From: Methanolobus sp.
Lineage (GTDB): Archaea > Halobacteriota > Methanosarcinia > Methanosarcinales > Methanosarcinaceae
Direction of reading: 5' to 3'
DNA length: 47,012 nt
Assembly (NCBI GenBank): GCA_030154025.1
Contig: JASKKT010000015.1
Location: forward strand, 1-47,012
Within the stretch, counting starts at the first letter, position 1. Every line of letters starts with the position of its first letter. The position numbers and the translations under genes were made by a program. The notes below the pieces were generated by a model. That model was not told the origin of the DNA and made no database searches. It saw nothing but the letters and a program-made list of their open reading frames with translations. Below, in pieces: positions 1 to 47,012 of this stretch.

Positions 1-55
1 GTGGTGATATGTAAATCTTATTATCGGTAAACAGGAATAAGACAGGCAGTCAGTG

Positions 56-1276
56 TTACAGGTCCAGCAGCTTCCTGTCGTACGGCTTCGATGCTCCTTC
101 AGGTATCCTGCCCACAAGTTCAAGGTATTGTGTCTCCTGCATAAGGCAGGTGCTGCGCTGTCCCCTGAAGGTCTTATCCCTGCGGATGGTATCCCATATG
201 TCCTTTATGCTGTTCTCAGTGATATTCCCGTAACTGAAAGGAATGTAAGGACATGGTTTTACGCTGCCGTCCACGCATACGTGCAGCCATCTCTGGCCTG
301 CCATGCAGCCAAGCATCTTGCCTTCGAAATAAGAGTTTGCAAAAATGCGGGGTCCTTTTCCGGTGGAATTGATGCGATGGTACATGTCTAGGACCTTCCT
401 CCTGTCATCCTCCCTGATGATGGCATCGCCCTGCTTCTTCGGGACGGATTCCCACAGGGAGAATTCATGCACCCCGAGCTGTCTTGCCAGTTCATACATA
501 GCAGGCAGTTCCTCTATGTTCTTCGGAGAAACGTGTGTCGCCATAGTGACAAGCAGACCTGCCTCAAGTCCCATTCTCATGGCATTGGTTGCCATCTCAA
601 AGGCACCGTCAAGACGGCGTACTGAATCATGTTTTGCCGGGTTGGTGGAATACAGGCTCACAAGCAGGTTGTGCAGTCCCGCTTCCTTGAGCCTTCTCGC
701 GTTCTCAGATGTCATGTCGGTGCCCGGGGTGTACATATTGACAATGGCGCGTTCCTTGTCTACATACTCGATGAGCTCGTAAATCTCTTCCCGCAGCATG
801 GGATCGCCTTCTGTGAATACTATCACCATTGCTCCCATATCCAAGACCTCGTCTATGGCACGCTTGATAGTCTCGATGCCCAGGTCCCCTTCACCGCCGC
901 TTACCACACAGTGCTCGCACTTGCATTTGCACTGGCGGGTGATCTCAAAAGAAACCGTTTCCGGGATGTATCTTCCAAGGGCTATCTGTGTTTCGGCCAT
1001 GAGAAGCCTCTTGAAAGCTTTGCTGGGAATAGGAGGGAGCCATGTGGAAGCCACGACATGATCCTTTGTAACAAGGGCCGGCCTTTCCTCTTTAAGCCTC
1101 TCGTTGATCCTGTTCAGAAAAGGAGCGCATGCCTTATGAAGGCCCCCGGTGGCTTTCAACTGGATAAAATCATCCTTCTTATCCATTCTGATGGAAAGCC
1201 CAGGTATTGAAAGTAAAGAGATGTTCTCATCCTGTGAGTCTTTGTGATCCGCTCTCATCGGTTTTTGTCCTGTCAT
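56..1276 (-). CDS. Radical SAM/SPASM domain protein
   Basis: This 406-residue protein has a radical SAM cluster motif, C116-x3-C120-x2-C123, in the stretch TRQCKCKCEHC. It should bind a 4Fe-4S cluster and cleave S-adenosylmethionine. The C-terminal third carries a SPASM-like cysteine set (GCMAG, VCVDGSVKPCPY and a late STC) that would hold auxiliary clusters. Such proteins modify peptides or make cofactors; the substrate cannot be read from the sequence. The written start overlaps the upstream KaiC-like gene by 50 nt. In-frame ATG codons at residues 7 and 31 are possible later starts, and the second would remove the overlap. The gene is the distal member of a two-gene minus-strand unit with the ATPase. 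The family call is firm and the function is unknown. Confidence 0.88.
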   Translation of the reverse strand: MTGQKPMRADHKDSQDENISLLSIPGLSIRMDKKDDFIQLKATGGLHKACAPFLNRINERLKEERPALVTKDHVVASTWLPPIPSKAFKRLLMAETQIALGRYIPETVSFEITRQCKCKCEHCVVSGGEGDLGIETIKRAIDEVLDMGAMVIVFTEGDPMLREEIYELIEYVDKERAIVNMYTPGTDMTSENARRLKEAGLHNLLVSLYSTNPAKHDSVRRLDGAFEMATNAMRMGLEAGLLVTMATHVSPKNIEELPAMYELARQLGVHEFSLWESVPKKQGDAIIREDDRRKVLDMYHRINSTGKGPRIFANSYFEGKMLGCMAGQRWLHVCVDGSVKPCPYIPFSYGNITENSIKDIWDTIRRDKTFRGQRSTCLMQETQYLELVGRIPEGASKPYDRKLLDL

Positions 1277-2042
1277 TGAATATCTCTGTGGAGAAAACGT
1301 CTGCTTCTTTGCCTATGACCGACTGCGTCGGGTAGACTATGATGCCGTGGTCCGTCACAACATAAGGGCGTAACACCTCGTCATGCTTGGTGCCCCGCAT
1401 CTTGAGTATCTCGACAGACCTGATCCTTTCTCCGCCAATCCTGAATACCTTAAGGCAAATAACACCTTCGGCAAGATATTCCTCTACACTGAAATGTTCG
1501 GGATCATTATTAAGTTCGCTTGTTATGAGGGTGGTACAGTCAAAGCTCTCGATATTCTTGATGAACTCAAGGATGATGTACCTGACATTGACCGGGTCGG
1601 GTGTGATCTTGAGCGAGGTCATGGAATCAATGAAAAGACGCTTGGCTCCTATTTCCCTGACACTGGCATATATCTGCCTAAGGACAGCTTCAATGGTGCT
1701 TGTGTCTGTATCGCTCCCTGACTCGGCATCCTGGCTTTTCTTGATGTACCTTTCATAGGCAATGGGATCCACCCTGACTATGCGCAGCCTGTCTTCCTTT
1801 ACAAGCCTCTCGAGGTCCCATCCATGCCTCCACATATTGCGCATGATGCGTGCGGGCGATTCCTCGAATGTGATGTAGACGCCGTTTTCTCCGTATCTTG
1901 TAATGCCTTCGTGGAGGTACTGCGCTCCGAAAGTGGATTTCCCGGCCCCGGGACCTCCTATCAGGAGGATCACATCGTTCTCTATGAAGCCGCCCTCTAT
2001 GAGCTGGTCAAATCCGGGTATTCCCGTGGGTATGCGAGCCAT
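1227..2042 (-). CDS. KaiC/RAD55-family ATPase
   Basis: A 271-residue single-domain RecA-fold protein of the KaiC/RAD55 group, which is abundant in methanogens and often assigned to signal transduction. It has an intact Walker A GGPGAGKST (about residues 29-37), the paired acidic residues after strand 2 (FEES, about 59-62) and a Walker B ending RLFIDS near residue 139. It is therefore expected to bind and hydrolyse ATP, probably as an oligomer. No DNA-binding or sensor domain is visible. The radical SAM gene follows with overlapping frames, so the two products are probably co-translated. TATA-like sequence lies just upstream on the minus strand at about 2080-2105. A second, degenerate relative is encoded at 5419-6126. 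Confidence 0.88.
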   Translation of the reverse strand: MARIPTGIPGFDQLIEGGFIENDVILLIGGPGAGKSTFGAQYLHEGITRYGENGVYITFEESPARIMRNMWRHGWDLERLVKEDRLRIVRVDPIAYERYIKKSQDAESGSDTDTSTIEAVLRQIYASVREIGAKRLFIDSMTSLKITPDPVNVRYIILEFIKNIESFDCTTLITSELNNDPEHFSVEEYLAEGVICLKVFRIGGERIRSVEILKMRGTKHDEVLRPYVVTDHGIIVYPTQSVIGKEADVFSTEIFNDRTKTDESGSQRLTG

Positions 2043-2206
2043 TCAAAACCTCAGTGCAAAGCTAGAGTCTATATTATATTTACAGGTCTTATATAATATA
2101 ACTTATTCCTTGCTATGAGTAAAAACAGAATAAGCACCAGTAGTTAGCAACAGTAAAATAAAAACAAGTGGACCAGACGTAGATCTGATCCGGGGTAGTA
2201 TAACCT

Positions 2207-2815
2207 TTATACCTTCTCTGCGAAGGCCAGGGTACCGCTTAAGCGTTTGACCTTTATCTTCACTGTCTGGCCCTTTGCGGCGCCAGGCACAAAGACTGTG
2301 TACTTATCCACCTTGGCAATGCCGTCACCTTTGGAGCCGACCGCATCGATATGGACCTCGTATTCCTTGCCCTCTTCGATGGCATCCTGTTTGACCGGCG
2401 CTGTGCTGCGTCTCTTCTTGACGGGCCTGTGGGCGCCGCATGCAGAGCATTTCAGTACGAGCACTCTTTCCATCTTGGTGAGCTGTGTGTCAGGCCTTGA
2501 GCATTCAGAGCACATGACAAATTCTTCAACGTAGGCATTTATATTGGACTGTATCTGGTCCTTTGAGAACCTTCCCTGGAATATAGCCCTCATGCCTTCG
2601 ATCTTGCCCGCCGTACCCATCTCACGTGTGAGGTATTTCATCACATGATCGGGTTCCCTGTTAAGGACATCCGCTATGTTGAGGAAATTGTCCAGGATCG
2701 TAGTCTTGCCTTCCATCATTATCCTGGGCTCTGGGATCACGAAACGGGTATCCGTGGTCTCCTTGTCTGGCAGGTTGTCTATCGCACGGTCCAAAAGCGC
2801 TTCGTAATCTTTCAT
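2207..2815 (-). CDS. Translation initiation factor aIF2 subunit beta with C-terminal TRAM domain
   Basis: This is the beta subunit of archaeal initiation factor 2, which helps deliver initiator Met-tRNA to the ribosome. Residues 1 to about 135 are the eIF2-beta/eIF5 fold ending in a zinc ribbon with C102, C105, C123 and C126. Archaeal aIF2-beta is usually about 135-145 residues. Here about 55 more residues (146-202, starting at [14 protein letters not shown]) form a TRAM domain, a small RNA-binding barrel otherwise found in RNA-modifying enzymes. A basic linker (KKRR) joins the two. The gene lies 24 nt behind rpl10e on the same strand, so the two are probably one translation operon. The family is certain and the TRAM call strong. 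Confidence 0.95.
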
Positions 2816-2839
2816 ATCATCACTCCCAAAGTCAACACT

Positions 2840-3358
2840 TTACTGTACAAGTTCCAGTCCCTGGTCAACGGTAATCCTTACAGGGGTTGGTAGCTTGTGT
2901 CCCGCCTTTCTGAGTGCATCCTTTGCTGTTGCAAAGTTCTCTTTGTTGACTGAGATGGTAAATATCTTCTGGCCAGCGGAAACCCTTGCCGCGGTTCCTA
3001 CGTTCTTGCCGAAAGCACCACGCATACCACTGGATACACGGTCTGCACCTGCTCCGGTTGCCTGCTTGTTCTCCCTGAGTACCTCATGCGGATAGACTCT
3101 CAGCTTGAGGTGGTATCCTGTACGTCCAGCTGCTGCCGTGATAGCCTTGTTGGCAGTGATACGTGCAGCTTCAAGGGCTGTGTGGCGTATCTGGCATCTT
3201 TCGTCGACCACGAGTGAAAGCTTGACCGGGAAATCTGCTGTCTTGTTACCCATGTCGTAGTGGATGACCTGGCTTCCAGGCACACCACCCATATATTTCC
3301 TTCTTGTGAATGAACGCTGTCTCACGTTCCTGTACATACTTCCTGGTTTTCTTACCAT
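2840..3358 (-). CDS. rpl10e: 50S ribosomal protein L10e (uL16 family)
   Basis: A 172-residue full-length archaeal L10e/L16, a component of the large subunit near the tRNA sites. The N-terminus [10 protein letters not shown] and internal blocks such as KYMGGVPGS and [20 protein letters not shown] are diagnostic. The ATG at 3358 gives the normal family N-terminus. The gene is first in a short operon with aIF2-beta. The 232 bp between it and the DUF1786 gene contains two minus-strand TATA-like boxes (about 3519-3527 and about 3433-3441), so the mRNA may have a 5' leader of 50 to 140 nt. No riboswitch-like fold was recognised in it. Confidence 0.97.
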
Positions 3359-3590
3359 GAGTTTAAGTCTCCTTGGATTGATTATTGGGATAGGTCACTA
3401 TCAATTTCAGTTCTAATCCGTTCCTAATTGATATATCCGTATATGAATTTGTTGATATCGTTAATTATCCGTTGGACACGATTTCATCTGGATGGTTCTT
3501 CCCCTATTACTTAGGACTTTATAAGCCTTATTGTACTTCTTACCCGTGTCCTTTCCACCCGGACCAGCCTGTACTTTCGACCCTGCATAC
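3359..3590 (-). promoter_or_regulatory. Upstream region of rpl10e, with a doubtful basic mini-ORF
   Basis: This gap separates the DUF1786 stop codon from rpl10e. On the minus strand GCTTATAAAG (about 3518-3527) and a second AT-rich box GATATATCAA (about 3432-3441) could be TATA boxes. A 25-codon ORF at 3511-3588 starts 2 nt after the DUF1786 stop codon and would encode a very basic peptide beginning MQGRKYRLVR. It has no clear ribosome binding site and contains the first TATA-like box, so it is not called as a gene. Confidence 0.4.
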
Positions 3591-4655
3591 TTAGCTTTTC
3601 TTACGAAGGTACGGGGCAAGCAGACCGTAGCATCCTGAAAGCATCATATTCCCGAAGGGGGCCGCAAAATGCAGCTTCTCCCAGAGGCGCATGTCTCTAC
3701 TATCTGCTTTCATGTTTTTCAGCAGGTTTAGCCTGGGGCCTGTTACCATGACCGACCTTACGAGGTCAAAGCCTTCAGCTTCCCTTATGTAGCATCCGTG
3801 CCCTCCCTCACTGAACACATCATCGAACGAGAGCCTGCCTTCAGCAAAAAGAATGATATGCTCCTGCAGTCTCTCTCCGGTGAGGCTGGATGTATGGTGT
3901 TCGTAGATGGCTTTTACCCTGTCATCTTTTACCAGGGCCATGAGCGCATGTCCGTTGCCGATGTTAACAACTACGGACGGCTGTCTGGCGGCAGTGTCGA
4001 ACAGGGCCCCGAAGATTGCAGCAGGTCCGGTGTCCATAAAAACGGTCCCCTTTTGACCTAATATGTGTGCTGCTGCTCTCATACGGGTAAGGTCTGCCGG
4101 GATGCTGTCACTTCCATATGCGAAATTCCGCCACTCTCCTCCGTCGTCTATCAGTCTCTCGAATATCCTGAACCTGTAGATGCGATTGCTCAGGTCAGGC
4201 GAGTTCCCGTGGTCCTGGACCGCAACAGCGACCATTCCGGGCATCTCAATATCAAAAGCTGCCAGAGCATTGCCAATGGCTTCCAGGTCAATATCCTGCA
4301 GGACGATCTCCTCAAGGTCCCCCGGAGTTACCTGGCCCTGACTGACTGTCCTTATCCCCATCTCCTTTACTTTTTCGAGGTCATCATTAATGGTAAGTGC
4401 TGCATCAATGGTGGCATACACCTCCAATCCCTGCTTGAGATGCTGCCTTACAGCCCTTGACGAAGGTCCCCCTCCCATCAGGCTGCCTTTCAGGAATATA
4501 TCTCTCCTCCGGGATGTTGCATCACTGACCTTTCCCGCAACTATCACTGTTGGCGCTGGCATTACCATCAGAAGGCTGTTCTCAACCTCCCTCTCCGTAT
4601 CATAAAGGACCATGTCCTGGGTACCTGTACCTATATCGATTGCCAGTATTCTCAT
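3591..4655 (-). CDS. DUF1786 protein, putative ASKHA-fold ATPase
   Basis: I matched this to the DUF1786 family, seen in methanogens and some bacteria and sometimes annotated loosely as related to pyruvate-formate-lyase activation. The start at 4655 gives 354 residues beginning MRILAIDIGTGTQD, a phosphate-binding loop typical of the actin/sugar-kinase/Hsp70 (ASKHA) fold. The segment VNIGNGHALMALV looks like the second phosphate loop. The longer frame upstream (to 4742) runs through the intergenic region and is probably untranslated. A minus-strand TATA-like CTTTTATACG near 4687-4695 would place the transcript start close to this ATG, suggesting a leaderless or short-leader mRNA. The gene is divergent from moaB. 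Its biochemical role is unknown. Confidence 0.75.
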   Translation of the reverse strand: MRILAIDIGTGTQDMVLYDTEREVENSLLMVMPAPTVIVAGKVSDATSRRRDIFLKGSLMGGGPSSRAVRQHLKQGLEVYATIDAALTINDDLEKVKEMGIRTVSQGQVTPGDLEEIVLQDIDLEAIGNALAAFDIEMPGMVAVAVQDHGNSPDLSNRIYRFRIFERLIDDGGEWRNFAYGSDSIPADLTRMRAAAHILGQKGTVFMDTGPAAIFGALFDTAARQPSVVVNIGNGHALMALVKDDRVKAIYEHHTSSLTGERLQEHIILFAEGRLSFDDVFSEGGHGCYIREAEGFDLVRSVMVTGPRLNLLKNMKADSRDMRLWEKLHFAAPFGNMMLSGCYGLLAPYLRKKS

Positions 4656-4701
4656 GATTGCATCGAGTTGTTCATATACCTGGGTGCGTATAAAAGTTGG
4701 C

Positions 4702-5241
4702 ATGAACGATCCCGGTGCAAAGGAACATGACAAAGGCAGCAAAGGCCCCTATAATTTTGCAATAATCACTATCTCAAGCTCCAGATCTGAAAAATACGGA
4801 TCAGTCTCCTCCCCGCAGGAGGCAGAGGACAAGTCCGGCCAGGTCATGGAAAAGCTGATTCTCCAAGGAGGGCACAGGGTTTCTTCCTACCAGCTTGTTG
4901 ACGATGACCGGGAGTCTATCACCGGCGCGGTTGGTAAGGCCGCAGCCTCGGATGCCCACATTGTGATCACAAGCGGAGGTACGGGCCTGACTTCAAGGGA
5001 TGTGACAATAGAATCAGTTGTGCCGATGTTCAGCAAGCAGATGCAGGGTTTCGGAGAGCTTTTCAGATACAAGAGCATTGAACAGATTGGCACTTCCGTT
5101 ATCCTCACCCGGGCATCGGCAGGAGTCCTTTTCGGCAAGGCTGTCTTTTGCCTGCCCGGCTCCCCGGCTGCAGTGGAACTTGCCTTAGAGGACATAATTC
5201 TCCCGGAAGCGGGACATATCGTTAAGCATGTAGGTGAGTGA
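4702..5241 (+). CDS. moaB: Molybdenum cofactor biosynthesis protein MoaB (MogA/MoaB family)
   Basis: A 179-residue MoaB-type protein that adenylylates molybdopterin before metal insertion, for molybdenum or tungsten enzymes such as formylmethanofuran dehydrogenase. The molybdopterin-binding signature ITSGGTGLTSRDVT is intact, followed by the later LPGSPAAVELAL block. The start at 4702 (MNDPGAKEHD) gives the usual short charged archaeal N-terminus before the conserved FAIITISSSR strand. The longer in-frame extension to 4612 overlaps the divergent DUF1786 gene and is unlikely. The other cofactor genes, moeA and a moaD-like gene, lie 4-5 kb downstream on the opposite strand, so the pathway genes are near one another but not in one operon. 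Confidence 0.9.
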   Translation: MNDPGAKEHDKGSKGPYNFAIITISSSRSEKYGSVSSPQEAEDKSGQVMEKLILQGGHRVSSYQLVDDDRESITGAVGKAAASDAHIVITSGGTGLTSRDVTIESVVPMFSKQMQGFGELFRYKSIEQIGTSVILTRASAGVLFGKAVFCLPGSPAAVELALEDIILPEAGHIVKHVGE

Positions 5242-5294
5242 AGAAAAAAGTTTTATATTGTTTGTTATATGTACATAGCAGAGTAATAATGGTA

Positions 5295-5326
5295 ATATAG
5301 GGCGATAATTATATATTGCCCATATT
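5295..5326 (+). promoter_or_regulatory. TATA-like box inside an imperfect palindrome
   Basis: Between moaB and the degenerate KaiC-like gene, the arms AATATAGGGC and GCCCATATT (one nucleotide of length difference) flank an AT-rich core containing ATTATATATT. That core is a candidate TATA box. A palindrome centred on a TATA box is a common place for an archaeal regulator to act. The start codon of the following gene is about 93 nt further on, which would leave a 5' leader of roughly 70 nt. Confidence 0.4.
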
Positions 5327-5418
5327 AACAAAAGATATGCACTGCACTTCACTGTAGTTAGAACAGAGCACCGATATGTCAAAAACACTTGTTACATTGT
5401 CCCGGTAACGGAGAACCA

Positions 5419-6126
5419 ATGCCCGGTTATTCACTAGGTATCAAGGAACTGGATGATTATTTAGGCAGCATCCGGGAAGGCACCAACCTTATGATGATAG
5501 GTCCGCCCATGAGCCGCAAGGACGAGCTCCTGGACGCTATCCTGTCCCATAACATTGGTGTCGATGACGGAGTGATCATAGTTTCCACCAGGGAGCCCGG
5601 AGAACGGGTGCTCGAATGGTTCACCGAGCAGGGCCTTGACATCTCTGAATCCAATATGGGTATAGTGGACTGTGTTACGAAAACCCTCGGAATGGGTGCC
5701 CCTGAGACGGCAAGGATCAAGAGGGCCTCCAGTCCTGTGGACCTTACAGGCATTGGTGTGAAGATCAGCCAGTTCTTCGAGGACTTCCTGGTCAAAAAGA
5801 AAATAGGGAAGGTTCGTCTTTCCATCAATTCCCTGTCCACCATACTGATGTACTCGAACCTCCAGACCGTTTTCAGGTTCCTGCACGTTTTCACAGGGCG
5901 TGTGAAGGCTGCTAATGGTTTCGGTCTGTACGTAGTGGAGGATGAGATGCACGACGCTCAGACCATAGCTACCTTGAAGCAGCTCTTTGACGGCATGATC
6001 GAGATAAAGGATATTGGAGATTCCTATGCCATGAGGGTCGTAGGCATGACCTCAAAGCCCACTCCCTGGTTCGAGTATGATATCAAAGGTACGGACATAA
6101 TTCTCAACAAGCCCAAAAATCTGTGA
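5419..6126 (+). CDS. KaiC/RAD55-like protein with degenerate P-loop
   Basis: A 235-residue RecA-fold protein related to the ATPase at 1227-2042: it opens MPGYSLGIKELDDYL, the usual KaiC-family lead-in. Where the Walker A should read GxxxxGK(S/T), this protein has GPPMSRKD (residues 28-35). The glycine before the lysine is arginine and the hydroxyl residue after it is aspartate. Normal ATP binding is therefore doubtful, and the protein may be a regulatory or scaffolding pseudo-ATPase. The ATG at 5419 is preferred over the TTG at 5389 because GGAG sits 6 nt upstream and the family N-terminus begins there. The gene stands alone between moaB and yhbY. Confidence 0.75.
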   Translation: MPGYSLGIKELDDYLGSIREGTNLMMIGPPMSRKDELLDAILSHNIGVDDGVIIVSTREPGERVLEWFTEQGLDISESNMGIVDCVTKTLGMGAPETARIKRASSPVDLTGIGVKISQFFEDFLVKKKIGKVRLSINSLSTILMYSNLQTVFRFLHVFTGRVKAANGFGLYVVEDEMHDAQTIATLKQLFDGMIEIKDIGDSYAMRVVGMTSKPTPWFEYDIKGTDIILNKPKNL

Positions 6127-6280
6127 TCCGGCATTTGGTCTATCTATGCAGGAAGCCTGCTTCAGGCGGACATGTGTAACAGGCACAAGTGCAGCCTGAT
6201 TTTATCGGACATATGTTTTTCATTCATATCGGTCATAATATACAATCTCAAAGAATCGCAATTATCACAGGTGTCAATAT

Positions 6281-6541
6281 ATGGAAAAGGACAAATTATA
6301 CAAACTGAAATCGGAGGCATCCTCCTTAAAGCCAATACTCAACATAGGCAAGAATGGCATCACGGATCCTGTAGTTGAGGAGATAAAAAAGCAGGTAAAG
6401 GCATATCGCCTTGTGAAGATAAAGATGCTGAAGACCACTCCGGAGGGAGAGGACATAAAGCAGGCGGCTGAAAAGCTGGCCGAGGCGACAGGCACAACTC
6501 TCATAGAAGTGCGCGGGAGCACAGTGGTACTGTATAAGTGA
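6281..6541 (+). CDS. YhbY/CRS1-YhbY (CRM) domain RNA-binding protein
   Basis: An 86-residue protein that is entirely one CRM (YhbY) domain, a KH-like RNA-binding fold associated with ribosome assembly. Diagnostic blocks are LKPILNIGKNGIT near the N-terminus, which contains the GxxG-type loop (here GKNG), then KIKML and TTLIEVRGSTVVLYK at the end. The size is normal for free-standing archaeal YhbY. A perfect 9-bp hairpin 25 nt after the stop codon (6566-6586) probably ends the transcript. The identification is strong, but the RNA target is unknown. Confidence 0.92.
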   Translation: MEKDKLYKLKSEASSLKPILNIGKNGITDPVVEEIKKQVKAYRLVKIKMLKTTPEGEDIKQAAEKLAEATGTTLIEVRGSTVVLYK

Positions 6542-6565
6542 GTTGTTTCTGCATTCTCTGTTCTT

Positions 6566-6586
6566 TCCGGTGAAAGGTTCACCGGA
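6566..6586 (+). terminator. Hairpin downstream of yhbY
   Basis: TCCGGTGAA and TTCACCGGA form a perfect 9-bp stem closed by the 3-nt loop AGG, 25 nt after the yhbY stop codon. A T-rich stretch (ACTTTTTTGTG) follows about 20 nt later. It is placed like a transcript end or an RNA-stabilising 3' structure. Confidence 0.6.
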
Positions 6587-6662
6587 TACTATATTCGTGT
6601 ATGCTCACTTTTTTGTGTCACCTGTCATCAAGAACACGAATACAAATGTTTTGACCACCTGG

Positions 6663-6696
6663 TAAGATATATAATCTTAAGATAACAATGTTATCT
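6663..6696 (+). promoter_or_regulatory. Two abutting 17-bp palindromes covering a TATA box and start site
   Basis: Palindrome 1 (6663-6679) is TAAGAT-ATATA-ATCTTA, with the TATA box in its centre. Palindrome 2 (6680-6696) is AGATAAC-AAT-GTTATCT. Both are perfect and they touch without a gap. The ATG of the next gene is at 6698. The TATA centre lies about 27 nt before that ATG, so transcription probably starts at the ATG and the mRNA is leaderless. A protein bound to either palindrome would block TBP or RNA polymerase, which points to repression of the PepSY-like/CcdA operon. A related palindrome is at 33920-33932. Confidence 0.65.
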
Positions 6697-6697
6697 C

Positions 6698-7162
6698 ATG
6701 GAAAAAGGGAGGCTCCCGGTAGTTCTCATAGGAGTTCTTGCACTTCTTATACTTGCAGGAGGTATTTATGCAGGAGCAGTCCACCTGAAAGCGGACTCTC
6801 GCGAACTGAATGTGAGTTCAGCCAGGGCAGTGAGCCTGGTGCAGGATGACCCGACAGCGGCTGCCTATATGTCTGACAACTTCAGGGTTTCAGGCTGGAG
6901 GGCGACAAAGACCACGCTTGTTGAGGGAACTGAACTGGCAGGTAATATCCCGGCCAACCTTAGCGTAAGCACAGCAGACGGCACCCGGGCATGGAAAGTG
7001 GAGATCATGGAGCGGACCTGCGCATGTCCCGCGCCAAATAATCTCTATGTGGTTGAAGGCTATGTGGATGCCAGCACGGGAGAGGTCCTTCATGTCAGGA
7101 CCATGAAGGCCCCGGAGAAAAACTATGAGAAAGAAACCTGTGCCTCAACAGCCTGTCACTAA
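6698..7162 (+). CDS. Membrane-anchored PepSY-like protein, partner of a thioredoxin-CcdA protein
   Basis: A 154-residue protein with one N-terminal membrane anchor (about residues 8-28) and an extracytoplasmic domain. The C-terminal block LYVVEGYVDASTGEVLHV resembles the end of a PepSY unit. Five cysteines, as two pairs plus none in the membrane helix (CAC near 107-109, and C149/C153 of CASTAC at the end), suggest thiol chemistry or metal binding. The last 38 nt overlap the start of the thioredoxin-CcdA gene, so the two are translated together and probably work in one redox pathway outside the membrane. No ribosome binding site is visible and the promoter geometry implies a leaderless message. 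The function of this exact family is unknown to me. Confidence 0.65.
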   Translation: MEKGRLPVVLIGVLALLILAGGIYAGAVHLKADSRELNVSSARAVSLVQDDPTAAAYMSDNFRVSGWRATKTTLVEGTELAGNIPANLSVSTADGTRAWKVEIMERTCACPAPNNLYVVEGYVDASTGEVLHVRTMKAPEKNYEKETCASTACH

Positions 7163-8243
7163 AGGTCTTCTGGCAGCTGCTGCCATCCTGTTTCTTGTCA
7201 TGCATATGTCTGTAGCCGCAGCCGTACCGGATGAAGTGCAGGTGGAATACTTCTATGATGTTGCCTGCAGCAAATGTTCAAAAGCGGCTCCTGTGATTGA
7301 AGATGTTGCATCCCGTTATGAGAATGCCAATCTTACCTCTTATGATATAAGATCCTCGTATTCGTATGCGCAGCAGTATGGGATAACTCTCGTGCCTGCC
7401 GTTGTCATCAACAGGAGTGTGGTCATCACCTATGATGATTACAAGGGGGATACTGCACTGCTTGAAGACCTGCTTGTAAAGGCCATCGAGAATCCCACGG
7501 AGACCATGACCCCTCCTTATCCCCGGGATGGATCTACGGCAGTGGGAAACGACCTGATTATTGGCAAATCCCACCTGCTTGTATTCATAGCAGGACTGCT
7601 CGCGGGTTTCAATCCATGTCTGCTGGCAGTCATGGCTTTCCTGTCTTCTGCCATCATCTCCTCAAACGGGACACGCAAGGAAATGCTGACCCTGGTTTGC
7701 GGTTTTTGTGCAGGGATCTTTGTGACCTACATGGTAGTGGGCATAGGGATCCTTAATACTGTAAGTTCCTTCCCCGGCATACAGGAAACCCTTGCTGCGA
7801 CAATGGTCGTGCTAATTGCTATTCTTGGACTATGGCACCTCTATGATGCGTATCACATGAGGTCGCATCAAAAGTCCACGTTTAAAACACCCGGGTTCTT
7901 TATCCGTTTCATGGGAAATATCACAGGCAGGAACATCATGCTACTGTCCTTTATGGCAGGGGCGGTGTTCTCACTGATAAAGGCTCCGTGTGTGGGGGCA
8001 GTTTATCTTGCCATCCTTAACATGCTTATCTCCGGCAGCGACTTCACGGGTGGTCTCATCTACCTGGGCATCTACAATCTTGGCGTGGTCCTGCCTATAC
8101 TTGTGCTGGGGGGAATGCTTGCTTTCGGACTGGACCCTGAGAAGGTCTCGGACTTCAAGGAAAGAAGACGTGTCGAGATACGCCTCATAACCGGACTGAT
8201 ACTTCTCCTGCTGGCTGTGCTGCTTCATCTTAGAGTGATATGA
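7125..8243 (+). CDS. Thioredoxin-like domain fused to CcdA/DsbD-type transmembrane electron carrier
   Basis: A 372-residue fusion. After a signal or anchor segment (about 14-33) comes a thioredoxin-like domain with the redox pair C48-x2-C51 (ACSKCS) and the expected cis-proline (P91 in TLVPAVV). From about residue 148 a CcdA/DsbD-type membrane domain follows with six predicted helices. Its two paired cysteines are C165 in FNPCLL and C289 in IKAPCVG, the residues that relay electrons across the membrane. The protein should move reducing power from cytoplasmic thioredoxin to an extracytoplasmic thiol partner. That partner is plausibly the overlapping PepSY-like protein, as an inference from gene order. 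The ATG at 7125 has GGAG about 9 nt upstream. Confidence 0.88.
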   Translation: MRKKPVPQQPVTKGLLAAAAILFLVMHMSVAAAVPDEVQVEYFYDVACSKCSKAAPVIEDVASRYENANLTSYDIRSSYSYAQQYGITLVPAVVINRSVVITYDDYKGDTALLEDLLVKAIENPTETMTPPYPRDGSTAVGNDLIIGKSHLLVFIAGLLAGFNPCLLAVMAFLSSAIISSNGTRKEMLTLVCGFCAGIFVTYMVVGIGILNTVSSFPGIQETLAATMVVLIAILGLWHLYDAYHMRSHQKSTFKTPGFFIRFMGNITGRNIMLLSFMAGAVFSLIKAPCVGAVYLAILNMLISGSDFTGGLIYLGIYNLGVVLPILVLGGMLAFGLDPEKVSDFKERRRVEIRLITGLILLLLAVLLHLRVI

Positions 8244-8274
8244 TCCTCGCCGGGGTATGCTGCAATTTCAGCCT

Positions 8275-9144
8275 TCAGTACCCTGTGAGCAGGTATGCGG
8301 CTGTGACAGCTGCGATGCATACGGAAAGATTCAGCGTGATATTGAGCAGGGAATATTTTGTCTCTCCCTGTTCCATGAGCCTGAAGGACTCATAGGCGAA
8401 GGTGGAGAAGGTGGTAAAAGAGCCAAGTACCCCGATGCTTACCAGGTATATCAGGGAACCGGATACGGAGGAGAAAGTGATCAGAGCAAGTGCGAAACTG
8501 CCTGTGATATTCACAGCCAGGGTGCCGGCAGGGATCTCACCTGCTTTTGGGATCGTTCCTGATACAAGGAATCTGAGGACTGCACCTGCAAATCCTCCTG
8601 CTCCCACAAGGAACAGTTCGGTGGTCATGGGAAAACCGCCTGATATGGCCGGAGAGAGTATCAGGACAGACAATCCGGCAATGGCATATGCCTTTGGGCG
8701 AACCTGTGTGCCGCCAGGAAGTCTCACCGTACTTAGCGCAGAAGGGAGTACCGCTCTTTCCTGAAGGGTGGCAAGACCGATGGCAGAGCCCCTGCCCATG
8801 AACACTCCTCCCAGTGTGAGGGCCAGGTTCCCGAGAATGTTCAGGGATGCACTCAGGGGTGGCATCTGGAAGGTCTGTACCGCAAATGTGGAGAATGTTG
8901 TGAAAGAGCCCAGGAATCCAATCCCCAGGAACATCCTGGTCCTAGGGCTCACGTACCCAAGATACTCGGAACTGTAGAGCAGGAATCCCAGCAGGATGCT
9001 TCCGAGCACGTTGACAGCAAGCGTGCCTGCTGAGGGGCTGAAATGGCCTGAAAGTGCAAACCTGGATGTTGCCCCCAGCACTCCTCCCGTGCCTATGATG
9101 AGCAGGGAATGATGTTTTTCATAAAGAGCTGCCTGTTCACTCAA
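8275..9144 (-). CDS. crcB: Fluoride channel, two Fluc/CrcB domains fused through an extra membrane helix
   Basis: Normal CrcB/Fluc subunits are about 125 residues, have four helices and assemble as antiparallel dimers that export fluoride. This 289-residue protein holds two complete copies. Domain 1 spans about residues 12-125 (R28, N45 in GTLAVN, TTFSTF at 82-87) and domain 2 about 174-288 (R191, N212 in GTLAVN, TTFSTF at 244-249). Between them a hydrophobic segment at about 152-168 is a ninth helix, which would invert domain 2 relative to domain 1. This is the arrangement of eukaryotic FEX. Both halves keep the channel asparagine and the phenylalanine motif, so neither looks dead. It overlaps moeA by 8 nt, as the last gene of a moaD-moeA-crcB unit. 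Confidence 0.93.
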   Translation of the reverse strand: MSEQAALYEKHHSLLIIGTGGVLGATSRFALSGHFSPSAGTLAVNVLGSILLGFLLYSSEYLGYVSPRTRMFLGIGFLGSFTTFSTFAVQTFQMPPLSASLNILGNLALTLGGVFMGRGSAIGLATLQERAVLPSALSTVRLPGGTQVRPKAYAIAGLSVLILSPAISGGFPMTTELFLVGAGGFAGAVLRFLVSGTIPKAGEIPAGTLAVNITGSFALALITFSSVSGSLIYLVSIGVLGSFTTFSTFAYESFRLMEQGETKYSLLNITLNLSVCIAAVTAAYLLTGY

Positions 9145-10333
9145 TCAGTACAACGTCCACTTCGTTCCCTTCCTCGTAACCTTCCACGTTCTCGGGTATG
9201 ATGACAAATCCGCTGGACTTGGCAATGGAGCTCAGGATCCCCGCTCCTGCTGTCATGAGGGGCCGGGCGATATTCCCTTCCAGTATCACCCTTGCATAGC
9301 TCACATAGCCTTCCCTGGAATTGATTTTGCCCGTAAGCCTTGCCTTTACTGTGATGTCAGGTATCTGCGGTATGTTGCCCTTTTTGCGCATTGCCGGTTT
9401 CCCGAACGCAAAGAGCGCCACTAGGCCCGCGGCAGGATATCCGGGCATGCATAACACGGGTACTTCTCCTATGATTCCGAGGGCTGTGGGTTTACCGGGA
9501 CTGAGGCCAACACCATGCACCAGCTTCTTCCCCAGGGAGGCCAGCACATCAGGCACATAATCCTTCTCCCCCACGGATGTACCGCCGGAGATCACGATAA
9601 AGTCAGCATCCAGGTTCTCTGAGATGGCATTTCTTATAAGCTCCCTGTCCTCGGGAACTATCGGACAGTACCTTGGTTGTACACCCCACTGCTTTACATA
9701 CAAACCTATCATCAGGCTGTTGATGTCCAGTGTTTTTCCAGGTGCAGGCATCTCTTTTCCGCTATCAGGCGGGATCAGGTCGTTACCTGTCGGGATGATG
9801 GCAACCAGCGGCCGGGAGTAGGCCTTGATCTCCCCGATACCGAGGGATGCAAGCACCGCCACGTCACAGGGGCGCAGCAGGTGGCCTTTATTGAATATTA
9901 TCTCGTTCTTCCTCACATCCTCCCCGATATCGCCTATGTTCTTTCCGGGATGGACCTGAGCGCGCACCTCTATCATATCGCCGATGCATATCGTATCCTC
10001 TGTCATGAGCACCGCATCCGCATCATCGGGCACATAGGCTCCGGTACTGACCGGGCAGCAGGTGCCCTCATCAATATCATCCCCTATCTGCAGTATCACA
10101 GGGTTGGTGGGTGAGGCACCCATGATGTCAGCCGAGCGGACAGCATAGCCATCCATGGCTGAGCGGCGGTAGTGCGGGACATTCCGGGGTGCAAGTATGC
10201 CGGTAGCAAGCACCCTGCCCACGCCTTCATAGATCGTGATGTTTTCAGTGCGTTCAAGAGGCTTTATAGCAGCAAGGAAGCTGTCCCTTGCCTCTTTCAC
10301 GCTGCTGCGCTCTTTAAAGATCCTGCTGTCCAT
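9137..10333 (-). CDS. moeA: Molybdopterin molybdenumtransferase MoeA
   Basis: A 398-residue MoeA, which inserts molybdate or tungstate into adenylylated molybdopterin. The family blocks are in order: the early hinge VPHYRRSAMDGYAVRSAD, the MoCF-binding domain with ISGGTSVGEKDYV, the LHGVGLSPGKPT-like block, the LCMPGYPAAG loop, and a C-terminal beta domain. Length is normal and no catalytic block is missing. It lies 15 nt behind the moaD-like gene and overlaps crcB at its end, all on the minus strand. MoaB is encoded 4 kb away. In a methanogen the likely client enzymes are formylmethanofuran and formate dehydrogenases, though none is encoded in the window. Confidence 0.95.
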   Translation of the reverse strand: MDSRIFKERSSVKEARDSFLAAIKPLERTENITIYEGVGRVLATGILAPRNVPHYRRSAMDGYAVRSADIMGASPTNPVILQIGDDIDEGTCCPVSTGAYVPDDADAVLMTEDTICIGDMIEVRAQVHPGKNIGDIGEDVRKNEIIFNKGHLLRPCDVAVLASLGIGEIKAYSRPLVAIIPTGNDLIPPDSGKEMPAPGKTLDINSLMIGLYVKQWGVQPRYCPIVPEDRELIRNAISENLDADFIVISGGTSVGEKDYVPDVLASLGKKLVHGVGLSPGKPTALGIIGEVPVLCMPGYPAAGLVALFAFGKPAMRKKGNIPQIPDITVKARLTGKINSREGYVSYARVILEGNIARPLMTAGAGILSSIAKSSGFVIIPENVEGYEEGNEVDVVLIE

Positions 10334-10348
10334 GCTTTCCCCTCAGGC

Positions 10349-10633
10349 TCATCCACCTGACACGGGAGGGAACACGCCGATCTCGTCCCCTTCCTTTACT
10401 TCCGTTGCGAGGCTGTCCATGTGCTTTACATTGTTCCCGTTAAGGAACACATTGATGTATCCCCGAAGCTTCGGCTCATCACCTGTTCTCTCAAAAATCA
10501 TTTCCTTCAGGGCCGGGTACTGCCCCGTAAGATCGGACAGCACCTCCTGCACATTATTCCCCTCGAGCAACAGCGAGGATTCACCCGCGATCTCTCTGAG
10601 GTTTGCGAAGAGTTTGACCTTGACCTTTGCCAT
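10349..10633 (-). CDS. MoaD/ThiS-family sulfur-carrier protein
   Basis: A 94-residue ubiquitin-fold sulfur carrier. It ends in the required diglycine (FPPVSGG), which is adenylylated and thiocarboxylated before donating sulfur. The N-terminal MAKVKVKLFANLREIAG and the late GDEIGVFPP are typical of archaeal MoaD. Its position 15 nt in front of moeA supports a role as small subunit of molybdopterin synthase rather than in thiamine or tRNA thiolation. No moaE or E1-like gene is nearby to confirm this. Confidence 0.88.
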   Translation of the reverse strand: MAKVKVKLFANLREIAGESSLLLEGNNVQEVLSDLTGQYPALKEMIFERTGDEPKLRGYINVFLNGNNVKHMDSLATEVKEGDEIGVFPPVSGG

Positions 10634-10713
10634 GGACCCCTATTCTAAACGTATAAGTAATAAAACTATCCAATGTAGGCAATTTCAGAAAATACACTCA
10701 TGTATAAAGTAAA

Positions 10714-10791
10714 TGGTGGGATAGCGCGGATTTGAACCGCGGTCCAAGCGTCCCAAACGCTCGAGGATGGACCAAGCTACCCTACTATCCC
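10714..10791 (-). tRNA. tRNA-Pro (UGG), CCA encoded
   Basis: On the minus strand the acceptor GGGATAG pairs with CTATCCC. The T arm is CGCGG-TTCAAAT-CCGCG and the anticodon arm is GAGCG-TTTGGGA-CGCTT, placing TGG in the anticodon. The discriminator is A, and the next three genomic bases (10716-10714) read CCA, so the 3' end is encoded. Minus-strand TATA-like sequence lies about 35-40 nt upstream (10827-10835). No intron is visible. Confidence 0.95.
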
Positions 10792-10852
10792 ATTCAGAAG
10801 GGTAGCTCCTCAATATACTTCTTCGCTTAAATAGATTGCGTGAGGATTGGCT

Positions 10853-11635
10853 CTAATGGTCTCCGGCCTTGTCGAAAGACCAGCTTCCAATGAGTATCAT
10901 GGTAAAGGAGAATACGGTGATTATTGTCATGGAGCGCATGATCGGCACTTCCGATGCCCCGAGAAGCGCCCACCTGAGAGCTTCCACTCCATAAGTGAGT
11001 GGATTGAGCTGTACGGGTATGCTCAGCCACAGAGGCAGGTTAGCCATGGGGTAGAACGCAGTGCTTGCCATCAATGTGGGGAAGGTGATGAAGGTCATCA
11101 TCATCTGGAATCCCTCGTGCGATTCTATTCTTGAGGCAAGGGTGATCCCAAGCCCGATAAAGCCCATCCCCGTGATGAACATTATCAGGATGCTTAACAA
11201 TTGCCCGGTCACGGATACGTATTCCACAACGAACATGCCGCTGATCACCATAAGCAAGGTACCCTGCACCATAGCCGCCGTAACGCCTCCCGCAGCTTTA
11301 CCAAAAGCTGTATAGAAGCGGCTGACAGGCGCCACGAGTATCTCTTTCAGGAAACCGAACTCACGGTCCCAGATGATGGAGACGCCTCCCATGAGCGATG
11401 CGAACAGCACGGACATGCCGATGATGCCCGGTGCCATGTAATCTATATAGTTACCGGAACGCATGGTCATTGTAGTGCTCAGGGCGGACCCCATTATGAT
11501 CAGGAAGAACAGCGGGGTTGCCAGGGATCCGATGATCCTGGAACGTGAGCGCCTGTAGCGAAGCATCTCCCGCAGCCACAGGGTGAACACAGTGTTCAGA
11601 GAATGCTTCAGTCCGGTGACTCCCATAATTGCCAT
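10853..11635 (-). CDS. ABC-2 type transporter permease without adjacent ATPase
   Basis: A 260-residue permease of the ABC-2 family with about six membrane helices, used in drug, polysaccharide or lipid-linked export. The amphipathic N-terminus before helix 1, the MAPGIIGMSVLFASLMGG segment and the late NPLTYGVEALRW motif are typical. ABC-2 permeases need an ATP-binding partner, and none is encoded beside it; the only ABC ATPase in the window is 16 kb away with its own FtsX-type permease. Its ATG shares one base with the ubiX stop codon (TAATG), so it is translationally coupled at the end of the HD-LpdD-ubiX unit. An internal ATG three codons later is an alternative start. The substrate is unknown. 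Confidence 0.85.
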   Translation of the reverse strand: MAIMGVTGLKHSLNTVFTLWLREMLRYRRSRSRIIGSLATPLFFLIIMGSALSTTMTMRSGNYIDYMAPGIIGMSVLFASLMGGVSIIWDREFGFLKEILVAPVSRFYTAFGKAAGGVTAAMVQGTLLMVISGMFVVEYVSVTGQLLSILIMFITGMGFIGLGITLASRIESHEGFQMMMTFITFPTLMASTAFYPMANLPLWLSIPVQLNPLTYGVEALRWALLGASEVPIMRSMTIITVFSFTMILIGSWSFDKAGDH

Positions 11636-12186
11636 TATCCCCAGCGTTTGTATACTTCGTTATCGATTCCCATGAGGTCAAGGGCCCTGCCTGCCATGGA
11701 GTTGACAAGGTCGTCTATTGTAGCCGGCCTGGAATAGAATCCCGGGCACGCAGGCAGTATTATTGCTCCAGCTCTCTCTATTTTGAGCATGTTCTCGAGG
11801 TGTATCTGGTTGAACGGGGTTTCCCTGGGCATCAGGATGAGCCTTCGTCTCTCCTTCAGGCACACGTCTGCTGCACGCCCTATGAGATTATTGGACATAC
11901 CGCATGCGATCTCACCCAGGGTCTTCATGCTGCACGGGGCCACTATCATCCCGGCGAACCTGTGGGATCCGCTTGCAACAGGCGCGGTGAGCTCTCCTTC
12001 GCTATAGACATGGCTTGCCAGATCCTCTATCTCGATGACCGAATAGTCCGTCTCTATCTCTATTATCTGCTTTGCAGTCTTTGTTATTACCAGGTGGGTC
12101 ACGATGTCCATCCTGGAAAGTATCTCCAGCAACCTTATGCCGTATATGGAGCCTGAGGCACCGCTGATTCCAATGATTATTTCCAT
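11635..12186 (-). CDS. ubiX: Flavin prenyltransferase UbiX
   Basis: A 183-residue flavoprotein of the UbiX/Pad1 family that attaches a dimethylallyl group to FMN to make prenyl-FMN, the cofactor of UbiD-type decarboxylases. The N-terminal IIIGISGASGSIYGIRLLE, the MIVAPCSMKTLGEIA segment and the RETPFNQIHLENML segment are diagnostic. In archaea a UbiD homologue, anhydromevalonate phosphate decarboxylase, acts in the archaeal mevalonate pathway and needs this cofactor. Supplying it is the most likely job here, as an inference. The upstream neighbour is LpdD-like, a proposed prenyl-FMN chaperone, 2 nt away. No ubiD gene is in the window. Confidence 0.93.
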   Translation of the reverse strand: MEIIIGISGASGSIYGIRLLEILSRMDIVTHLVITKTAKQIIEIETDYSVIEIEDLASHVYSEGELTAPVASGSHRFAGMIVAPCSMKTLGEIACGMSNNLIGRAADVCLKERRRLILMPRETPFNQIHLENMLKIERAGAIILPACPGFYSRPATIDDLVNSMAGRALDLMGIDNEVYKRWG

Positions 12187-12188
12187 TT

Positions 12189-12566
12189 TTATCCTTCCCG
12201 CAGGATGCCGGATAGTTCCTCGATCATCCCTTCTGAAACGGAGACTATTTCCTCAATCTCCCTTTTAGTTATATCGTCCACATGGATGCCGACAGTAAAG
12301 ACCGTTACTGAGCGGATTGCTTCGCTGAATTGCCTTGCTCCCTGCAGTGCAAGTTCATCTTCCCGGTGCCCCGGTACTGTGATCACAGAGGACGAGGCGC
12401 GCCCTGATGCGCTGTCAAAGATGCCCACAGCCACGGCCCCCACATGTGAAGCACCGCCCGTAAGTTTTACGCTGAGATCGTCACCGATCCTTTCCCACTC
12501 CAGCAAAAGGCCCGCTCTGCCTGCGGTGCGCTCGATGCGCCGGGGGGAGGATTCCTGCCTTTCCAT
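12189..12566 (-). CDS. LpdD-like prenylated-flavin chaperone domain protein
   Basis: A 125-residue soluble protein. From memory of the family it resembles LpdD, the small third subunit of gallate-type decarboxylase operons now described as a prenyl-FMN chaperone. The supporting blocks are GGASHVGAVAVG, a VPGHREDELA motif and VGIHVDDIT near the C-terminus. The N-terminal 18 residues are charged and poorly conserved-looking. It fits tightly between the HD phosphohydrolase (no gap) and ubiX (2 nt), and this context strongly supports a link to prenyl-FMN. The family call could not be checked by search. Confidence 0.68.
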   Translation of the reverse strand: MERQESSPRRIERTAGRAGLLLEWERIGDDLSVKLTGGASHVGAVAVGIFDSASGRASSSVITVPGHREDELALQGARQFSEAIRSVTVFTVGIHVDDITKREIEEIVSVSEGMIEELSGILREG

Positions 12567-13769
12567 TCATCCCTCCAGGTCCGTCAGACGGAACTGTTTG
12601 ATCTCTTTCTTAACATCAAAGAAGTCCCTGGCAGCCTTTCCGACCACATCACGGTTTTCCTGCGTGGTGTAGACCCCCATCTTCCAGTTGTCCCTGTGGG
12701 CCTGTTCCAGGGTTGCCACCACATGCGAAGCCTCATCCAGGCGCAGCATCCTTCCGTTGGCCTTGACAAGGGCTTTCATCTCAACTATCTCGGGGTCCCT
12801 GGGTATGTCTATAAGAACCTCCTTGCTGTCAATGCCCACCATGTCAGCGATCTCTGCCTCAATGCGTCTTACGTTCCTGCGCTGCTTGAGCACGCTATCG
12901 CCCACTTCCTCGAAACCCACATAGAGGGCTCTCTTGTATAGTTTCCTGCCGTCCAGCCTTGCAGCAAGCTCTCCTGCATAACCTCCACTGTTGCGGATCT
13001 TCTCAAATATGTTGGAGTCGTCCATCATCCTGAGCTCAAAAGGATCAAGAGCATCCTGCTGGATCAGATCCTCAACAGCCCTGACGAACATGGTTTCAGC
13101 TATCCTTGACACATGATGGTAGTACACGGACGGATGCATCAGGAACCTGGAAACAAGCAGTGACTCAGCAGCTTTGACCCCCCCGGTGGCCACCACCAGT
13201 TTGTTCTCGTAGAACTGCATCTCGTTTATCAGCCGCGCATGGTCCACAAGCCCGAAGGCAACTCCGGTGTAGTGTGAATCCCTCACAAGGTAATCCATCT
13301 TATCTACATCTATCTCGCTGTTGAGTATCTTGCCAAAGTCGGTCTCCCCTTTGATATGCTTCTCGATCCTTGCCGGGTTGATGCCATGGTCAGCCAGTAT
13401 TTCTGCAAGCTCCCCCCTTCTCAGTATTTCCTTGATGTCCTCGTGTCCCTGGCGGGTATAATGCTTAACAAGACCCTCGGTTACATGTGAAAGAGGCCCG
13501 TGGCCAAGATCATGAAGCAGCGCAGCTACCCTAAGTTCCTCTTTCTCATCTCCTGAAACAGTATCTATCCTGGTTGTGAGCATGCCTGCAAGATGCATCA
13601 CTCCCAGGGAGTGTTCAAAACGGGTGTGTTTGGCTCCGGGGTAAACAAGGTTTGAAAGCCCCAGCTGGCTTATTCTCCTGAGGCGCTGCATGGGAGATGA
13701 ATCTATAAGGGCCAGGGTGAGGGCGTCAAGTTCTATATATCCATGGATGGGGTCACGGATGACTTTCAT
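12567..13769 (-). CDS. HD-domain phosphohydrolase (SAMHD1/dGTPase-like)
   Basis: A 400-residue HD phosphohydrolase of the group that includes SAMHD1 and dGTPases. It opens MKVIRDPIHGYIELD, followed by the metal-binding set: H53 in TRFEHSLG, H86-D87 in LLHDLGHGPLSH, and a downstream aspartate in DVDKMDYLVRDS. Family members remove triphosphate from dNTPs or hydrolyse other nucleotides; the substrate here is unproven. It is the first gene of the minus-strand unit leading to LpdD-like, ubiX and the ABC-2 permease. A minus-strand TATA-like GGATTTATACC at about 13790-13800 would give a very short or no leader. It is divergent from cofD. Confidence 0.92.
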   Translation of the reverse strand: MKVIRDPIHGYIELDALTLALIDSSPMQRLRRISQLGLSNLVYPGAKHTRFEHSLGVMHLAGMLTTRIDTVSGDEKEELRVAALLHDLGHGPLSHVTEGLVKHYTRQGHEDIKEILRRGELAEILADHGINPARIEKHIKGETDFGKILNSEIDVDKMDYLVRDSHYTGVAFGLVDHARLINEMQFYENKLVVATGGVKAAESLLVSRFLMHPSVYYHHVSRIAETMFVRAVEDLIQQDALDPFELRMMDDSNIFEKIRNSGGYAGELAARLDGRKLYKRALYVGFEEVGDSVLKQRRNVRRIEAEIADMVGIDSKEVLIDIPRDPEIVEMKALVKANGRMLRLDEASHVVATLEQAHRDNWKMGVYTTQENRDVVGKAARDFFDVKKEIKQFRLTDLEG

Positions 13770-13856
13770 ATGCTTTAAATATATTTCATGGTATAAATCC
13801 TATCTTGAGCGTTATCCATTTATCATCTATACCGATAAGCTCAGAGAGAAATTATC
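13770..13856. promoter_or_regulatory. Divergent promoter region between HD phosphohydrolase and cofD
   Basis: This 87-bp gap has a plus-strand TATA-like TTTAAATATATTTC (about 13775-13788), which would give cofD a leader of about 50 nt. On the minus strand GATTTATACC (about 13790-13799) suits the HD gene. The two boxes nearly touch, so the promoters may compete. Confidence 0.5.
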
Positions 13857-14774
13857 ATGCTGGTACTATCAGGCGGGACAGGGACTCCCAAGTTATTGGA
13901 CGGCCTTCGTAAAGTGATGCCGGAAGAGGATATCACCGTTATAGTGAACACTGCAGAGGACTTGTGGGTTTCCGGTAACCTGGTAACCCCTGACATTGAC
14001 ACTGTGCTTTATCTATTTTCGGACATGGTCGACCTGGATAAGTGGTGGGGCGTGAAAGGTGATAGCTTCCGCACCTACGAGCTTATGAGGTCCCTCGGGC
14101 ACAGGGAGCGGATGATGCTGGGTGACCTTGACAGGGCCACGCATATAGTGCGTACCGAGTATCTCCGGCAAGGCTATGCCCTGACCGATGCCATAAGGAA
14201 GCTCTCGGTGGCCATGGGAGTAAAAGCCAGGGTGCTTCCCATGTCGGACGATCCTGTATCCACGACGATTGTCACGCCTCAGGGCAAGATGCATTTCCAG
14301 GATTTCTGGATCGCCGGCCGCGGGGAACCTGAAGTGCTGGACGTCTTCCAGGAAGGGATAGGACAGGCTTCCATCTCCCCTGCTGTTGCAGAGGTGCTGG
14401 AAGCCGAGGATGATGTGCTGATAGGCCCCAGCAACCCAATCACCAGTATAGGGCCCATTGTCGGGTTGCCTGGAATGACCGATATCCTCAGGAAGAAGAA
14501 TGTGGTCGCGGTCAGCCCGATAATAGGCAATGAGCCGGTGAGCGGCCCTGCCGGGAAACTTATGCGCGCGAAAGGTTTGCCTGTTTCTTCTTTGGGGGTG
14601 GCTGCATACTACAGGGCCTTCCTTGAAGTGATGGTGATCGATCAGCGTGACCCGGTGGATGATACAATGTTTGCTGATATGGGATGCAGGGTCGTGCGTG
14701 CTGATACTCTCATGAAGACCCGGGAGATCAGCATGGAGCTGTCCCGGCAGCTGATGCGTCTTTTTAAATCATAA
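13857..14774 (+). CDS. cofD: 2-phospho-L-lactate transferase CofD
   Basis: A 305-residue CofD, which transfers the lactyl phosphate moiety to 7,8-didemethyl-8-hydroxy-5-deazariboflavin (Fo) in coenzyme F420 synthesis. The N-terminal GGTGTPKLLDGL, NTAEDLWVSGNLVTPD and the later IGPSNPITSIGPI are diagnostic. The start at 13857 puts the glycine-rich loop immediately at the N-terminus, as is normal. F420 is the main hydride carrier of methanogenesis. The gene is monocistronic: a hairpin with flanking A and T tracts follows directly (14773-14801). Confidence 0.96.
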   Translation: MLVLSGGTGTPKLLDGLRKVMPEEDITVIVNTAEDLWVSGNLVTPDIDTVLYLFSDMVDLDKWWGVKGDSFRTYELMRSLGHRERMMLGDLDRATHIVRTEYLRQGYALTDAIRKLSVAMGVKARVLPMSDDPVSTTIVTPQGKMHFQDFWIAGRGEPEVLDVFQEGIGQASISPAVAEVLEAEDDVLIGPSNPITSIGPIVGLPGMTDILRKKNVVAVSPIIGNEPVSGPAGKLMRAKGLPVSSLGVAAYYRAFLEVMVIDQRDPVDDTMFADMGCRVVRADTLMKTREISMELSRQLMRLFKS

Positions 14775-14801
14775 AAAGTCCTGCTTTCAGGCCGGCTTTT
14801 T
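14773..14801 (+). terminator. Terminator hairpin after cofD
   Basis: AAAAAG pairs with CTTTTT, and inside it CCTG pairs with CAGG. The structure begins within the cofD stop codon and ends in a T run. The form is like an intrinsic terminator and could work in either direction. Confidence 0.6.
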
Positions 14802-14922
14802 CTTCTACTCGGAAACCCATTTTATTCGGCCAGGTTTATGTAAATACATTTTTATTATTATAATATCATAATACGCTTGATATATTCACAATGATATTAA
14901 ATAGTCTGAAAAAGGTGAAATT

Positions 14923-15330
14923 TTGGGTGATGAATGGAAAATTGACCTGAAGATCCCTGACGTAGGAACAATGATCACACTGTTTGCAACTGCAGTGTGC
15001 TCTGTCATCCTGAGTGCGGCAGAGATCGCTTACACAATGATGTGGATTACTTCGGCATACGAGAGGAACGGCAAGGACTTTTTTATCGATCTTCTTAATG
15101 CCAAGGCTCTTACCTGGACAGCGGAATACATAGTCGTCGCAGGTTCCCTCCTGCTTGTTTCGTCTATTATTTTCCTTATATCCATGACAGTTTCATTGTA
15201 TGAGCTGAACGCCCTTGCAAAAAGGGACGATAGAAAAACGCACACCAACATTATATTCGGATTGTTTGCCATCGGGCTGGTATTGCTTTTCCTGGCACTG
15301 ATATCCGCGATAATACTGAGGTACCTGTAA
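14923..15330 (+). CDS. Small integral membrane protein, function unknown
   Basis: A 135-residue protein that I do not recognise. After a charged N-terminus (GDEWKIDLKIPD) three hydrophobic segments are predicted at about residues 17-43, 65-92 and 108-133, with short polar loops. The second loop is rich in K, R and D (KRDDRKTH) and probably cytoplasmic. The start is TTG at 14923, with AAGGTGA 6 nt upstream. It lies 35 nt before the ChlI-like gene on the same strand and may be co-transcribed with the AAA+/VWA pair, but nothing else ties it to them. Confidence 0.65.
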   Translation: MGDEWKIDLKIPDVGTMITLFATAVCSVILSAAEIAYTMMWITSAYERNGKDFFIDLLNAKALTWTAEYIVVAGSLLLVSSIIFLISMTVSLYELNALAKRDDRKTHTNIIFGLFAIGLVLLFLALISAIILRYL

Positions 15331-15365
15331 ACACGATCCTGTAATCTTGCCCGGAAGGCGATAAA

Positions 15366-16487
15366 ATGAGCTTGAACATCAGTGGAACAATAACAGAAGT
15401 CCCCAAAGACATTGGAAAACCAGTCAGTCCTCTGGAGGATGTCATCCGTCCGATAACAAAAGTGGAAAGGGTGTTGTATCCCATATCTGCTGTGGTAGGC
15501 CAGGAGAAAATGCTCAGGGCCCTCATACTGAACACGATAAACCCTTCAATAGGCGGGGTGCTTATACGCGGCCAGAAGGGAACAGCCAAGTCCACAGCCG
15601 TCAGGGGACTGGCGGAGATACTTCCTGAGATCGAAATAGTCGAAGGCTGTAAGTTCAACTGCGATCCCGCAGACCCGGAGAACTTATGCTGGGAATGCAT
15701 GGAGAAGCGCTCGAAAGGAACCCTGCGCATCCTTAAGCGACAGATGAAGGTCGTGGACCTGCCAGTAGGTGCCACCGAGGACAGGGTAGTGGGCAGCCTT
15801 GACATAGAAAAAGCTGTCAGGCAGGGAGTGCAGGCTTTCGACCCTGGTATCCTTGCACAGGCTAACCGTGGTATTCTCTATGTGGATGAGATCAACCTCC
15901 TTGACGATTTCGTAGTCGATGCACTGCTTGATGCGGCAGCAATGGGCGTGAACACCGTTGAGCGTGAGGGAGTGAGCGTAAGCCATCCTGCTAACTTCAT
16001 AATAGTGGGCAGCATGAACCCGGAAGAGGGAGAGCTCAGGCCGCAGCTGCTTGACAGGATAGCGCTCCAGGTGGAGGTCACAGGTATCTATGATGTGGAG
16101 CAGCGTATCGAAATCGTAGAGCGGAGGAACCGTTTTAATGAGGATCCGAAGATATTCATGCGCGAGTTTGAGAGCGAACAGGAAAAACTGCGTTCAAAGA
16201 TCCTCAAGGCCATGCAGCTGCTGCCAAGGGTGACTACTACAAGGGATAACCTGCGCACCATTGCAGAGATATGCATTGTCTTCAATGTGGACGGCCACCG
16301 TGCTGATATCATGATCGAGCGCACGGCGCGCACCAATGCAGCCTATGAGGGCAGGGAGCGCATCACAAACGATGACATCATCGAGGCTGCTGAAATGGTG
16401 TTGCCACACAGGATGCGCAAGAAACCCTTCGAGGAGGAGGAATTCAGCGCTGACCAGTTGAGGGCTGTTGTGGAAGGTAATCTGTGA
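15366..16487 (+). CDS. Magnesium chelatase ChlI/BchI-like AAA+ ATPase
   Basis: A 373-residue AAA+ ATPase of the ChlI/BchI group. Walker A is GQKGTAKST (about residues 62-70), Walker B is [12 protein letters not shown], and the helical C-terminal lid is present ([12 protein letters not shown]). A cysteine-rich insertion right after the first helix (four cysteines, CKFNCDP to CWECMEK) could bind a metal and is usual in this archaeal branch. With the VWA protein next door it forms an ATP-driven chelatase or MoxR-like remodelling pair. Methanogens make no chlorophyll, so cobalt or nickel tetrapyrrole metabolism or a non-chelatase role is more likely. No large CobN/ChlH subunit is encoded here. 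Confidence 0.9.
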
Positions 16488-17887
16488 AGGGTGTGCATAT
16501 GAACTCTGGTGACCATGTCCGGAAACTTCGGATGAACCTGCCGCGCAACTACGGGGTGAAGGTGATGTACCTGGGCGCAGCCGTGCTTGGCTTGCGCATA
16601 CCCCGGGAGAGAGTGGATAATATCTGTAAAAAGGACACTGATGCTCTTTACGGGGTCCTGTATCGGAACATCGAACAGGTAAGGCCCGGAGAGATAAGTA
16701 CAGTCTATATCCTGGCGGACTCCGATCACCTGGAAATGGAACCATCAAAGTTCTTTGAGCCTCTGCTGGGAAGTATGGCAAACATAAGCCCTGAGACATC
16801 GTTCACAGAGACAGGAACTGCCGCTGCTTCTATCCTTAGTATGAAAGATGTATCGGCTCCAGATACCCCCGTAGGGATAATTGATGGGAACTCAGGGGCC
16901 CTTCTTGAACTGGTGCCAAGGGATTATGTGCCTGTGGATGCTACTTCAGAGGATGAGGGACACTTATCGCCTGGGCTGGATAGCTGGCCGGAAGAAAAGG
17001 GTGTCAGTGCAGATCATTTAGTGCACAGGGAACTGCAGGAGGACAAGACGGTGGGCAGAATAATGAACGATTTTGCCCGTAATTCCCAGAAGAAGAGACT
17101 TGCTTCAGGCAGGCTGAAATCCGGCAGGCGTGCGGAAGTGCTGACCAAGAGCAAGCGCGGGCGCTATGTTCGTTACAGGATGCCCGGTGAGAAGATCACG
17201 GATATCGCGATAGCTCCTACGGTACGCGCAGCTGCTTTCCATGCAAAGGATGGCAAGCTTGAGATCCTTAAGGGCGACATCAGGGAGAAAGTCCGCAGGA
17301 GACGCATATCCAGCCTGATAACTGTAGTGTTTGATACATCCGGTTCTATGGACGAGCACGATAAGATAATGATAACCAAGGGCGTTGTCGTAGCCCTGCT
17401 CAAGGATGCCTACCAGAGGCGGGACAGGGTCTCACTGGTAACCTATAGTGGCAGGTCTTCCCAGCTTGTACTGCCTTTCACGTCATCTGTAGAGGCTGCC
17501 AAGTGCTATCTTGAGAAGGTTCCCTTCGGCGGCACCACTCCCATGGCCGCAGGAATGCTTGTCGGACTTGACACCATGCTGCGCGAAGTGAAAAAGGAAC
17601 CCTCCGCTGTGCCTATACTGGTGCTAGTGACAGATGGGACAGCCAACTGCTCCCTGCACCTGGGAGGCAACATCAGGAGGGAAATACTGCAGGTATGCAA
17701 ACAGATAGCCAGTCACCATGTCAACATGCTTCTGGTGGATATCAGCCCCACGGGCTCAAAACTGGTGAAGGAGATGGCTGAGCAGAGCAGGGGCAGTTAC
17801 TATCATCCCGGTTCGCTGAGCAAAGAGGCCCTGTATTCTGCAATCGCTCAGGAAAGGGACTCGAGGACTGATTTCGCGCTTGTCTAG
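16484..17887 (+). CDS. ChlD-like von Willebrand factor A (VWA) protein
   Basis: A 467-residue partner of the ChlI-like ATPase. The last 190 residues are a VWA domain with a complete MIDAS metal site: DTSGSMD, the downstream threonine in GGTTPMA and the aspartate in LVTDGTANC. The first 200 residues are not an intact AAA+ module: they have no Walker A, unlike longer ChlD proteins. The central part is basic ([14 protein letters not shown]), a likely binding surface. GTG at 16484 overlaps the ATPase stop by 4 nt. ATG at 16499 has AAGGG 7 nt upstream and is an equally good start. The two proteins almost certainly form a complex; the target is unknown. Confidence 0.88.
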
Positions 17888-17907
17888 TACGGGCGCTGAC
17901 AGCCTGC

Positions 17908-17914
17908 TTTTATA
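17908..17914 (+). promoter_or_regulatory. TATA box of the hpt-dph2-methyltransferase unit
   Basis: TTTATAT is centred about 28 nt before the ATG at 17939. Archaeal transcription starts roughly 25 nt after the TATA centre, so the hpt message is probably leaderless or nearly so. No Shine-Dalgarno sequence is present. Confidence 0.6.
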
Positions 17915-17938
17915 TCATATCGCGTATTAAGCCATATT

Positions 17939-18493
17939 ATGCTTGAAAAACTTCACGAGTCCCTGAGGAACGCCCCTATAGTGCGCAGGGGTGACTATAA
18001 CTATTTCATACATCCGATATCTGACGGTGTGCCATTCCTGGAACCGGCACTGCTTGAAGAGATCACCAGCTATATTCTAGGGATAGCCGATATGGATGTT
18101 GACAGGATACTGACCATAGAGGCAATGGGTATTCCCCTTGCAACTTCTCTTTCCATGAGAACCGGCATTCCCTTTTCCATAATCAGGAAGCGCCAGTATG
18201 CTCTTGACGGGGAGATAGTCCTCTCGCAAAAGACCGGATACTCAAAGGGCGAACTGTTCGTGAACTCTGTGAAGAAAGGCGACAGGGTGCTCATAGTGGA
18301 CGATGTGCTCAGTACCGGGGGCACTCTCATACCGCTGCTTACCGTGCTCAGGGATGCAGGGGTGGAGGTATCGGATACCATTGTAGTCATAGAGCGCGGT
18401 GACGGCGCTTCAAGGCTGAAGGACATGGGCTTCGAGGTAAAGACCCTTGTCAGGATCAGTGTGAACGAGAACGGGGTCTGCATAGAGGATTAA
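17939..18493 (+). CDS. hpt: Hypoxanthine/guanine phosphoribosyltransferase (archaeal HPRT type)
   Basis: A 184-residue type I phosphoribosyltransferase that salvages purine bases by joining them to PRPP. The PRPP-binding motif is [13 protein letters not shown]. The N-terminal region ([19 protein letters not shown]) and a conserved EAMGIPLA segment match the archaeal HPRT group rather than the pyrimidine OPRT enzymes. It heads a tight plus-strand unit with dph2 (1 nt gap) and the METTL5-like methyltransferase. The exact base preference, hypoxanthine/guanine or adenine, cannot be fixed from sequence alone. Confidence 0.85.
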
Positions 18494-18494
18494 G

Positions 18495-19487
18495 ATGGCA
18501 GGGGAAGGTTTCGATTTCCAGATAGAGCGCATCATTTCCATAACCAGGGATACCGATGCCAGGGTCATAGGCCTGCAGTTCCCGGAAGGCTTCAAGCGCA
18601 GGTCCCAGGGGATTGCCGCCCGGCTGGAATCCGCAACAGGTGTGAACGTGATCATATCCGGTAATCCCTGCTTCGGGGCATGTGACCTCGACCTGGCCCT
18701 GCTCAACAAGGTGGATGTGCTTTTCCATTTCGGTCACGCACCTCTGGATGATAATGCAATGCAGGATAAGGTGTATTTCATCGAGGTAAGGTCCGGGGTG
18801 GATGTATCCGATGTTGTCAGGAAGGCACTGCCTGAACTAAGCGGGCACAGGATATGCCTGCTCACTACAGTGCAGCATGTCCACAAGCTGGAGGACGCCT
18901 GCAGCATACTGGAAGCCGCAGGCAAGGAGTGCGTGATAGGTCACGGCGACAGCAAGATCGCCTATCCGGGGCAGGTGCTGGGCTGCAATTTCTCTGCGGG
19001 ACGCAGGGAGGAGTGTGACGAGTACCTTTACATAGGCAGCGGCGAGTTCCATCCAATGGGTGTGGCGCTGGCGACGGGGAAGAGCGTGCTGATCGCAGAT
19101 CCTTTCGTGAACGAGATCCGCCGGGCGGATTTCTCAAGGGTGCTCAGGCAGAGAAGCGCAGTGATCGCCAAGTCCCTTGATGCACAGGTCTTCGGGATAG
19201 TCGTATCCTCCAAGCCGGGACAGGAACGCATGCATCTGGCTCAGCAACTGAAAGAGATGGCTCTCAGGCACGACCGGAGTGCCCATATACTCATAATGGA
19301 CCTGGTCACACCGGACCAGTTGCTCCAGTTCAAGGTGGATGCCTTTGTGAACACTGCCTGCCCAAGACTTGCGATCGACGAGGTGGGCAGGTTCAGTGCT
19401 CCCATGCTGACGCCACAGGAGTTCGAGATCGTCTTGGGAGAAAGGGAATGGGAATCGCTTGTATTTGACGAGATCACAGGTGATTGA
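18495..19487 (+). CDS. dph2: Diphthamide biosynthesis enzyme Dph2
   Basis: A 330-residue archaeal Dph2, a non-canonical radical SAM enzyme that transfers a 3-amino-3-carboxypropyl group to a histidine of elongation factor aEF2, the first step of diphthamide. The three cluster-binding cysteines are in place at C59 (NPCFGACD), C164 (LGCNFSA) and C289 (NTACPR). Their spacing matches the archaeal enzyme studied structurally. The ATG follows the hpt stop codon by one nucleotide. Size is normal and no defect is seen. Confidence 0.95.
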   Translation: MAGEGFDFQIERIISITRDTDARVIGLQFPEGFKRRSQGIAARLESATGVNVIISGNPCFGACDLDLALLNKVDVLFHFGHAPLDDNAMQDKVYFIEVRSGVDVSDVVRKALPELSGHRICLLTTVQHVHKLEDACSILEAAGKECVIGHGDSKIAYPGQVLGCNFSAGRREECDEYLYIGSGEFHPMGVALATGKSVLIADPFVNEIRRADFSRVLRQRSAVIAKSLDAQVFGIVVSSKPGQERMHLAQQLKEMALRHDRSAHILIMDLVTPDQLLQFKVDAFVNTACPRLAIDEVGRFSAPMLTPQEFEIVLGEREWESLVFDEITGD

Positions 19488-19490
19488 CCC

Positions 19491-20078
19491 TTGAAACAGC
19501 GTAAGCTTGAGATGCTGCTTGAGAAGGTGGAGGGCTTCGAGTCGCCGAGTGCCGCTCTTGAGCAGTACGCAACCCCGGCTGTCCTTGCTGCCGAGCTGCT
19601 GCATTTTGCCTACATGCAGGGTGACCTGGAGGACACGGTGTTTGACCTGGGGTGCGGGACCGGCATACTCGCCATAGGGGCAAAGCTGCTGGGTGCCAGG
19701 GAAGTCACAGGTTTTGACCTCGACCGCAAGGCCCTTGAGATCGCTCGCAGGAACGCCGAAACAATGGGCATGGATGTGGAATTCGTGCACGCAGATATCT
19801 CTGAGATGGAGGGGCATGCCCGGACGGCGGTGATGAACCCTCCTTTCGGTGCCCAGGCCAAAGGTAATGACCGACCGTTCCTTTTAAGTGCCTTGAGAAC
19901 CAGTGATGTGGTATATTCCATCCATAATAGTGGGAGCCATGATTTTCTCAGCAGGTTCATAGGTGATGCCAGGATAAGCGACTGGTATACAACCGCGTTC
20001 CCACTAAAGAGAACATTCAAATTCCATAAGAAAGATGTAGAGATTATCAATGTAGAGATTTACCGCATTGTGCGATAA
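19491..20078 (+). CDS. METTL5-like N6-adenine RNA methyltransferase
   Basis: A 195-residue Rossmann methyltransferase. Motif I is FDLGCGTG (about residues 51-58), the acidic residue of motif II is in GFDLD, and motif IV is NPPFGAQ (about 116-122), the NPPF signature of N6-adenine methylation. The compact size and overall layout match METTL5-type enzymes, which methylate an adenosine in small-subunit rRNA. The N-terminus ([19 protein letters not shown]) is also typical. Translation starts at TTG, 4 nt after dph2. The neighbours Dph2, Csl4 and RpoL fit a conserved archaeal translation and RNA gene neighbourhood. Confidence 0.88.
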
Positions 20079-20156
20079 ATGCTTAAGGCATAATGATGTT
20101 TTATTCGAGGATCAGTATTTTCAAACTTTTAACCCAATTCCAATTTCATAAGAGGG

Positions 20157-21020
20157 ATGCTAATTAGGATAAGAAATAGGAGAAAGACTTCACGCAGAAA
20201 GATAAAGTCCTCCACTTCAGGGGATGTGCAGGCCAGTGAAGTTGATACATCTGTTGAAGCCCCCCTTGCCCGGGCCGAACCTGCAGAAACCAAGAAAGGC
20301 TTTAACCAGAAAGCGGGAGCTAAAAAAGCACCAGCTGCAAAATCAGGGGCAAGGAAAAACTCTGCTGCAAAAGCGAAGGCAAAGGCCAAAGAACCTGAGG
20401 CAGAAAAAATCAAGACCCCGCAAGTGAGCGGTTCAGAGGAAGAATACAAAATGGATGCAAAAGAAAGTGTTTTTGTCATGCCCGGTGACCTGATAGGTAC
20501 TACCGAGGAGTTCACAGCCGGTAAAGGCACCTACGTCGATGTAGGGGACATACATTCGATAGGCACAGGGTATGTGCATGTTGACAGGAACTCAAGGGTG
20601 ATATCCGTGCTTCCCAAGACAAAGACACCACCGCAGCTCAATGAAGGGGATATTGTCGTTGGCAGCATAAGCAACATACGTGAATCTGTAGTCCTTGTGG
20701 AGATCGGTGCCATTAAGGACAAGGGAGAGCGTGAGTTCCGGATGGATGGCCCGGCAGCTATTCACGTTTCCAACGTGAGGGATTCCTATGTAAAGAACCT
20801 TTCACAGGAATTCTCCATGTCCGATATCGTCAAGGCGAGGGTTATCAATACCCAGAACATGCGCCTGAGCACTGCAGAAGAGTCGCTTGGTGTCATGAGA
20901 GCCAACTGCTCCAGGTGCAGGACAGTACTTGAGAAGGATGGCAACAAGCTCAAGTGCCCTTCATGCGGTTATATTGAGAAGAGAAAATTATCCTCCGATT
21001 ACGGAACCGGAATAATCTGA
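20157..21020 (+). CDS. csl4: Exosome subunit Csl4 with long basic N-terminal extension
   Basis: Residues from about 99 to 287 are a complete archaeal Csl4, the RNA-binding cap of the exosome: an N-terminal beta domain (VMPGDLIGTTEEF), an S1 domain (GDIVVGSISNIRESVVLVEIG) and a C-terminal zinc ribbon with two cysteine pairs (CSRC and CPSC). The first roughly 98 residues are an extra low-complexity tail rich in K, A and E, with no stop codons. ATG at 20157 starts about 30 nt after a TATA-like CTTTTAACC, so a leaderless message is plausible. An internal ATG at 20451 would give a normal-sized Csl4, so which start is used needs proof. It is followed by rpoL. Confidence 0.9.
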   Translation: MLIRIRNRRKTSRRKIKSSTSGDVQASEVDTSVEAPLARAEPAETKKGFNQKAGAKKAPAAKSGARKNSAAKAKAKAKEPEAEKIKTPQVSGSEEEYKMDAKESVFVMPGDLIGTTEEFTAGKGTYVDVGDIHSIGTGYVHVDRNSRVISVLPKTKTPPQLNEGDIVVGSISNIRESVVLVEIGAIKDKGEREFRMDGPAAIHVSNVRDSYVKNLSQEFSMSDIVKARVINTQNMRLSTAEESLGVMRANCSRCRTVLEKDGNKLKCPSCGYIEKRKLSSDYGTGII

Positions 21021-21046
21021 ATATCTATTACCAAGGTGAGATAAAG

Positions 21047-21325
21047 ATGGAATTGAAGATCATTGATAAGACCGGAGACGAGATGCATCTTGAGATCAAG
21101 GGCGAGACCCATACCCTTCTTAACATGCTCAAGTCGGTCCTCCTTGCTGACAGCAGGGTACAGATAGCAACCTACGACATGAAACATGTTTCTATCAGCG
21201 ACCCTGTGCTCTTTGTTAAAACAGACGGCGCCGATCCTATAGAAGTTATAAAGGATGCTCTGTCAGTACTGGTTTCCCAGTGCGACGAGTTCATCACTGT
21301 TTTTTCAAAAGCAGTAGACGCATGA
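21047..21325 (+). CDS. rpoL: RNA polymerase subunit L (Rpb11/RpoL)
   Basis: A 92-residue RpoL, the small subunit that pairs with RpoD to nucleate RNA polymerase assembly, as the alpha-subunit dimer does in bacteria. The block GETHTLLNMLKSVLL is the Rpb11 signature and the length is normal. An AAGGTGAG ribosome binding site lies 6 nt before the ATG, 26 nt after csl4, so the two genes form one unit. A perfect 7-bp hairpin just after the stop probably ends the transcript. Confidence 0.95.
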   Translation: MELKIIDKTGDEMHLEIKGETHTLLNMLKSVLLADSRVQIATYDMKHVSISDPVLFVKTDGADPIEVIKDALSVLVSQCDEFITVFSKAVDA

Positions 21326-21326
21326 A

Positions 21327-21344
21327 GCACCTTTCCCAAGGTGC
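21327..21344 (+). terminator. Hairpin after rpoL
   Basis: GCACCTT and AAGGTGC form a perfect 7-bp stem with a TCCC loop, starting 2 nt after the rpoL stop codon and followed by the T-rich ATTTTCTCTTT. This is a probable terminator. Confidence 0.6.
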
Positions 21345-21498
21345 ATTTTCTCTTTCTGCTCAGTGTTCAGAGGTAGCAGCCTGGCTCAGAGTTGCGCTCG
21401 CATGTATTTTTTGTCTTCCATAGAATCTTTTCCCGGTTTGCCTCAATGAATATTCTTAATTAGTATTGGCTCACTATGCAAAAAGGTAATTGTGATAA

Positions 21499-22680
<1,182 letters not shown>

Positions 22681-22747
22681 TAAATTCCCCATGTGTATTC
22701 CCCAATTATATCTCCATTGCACGCTTTAACGACCACCCCGATGGATT

Positions 22748-23697
22748 ATGCCCATTAGTAAGATACTGAGGAAAAAACGTGCAGACGAAGCATTGATCAA
22801 AGTGTCAAGGCAGGGCCTATCAACAAGGCTCTCAACAAGCTGATACTGTTTTTCATGTTCGTGATCCTTCCCCTCCAGGCCGCCATAATAGCGATCAGGC
22901 AGGAATACATAGTTGTTCCCGAACTGATCCTTGTTTTCCTGGAGGCGATTGTCACCATACTGGTGTCATATACCCTTGCAACGGTATTCATCAAGCTGAC
23001 CATTTATCTGGTCCCCAACCGCTTTGATGGTGCAGGTACCCAGGAAGAGAAGATACTGTTCAGCAAGATCTACGTTGCTTTCATATACGTCCTGTCAACG
23101 CTGGTGGTGTTCTGGCAGCTTGGCATCGATTCCAGGGACATGGCCATATTCCTTGGTCTTATTGCTACCGGTTTTGCCTTTGCCCTGAGGGATGTCATAT
23201 TCTCCTACTTCGCCTGGTTCATTCTTCTCACAAAGAAACCCTTCAAGATAGGCGATTACATCGAGATCGGGGACGAGGAAGGCATGGTCAAGCACATCGG
23301 CCTGTTCTATGTGGTAGTGGACCACACTCCTTCCACGTACGAGGATTTCCATAAGATACCCAACAAGGTCTTCCTTGAGAAAACCATCACGAACCATGGC
23401 AAGGGCAAGTTCAAGCTGACCTTCGATTATTACCTGAAGGATATCCCTTCATATCTCGACGACAGGATAGAGAGCATCCGGGAGAAGGCAAGGTCCGCAG
23501 GCTACGGGGACGCCCGCTTCCACCTGGATTCCGACCACGACGGCCTGAAGCTCACAACAGAGTACAGGGGCACATTCGATTCAAGAGAAAAGACAAGGCA
23601 CAACCTGATCTGCATTATCATGGAAGAGCTGGGCATCCAGGGAACAAGTGAAGCTCCGGTCGCACATGAGCGCAAGAAGCTCAGGTACTCCCTCTGA
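22748..23697 (+). CDS. MscS-family mechanosensitive channel, apparent frameshift near the N-terminus
   Basis: The main frame (from ATG 22855) encodes a small MscS-type channel with the hallmark ATGFAFALRDVI pore helix and a beta domain (KPFKIGDYIEI). Starting at 22855 would cut off part of the first helix. The same frame stays open upstream with no start codon as ...NKALNKLILFF. From ATG 22748 the next frame reads MPISKILRKKRADEAL... to VSRQ. One extra G in the GGG at about 22813-22815 would join the two into a protein with an N-terminus like that of the second MscS of this window. I therefore annotate the gene from 22748 as frameshifted, by mutation or sequence error. It could release solutes at low osmolarity. 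Confidence 0.75.
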
Positions 23698-23772
23698 GAA
23701 TACCCCCGACCGGACCCCCCGATACCATAAAGCCTTTAATCTCAGAAGTAATATTAAGGATGTATCATGCGC

Positions 23773-23843
23773 GCGGCTGTGGTTTAGCGGTATGACAGAG
23801 GCTTCCCAAGCCTTTAACCCGGGTTCGAATCCCGGCAGCCGCA
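23773..23843 (+). tRNA. tRNA-Gly (CCC)
   Basis: The acceptor GCGGCTG pairs with CAGCCGC, with discriminator A. The anticodon arm is AGGC-TTCCCAA-GCCT with anticodon CCC, and the T arm is CCGGG-TTCGAAT-CCCGG. CCA is not encoded, unlike the tRNA-Pro of this window. A TATA-like GCCTTTAATCTC lies about 40 nt upstream. The MITE-like element begins 38 nt downstream. Confidence 0.96.
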
Positions 23844-23881
23844 TGCGGGTTTTTTGGGTTGATGGTGAGTTTCAAAAAGGG

Positions 23882-24024
23882 GCTCTGTAGAAATGCTCAT
23901 GCAGCATGCATAACACCAACCACAGAGAACACGAAGTTCACAGAGAATTTCTTAAATGCCTTTTATCCTCTGTGTCTTTTGTAAACTCTCGTGATTCAAA
24001 TTGAGCTAAGGTTTTCTACAGAGC
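23882..24024. mobile_element. MITE-like element with 12-bp terminal inverted repeats
   Basis: A 143-bp non-coding stretch is bounded by GCTCTGTAGAAA (23882-23893) and its exact reverse complement TTTCTACAGAGC (24013-24024). The inside contains further imperfect complementarity (CACAGAGAACACGAAG near the left, TCCTCTGTGTCTTTTG near the right), so the single strand could fold into a long hairpin. There is no ORF of a transposase. The size, terminal repeats and position between tRNA-Gly and a regulator gene suggest a miniature inverted-repeat transposable element. A further copy of the terminal repeat, matching 16 nt of the right end, lies at 46916-46931. No clear target duplication was seen. 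Confidence 0.6.
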
Positions 24025-24204
24025 TAAAAACTGGAGATTAATGTTTATATTTATTTTTTGAAGTCTATTTTGACTGTCAGGGATGGATTACGACCCTTCT
24101 CTGCATTTCCAAGCAGCTCAATTCCCACTATAACCACCAGAAATTATATAAGTTGGCTTATCACATTTCCTGCAATCACTGGAAATCGCGTAAATGTGGT
24201 TGTA
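24025..24204 (+). promoter_or_regulatory. Promoter and candidate operator of the GbsR-type regulator operon
   Basis: This 180-bp stretch has a TATA-like AAATTATATAAG near 24141-24152. About 10 nt later is a nested inverted repeat, 24162-24198: outer arms CACATTT and AAATGTG, inner arms ATTTCC and GGAAAT. It ends just before the regulator ATG at 24205. A site between TATA box and start codon fits autorepression by the encoded winged-helix protein. Confidence 0.5.
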
Positions 24205-24696
24205 ATGAAAACTGCAAAAAAGGAATTTGAGAATCTTGTGTATCAGGGGATAAAATCCCAGGGGATTGACGAATTGTCTTCCAGGCTGATAGCAATCCTG
24301 TATTCTGAACCGGACCCGGTGACACTGGAAGAGCTTTCTGTTGCCACGGGGTATAGTTTTTCGGCAGTCAGTGCAACAATGAAGCTGCTCAGCGGTATAA
24401 ATCTCGTGGAGAAGACAAAGAAGCCCGGTTCAAAGAAGCTCTACTTCTCAGTCCAGAGGAATATGCTGACGCTGACCATTGCTGCAATAAGGGCCAAAAG
24501 TGAATTCATGGTAGCTCCTGCGCTGAACGACATTCCCGGCATAATTGAAAAATGCAAGAAGAGCAAAGCTGAAGGTTCCGAAAGGACACTCAGGGTAATA
24601 GAACAATACTACCGGCAGATGCTTGCACTGGATCTCATTTTTAAGAACCTGATCGAATATACGGAAAAGATACAAAAAGAGATGATCACAGAATGA
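24205..24696 (+). CDS. GbsR/MarR-type winged-helix transcriptional regulator
   Basis: A 163-residue DNA-binding protein. Residues about 20-85 form a winged helix (SRLIAILYSEPDPVTLEELS, then the recognition helix region in SFSAVSATMKLLSG and a KKPGSKKLYF wing), and the C-terminal half is helical and probably dimerises. It resembles the GbsR family. The longer frame upstream to 24058 lacks coding character and covers the promoter, so ATG 24205 is preferred. Its stop overlaps the COG1361 gene by 4 nt (ATGA), so it is the first gene of a four-gene transport module that it probably controls. Confidence 0.82.
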   Translation: MKTAKKEFENLVYQGIKSQGIDELSSRLIAILYSEPDPVTLEELSVATGYSFSAVSATMKLLSGINLVEKTKKPGSKKLYFSVQRNMLTLTIAAIRAKSEFMVAPALNDIPGIIEKCKKSKAEGSERTLRVIEQYYRQMLALDLIFKNLIEYTEKIQKEMITE

Positions 24697-25922
24697 ATCA
24701 CACTACAAAACAGACATACATGTTCCTGCTGGTACTTACAATCCTTCTGGCAGGAGCAAATACTGTCCAGGCAGTCTCTGCCGGTGATGAGTGTCTGACA
24801 GCGGTTGTGGAGGACATAAGCCCCAGTTCGGTAGGCATCAATGAGCAGTTCACCGTGGGTATCAGCCTCGAGAATTGCGGCACCAGGGTTCCTGAGGACG
24901 TCACTTTTGAAATAATCCGCATCCCTCCGGACATCATAGTCACAGAAAGCCTGGTCGCCTATATTCCCCGGTTCGTGTACCGTGACAGTGAAAGGCAGCT
25001 GAGGTACCATATGAGGACAACCCCTGATGCAAAACCCGGCCCTCATATAATAAAAATGAGGCTGACATACGGAAGTGAGGATGCATACGTAGTAAAATAC
25101 TATGATGCCGAAGTGATAGTCACAGGCGAACATGCAGAGCCGAGGATATCCTCTGTCAGGACAAATCCCCGATACATCTATGAGGGAGATACTGTCGATC
25201 TGAATCTGGAGATAGAGAACTTCGGTAAGGGAATAGCAAAATCCGTGGTAGTCAACTTAGATCATAATTTTAAGGGAATCACCAACTCTACAGTTGGCTC
25301 CCTTGCCCCGGGTGGCAACCAGACCGCACTGTTCAAGTTCAAGGCAGGCACGGCCGGATCATTTGTAATCCCTGTCATCATAAGCTATGAAGACGACTAC
25401 GGCAGGCAGAGGGACGAATATGACATCCAGCTGACCGTGCTTGACAGGAAAGGGAACCTGAACGTTGCATCCGTGAAAGTCAATCCGGTCCTTCCTTACG
25501 AAGGGGATACTGTCGAACTGACAATGAGGATCGAAAACTCCGGTGATAATACCATAAATTCAGTACGGGTCTATTACGATCACCCGTTCAGGGGATTAAA
25601 GGAATCCTTCATAGGAACCCTTGATCCCAATGAGGACGGGCCTGCTGTAATCACTTTTGTAGCGGATGAGGCAGGAGAATACCAAGTGCCTGTAACCATA
25701 ACATATGGTGATGATTTCGGGGAGGAACAGATCAGAACGAACATCAATCTCATTGTGATGGAAAAGAGCAGCGGGGCAGGAACAGCTATACTCATATTGC
25801 TTATCCTGGCAGTTATCGGCGGCCTTATCTACTATAATTACAGGACCACAAGATCAAAAGATGCAGTCATCAGGCAGCTCATGGAAGGCAACGGCAACTC
25901 CGATAGCGACAGGAAAGAATGA
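24693..25922 (+). CDS. COG1361-type surface protein with CARDB-like repeats
   Basis: A 409-residue exported protein. A signal peptide (about 1-28) is followed by a first beta-rich domain (about 32-145) and two similar CARDB-like repeats. Each repeat begins at V(R/K)xNPxxxYEGDTVxL (about 157 and 266) and ends in a YxDDFGxx segment. A single C-terminal helix (about 365-382) and a short charged tail anchor it. Such proteins, called COG1361 or S-layer-related, often precede FtsX-type ABC permeases in methanogens. It may bind the substrate or link the transporter to the cell envelope. The ligand is unknown. Confidence 0.85.
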   Translation: MNHTTKQTYMFLLVLTILLAGANTVQAVSAGDECLTAVVEDISPSSVGINEQFTVGISLENCGTRVPEDVTFEIIRIPPDIIVTESLVAYIPRFVYRDSERQLRYHMRTTPDAKPGPHIIKMRLTYGSEDAYVVKYYDAEVIVTGEHAEPRISSVRTNPRYIYEGDTVDLNLEIENFGKGIAKSVVVNLDHNFKGITNSTVGSLAPGGNQTALFKFKAGTAGSFVIPVIISYEDDYGRQRDEYDIQLTVLDRKGNLNVASVKVNPVLPYEGDTVELTMRIENSGDNTINSVRVYYDHPFRGLKESFIGTLDPNEDGPAVITFVADEAGEYQVPVTITYGDDFGEEQIRTNINLIVMEKSSGAGTAILILLILAVIGGLIYYNYRTTRSKDAVIRQLMEGNGNSDSDRKE

Positions 25923-25931
25923 GGGTCCGGT

Positions 25932-27140
25932 ATGATCAATGATATCAGGGTGGGAGCCCTCATTGCATACTGCAGTGTGAAGAGGGGAAACAAGAAAACG
26001 CTGATCTTCATAGTTTTTGTCCTTTCCCTTATCTTTATGAACTTAGTGTTCCTTCCGTCAATGATAGGAGGGCTTTTGGGCCTGTTCACCGGATTCATGC
26101 AGGACTATCCCTACGGGGATATCGTCATTGAGCCAACCGGCGATAACACCTACATCAACAATGCTGATAACGTATTGAAGAAGGTCAGGGCTGTGGAAGG
26201 TGTGAGAGCCGCTACAAAAAGACTGGATGTGGGAGCATCCATCAACCATAAGCAGAAGGTCGTAGGTGTAACGATAACCGGAATGCTTCCCACAGAAGAG
26301 TACGAGATCTCGCGGTATCCATACATTATCTCTGAAGGCGACTTCCTGAGCGATCTTTCCAGGGACGAGATCATCATTGGCGCTATGATCGCAGGGGCCG
26401 GCTTTGGCTCCGAGATATATGACAACCTGGGGGAAGTAAGGCCGGGAGCGTTCGTTGATGTAACCTACAGCAACGGGGTAAAGAGGACATACAAGGTCAA
26501 AGGCATCATGGAAGGCACATTCGAGGTTGTCGATCTCAACGCCCTGGTCCACTACAAAGAGATAGAGGATGTGTACGGTCTGGAAGGAAAAGAAGCCACC
26601 AGTGTAGTGGTCAGGGTTAAAGAACAGGGAACTGAAGCACAGATACAGGACAAGATAAGAGAGGCGGGCGTGAATGAGCAGATATTTACATGGGCCGACA
26701 AGTCGGAGTCTCTCATAAGGCAGGCAATGCAAAGCATGGGCGCCATAGATACCATGTCCAAGATCGTGAGCCTGATCGTGGGCGCAGCACTGGTGCTGAT
26801 CATAATCTACATCAATGTGCTGAACCGGAAAAAGGAGATCGGCATCCTGAAAGCAGTGGGCATCACCCCCAGGTCCATCGTGTTGTCCTATGCATTCCTC
26901 AGCACCTTCTATGTTTCCCTGGGGATATCCGCAGGATTGGTGCTATACTTATCACTTATGCTCTACTTCCAGGCGAATCCGGTAACATTCTATGAGACCA
27001 TGGAGGTAAGGCCAGTTATTGATCCTGTGCTGCTTGTCCAGAGCGTAGTCACCATGCTTACACTGTCAGTGGTAGCCGGGATACTCCCTGCCTGGAGCGT
27101 ATCAAGGGAAAGCATACTCAAAGCCATCTGGGGACGGTAA
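25932..27140 (+). CDS. FtsX/MacB-type ABC transporter permease
   Basis: A 402-residue permease with the MacB/FtsX layout. It has one N-terminal helix (about 21-48), a large extracytoplasmic domain (about 50-265) and three C-terminal helices, the first ending in the conserved NRKKEIGILKAVGI coupling motif. The last helix is followed by WSVSRESILKAIWGR, which contacts the ATPase. This class does not usually move small solutes through a pore: it transmits force to envelope substrates such as lipoproteins, peptides or cell-wall enzymes. It lies between the COG1361 protein and its ATPase with 2-9 nt gaps. Confidence 0.92.
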   Translation: MINDIRVGALIAYCSVKRGNKKTLIFIVFVLSLIFMNLVFLPSMIGGLLGLFTGFMQDYPYGDIVIEPTGDNTYINNADNVLKKVRAVEGVRAATKRLDVGASINHKQKVVGVTITGMLPTEEYEISRYPYIISEGDFLSDLSRDEIIIGAMIAGAGFGSEIYDNLGEVRPGAFVDVTYSNGVKRTYKVKGIMEGTFEVVDLNALVHYKEIEDVYGLEGKEATSVVVRVKEQGTEAQIQDKIREAGVNEQIFTWADKSESLIRQAMQSMGAIDTMSKIVSLIVGAALVLIIIYINVLNRKKEIGILKAVGITPRSIVLSYAFLSTFYVSLGISAGLVLYLSLMLYFQANPVTFYETMEVRPVIDPVLLVQSVVTMLTLSVVAGILPAWSVSRESILKAIWGR

Positions 27141-27142
27141 CA

Positions 27143-27847
27143 ATGATAAAAGTAAAGGACCTGAAAAGGTGCTACGGCACAGGGGACACGGCTGTCAGGG
27201 CCCTTAAGGGTGTTTCATTTGAGATCAACAAAGGGGAATTCGTAGCCATAATGGGTGCGTCAGGAAGCGGAAAAACGACCCTGTTAAGGATACTGGCACT
27301 TCTGGACGATGCAACAGGCGGGGAATATACGATCAGGGGACTAAAGGTTTCAAGCCTGCCTGAGGCCGAAAGAAGTTACTACAGGCTGACACAGGTCGGT
27401 TATATCTTTCAGGACTATGCGCTTATCAACGAGATGAGCGCCGCCGAAAATGTGTACCTGCTCTCCTTGATGGAAGGGAAGTCAAAGAAGGAATCGTACA
27501 GGACTGCCCTTGAGGCACTGGAAAAAGTTGGCCTGAAAGGAAAGCATGACAGGGTTCCTGATGAGTTGTCGGGTGGCGAAAAGCAAAGGGTGGCAATCGC
27601 AAGGGCCATTGCAAAGAAACCGGACATCCTGTTTGCCGATGAGCCATGTGCCAACCTGGACACCGCCAATTCAAAACAGGTGCTGGATGTATTCAAGGAC
27701 CTGAATGAGAAATATGGCCAGACGATCGTGATGGTAACGCATGAACCCTGGCACATTGAATATGTTGACAGGGTGATCACCTTCAAGGATGGCAGCTTGC
27801 TTAGCGATGAGAAAAAAGTGAAAGAACCAGGGAGCGTGAAAGATTGA
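27143..27847 (+). CDS. ABC transporter ATP-binding protein (MacB/LolD type)
   Basis: A 234-residue ATPase with every nucleotide-binding motif intact: Walker A GASGSGKTT (38-46), Q-loop YIFQDYAL near Q90, signature LSGGEKQR (142-149), Walker B ILFADEP (162-168), D-loop ANLDTAN and the switch histidine in VTHEPWH. It begins 2 nt after the permease stop codon and must be its partner. The C-terminal tail after residue 215 is basic and variable. The GbsR, COG1361, permease and ATPase genes form one operon. Confidence 0.95.
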   Translation: MIKVKDLKRCYGTGDTAVRALKGVSFEINKGEFVAIMGASGSGKTTLLRILALLDDATGGEYTIRGLKVSSLPEAERSYYRLTQVGYIFQDYALINEMSAAENVYLLSLMEGKSKKESYRTALEALEKVGLKGKHDRVPDELSGGEKQRVAIARAIAKKPDILFADEPCANLDTANSKQVLDVFKDLNEKYGQTIVMVTHEPWHIEYVDRVITFKDGSLLSDEKKVKEPGSVKD

Positions 27848-27950
27848 AAGAGCATGATTGCTCTGCCAGCAAAAGCATTATATGCTTCCTGTCATTTTAC
27901 TCCGCTCTTATACTCTTTTATAAACGAAGACAGAGTCGGTGAAAAAGATC

Positions 27951-28550
27951 ATGGGAGAAAGTGTGGCCATCAGCCTGGCCGTAAAAAGGGCAGTCCGTTA
28001 TGATATCATCCAGAGCATCCTCAGGCATTATGAATGCCCACCCTCATGCCAGTCCCATTGCTGCAGCAAGGGCCAGATACACATGTTCGAGGATGAGCTG
28101 AAAGTACTGTCCTCCCTTGATCCCGCAAGAGCAGGCAAGATATGTAATGACGCTAACTCTCCCAGCCTTTATCTCATGCAGGCTCCATGTTCCTTCCTGA
28201 ACGACACCGGCAGATGCCACGTGTATGAGAGAAGGCCCACTGTATGCGGCCTGTATCCTTTCAAGGTGAACACATCAGGTACTACTATAGGTCTGCAGCC
28301 ATGTCCTGTGGGATTCCTGATAATCAGGGACTTTGCTTCCTGGATAATTGACACGCTTTCAAAGTCTGATATTTCCCCCGAGGAAAGGTCCAGATTGATT
28401 GGGGAGTGGCAGAAGAATGTGGAATCCTATGAACTGGAGCTTTCGGAGTTCCATTCCAGGCCGGTCCTTCTGGAAATGCAGATCCCATATGAGGATCTTG
28501 AGATGCTTTCCATGTTCCTTGCCTCAAGGAAGCGGCCGGCAGAGAACTAG
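27951..28550 (+). CDS. YkgJ-family cysteine-cluster (zinc/iron-chelating) protein
   Basis: A 199-residue protein of the YkgJ/CxxCxxCC group, thought to bind zinc or an iron-sulfur cluster. Cysteines occur in CPPSCQSHCC, APCSFL, GRCHVY and the conserved RRPTVCGLYPF. Family members are common in methanogens and their biochemical role is not established. The ATG at 27951 is preferred because GGTGA lies 8 nt upstream; the GTG at 27939 overlaps that site. The gene stands alone, about 100 bp after the ABC operon, and is followed by a hairpin at 28557-28577. Confidence 0.85.
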   Translation: MGESVAISLAVKRAVRYDIIQSILRHYECPPSCQSHCCSKGQIHMFEDELKVLSSLDPARAGKICNDANSPSLYLMQAPCSFLNDTGRCHVYERRPTVCGLYPFKVNTSGTTIGLQPCPVGFLIIRDFASWIIDTLSKSDISPEERSRLIGEWQKNVESYELELSEFHSRPVLLEMQIPYEDLEMLSMFLASRKRPAEN

Positions 28551-28556
28551 GATCCT

Positions 28557-28577
28557 ACCCGTCCTCTGAGGGCGGGT
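28557..28577 (+). terminator. Hairpin after the YkgJ gene
   Basis: ACCCGTCC and GGGCGGGT form an 8-bp stem (one G-T pair) with a TCTGA loop, starting 7 nt after the stop codon. There is no T run directly after it. It is a probable transcript-end structure or a short intergenic repeat. Confidence 0.45.
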
Positions 28578-28722
28578 CAGGTCTTGCATAGCTCTCATAC
28601 CATCGGTTACGCCTTCCAGAGGTTGGTTTTAAATAGTTGCGGAGTCATTTTTTATTTGGGGAAGATGTGCTGTAGTGTGAGCTTTTACCCTAGGAAGTGA
28701 AAGAATAACAGTTGGAGGAGTA

Positions 28723-29496
28723 ATGTCAAAAGACCCTGTATCCATCAGGGAGGACGACTACATGACTCATGCCCGGCAGGTGATCCGGGATAATTTTCTC
28801 AGAGTTCTTCCTGTGGTGGACGAGGGGAACAGGGTGCTGGGTGTCCTTTTGGATCAGGACGTGCTTAATATCAGATCAAGTAAGTCCAATGTGACCGTAA
28901 GGGGATACATCCGGGAGACACCCCTGATAACGCCGGATATGGACATTCTCAGGGCCGCCAGGGAGTTGCTTGATGCAAAGCAGCATCATGCACCGGTGGT
29001 GAATTCGACCCTTGACAGGACGCTCGTCGGTATACTGAGCGACGTAGATCTCCTGAGGCATATTCAGCCAACGAAGAGGTCTCCTGCCTCTGTTGAGGAG
29101 ATAATGACAACCAAGGTAGAGACAGCGTATCCGGACGATAGCATTTCCAGGATATGGGATAATATGCTTCACTGGGATTACACCGGCATCCCTGTGGTAT
29201 CCCACAAAAAAGAACCAATGGGAATTGTTACCAGAATTGATATAATAAAGGCCGGTTATGCAAGGATAGGTACCACAAATATGCACGGAAGAAGTTCCGG
29301 TGGTTCTATGAGGGTGGAAAAGGTAATGTCCACTCCTCTGTATTCGGTAGCTCCGGAGTCCTCGATAAGTGAGGCCATCGGGGAGATACTTCGCAATGAC
29401 ATCGGCAGGATCAGCGTTACGGACGGGGGTAAACTGGTGGGTATTGCGGACAGGCATGATCTGCTGAGAGCGTGCCTGGAAGGAACGGGTTTATGA
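28723..29496 (+). CDS. Four-CBS-motif protein
   Basis: A 257-residue protein made of four CBS motifs, i.e. two Bateman modules. The repeat cores are VMSKDPVSIRE-type starts at the N-terminus, at residues about 58, 124 and 204 (EKVMSTPLYSVAP). Each is followed by the conserved (L/I)P(V/I)V and GI(L/V)(S/T)xxD strands. CBS modules bind adenosine nucleotides or S-adenosylmethionine and regulate partner proteins; no catalytic domain is attached. A perfect GGAGGAG ribosome binding site lies 4 nt before the ATG. A TATA-like TTTTAAATAG is at about 28627-28636. The next gene encodes another CBS protein, so the pair may act together. Confidence 0.88.
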   Translation: MSKDPVSIREDDYMTHARQVIRDNFLRVLPVVDEGNRVLGVLLDQDVLNIRSSKSNVTVRGYIRETPLITPDMDILRAARELLDAKQHHAPVVNSTLDRTLVGILSDVDLLRHIQPTKRSPASVEEIMTTKVETAYPDDSISRIWDNMLHWDYTGIPVVSHKKEPMGIVTRIDIIKAGYARIGTTNMHGRSSGGSMRVEKVMSTPLYSVAPESSISEAIGEILRNDIGRISVTDGGKLVGIADRHDLLRACLEGTGL

Positions 29497-29599
29497 CAGC
29501 AACCGGTTTGCCTGCCGGGGATATGTAATATAAAGCTTCATATTTTCGCTCCTCTCTTTTTTAATGGGGTTGGATGTAACAAAAAGTGTGGTGATATAT

Positions 29600-30598
29600 T
29601 TGACAATAAGGGATAAGATAAGGGTTACAGAGAATGAATCAAGGGTGCGGGAAAACCTGCACCAGAATGACAGGCCTGCCCAGCAGAAGGGCTCGGCATT
29701 GTATAACGACAGCCGCAGGATAAAGACCGGGCCTGTCGACTTCGATGAGCGTATATCGAAGCATGAGGGTGGTGTTATGGTTGTGGCAAGCAGGGAGGTC
29801 TTGACCATGCCTCCGACGACCAGCATCATCAACGCCATCAGGACCATGACAGGCAACGGATTCCGTCGGATACCGGTGACAGATGCCGGCACAAACAGGC
29901 TGGAAGGTATTGTCACATCGGTAGACATTATCGATTTCCTGGGAGGCGGCAGCAAGAACCTGTTCGTGGAAGAGCGCCATCAAGGGAACCTGCTTTCTGC
30001 TATCAATTCCCCTGTGCGTGAGATCATGCAGGAGAATGTCGTCAGCATAAGGGATAATGCCGGCATCGATGATGCCATACGTGCAATGATCGACAATAAT
30101 ACCAGCGGCTTGCCTATAGTTGATAGTGAGGGCAGGGTTGAGGCAATCTGTACTGAAAAGGACCTGATACGGTTTGCAGCAAGCATCGCTTCCAGCAAGC
30201 CTGTATCCCAGTACATGACGCGGAAGGTAAGGACCACAGCTCCTGACACCACCATCGGCGAAGCAGCAAGGATGATGATCGATAACGGCTTCAGAAGGAT
30301 CCCCATAGTCAATAACGGGAATGTGGCGGGCATAGTCACTGCCTCTGACATCATGCATTACCTGGGCAAAGGCAGCGCCTTTGAAAAACTTATTACCGGC
30401 AATATCCACGAAGCATTCGATGAACCTGTACTCCCACTTATATCAAAGGACACAGTAAAGATAAACCCGGGAACGGACATGGGCGAAGCAGCAAGGCTCA
30501 TGGCGGAGAACAATATTGGGTCACTGCCAGTAATGGAAGGTAACTACCTCGCCGGTATAATAACCGAGAGGGATTTCCTCAGGGCTATATCGGAGTGA
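29600..30598 (+). CDS. CBS-domain protein with charged N-terminal region
   Basis: A 332-residue protein with a polar N-terminal region (residues 1 to about 58, rich in R, N and Q) and then four CBS motifs. The motif starts are recognisable at ASREVLTMPPTTSI, PVREIMQENVVSI, PVSQYMTRKVRTT and a last one around LPLISKDTVKINPG. The strands SGLPIVD, RRIPIVN and GSLPVME are typical ligand-pocket edges. TTG at 29600 is chosen as start because GGTGAT lies 4 nt upstream; the ATG at 29564 lacks such a site. It follows the previous CBS gene by about 100 bp. Nucleotide or S-adenosylmethionine sensing is expected; the partner is unknown. A T-rich stretch follows the stop. Confidence 0.85.
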   Translation: MTIRDKIRVTENESRVRENLHQNDRPAQQKGSALYNDSRRIKTGPVDFDERISKHEGGVMVVASREVLTMPPTTSIINAIRTMTGNGFRRIPVTDAGTNRLEGIVTSVDIIDFLGGGSKNLFVEERHQGNLLSAINSPVREIMQENVVSIRDNAGIDDAIRAMIDNNTSGLPIVDSEGRVEAICTEKDLIRFAASIASSKPVSQYMTRKVRTTAPDTTIGEAARMMIDNGFRRIPIVNNGNVAGIVTASDIMHYLGKGSAFEKLITGNIHEAFDEPVLPLISKDTVKINPGTDMGEAARLMAENNIGSLPVMEGNYLAGIITERDFLRAISE

Positions 30599-30669
30599 AG
30601 ACTAAAATCTGGCTCTTCACTCTTTTTATGCTTTGCGGATCACTCTCTCAATGCTCTTTTTTCCTGTTT

Positions 30670-31191
30670 TTATATCTCTACCTGATCCTGCAGTTCGACT
30701 CCTGCAAGATCGGTCATGTATATGTCAAAATACCCGCTACGCATGTCCACCCACACGAGAGTGTCCTCGTAGATGGCAGGATACTCCTGTGAGGAAAGAT
30801 TGGCTATTACCTGACTCTCCTCACCTGAGGAGATATTGTACATGTATATGTCGGCACTTCCGTTGCGGGTGTCTGTCCACACAACCCTGTCCCCGTATAT
30901 CCTCGGCCCTATCTGCAGGGACTCGTCTGTACTTATCTGCATCTCTTCTCCCGCCGATATGCTGAACATGTATATGTCGGCATTCCATAGCGCCTGTTCA
31001 TCAGAACTTATATTGGAGTTGCGCCAGTCGGTCCACACGACGGTATCTGCATACACTGCAGGATCATTCTGGTCCGCCTCCTCCATTGTCACGGGTTTGA
31101 TGTTGACTTCAGTCTGTGCCGCAACATTACCGCCGGTAATCAGAAGCAGTGCCGTAAAAAAACAGATCGTGATTTTCTTTTTAGTGATCAT
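30670..31191 (-). CDS. Short exported TolB-like beta-propeller repeat protein
   Basis: A 173-residue secreted protein with a signal peptide (about 1-25, MITKKKITICFFTALLLI). It contains three tandem repeats of about 45-50 residues: each has an xIYxDxVVWxDxRN-type strand pair followed by DIYMxxxSxGEE. The repeats start near residues 43, 93 and 138. Methanosarcinal surface proteins usually carry six or more such blades; three would make only half a propeller, so this protein may dimerise or be a truncated relative of a longer one. The frame ends cleanly. No anchor is visible. It is divergent from the second mscS across a 473-bp gap. Confidence 0.75.
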   Translation of the reverse strand: MITKKKITICFFTALLLITGGNVAAQTEVNIKPVTMEEADQNDPAVYADTVVWTDWRNSNISSDEQALWNADIYMFSISAGEEMQISTDESLQIGPRIYGDRVVWTDTRNGSADIYMYNISSGEESQVIANLSSQEYPAIYEDTLVWVDMRSGYFDIYMTDLAGVELQDQVEI

Positions 31192-31664
31192 TAGATACCT
31201 CCTCTCTATCCGGTTCTATTGTGTATGTTCTATTTTGTATGCAGGAGTATCTGGTTCTATATACCATATCGTTTTTGAACCAATGTTTATAAACAAGGAT
31301 GCCTGATGTGCAGTCTGTTTTTCTTTTTTTCTTCAAGTTTTTGTAAAGTGGATGAAAAACATCTTGGATCAGTGTGAAAACCCACCAGTGCAAATAAAAT
31401 AAGAATACAGTGTCATCCGCAAGGCTTTAAATCAATGGACAACTATAATTGTTCGTTAGAGTTATGGCACGAGGTGTGTTTGTTCTCAACGTACCACCCC
31501 CCCACATACCCAAACCCTATTCTTAAGGCACACCTCTGCTACTAACCGGTAAGGACATACAGGAGAACTATGGGGGCCAATACTGTCTGTAGTCTCGTTC
31601 CCGGCATAAACATATATAAGCACCAAGACCATGGTAGGTAAAAGCTTTTGAAAAAGGTGCTTGT
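31192..31664. promoter_or_regulatory. 473-bp divergent intergenic region before the second mscS
   Basis: No supported gene lies here. Near the propeller gene is a tandem 14-bp repeat (TTCTATTGTGTATG at 31214-31227, TTCTATTTTGTATG at 31228-31241) and a minus-strand TATA-like box near 31257-31266. Around 31423-31431 a plus-strand CTTTAAAT box precedes a 20-codon ORF (31464-31526, MARGVFVLNV start) with no ribosome binding site. GAGGTGTG (about 31471-31478) and CACACCTC (about 31530-31537) are inverted copies around it. ACATATATAAGC at about 31608-31619 is the likely TATA box of mscS. Confidence 0.5.
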
Positions 31665-32606
31665 ATGGTCACAGAGCCACCCAATGGGAAGAAAAACGGA
31701 AAAACGCTCAATGAGTTTACTGGACGGCTTAAGCATACGTTTCTGAACAGGACTATCCTGATGTTCGTGTTCCTGAGCCTTGTGATGGCATCCATAGTCT
31801 TTGCCAATCAGCGCAGTCTCATCAACATACCTCAGCCCATCATGGAGTATGTGGAGCTGATCATCACCATCCTCGTTTCGTATACACTGACTTCTGTCGT
31901 CGCCCGGTTAACGGTTAACAGGATAGTGAACTTCCTCGGGGATACATTTGAGCCTGAACAGAAGATACTGCTCACCAAGGCCTACATAGGTTTGCTGTAC
32001 TCTATAGCTACTGCCTTTGTCTTTGTACAGCTGGGAATAACAGTCCAGAACATAGCGATATTCTTCGGTTTGATCGCAACCGGTTTTGCCTTTGCTATAA
32101 GGGACGTTATCCTTTCTTACATTGCGTGGTTCATCCTTCTAACTAAAAAACCGTTCAAGATCGGGGACTACATAAGTATCGAAGGGGTCGAAGGGCTTGT
32201 CAAGCATATAGGCATGTTCTACGTACTGCTGGACGATTCCCCTGAGACATATGAGGATTTCTTTAAGGTGCCTAACAAGATCTTCCTGGAAAAACCTATC
32301 CGTAACTATGGGAAAAACCGGTTCAGTAATGAATTTGATCTTTACCTGAAAAAAATGCCTGTAAATCTCGATGAAGTATCCCCTGACCTTGATGGTCTGC
32401 TGGAAAAGCTTTCTCAGGAAGTAAGTAAAGCAGTTTCCACAAGGGTGACCATGATGCTGGATTCTGACAAGGAAGGTATGAAAATAAGGATCTACTACAA
32501 ATCTACTTACAAGGATCGGGATCTAATAAAGGACCGGGTCCTCAGGCTGATGTTCCGGGAGTTCCATAGTATCTCAAAACAAAATAAGGACGATGATGAC
32601 AGCTAA
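31665..32606 (+). CDS. MscS-family mechanosensitive channel
   Basis: A 313-residue channel with an about 28-residue cytoplasmic N-terminus and membrane helices near residues 29-48, 60-80 and 100-130. The last carries the pore-lining ATGFAFAIRDVI motif, followed by ILLTKKPFKIGDYI and the soluble beta and C-terminal domains. It should open under membrane tension to release solutes after osmotic downshock. It is a close relative of the channel at 22748-23697 and shows what that gene's intact N-terminus should look like. The transcript probably starts about 25 nt after the ATATATAAGC box. Confidence 0.9.
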   Translation: MVTEPPNGKKNGKTLNEFTGRLKHTFLNRTILMFVFLSLVMASIVFANQRSLINIPQPIMEYVELIITILVSYTLTSVVARLTVNRIVNFLGDTFEPEQKILLTKAYIGLLYSIATAFVFVQLGITVQNIAIFFGLIATGFAFAIRDVILSYIAWFILLTKKPFKIGDYISIEGVEGLVKHIGMFYVLLDDSPETYEDFFKVPNKIFLEKPIRNYGKNRFSNEFDLYLKKMPVNLDEVSPDLDGLLEKLSQEVSKAVSTRVTMMLDSDKEGMKIRIYYKSTYKDRDLIKDRVLRLMFREFHSISKQNKDDDDS

Positions 32607-32630
32607 GGCTGAAGATTCTCCTTTTCTCTG

Positions 32631-33632
32631 TCACCAGATAAGAGAGGCATATTCAAACTCAAAATCTGCCACCTCCCCAGGGTCCAATCCCAGGTCCGAG
32701 AACATTTTCCTGAAAGTTTTCCTGTAATCCTCCTCAGGGATCTCTGTTCCCGTTGAAAGCCTGACCTCTAGGTTTACTCCTCCCCTGCGGTCGATTCGGA
32801 CAATATAGTCGTTTCCATTCTCACGATGGATTATCCTTGAGTTCTGGACAACATACGTGATGCTTCCCACAGGCCTGTTATCCTCGTAGAATACCTGTCT
32901 TGTCAAACCCGTTCCTGTGGTCGCCGTAAAGGCAAACCTGTTGCTGATGCTCTTCATGTCATCATAGGCCGAGTTAAAATCAGGCTCCCTGGTAATTACG
33001 GCTGTATAACTGCTCTCATTCCCAATACTGTCCTTTAGCCGGAGAACATGGGTCTGTGCCTCTGCATCACTGATCCTGAAAACAGCTCTGAGGCGGGCTC
33101 TTATTATCCCGTCATCAGGCATTTGATCTGTCCAGGAACCTTCAAGCTCTGTATCCTGACGGGTCTTATCATAAAAAGTGAGCTGGGTTGTGCCGTTCTC
33201 AAATCGCAGCTCCATGAACACGCCCTCTGAAAAATAATAGTTCATGGAGCGGACCCAGAAATTGTTTCCCAGGTATGACCTGACCTGTGAGACATCAGGG
33301 GACCAGATGCCTTCGGCATCATGCAGTTCCGAATCGATGAAGTTGGGACCATCAACTACATAACCTGCCTGCCTGGCATTGGCCATTAACTGGTTGTAAT
33401 CCATATTTTGCAGATTACGCCCTTCGCTGTAATAGGATGCATTGTCCATTGATATCAGCGCAAAAGCAAAGGAAGCATATATCACTCCTGTCAATCCCGT
33501 AAGCAGAAACAAGGTGATCTGCCCCTTTTTCCGCAATGTGATGCCTCTTTTGGCCCACACCCACAGCATCAGCCCTGCGAATATGGTTCCTGAAACGATC
33601 ACGGACAAATCAAATGCTGTGAACTCTGCCAT
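32631..33632 (-). CDS. Membrane-anchored protein of unknown function
   Basis: I do not recognise this 333-residue protein. Two N-terminal helices (about 8-27 and 38-60) are followed by a long, hydrophilic extracytoplasmic domain (about 65-333) that looks mostly beta-rich. Tyrosine- and asparagine-rich segments occur near residue 65-80. There are no cysteines and no recognisable catalytic motif. An AGGAG ribosome binding site precedes the ATG. The 27-residue microprotein gene lies upstream on the same strand, but a terminator-like hairpin separates them. It converges with mscS. Confidence 0.65.
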   Translation of the reverse strand: MAEFTAFDLSVIVSGTIFAGLMLWVWAKRGITLRKKGQITLFLLTGLTGVIYASFAFALISMDNASYYSEGRNLQNMDYNQLMANARQAGYVVDGPNFIDSELHDAEGIWSPDVSQVRSYLGNNFWVRSMNYYFSEGVFMELRFENGTTQLTFYDKTRQDTELEGSWTDQMPDDGIIRARLRAVFRISDAEAQTHVLRLKDSIGNESSYTAVITREPDFNSAYDDMKSISNRFAFTATTGTGLTRQVFYEDNRPVGSITYVVQNSRIIHRENGNDYIVRIDRRGGVNLEVRLSTGTEIPEEDYRKTFRKMFSDLGLDPGEVADFEFEYASLIW

Positions 33633-33693
33633 ATATTCTCCTAATTTGATCCATGATGACCTTCAGGCAATGCTGTCTTTCACAATGAGATAC

Positions 33694-33729
33694 AAAAAGC
33701 CCTGCCAGGTACTGATACCAAAGACAGGG
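33694..33729 (-). terminator. Terminator of the microprotein gene
   Basis: On the minus strand, CCCTG and CAGGG (33725-33729 and 33700-33704) enclose GGTA-TCAG-TACC, giving an interrupted hairpin directly followed by CTTTTTG. It begins about 11 nt after the stop codon of the 27-codon gene at 33740-33823. This is a good intrinsic-terminator form. Confidence 0.6.
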
Positions 33730-33739
33730 AATCGTTCAG

Positions 33740-33823
33740 TTACTTTCTCTTCCTTTTGAACAAGGTAGCTATGACCGTTGAAGCCAGAGCCATGACAGCC
33801 ATTTTCTTGAGTCCCATATTCAT
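33740..33823 (-). CDS. 27-residue basic single-helix microprotein
   Basis: A 27-codon ORF that reads MNMGLKKMAVMALASTVIA and ends LFKRKRK. It has the signals of a real gene: an AGGAGGT ribosome binding site 3 nt before the ATG, a terminator-like hairpin just after the stop, and a palindrome-associated promoter region about 80-110 bp upstream. The peptide has a central hydrophobic helix of about 15 residues between basic ends, the shape of a small membrane-associated or membrane-inserted protein. Function is unknown; regulator of a membrane protein, stress peptide or toxin are all conceivable. No antitoxin-like partner is evident. Its existence as a gene is likely, and homologues were not checked. 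Confidence 0.6.
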   Translation of the reverse strand: MNMGLKKMAVMALASTVIATLFKRKRK

Positions 33824-33904
33824 TGTACCTCCTGTATTCTTTGCAGGGAGTTACGTATTCTCATATTTGCCACTCTTACCCCCAATAACTAATCCTGATA
33901 AAGG

Positions 33905-33943
33905 TCTATATACTTTAAGGTAACATTGTTACTTATCATAAGT
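33905..33943. promoter_or_regulatory. Palindromic operator region between the microprotein and the PEF-CTERM gene
   Basis: CTATATACTT lies at the left and serves as a TATA-like box on either strand. Beside it is the palindrome GTAAC-ATT-GTTAC (33920-33932), which overlaps ACTTAT-C-ATAAGT (33931-33943). The first is close in sequence to the palindrome at 6680-6696 (common form GRTAACAWTGTTAY). The site probably controls the microprotein on the minus strand. The PEF-CTERM gene has its own TATA-like TAATTATATAGG at about 33981-33992. Confidence 0.5.
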
Positions 33944-34052
33944 ATCGTAGTGCACTTCGAGGGGTACAATGTGTGCGATACATAATTATATAGGGTTAGC
34001 TTTATAATAGATCGCTGGCAGAAGAAAATAAGCCAGATGCCTCAGGGATAAA

Positions 34053-34769
34053 ATGAAAAATGGTTATTTGCTCTTATTGTTCTTTGCAGTATTCTTTATT
34101 GCAATTGTAGGTTCAAACCTTCAACGTGAATACACTCCGGTTGAGATCACTGACAACCTTACCTCTCCTGCGCCATTAAGGTCCGTTCCTGACAACGTTT
34201 CCTCCGGCACGGAAGAGACAGCGGATGAAAAGCCCGGCTGGTGGCTGCACAAGGGCCACAGTTATGTATCATCTGTTTACCTGAACAATACGGAAGATCC
34301 ATCAGGAGACAATACATCAGAGAACAGTACCTTTGGGAATACGGGTGTGGACCTTGTGATCCTCCTTAACGGTCAGGGTGTGGGAACTTACCCCGGAAAG
34401 GAATTTGCTTCCGGCTCGCTGGTGACCATTGAGTACCTTGTTACCAATACAGGCACAGCAGCACTCGATAATGTAATTATCACAGATACCGTGTTTGGGG
34501 ATATAGGCGAATACAAGTCGCTCGGTGTCGGGGAAAGCATTAGTTTTGGAAGCCCGGTCAGTGTTCAGGAAGGCCAGTTTTCCAGCAAGGGGAAAGTCAT
34601 TGCATTCAATGAGAGCCTTTCCCGGACATGCAGTGATGAGGAGGGACTTTACTACTTCGGAATAAGGTCGACGGAAGGCCCGGTCTCAGAGATACCGGAG
34701 TTCCCGACAATGCTTCTGCCAGTGGCGCTGGTACTGGGAATGATGTTCGTATATGGAAGAAAGGTGTAA
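34053..34769 (+). CDS. PEF-CTERM surface protein
   Basis: A 238-residue exported protein. An N-terminal signal helix (about 4-21) is followed by a low-complexity, glycosylation-prone stretch rich in N, S and T. A DUF11-like beta domain (about 110-200, with YLVTNTGTAALDNVIITDT) comes next. The C-terminus has the motif IPEFPT, a hydrophobic helix and the basic end YGRKV. This is the PEF-CTERM sorting signal, cut and processed by archaeosortase in Methanosarcinales. It is probably a small S-layer-associated or cell-surface protein. A hairpin (34769-34786) and a longer one shared with the convergent gene lie downstream. Confidence 0.82.
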   Translation: MKNGYLLLLFFAVFFIAIVGSNLQREYTPVEITDNLTSPAPLRSVPDNVSSGTEETADEKPGWWLHKGHSYVSSVYLNNTEDPSGDNTSENSTFGNTGVDLVILLNGQGVGTYPGKEFASGSLVTIEYLVTNTGTAALDNVIITDTVFGDIGEYKSLGVGESISFGSPVSVQEGQFSSKGKVIAFNESLSRTCSDEEGLYYFGIRSTEGPVSEIPEFPTMLLPVALVLGMMFVYGRKV

Positions 34770-34804
34770 GCAGGCACGAACCTGCTGTTAAAACGTATCA
34801 GGGT

Positions 34805-34845
34805 GATGTCAGGAATGCAGGATACCCTGTCATTCCTGCGACATC
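34805..34845. terminator. 17-bp hairpin between convergent genes
   Basis: The arms GATGT, CAGGAATG and CAGG pair in order with ACATC, CATTCCTG and CCTG, with two tiny bulges and an ATAC loop. The structure covers the last codons of the carbonic-anhydrase-like gene and lies 35 nt after the PEF-CTERM stop. It is symmetric, so it could end transcription from both sides. Confidence 0.65.
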
Positions 34846-35345
34846 TTCTTGTAACTTTGTGAAAGCTCCACATACAAGGCAGCATTCTCTTTTATGTGTT
34901 CTTTCTCCCTGTCCGTTACCTGCCTGTGGAGCTTTCCGGGAATGCCAAGTATGAGGCTCCCTTCAGGGAACACTTTTCCAGGGGATACCACTGCGTTGGC
35001 GCCGATGATGGAATAATCTCCTATGACGGCACCATTCAGCACTGTTGCGTTCATTCCCACCAGGACATAGTTGCCTATACTGCACCCATGCAGGACTGCC
35101 CCGTGACCTATTGTTACATTATCTTTTATCTCCACTTGCAGGGAAGGGTCAGTATGGATGACCACGTTGTCCTGGATACTTGTGCCCTTGCCTATGGTTA
35201 TGCTTCCCATATCGCCTCTGACCACTGCATTGAACCACACGCTGGAGAACTCTCCGATCTGCACGTCTCCGATTATCTCCGCAGATTCCGCAATGAAGGC
35301 TGTCTGGGCAATTAAAGGTGTTTTCGACCTGAATTGCCGGATCAT
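34830..35345 (-). CDS. Gamma-carbonic anhydrase-family (YrdA-like) protein
   Basis: A 171-residue left-handed beta-helix protein built from hexapeptide repeats (for example IIGDVQIGEFSSVWFNAVVRGD and VLVGMNATVLNGAVIG). The metal-site histidines of the family are in HTDP and in IGHGAVLHGC. It is compact and has no signal peptide, and it lacks the acidic loop of Cam from Methanosarcina, so it belongs with the YrdA/CamH-like group. Zinc or iron binding is expected. Carbonic anhydrase activity is not certain, since several relatives are inactive. It is convergent with the PEF-CTERM gene. Confidence 0.88.
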   Translation of the reverse strand: MIRQFRSKTPLIAQTAFIAESAEIIGDVQIGEFSSVWFNAVVRGDMGSITIGKGTSIQDNVVIHTDPSLQVEIKDNVTIGHGAVLHGCSIGNYVLVGMNATVLNGAVIGDYSIIGANAVVSPGKVFPEGSLILGIPGKLHRQVTDREKEHIKENAALYVELSQSYKKMSQE

Positions 35346-35568
35346 CTATTCACTTCCTGATTCGTTAACTTCCTGACGCCATAGGTCTAAAGTGTCATCG
35401 CAATATTCGACGCCTTATTATTTAAGAAAGGCTCTTTAAATTCAATAGGGTTTATCTTAAATAAAAATGCGCTGTTATATGTTAATGTCAGGATGAGTTC
35501 CAGGGGCACGAATCAGCCTATTATTAGGGGTGGGGAGCGATATATTCCTGTAAGAGTGGGGTGAATAA

Positions 35569-35706
35569 TTGAAACAGCTAAAAGAGTGTCCTCAGTGTAA
35601 GGCACGCCTGCACGAAGGGAGTCAAAACATACAGCATTGTGAGATTTGTGGATATTGGACCCGGAAAGGAACAGCCAGACTGGATCCGTTGATGGTATTT
35701 GCATGA
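35569..35706 (+). CDS. 45-residue zinc-ribbon microprotein
   Basis: A small ORF with TTG start (GGGGTGA 5 nt upstream). It encodes a knuckle pair C7-x2-C10 (CPQC) and C24-x2-C27 (CEIC), separated by 13 residues, followed by a basic and aromatic tail. This is the minimal geometry of a zinc ribbon, typical of nucleic-acid or protein-binding adaptors. Its stop codon lies inside the ribosome binding site of the next, similar microprotein gene, so the two are translationally coupled. I do not recognise a named family. Confidence 0.6.
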   Translation: MKQLKECPQCKARLHEGSQNIQHCEICGYWTRKGTARLDPLMVFA

Positions 35707-35715
35707 GGTGGGTAT

Positions 35716-35841
35716 ATGGAAAAACAAGAAAGTAAATCTTGTTCCAGGTGCAAGGGAATACTTAAGAAGCAGATGCTTGGCATGAATCTGCTTTATTTCT
35801 GTCCGGGCTGTGGGTACCACGTATCGGACCACTTCCTTTAA
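35716..35841 (+). CDS. 41-residue zinc-ribbon microprotein
   Basis: A second small ORF starting 9 nt after the first. It encodes C9-x2-C12 (CSRC) and a second pair in YFCPGCGYHV (C30 and C33), with a lysine-rich stretch between (KGILKKQ). GAGGTGG overlaps the first gene's stop codon and lies 5 nt before this ATG. Together the two ORFs form a bicistron of zinc-ribbon microproteins. The function is unknown. Confidence 0.58.
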   Translation: MEKQESKSCSRCKGILKKQMLGMNLLYFCPGCGYHVSDHFL

Positions 35842-35901
35842 GCACGCATGAACACCTTATGGAAGTACTTCCATTTTTTAGTTTCCTTCTCTCCGAAAGG
35901 C

Positions 35902-36813
35902 TCAGTCATCGAACATACCAAGCCTGATCTTGATAAAATTGTATATCTCGTCAGCTATGTCTATGTCACAGCAGCTCTCTATGCCCTGGAACCCGGGTGA
36001 GGAATTCGCCTCGCATACCTTGAAGTGATTGCCGTCAAAGAGAAGGTCGATACCGGCTATGTCCAGTCCGAAGATGCGTGCGGTCTCGGTAGCAAGCCAT
36101 TCTATCTCGGGTGTCATCGGGTATTCTTTCACTTGTCCGCCGGTAGAGAAGTTTGCCTTGAAGTTGCCGTTCCTGGAGGTCCTTTCTATACAGGCTATGG
36201 GCCTGCCCCCAAGGACAAAGACCCTGAGGTCCCTGCCTTTGCTTGTCCGTATGAACTCCTGCAGTATTATGTTGAGTTTCTGGTCGGTGGAATGTATCAG
36301 GGTCATCAGGTCATCGAAACTTGCCTTGTTCTCGGACAGGTAGACACCCTTGCCACGGGAGCCCGATATGGTCTTGATCACAAGGGGGAAACCCAGGTAT
36401 CTGTCCACCAGGTCTACGTTCACCGGATACTTAGCTAGCATGGTCCTGGGTACGGGGATGTTGTTCTCGGCAAGTATCTGCTGTGAGTAAAGCTTGTCCT
36501 TGACAGTGTCTATGCTGTGTGCCGAATTGAATGTATGGACACCAAGTTTTTCGAGGTGCCTGATGACGGCCATCCCAAAATAAGTTGTCCCGGCTCCGGT
36601 GCGCGGAAGAAGGAAGTCCGGCAGCGATACTATCTTGCCGTCGAGAAGTATGCTCTTTCTATCCTCCCTGGTCACAATGAGGTCTATCTGCTCGGGTTTG
36701 ACCACCTGTATCTCTATGTTCCTTTTTTGAGCCGTCTCTATAAGGCGGTGAATCTCATAGGCATCAGGCCACAGTTCTTTCTGGGCGTACTTGTAAAGAA
36801 TCCATCCCTTCAT
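35902..36813 (-). CDS. RimK-family ATP-grasp ligase
   Basis: A 303-residue ATP-grasp enzyme close to RimK. These enzymes add glutamate to a carboxyl group of a protein or cofactor. Blocks visible are DKLYSQQILAENNIPVPRT, the ATP-grasp loop KTISGSRGKGVYL, VFVLGGRPIACIER and the metal-binding end FKVCEANSSPGFQGIE. Methanogen relatives include MptN, which glutamylates tetrahydromethanopterin to tetrahydrosarcinapterin, and CofF, which caps coenzyme F420 in this order. Either is possible and the sequence alone does not decide. The gene is monocistronic and follows the zinc-ribbon pair tail to tail. Confidence 0.85.
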   Translation of the reverse strand: MKGWILYKYAQKELWPDAYEIHRLIETAQKRNIEIQVVKPEQIDLIVTREDRKSILLDGKIVSLPDFLLPRTGAGTTYFGMAVIRHLEKLGVHTFNSAHSIDTVKDKLYSQQILAENNIPVPRTMLAKYPVNVDLVDRYLGFPLVIKTISGSRGKGVYLSENKASFDDLMTLIHSTDQKLNIILQEFIRTSKGRDLRVFVLGGRPIACIERTSRNGNFKANFSTGGQVKEYPMTPEIEWLATETARIFGLDIAGIDLLFDGNHFKVCEANSSPGFQGIESCCDIDIADEIYNFIKIRLGMFDD

Positions 36814-36969
36814 CCCGGTGAACCTCTATCGTATGTTGCTATATGATTGGTCTATTAGTATAAAGACTATCTGATAAAAATTCGCAATACCACTCCCTGC
36901 CTGAACACCAGATGGTCAGTATTTTATAGCATCCGGTCGTTGCGCAGGAAAGATCAGGCAGGTCTTAAA

Positions 36970-37134
36970 ATGGAAACAGAAGATATGGTCATTTATGCGA
37001 TTGCTCTTGGTGCACTGGTAAGCTTTGTCATATATCTCTCAACGACCCCTCTCCCGTGCAGCCACAATATGGTGGAAACAGTTACGATTGGCGGCATATT
37101 TGCTTACATGTTCAGTCACGCAGGCCTTCTTTGA
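36970..37134 (+). CDS. Small two-helix membrane protein
   Basis: A 54-residue protein from ATG 36970 (METEDM start). Two hydrophobic segments at about 7-25 and 34-52 are joined by a short polar loop containing a proline and one cysteine (TPLPCSHN). It is shorter than the frame that begins at 36940, whose extra residues (MRRKDQAGLK) look like leader. No ribosome binding site is strong. It is convergent with the RibD-C gene 3 nt away. Function unknown. Confidence 0.5.
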   Translation: METEDMVIYAIALGALVSFVIYLSTTPLPCSHNMVETVTIGGIFAYMFSHAGLL

Positions 37135-37137
37135 GGA

Positions 37138-37821
37138 TCATCTTCCGGTCAGCCGGTAAAGCACATGCATGTGTCCGCTGTCAAATACCTCGTGCCTTAT
37201 CGGTTCCAGTTTCACTTCTGTCTCAGTAGATTTCCCGAACAGGCACAGGCAATCTTTTCCGGCTATCGCAGGTGTGACCACAAGGCTGATCATGGAGACC
37301 AGTCCCTGGTCCAGCAGTATGCCGCAGAGGGTGCTGCCACAATCCGTCACTATTTTCCTGAAGCCGTATCTCTCATTACAGATCTCAAGTGCCTGCCTGT
37401 AGTCCGCATGATCCGTGCCTGAAATGATGTAATCATAGTTCCTCTGTTGCAGATACTCGATATATGAGGCAGTAGTCCCTTCGGAAACCAGCACGATCAC
37501 ATCCCGGCAATACCCGGAGCGTCTGAACACATGCAGCACGCCTTCCAGGATTCCCCTGCTGTCTGGGATGATCCAGTAAGTTCCTGCACTCCCTGTATCA
37601 TAGCTGGGCTTTTCAAAATCCGTAGCTTCCTCGGGAGGCACGCTGCCGGTGAACATCTCGGCTCCGGTCCTGGCTGTAACTGAGCCGACCAGCATTGCGT
37701 CCGGCCCAAGGGTGCCAAGTATCCTGTAATGTAATCCCATGTCCGCATGAAACCCCGACAGGGACCCGTCAAGGCTTGTTGTATTGTGTATTATCAGTTC
37801 CGGCAACATCTCTTTCCCCAT
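37138..37821 (-). CDS. RibD C-terminal/dihydrofolate-reductase-like reductase
   Basis: A 227-residue protein of the RibD-C/DHFR-like fold. Key features are the N-terminal TSLDGSLSGF motif, the LGPDAMLVGSVTA strand-turn, and a late VTDCGSTLCGILLDQGLV block shared with NADPH-dependent pyrimidinone reductases. The archaeal riboflavin reductase ArfC belongs to this fold, but this protein diverges from it around the nucleotide site, so the substrate is open. The frame can start at 37821 or at the ATG four codons later (37809), which has GGGGA before it. The region upstream is AT-rich and holds the unusual 660-bp gap. Confidence 0.75.
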   Translation of the reverse strand: MGKEMLPELIIHNTTSLDGSLSGFHADMGLHYRILGTLGPDAMLVGSVTARTGAEMFTGSVPPEEATDFEKPSYDTGSAGTYWIIPDSRGILEGVLHVFRRSGYCRDVIVLVSEGTTASYIEYLQQRNYDYIISGTDHADYRQALEICNERYGFRKIVTDCGSTLCGILLDQGLVSMISLVVTPAIAGKDCLCLFGKSTETEVKLEPIRHEVFDSGHMHVLYRLTGR

Positions 37822-38483
37822 CTGTGATCCATTTGGCGCCTATTATTCTATAACTCTTCCACTCTTTTTATTTAAACTGAAGGAAAGCTCTGCGAAAGTG
37901 ATCCTCTTTTCTTTGTGATTTCCTTCATTGTGCTGCTGTATCACACCGGGACTGTTGAAAAGTGACATATCATTATGATGATACTCACTATATATTGTAC
38001 TATAGATATATTTATATAGTTAAATCAATTACTATGGTGTACAGGTACAGGACCTGTAATGCAGGCAACTGCAGTGACCAGACATATAGGTACGATATGC
38101 AACTCCGCCGGAATATCCGGCTAAGAGGAAAAACGAATGTAACTGCAAGAAGGAACAAGGGCAGGGTTCCCTCCCCTCAGCGTCCCCAAAAACGTCAATC
38201 TTTGCCCTTGTCCCCTTGCAGTGATACGCAATAAGTGGAGTATGAGCAGTCAGTGGGAAATTGGAGTATGAGCGGTTCAGTGGGAGTTCGTGGGGAGACC
38301 GGGGGTTCAGAAGAGAGTGGGGGAATGGGAGTGTGTGGTCAGAGGGAGCAGGAGTATGGGCGAACAGGGATACATTCCGGTGCTTCCGGGATGTATCGGG
38401 GTTATTGTCAGAACTAGGCTTAGAGTTACGATCCGGAATTGCGATTTGATCGTTCCCCCGTCAAAGGTATTGGGTGGTAACTG
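37822..38483. other. 660-bp region without a supported gene, structured and repetitive
   Basis: The left part (about 37975-38035) is AT-rich with several TATA-like boxes. At 38107-38121 is a perfect palindrome GCCGGA-ATA-TCCGGC. An imperfect inverted repeat of about 20 bp follows, 38142-38163 against 38203-38222 (ACTGCAAG...CAAGGGCA arms). At 38234-38286 two imperfect 26-27-bp tandem copies occur, each reading TGGAGTATGAGC(A/G)GT with a following CAGTGGGA. The rest (38290-38410) is strongly G-rich on the plus strand. Open frames through it (for example 37962-38234) have no family likeness and no ribosome binding site. Confidence 0.5.
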
Positions 38484-41123
38484 TCAGTTACCACTCAGTT
38501 CCCTTGCTTTTTCATACATCCAGTGAGCATCGTTTTCTTTCCCCATGTTCTCAAGTATGTAACCGAGATTGTTAAGCGTGCATGCGGCGTTGTCCTTGTA
38601 GGACTGGTTTTCAGGTTCTTCCTCCAGTATGATGGCGTACCTCTTAAGTGCATTCTCATACAGGAGCTTCGCCCTCTCGAACTCTCCTTCCTCCAGCAGG
38701 AAGTATCCCAGGTTGTTGAGTATGTATGCTGCACTCTGCTGGTATTCTGCATTATGCCTGTCTCCCTCAAGCAGGTCCTGGTATTGAATGAAAGATGCTT
38801 CGAACAGGGCCCTTGCCTCTTCAGTCTGTCCGATGTCCGTCAGCAAGGCCGCCAACCTGCATCTGATGGATGCTGTCTTTTCCGTATAGTGCAGATCTGA
38901 GGGATCGTATGAGGCCAGTTCCTCGTAGGAGGATAGTGCTGTTTCATAATAGTTCTTCGCTTCTTCCATGTATTCATTCTTATCAAGAAGCTCTGCCATG
39001 CTCTCCAGTATGGCTGCACTGTCCTTACCGATGAATACATTCCCGGGGTCCATCTCGGCAAGTTTCTCGTACATCCTGAGCATCGTGTCATAACCTTTGA
39101 TCTTCTGCTCGAAATCCTCTATCTCGGGCATGGCCTCTTTCAGGTTATCCAGCATGCGGGTGACTTTTAAGCGATACTGTGAAGTCTTGCCATCACCGGA
39201 GAGCAGTTTAAGGTAGATGTCCAGTCCTTCCGCAAGACGCCCCTCCTCTATCAGCAGGTTTGCAATCTCTTCCCTGAGGTCTTTCATGTTCTGGAAGTAC
39301 CGCAGGTTATCAGGCTCCAGGGCTACCAGTCTCTCACGCATTGCAAGTATCTTTTCATACTCGCGGATCAGTGATTCCCTGTTGTCTGCATTGAGTTGCT
39401 CCCTCTCCAGGCGCAGAAGGATGCTGTCCACTTTTTCCCTGTGTCCCTTCACCGACGGTTCCAGCTCACACAAGCTGAAATATATGTCGAGTGCCCTGTG
39501 CTCCTCCTTCATGCTGAGGATGATGTCACCGGCTGCTTCAAGAGCAGATGCCTGTTTACCGGCATACTCCCGGTCATCCTCATCACCGGATTTCAGGAGG
39601 CCGTACATTGAGGCGGCCCTTTCGAAATATTCGGCAGCCTGTGCCTGCATGCCTATGTCCGACACCAGTTTCCCTGTCTCATCCAGCAGGCCTGCGATCT
39701 CCTTCTTCGTGTCAGCATTATCCGGCACGATGGCAGCAAGATTCTCAAGCTTGCCGATAACAGTCTGATAGGCCTGCACCCTTTCTCCCAGATTTCCATA
39801 ACTGCCCGCGAGATTGCGCAGGTCATCTATAATGGACCTGGCGCCGGACAGGAATATCTCATCGGATGCATCTTCCCGGAGTGCATCAAGCGCGATATCG
39901 GAGGCCCTGACAAAGTCCTGCATAGCCGCAGTTGCTTCACCTGTCCCTTCAAGGATCTTCCCGCGGATATCGAGTGCAAAGGCAAGGTTCACCTGATAGG
40001 ACATGTTGGAAGGGTCGGCCTTTTGCAGGGTCTCGCAGGCGGCAAGTATGAATTCATGGATACGAAGTTTTTCCCGAAGCTCTTCTTCCTCATCTGCAAT
40101 CTCATTTAGCTCCCTGAGGGCAGATATGGTCCTGGAGCGGTACTCCAGATCATCCGGATACTCCTCAAGTGCCTGCTGGAGGGAGAGAAGTGTACTGATG
40201 ATTCTTTCTTTTGTATCCCCGGGCCCAGGTGCCGATCCTGCACCAGGTACGGGTATAGTGGCTCCGGAAGGAATGTCTCTGACGTCATCGGTATCTTCCG
40301 TCTTATCCTCAGCAAGGTGCTGATGTATCTCATGTGCCTCACTGTAGAGTGCCTCAGCATCTTCCGTCTTGCCGGAAGCGGCGAGCGCATCTGCATAGCC
40401 TGCCAGGGCAAAGGCCAGCCTCTCCTGGTAGAGCGTTGTCGGGTCCATCCTGATGATCCCGCGATATGTGTCCACCAGCTGCCTGTACTTCTCCTCAGGG
40501 ATGCCTTCTTGAGAACTGCTGCTCTCCAGGTTTAGAAGATTCTCAAGGATTGTTGCCATCTTTAATTGCAGGGTCGCGGCTCTGGTAGCGTCCTCCGGGC
40601 TCTCCCTCAGTATGCGGAGAGCCTTCTCAAAACTTTTCTGTGCTGCCTCCTCTTCACCCTCTTCTGCCAGCAGGGCGCCAAGGTTGTTCAATGTTGACGC
40701 AGCATTTGACCTGTAAGTCATATTGTTAATGTCACTTCCCAGAAGTTTATCATAAGCCTGTACTGATATATCATAATTTTTCCTTGCTTCTCCCCTTGAA
40801 CCTCTCTTTTCAAGGATGCCCGCAAGATTGCTGTAAATACCTGCCCTCAGCTCATTGTCCACGCGGCCCCTGGCCGAAAGTTCATTACTGATGCCAGCGG
40901 CGACCCTGTACCTCTCAAAGGCCTCGTCTTCCCGGCCTTCAGAAAGCAAAAGGTCGGCGTGTGTCTGCAACACACTGGCACGGACGTCAGGTGAGTCTGC
41001 ATCCTCTGCACTGATCTCTGCCAGCTCCAGGGCATGAAGCGCGTCCGCATACAGCCCTTTCTCAATGAGGGACACCCCTTTGTTCAGGTGCCTGACTGCT
41101 ATATCTCTTGATCGTTTGGACAT
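38484..41123 (-). CDS. Large cytoplasmic TPR protein
   Basis: An 879-residue all-helical protein of tandem tetratricopeptide-like repeats from end to end. No signal peptide or membrane helix is present, so it should act in the cytoplasm. Units share the form (D)PxN(M/L)xYxxNxAxxLxxLGxLLxEEGEEEAAxxxFExAL. The last ones (for example YQQSAAYILNNLGYFLLEEGEFERAKLLYENALKRY) are the cleanest, and the middle of the protein has degenerate repeats. A low-complexity proline/glycine stretch lies at about 282-302 (GATIPVPGAGSAPGPGD). TPR arrays scaffold protein complexes. The partner is unknown. The gene is alone on its transcript. Confidence 0.85.
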   Translation of the reverse strand: MSKRSRDIAVRHLNKGVSLIEKGLYADALHALELAEISAEDADSPDVRASVLQTHADLLLSEGREDEAFERYRVAAGISNELSARGRVDNELRAGIYSNLAGILEKRGSRGEARKNYDISVQAYDKLLGSDINNMTYRSNAASTLNNLGALLAEEGEEEAAQKSFEKALRILRESPEDATRAATLQLKMATILENLLNLESSSSQEGIPEEKYRQLVDTYRGIIRMDPTTLYQERLAFALAGYADALAASGKTEDAEALYSEAHEIHQHLAEDKTEDTDDVRDIPSGATIPVPGAGSAPGPGDTKERIISTLLSLQQALEEYPDDLEYRSRTISALRELNEIADEEEELREKLRIHEFILAACETLQKADPSNMSYQVNLAFALDIRGKILEGTGEATAAMQDFVRASDIALDALREDASDEIFLSGARSIIDDLRNLAGSYGNLGERVQAYQTVIGKLENLAAIVPDNADTKKEIAGLLDETGKLVSDIGMQAQAAEYFERAASMYGLLKSGDEDDREYAGKQASALEAAGDIILSMKEEHRALDIYFSLCELEPSVKGHREKVDSILLRLEREQLNADNRESLIREYEKILAMRERLVALEPDNLRYFQNMKDLREEIANLLIEEGRLAEGLDIYLKLLSGDGKTSQYRLKVTRMLDNLKEAMPEIEDFEQKIKGYDTMLRMYEKLAEMDPGNVFIGKDSAAILESMAELLDKNEYMEEAKNYYETALSSYEELASYDPSDLHYTEKTASIRCRLAALLTDIGQTEEARALFEASFIQYQDLLEGDRHNAEYQQSAAYILNNLGYFLLEEGEFERAKLLYENALKRYAIILEEEPENQSYKDNAACTLNNLGYILENMGKENDAHWMYEKARELSGN

Positions 41124-41382
41124 GGGTGGTATTTCTCTGGATTTTCGTTATAATAGTGAGCACTGCTAGTAAATACTAATGTCTGTTGATGCTATAACCC
41201 AAAGCAACAGTCGGCATGGTATTATATTTTTCTGCCTTGACGCTGCTAGTTACACTACATGCTTTAAAAAATCACCTGTAAAACCTGCGGCAGCCAGGGG
41301 AGTGAATCTCCGGAAGGGCCTATCGTCAGCTCCTGTCCGGTAGTCTTATTACCGAGCTCCTGATAGCTCCTTATTCTTAAGT
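41124..41382. other. 259-bp gap between the TPR gene and the hydrolase gene
   Basis: The two minus-strand genes are separated by about 260 bp. The half next to the TPR gene (41124-41260) is AT-rich and would hold its promoter (for example minus-strand ATATAATACC near 41220). The other half (41265-41382) is GC-rich and has a small hairpin CGGTA-GTCTTAT-TACCG with two direct copies of AGCTCCTG around it. It is a possible 3' structure of the hydrolase transcript; nothing else is recognised. Confidence 0.4.
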
Positions 41383-42048
41383 TCATTTCTGGTGCTGTGG
41401 ACCCAGATGTGCCGTGAACCATTCCCCTGCCAGTGCAGCGACCTCTTCCAGTTTGCCAGGTTCTTCGAACAGGTGGGTTGCGCCGGGAACTATCCTCAGT
41501 TCCTTCTCTGATCTCAGCCGGTCCAGGGCCCACTCATTCATGCCTATCACCGGGGTGTCCCTGCCCCCCACAATAAGCAGCGTAGGGGACCTGACATTTG
41601 CCAGGGGCTCTTTTGTGAGGTCCGGCCTTCCTCCCCTGGACACCACGGCTTTGATATTGTCCGGCCTGAGGGCAGCGGCTGTAAGGGCCGCAGCAGCGCC
41701 TGTACTTGCCCCGAAGTAACCGATGTCCAGGTGCTTCGTGTCCGGGCGCCTCAGCAGCCAGTCGGTAGCTGCAACAAGACGGAACGCAAGCAGTTCTATA
41801 TCAAAGCGAAGATGGGCTGTGACTGCATCTATCCTCTCCTCCTCCGGGGTAAGCAGGTCGAAGAGCATTGTTGCAAGCCCTTCTCCCTGCAGTTGCTGCG
41901 CAACGAACCTGTTCCGGGGGCTAAGCCTGCTACTCCCGCTTCCATGTGCGAACACTACTATCCCTGTGGCATTATCCGGTATGCTCAGGTTCCCTTCCAT
42001 CCGGATGGAATCCAGAGGGATGCTTACAGGCTCGTCCACCACGCTCAT
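41383..42048 (-). CDS. Alpha/beta hydrolase, dienelactone hydrolase-like
   Basis: A 221-residue alpha/beta hydrolase. The early oxyanion loop AHGSGSSRLSPRN, the nucleophile elbow GYFGASTGAAAAL (serine near residue 115), the late aspartate in GGRDTPV and the histidine in GATHLFEEPG form a complete triad. Its start overlaps the stop of the phosphoribosyltransferase gene by 4 nt (ATGA). In many bacteria and archaea the same two activities are one fused protein. Here they are two translationally coupled genes. The physiological substrate is not known in the family. Confidence 0.88.
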   Translation of the reverse strand: MSVVDEPVSIPLDSIRMEGNLSIPDNATGIVVFAHGSGSSRLSPRNRFVAQQLQGEGLATMLFDLLTPEEERIDAVTAHLRFDIELLAFRLVAATDWLLRRPDTKHLDIGYFGASTGAAAALTAAALRPDNIKAVVSRGGRPDLTKEPLANVRSPTLLIVGGRDTPVIGMNEWALDRLRSEKELRIVPGATHLFEEPGKLEEVAALAGEWFTAHLGPQHQK

Positions 42049-42704
42049 CCTTTTCCCTCCTGCCTGTTCCTTGCTGCCTTTTCAAGTAATTCGCAAACCT
42101 CCTTGTCACTGGTCTGGGTAAAATCCGAGTACCAGGCACCAACCCCGTAAAAAGGTTCAGGTGTTGTCAGGCATATTGCCTCGTCAACCTCGGCTGCAAA
42201 TTCTTCGCAGGTGTCTTTTGCTGCGGTGGGCACTGCAACAGTCAGGTGCGCAGGTTTCTGTGACATGACAGCCTTTACTGCCGCATTCATGGTAGCACCT
42301 GTGGCAAGCCCGTCGTCTATCAGGATGACAGTCCTGCCAGCCATATTCGGCTCGGGACGTCCTTTGCGATATAACTGTTCCCTTCGTTCCAGTTCAACCT
42401 GCTCTGCAGCTGCGACGGCAGCAATTGTATTGTCTGTGATTCCCAGCGACCTGATCACATCCATATTAAGCACGCGTATACCACCGCTGGCAATAGCTCC
42501 CATGGCAAGCTCCTCCTGGCCAGGCACTCCCAGCTTCCTCACAATGAACACATCAAGCTCCGCTCCCAGTTCTCTGGCAACCTCAAAAGCCACAGGCACT
42601 CCTCCCCTTGGTAATGCAAGTACGAGCAGGTCCTTGCGCCCTGAATATCCGGAAAGCCTCTCCGCAAGCTTCTTGCCCGCATCTGTCCTGTTCCTGAACA
42701 ACAC
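42045..42704 (-). CDS. Phosphoribosyltransferase-like protein
   Basis: A 219-residue type I phosphoribosyltransferase-fold protein with the PRPP motif VILIDDGLATGATM, an early LALPRGGVPVAFEVA flanking strand and a DVFIVRKLGVPGQEELAMGAI segment that is diagnostic of the group usually fused to dienelactone-hydrolase-like proteins. The role of this group is not known; it is not one of the classical purine or pyrimidine salvage enzymes. GTG at 42704 follows GGGAGGG by about 9 nt. It is the first gene of the minus-strand pair and divergent from the large exported TPR gene. Confidence 0.88.
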   Translation of the reverse strand: MLFRNRTDAGKKLAERLSGYSGRKDLLVLALPRGGVPVAFEVARELGAELDVFIVRKLGVPGQEELAMGAIASGGIRVLNMDVIRSLGITDNTIAAVAAAEQVELERREQLYRKGRPEPNMAGRTVILIDDGLATGATMNAAVKAVMSQKPAHLTVAVPTAAKDTCEEFAAEVDEAICLTTPEPFYGVGAWYSDFTQTSDKEVCELLEKAARNRQEGKG

Positions 42705-42957
42705 TATTGGTTCCCTCCCTATTTTATAATGTCACTACTTACTATTTTACTTATGCGCACGGGACCAACTTAAGGAAGTCAGGGATATTGCAGCGTTTTC
42801 CCCATGATGTCGTGAGTTTAATTTTGGGGCGCAGCAATGTGAAAACTTCGAAGATATGATCGTAGTGTTAAGTAACAAAGTTAATTAAATAATATTCGTT
42901 ATATGTATATATCTTAAAATCTATCCTCGAGTAACCACATCACGCTAAAGGATTCCC
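42705..42957. promoter_or_regulatory. Divergent promoter region of the PRTase pair and the exported TPR gene
   Basis: On the minus strand a TATA-like CATTATAAAATAG is near 42720-42731, followed by GGGAGGG. On the plus side the TATA-like ATGTATATATC (about 42904-42914) is placed 45-50 nt before the TPR ATG. The middle contains CCCC and GGGG arms around an AT-rich loop (about 42798-42826), a weak hairpin. No gene was recognised. Confidence 0.45.
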
Positions 42958-45900
42958 ATGAAAACGAGAAGATATGTGCTTTCCTTGACATTGATGCTTA
43001 TTGCAACATCTCTTTTTTGCTCTCTGGCAGCCAGTACCGGCAATGAGGCAAAGGATTTTAATTCAAACGCTGTTGCTCTCACGAAGAATGGTACTTACGA
43101 CCTGGCCCTTCAGTATTATGATCAATCCCTTGCTCTGAATCCTTCAGATGCGGGAACTCTGGACAATAAAGTCTCAGCTTTGTTCCTTTCCGGGCAATAC
43201 CAGGAGGCCTATGAAGTAAATAAGGCTCTGCTGAACAGGTATCCCGGATCTCCGAATGCTCATTTCAAGAATGGGCTCATCCTTTCTGCAACAGGGGATT
43301 ATGAAGGTGCTGTGAGTTCTTACGACATGTCCATGAGGATGCTTACAACAGGCGGTTCGGACTATGATGATGGATTTGACATCGGGAGCATTGTTCTTTC
43401 AGGCAGTGACACCAGTTCCCTGACCGGCCTCCAGGAAAATTCCCAGCTTTTGTCTTTTGATACAAGGGCTGCAAGTATCCTCTATCAGAAGGGTAAGGCG
43501 CTTGAGAAACTGGGAAGACATGAAGAAGCTCTTGAATGCTATGAAAATGCCACCGGCATCATTTCGGTCTTTACCGATTCACTGATGAAGAAGGCTGTCA
43601 GGTCCCATGAATCAGGGGAATATGACAAGGCTGTTCAGTCTCTGGACAGTGTGCTCCTGGCAGAACCTTATAATGCTGCAGCATGGTACCAGAAAGGTCT
43701 TGCACTGGATGCAATGGGAGACCATGAGGGTGCCATCAGGTACTACGGCCAGGCGGTTGAGGTCGATCCCTCTCACGGCAATGCTCTTCTGAGCAGGGCA
43801 AAAGCCTGGGAAAAACTGGGTGATACAGGATCAGCAATAGATGATTACGATCGTGTCCTCCTTATCGATCCCTCCAGTACCGAGGCATGGTATGGCATGG
43901 GACGTACTTATGAGGCACAGGGTAACTACGAGTATGCCTTGAGGGCCTATGAGCAGATCCTTGTGTATGATCCGGGCAATAAAGAGATCTGGTCAAAGAA
44001 AGGTTTCCTTCTGGATTCCCTGGGTATGTATGACGAGGCCATCCTGGCTTACGACACGTCCCTCCAGCTCAGGAGCGAGCGCGTCAATTCAGTTGCAGTC
44101 CAGCAGGCTGAAGTGTCTGACATGTTTGCCTCCGCCATTGAATCAATGCCAGCCTATGATGAAAATCCCGTCTTCACATCGGATACTGCAGGTATCTGGT
44201 ACAATAAGGGTCTGGCCTATGACAGGCTTGGAAGGCATAAGGAGGCTGTTGACGCCTATGACAAGGTGCTGGCCCGGGAAAAGGGTATTGCTGTGGTATG
44301 GTATAAGAAAGCTGTTGCACTGGACAAGATGCAACAGTATGACAAAGCCGTTAACTGCTATGCTCAGGCTCTCAAGATAGATCCCTCAAGTGCCAGGGTA
44401 TGGTATGAGATGGGCCGGGACTATGACTGCTTAGGTAAGACCAGCCAGGCGCTTAAGGCATACTCATCTGCCCTTGAACAGGACCCCTACTTTGCAGCAG
44501 CATGGTATTCAAGTGCTGCAGACCTGTCCGGCCTTGGGAAGCATAGTGAATCCCTGGAATACTATGACCGGACCATCGAACTTGAACCTGGGTCTGTCGA
44601 GGCATGGTTCAGGAAAGGCAGTTCCCTTGAAAGCCTTGGAAGATATGATGAGGCTCTCGTATGTTACGAGCAGGTGCTTCAGCTGCAGCCTTCCCACCCC
44701 GATGCTCTGGAAAAGGTCAATTCAGGCCTGCAGAGGCAAAGTGGTAATTCCAGCATCCTTCTGGGGGCCGCGGCAGGAGTGAACAATAACAGTCTGATCG
44801 GTGGTATGGGCAGCAGTGTATCACTGCCCGGTGCCTTTGTCCTGTATAGTGCCAACCCTCTCACTTCCGCACCCACTACCAGGAAGGCAGGAAGCACTTA
44901 TGAGATACTTGGCATGCCTGTAGGCCTTGATCAGTTGTGGGCAGGCAAAGGTGATGCTCTTAATGGCCTTAACAGGCCTGAAGAAGCTATGGCCTGCTAT
45001 GACAAGGCACTCATGCTTAATAGCAATTCAGCTGCAGCTCTCTCGGGCAGGGGTTCCTCTCTCGATCTCTTGGGAATGCACCAGGAAGCGCTCTTATTCC
45101 ATGAGAAGGCTCTAAGCACAAATCCCAATGATCCCGATGTACTCATAAGGAAAGGCATATCCCATTACAGCGATATGGATGAATGGACAGCACTGGAATA
45201 CTTTGACAGGGTGCTGCAACAGGATCCTAACAACCGTGAGGCTCTCTATTATAAGGCAAACGTAAGTGAGAGGCTCTCGCTCTACTCCTACGCCATAGAC
45301 TCTTACGATGCTATGCTTGCAGAAGATCCCCTGAACAAGGATATCCGCTATAGGAAAGGATCAGCTCAGTATGAGGCGCAGATGTATGCGGACTCAATGA
45401 CCACCTTTGACATCATCCTTGAGGATGATCCCGCCAACCTGACAGTGCTTATGCACCAGAGCATGTCCTCGGCCAAGTTAGGTAATTATGAGAAGGCTAT
45501 AGGGTACTATGAGCGTATACTGGAAGCAGAGCCAGGAGACATTGAAGTGCTCTTCACAATGGGAGCTACCTATGAGAAAGCCGGCCAGTATTCAATGGCG
45601 ATAGAAACCTACGATCGCATACTGGAGCTTGAACCTGAGAACACCAGGGCATTGAACCATAAGGGATTTGCATATTTCCTCATGGATCAGCCAGCAAAGG
45701 CGGCTGATGTGTTTGACAGGTCAATATCCATAGACCCAAGCAACCCGTCCTCATTGTATCACAGGGGCATGCTGGCCTATCTGCTCAGCAGTCCCAAAGG
45801 TGCGATCTACTATTACAACAAGGCCCTGGAACTGGACCCTGAATGTACTACAGCATGGTACAATAAAGGCTTCGTTCAGAATGTAAGAGGAGATACAGAA

Positions 45901-46179
45901 GGCGCTATTAAGAGCTATGACCGGGTGCTGGAACTGGACCCTGTTTCTATCTCGGCCATGTATAACAAGGAATTTGCCCTGTATCGCCTTGGTAAGTCTT
46001 CGGAAGCCGCTGAGATACACCAGACCATTGAGCTTATCGATCCGGAGTTCGTAGCATCGCTGCAGGACAGGGGCACAGCTTTCTTCCTGCCTGAGTCCTA
46101 CAGCCATACCCTTGATTATGAGCTGCCTGTAAGATGGTACGATGGTAATTCCGAGTTCATCAGCGTGAATCAGAGCTGA
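42958..46179 (+). CDS. Giant exported TPR-repeat protein
   Basis: A 1073-residue protein with a signal peptide (about 1-25) and then about 25 tetratricopeptide-type repeats of 34 residues, many of the form AWYxKGxALxxLGxxxEALxxYDxALxLxP. The array is interrupted twice: at about 130-160 (an acidic, aromatic region) and at about 595-660, a low-complexity S/G/N-rich insert (SGNSSILLGAAAGVNNNS) that may loop out. The end (HTLDYELPVRWYDGNS) is not a repeat and has no membrane anchor. It should be a large surface scaffold. It shares no operon with the cytoplasmic TPR protein across the pair of metabolic genes, though both are unusually long. A strong terminator follows. Confidence 0.88.
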   Translation: MKTRRYVLSLTLMLIATSLFCSLAASTGNEAKDFNSNAVALTKNGTYDLALQYYDQSLALNPSDAGTLDNKVSALFLSGQYQEAYEVNKALLNRYPGSPNAHFKNGLILSATGDYEGAVSSYDMSMRMLTTGGSDYDDGFDIGSIVLSGSDTSSLTGLQENSQLLSFDTRAASILYQKGKALEKLGRHEEALECYENATGIISVFTDSLMKKAVRSHESGEYDKAVQSLDSVLLAEPYNAAAWYQKGLALDAMGDHEGAIRYYGQAVEVDPSHGNALLSRAKAWEKLGDTGSAIDDYDRVLLIDPSSTEAWYGMGRTYEAQGNYEYALRAYEQILVYDPGNKEIWSKKGFLLDSLGMYDEAILAYDTSLQLRSERVNSVAVQQAEVSDMFASAIESMPAYDENPVFTSDTAGIWYNKGLAYDRLGRHKEAVDAYDKVLAREKGIAVVWYKKAVALDKMQQYDKAVNCYAQALKIDPSSARVWYEMGRDYDCLGKTSQALKAYSSALEQDPYFAAAWYSSAADLSGLGKHSESLEYYDRTIELEPGSVEAWFRKGSSLESLGRYDEALVCYEQVLQLQPSHPDALEKVNSGLQRQSGNSSILLGAAAGVNNNSLIGGMGSSVSLPGAFVLYSANPLTSAPTTRKAGSTYEILGMPVGLDQLWAGKGDALNGLNRPEEAMACYDKALMLNSNSAAALSGRGSSLDLLGMHQEALLFHEKALSTNPNDPDVLIRKGISHYSDMDEWTALEYFDRVLQQDPNNREALYYKANVSERLSLYSYAIDSYDAMLAEDPLNKDIRYRKGSAQYEAQMYADSMTTFDIILEDDPANLTVLMHQSMSSAKLGNYEKAIGYYERILEAEPGDIEVLFTMGATYEKAGQYSMAIETYDRILELEPENTRALNHKGFAYFLMDQPAKAADVFDRSISIDPSNPSSLYHRGMLAYLLSSPKGAIYYYNKALELDPECTTAWYNKGFVQNVRGDTEGAIKSYDRVLELDPVSISAMYNKEFALYRLGKSSEAAEIHQTIELIDPEFVASLQDRGTAFFLPESYSHTLDYELPVRWYDGNSEFISVNQS

Positions 46180-46204
46180 GCTCAAGGAGCCTGGTTCAGG
46201 CAAT

Positions 46205-46244
46205 GGGGATATCACAAGCTTTATCGTGCATATCCCCCTTTTTT
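46205..46244 (+). terminator. Intrinsic-type terminator after the exported TPR gene
   Basis: GGGGATAT (46205-46212) pairs perfectly with ATATCCCC (46230-46237), extended inside by CAC and GTG, and is directly followed by a run of six T. It ends 6 nt before the ATG of the HAD gene, so it also overlaps that gene's TATA-like AAGCTTTATC. Confidence 0.75.
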
Positions 46245-46249
46245 CACCC

Positions 46250-46883
46250 ATGCTGAACTCTCTTATTTTTGACATGGATGGCGTGCTGCTGGATTCCATG
46301 AACTCGCATGCAGATGCCTGGATACAGGTTTCCCGTGAATGGGGTGTGCATGTCTGCAGGGATGATATATATGAGATAGAAGGAGCCAATCATGTACTGG
46401 GCCTCCAGTGGCTTTTCCAGAGAGCCGGCAGGGAATTGTCTCCTGAGGACTACGATCCCATACTTGCCAGGAAGGTAGAGATATTCTCAAGAATAGCCCG
46501 CATCAGGCCCTTTGAAGGGACCGGCGACTGCCTTGATAAACTGAAGGCATGCTTCAATCTTGCGCTCGTAACAGGCTCCGAGAGGGTGACTGTCACAAGA
46601 CTGCTCGATGAGTTCTTTCCGGACACATTCGACGTAGTGGTCTGCGGCGATGACGTGGCCAGGGGGAAACCCTTACCTCAGGGCAGTTGAAATGCTTGGT
46701 GTTTGCAAGGAGGAATGCATCGTTATAGAGAATGCTCCCATGGGTGTCGAAGCGGCTAAGAATGCAGGGCTTTTCTGTGTCGGTATCCCCACATATGTTG
46801 CTGCGGACAAGCTCTCAAAGGCCGATATAGTGCTTGACGGCCATCCATCCCTTCATAATTATCTTCTCCGGATGCTGCCTTGA
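46250..46883 (+). pseudogene. HAD phosphatase (beta-phosphoglucomutase-like), broken by a frame change
   Basis: The first frame (46250-46690) starts MLNSLIFDMDGVLLDS, the HAD motif I, has the motif II serine or threonine in ALVTGSERVTV, and reaches VVCGDDVARGKP. It then drifts out of family likeness and stops. The next frame, from about 46665, gives PYLRAVEMLGVCKEECIVIENAPMGVEAAKNAG, the normal continuation with motif IV. Families of this type read GKPxPxPYLRA here, so about 11 nt seem to be missing at about 46668-46674. This is either a real deletion, perhaps between short CCC repeats, or an assembly error. The ATG at 46250 is chosen since the longer GTG start lies inside the terminator. If intact it would hydrolyse a small phosphate ester. 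Confidence 0.75.
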
Positions 46884-46915
46884 TAGCTTCGGAAGGTTTT
46901 AAAGCGAAATTTCCG

Positions 46916-46931
46916 GCTCTGTAGAAAACCT
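46916..46931 (+). repeat. Copy of the MITE-type terminal repeat at the window edge
   Basis: GCTCTGTAGAAAACCT is identical over 16 nt to the reverse complement of the right end of the element at 23882-24024. It may be the left end of a second element continuing beyond the window. The following 80 bp are AT-rich and hold no gene. Confidence 0.5.
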
Positions 46932-47012
46932 ACGTTACATTTTATTTTAGCATACTACTTTAAAAAGGATAAGTCCCCTGAGTATTACTCATCACAAGAA
47001 AACACATAGGGG

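Follow-up and report, generated by a model that had tools for sequence, protein, structure and literature searches.

How can two membrane domains with an even number of helices come to lie antiparallel in a single chain? Many transporters contain inverted repeats, whose presumed source is dual-topology proteins that were duplicated and fused. The domains of DUF606 proteins contain an odd number of helices and can do without an inverting linker, whereas Fluc domains have four helices and do need one. To our knowledge, the known case of such an even-helix fusion is FEX, which is ancient and is seen only in fungi, plants and animals. Joining even-helix domains requires an extra helix, and Stockbridge and colleagues commented that this must have required evolutionary gymnastics (PMC3755343). 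In the papers found, prokaryotic Fluc proteins are homodimers or the products of paired genes, and a fused two-domain channel is a eukaryotic feature (PMC3755343, PMC5417652, PMC8315801). The window analyzed here, a 47,012-nucleotide stretch of Methanolobus DNA, raises the question in an archaeon.

We propose, with a probability of roughly 0.8, that a gene in this window encodes a FEX-like single-chain fluoride channel that arose from an antiparallel CrcB1-CrcB2 heterodimer, its two genes having been joined by an in-frame copy from a permease gene. Computed support comes from the fusion itself, its single origin in place, the pore residues, the opposite charge bias of the halves, the FEX-like predicted fold and the homology between linker and permease. 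Membrane topology, channel activity, the copying event with its direction, and any benefit of the fusion are what we infer from these.

The fused gene and its neighbors

8275..9144 (-), fused two-domain CrcB/Fluc gene, 289 aa (ORF; two PF02537 matches; intact orthologues in six further genomes)
8755..9108 (-), half 1, residues 13-130: four membrane helices, predicted N-in; counterpart of the separate upstream gene crcB1
8278..8622 (-), half 2, residues 175-289: four membrane helices, predicted N-out; counterpart of the separate downstream gene crcB2
9137..10333 (-), moeA (Pfam MoeA_N, MoCF_biosynth, MoeA_C), with an 8-nt overlap between its stop and the fused gene's start; the same neighbor in split-gene relatives
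10349..10633 (-), moaD-like gene of the ThiS family (Pfam PF02597), a conserved neighbor
10853..11635 (-), ABC-2 permease gene (Pfam PF01061), the likely linker donor according to the linker searches

A first-pass annotation of the window placed both CrcB domains in one gene, and this was confirmed: a single 289-aa frame, beginning with TTG, contains two Pfam CRCB (PF02537) stretches. The whole protein matches the family with an E-value of 1.6e-42 and 144.5 bits (curated cut-off, 32.9), and each half passes the cut-off alone. The fused frame is intact in seven genomes, two of them single-contig (G111 and G112), and is therefore neither a chance frame nor an assembly error. The other six intact proteins are 58-81% identical to the one in the window.

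The gene order moaD, moeA, crcB1, crcB2 is present in the Methanosarcinaceae loci examined, with three exceptions (L050, L097 and L100) in which moaD was matched beside crcB and moeA was not. The coupling to moaD and moeA suggested earlier stands in that Pfam identifies both neighbors, but the arrangement is an older gene order found across the family and is nothing special to the fusion. The ABC-2 permease gene lies in the same cluster, ~2.5 kb upstream of the fused gene. No fluoride riboswitch for the fused gene was found in the window at the Rfam gathering score. The convergent neighbor (window 7125-8243) encodes, according to Pfam, a single protein in which a DsbD-type membrane domain comes after a thioredoxin domain, and a gene of this thioredoxin/DsbD type adjoins crcB in most Methanolobus loci read.

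Distribution and origin of the fusion

The fusion is present in eight of 27 Methanolobus genomes, seven with an intact gene and one (G146) with a frame break. The remaining genomes have separate half-length matches, apart from two without a match and one with a fragment only. A search of archaeal genomes for the fused form, covering 393 genomes sampled across the phylum, gave full-length fused matches only in Methanolobus among the matches listed, so the form is not common in this phylum. The open-frame column of that search had hinted at fusions in Methanosarcina and other archaea. These were not upheld: the DNA of one Methanosarcina has a stop between the two genes, none of 20 further loci from the phylum has a two-domain frame, and the hint was dropped on these grounds.

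Phylogenetic reconstructions place the eight fused genes in one clade, whose ultrafast bootstrap support is 100 when the halves are concatenated and 99 when only half 2 is used; the clade is not resolved from half 1 by itself. The tree of the neighboring MoeA recovers the same clade with support of 100. The fused clade is nested among archaea in which the same locus, moaD-moeA-crcB-crcB, has its two crcB genes separate. Together, the single clade, its agreement with MoeA and the locus shared with split pairs make it most likely that the fusion happened once, in place. The most likely history on this sequence evidence is one in-place fusion followed by vertical descent, independent of eukaryotic FEX, and the earlier suggestion of an independent fusion is thus supported. 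In G146, which also has a stand-alone crcB, the frameshift falls at the junction of linker and half 2 (L040:6044-6873).

In several Methanosarcina and two other archaea (L051:5764-6516; L172-L177, L180, L085), crcB1 and crcB2 are neighbors that share a reading frame and are divided by a stop. In several Methanosarcina this is one stop codon only, as at L051 (...SSREI stop EMFPV...). Loss of the intervening stop in such a pair would fuse crcB1 to crcB2 without an inverting helix. The same-frame pairs stay separate in those read, which fits the view, without proving it, that fusion lacking an inverting helix is not tolerated.

Pore residues

Pore positions were set by alignment to Fluc-Ec2, with residues as in PMC8315801. 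The asparagine of GTLAVN and the TTFSTF motif had been noted in both halves, and GTLAVN and FTTFSTF are indeed kept in each. In the seven fused proteins, neither half varies at the TM1 Arg, the TM2 Thr and Asn, the Thr pair, the two Phe or the vestibule Ser. Of the T-E-Y triad, half 2 retains the conserved Glu (E252), where half 1 has a Gln (Q90). The description of two undamaged halves is therefore correct for the other pore residues but not for this position of half 1.

All fused genes and all 15 split Methanolobus upstream genes counted encode the half-1 Gln, so pore symmetry was broken before the fusion. As far as the residues tell, this pre-fusion asymmetry is mild, unlike that of FEX, in which one pore is vestigial (PMC5417652). 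The ratio of half-1 to half-2 divergence is 1.12 in the fused set versus 0.84 in the split set; this may hint at a drift of one pore after fusion, which we do not claim.

Topology and predicted fold

With four helices in each half, the halves can be antiparallel in one chain only if something crosses the membrane between them. A ninth hydrophobic segment had been proposed at this place. It was located at residues 153-171, with a Kyte-Doolittle mean of 1.62 that is within the range of the protein's other membrane segments. The equivalent segment is present in all seven intact fused proteins, again with hydrophobicity like that of the other membrane segments. Mean conservation is 55% in the linker versus 77% in the halves.

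Charge bias was calculated from Lys+Arg counts on the loops. It is +4 for half 1 and -3 for half 2 of the window protein, and across all seven intact fused proteins half 1 ranges from +2 to +6 (N-in) and half 2 from -3 to -5 (N-out). Split upstream genes have values of +4 to +9; those of split downstream genes are mostly negative, some near zero.

AlphaFold2, run on 16 alignment rows, gave a moderate model (pLDDT 69.9, pTM 0.69). Nine of these rows are tandem genes of relatives in which the intervening stop was read through as Gln, which keeps the halves paired. Helices are predicted at residues 3-32, 37-59, 67-81/84-92, 96-130, 151-170, 175-197, 206-225, 231-243/246-258 and 262-286. These correspond to nine membrane helices, and each half shows the TM3 break typical of Fluc (81/84 and 243/246). 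The fifth of them, with pLDDT below 50, is the linker helix:

8635..8694 (-), linker helix, residues 151-170 (AlphaFold2), predicted as a membrane span running from inside to outside

Among 350,542 solved chains, the predicted fold is matched best by Candida albicans FEX (PDB 9op1, E 3.3e-6), with a TM-score of 0.65 on the query and 0.59 on the target; single Fluc chains reach ~0.36 on the query. The match to 9op1 and the loop charges suggest that the halves pack antiparallel. The idea of a topologically fixed antiparallel channel of FEX-like plan is thus supported by the nine helices, the opposite charge bias and FEX as the best whole-length fold match, and the predictions gave neither eight helices nor a parallel charge pattern.

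Likely origin of the linker helix

8635..8751 (-), part of the linker aligning to the ABC-2 permease, residues 132-170 (alignment, profile and reciprocal searches)
11384..11497 (-), permease stretch matched by the window's linker: end of TM1, loop and most of TM2 (alignment)

When one linker was searched against whole genomes, the matches outside the fused genes fell repeatedly in a single further gene, that of the ABC-2 permease in the cluster; the linkers align to the same region of this permease. Profile-profile comparison of linkers and permease with hhalign gave a probability of 95.9 and an E-value of 5.5e-9. A linker profile run against 27 whole genomes found the eight fused genes and then, at 7.7e-7 to 4.7e-4, the permease in 18 genomes, its identity being checked at the loci read and elsewhere taken from frame length and distance to crcB. 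Nothing else in these 27 genomes scored better than 0.007. In the reverse direction, a profile built from the permease segment picks up three linkers, those of G146 and G112 (2e-5) and of G148 (9e-4), alongside the permease itself and other ABC-2-like frames.

Individual linkers differ in how well they match. G112 and G146 form a basal pair within the fused clade, and the linker of each reaches a score of 84, compared with a mean of 30.5 for shuffled sequences (maxima 56 and 58 in 2000 shuffles). The weakest match is the linker in the window, with a score of 43 and P 0.01. At the DNA level the linkers of G112, G146 and G148 score 44-50 against the permease, on the same strand, with maxima of 36, 41 and 34 in 300 shuffles. 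Linker DNA of G000, G107, G129, G111 and G125 scores inside the shuffled range or close to it.

The fusion and the antiparallel channel could be real and the linker nevertheless descend from non-coding or crcB-derived sequence, its likeness to the permease being hydrophobic convergence. The aligned stretch is indeed short (about 35-45 aa) and hydrophobic, four linkers have moderate permease scores, that of the window among the low ones by its P of 0.01, and the DNA of the nearest relatives, the five just named, barely departs from shuffled sequence if at all. We regard this explanation as improbable, since the linker profile finds the same neighboring gene across 27 genomes and no other protein at comparable E-values, the search works in both directions and hhalign agrees, the match extends past the helix to take in the loop ahead of it, and the linkers of the basal G112 and G146 exceed every shuffled score (84 versus at most 58) and stand out in DNA too.

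If the linker does come from the permease, the simplest account on sequence is that some 110-150 nt were copied locally and inserted in frame between crcB1 and crcB2. In G146 the permease is absent from the cluster stretch read and the linker is kept. Judged by the flanking charges, the donor helix would run from outside to inside in the permease and the linker from inside to outside. Linkers have positive residues before the helix (e.g. KGR, VRPK), most are without the Asp of the donor's YIDYM, and they are without the charged WDREFGFLK that follows the donor helix. These changes are such as the positive-inside rule would favor. Quite probably, then, a helix of a neighboring ABC-2 permease was copied in frame between the genes of an antiparallel heterodimer within one archaeal genus and yielded a FEX-like channel, with the donor identifiable and unfused relatives extant.

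Proposed mechanism and function

In the proposed sequence of events, an ancestral antiparallel heterodimer of CrcB1 and CrcB2, encoded by adjacent genes after moaD-moeA in Methanosarcinaceae, would have become one polypeptide. The joint would be the short in-frame copy of the permease gene, comprising the end of TM1, the loop and TM2. Its helix would cross from inside to outside, so that the opposite orientations the subunits already had would be kept. The product would be a FEX-like inverted repeat with two potential pores, through which fluoride could leave the cell passively, and the fusion may have been of benefit by fixing stoichiometry and orientation.

That the pore residues are invariant in seven diverged proteins speaks for a functional channel. 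Engineered Fluc fusions conform to what the model would lead one to expect, with minimal activity when parallel and full activity as a monomer when a foreign membrane helix separates the subunits (PMC3755343). No CrcB besides the fused one was found in six of the eight genomes; the other two, the window genome and G146, have a stand-alone crcB in addition. In the window genome this second gene is on contig C82 (L033:4765-5587), beside a DUF190 gene and with a fluoride riboswitch (RF01734, 50.2 bits).

Still less probable than convergence is that the linker does not cross the membrane, as a surface or re-entrant helix, with the halves parallel or paired between chains, or that the fused gene is decaying while a stand-alone crcB does the work: the linker helix is low in pLDDT and conservation, G146 is frameshifted and the second crcB of the window genome carries a riboswitch, but linker hydrophobicity is kept in seven of seven proteins despite sequence drift, the halves have opposite charge bias, engineered parallel Fluc fusions have minimal activity (PMC3755343), and the pore residues are invariant in seven intact genes, of which six are the sole CrcB found in their genome.

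Relation to known systems

The single-chain channel proposed for Methanolobus resembles eukaryotic FEX (fungi, plants, some animals) in having two Fluc domains in one chain with a membrane helix as the joint, and FEX is its best solved fold match. It differs in its separate and younger origin inside an archaeal genus, in a linker that appears to derive from an ABC-2 permease, and in its pores. One pore of FEX is vestigial (PMC5417652), whereas the Methanolobus protein keeps the Arg, Asn, Phe box and Ser in both halves and differs only in the half-1 Glu. Heterodimeric Fluc pairs, such as Lactobacillus La1/La2 and the split crcB1-crcB2 of Methanosarcinaceae, have the same domains and opposite charge bias, and the archaeal relatives share the locus; they differ in being two genes and two chains without a linker helix.

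A parallel in design is Laf-TM, a fully active monomeric channel obtained by engineering a foreign membrane helix (from glycophorin A) between La1 and La2 (PMC3755343). Both proteins join antiparallel Fluc domains by a foreign membrane helix, but Laf-TM was made in the laboratory, whereas the Methanolobus fusion is natural and its helix probably comes from a neighboring gene. DUF606 membrane proteins, according to the part of PMC3962082 that cites Lolkema 2008, occur as single, paired and fused genes, a similar series from dual topology through paired genes to a fused antiparallel protein.

The literature searched, mostly outside subscription journals and preprints, contains no description of a fused prokaryotic CrcB or of Methanolobus crcB, in keeping with the first-pass view that the form was not already well described. 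Bacterial coverage for fused CrcB consisted of the best 80 loci. What is new here is an identifiable donor of the linker helix. Paired genes, fused genes, linker and likely donor all survive in one genus, so that the fusion step is readable and can be rebuilt. This opens the questions of which piece was copied, how a helix adapts to the opposite orientation, whether the fusion is active alone, and whether one pore will decay as in FEX.

A 235-aa CrcB in bacteria

Another two-domain arrangement was observed in a 235-aa CrcB of bacteria, several of them methanotrophs (Methyloprofundus, Methylomonas, Methylococcaceae): L145:2075-2782, L155:1869-2576, L116:4007-4714, L125:4016-4723, L126:4046-4753, L138:4004-4711 and L161:4004-4711. 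A normal four-helix CrcB is followed by a second domain homologous to CrcB TM2-TM4 without TM1 (hhalign E 1.8e-22), giving about seven hydrophobic segments in all, and the Phe box is lost in the second domain. The AlphaFold2 model of this protein is poor (pTM 0.45). By parity, the second domain would be inverted by the loss of one helix, the converse of inverting it by gaining one. The 235-aa protein is the only CrcB found in those seven genomes.
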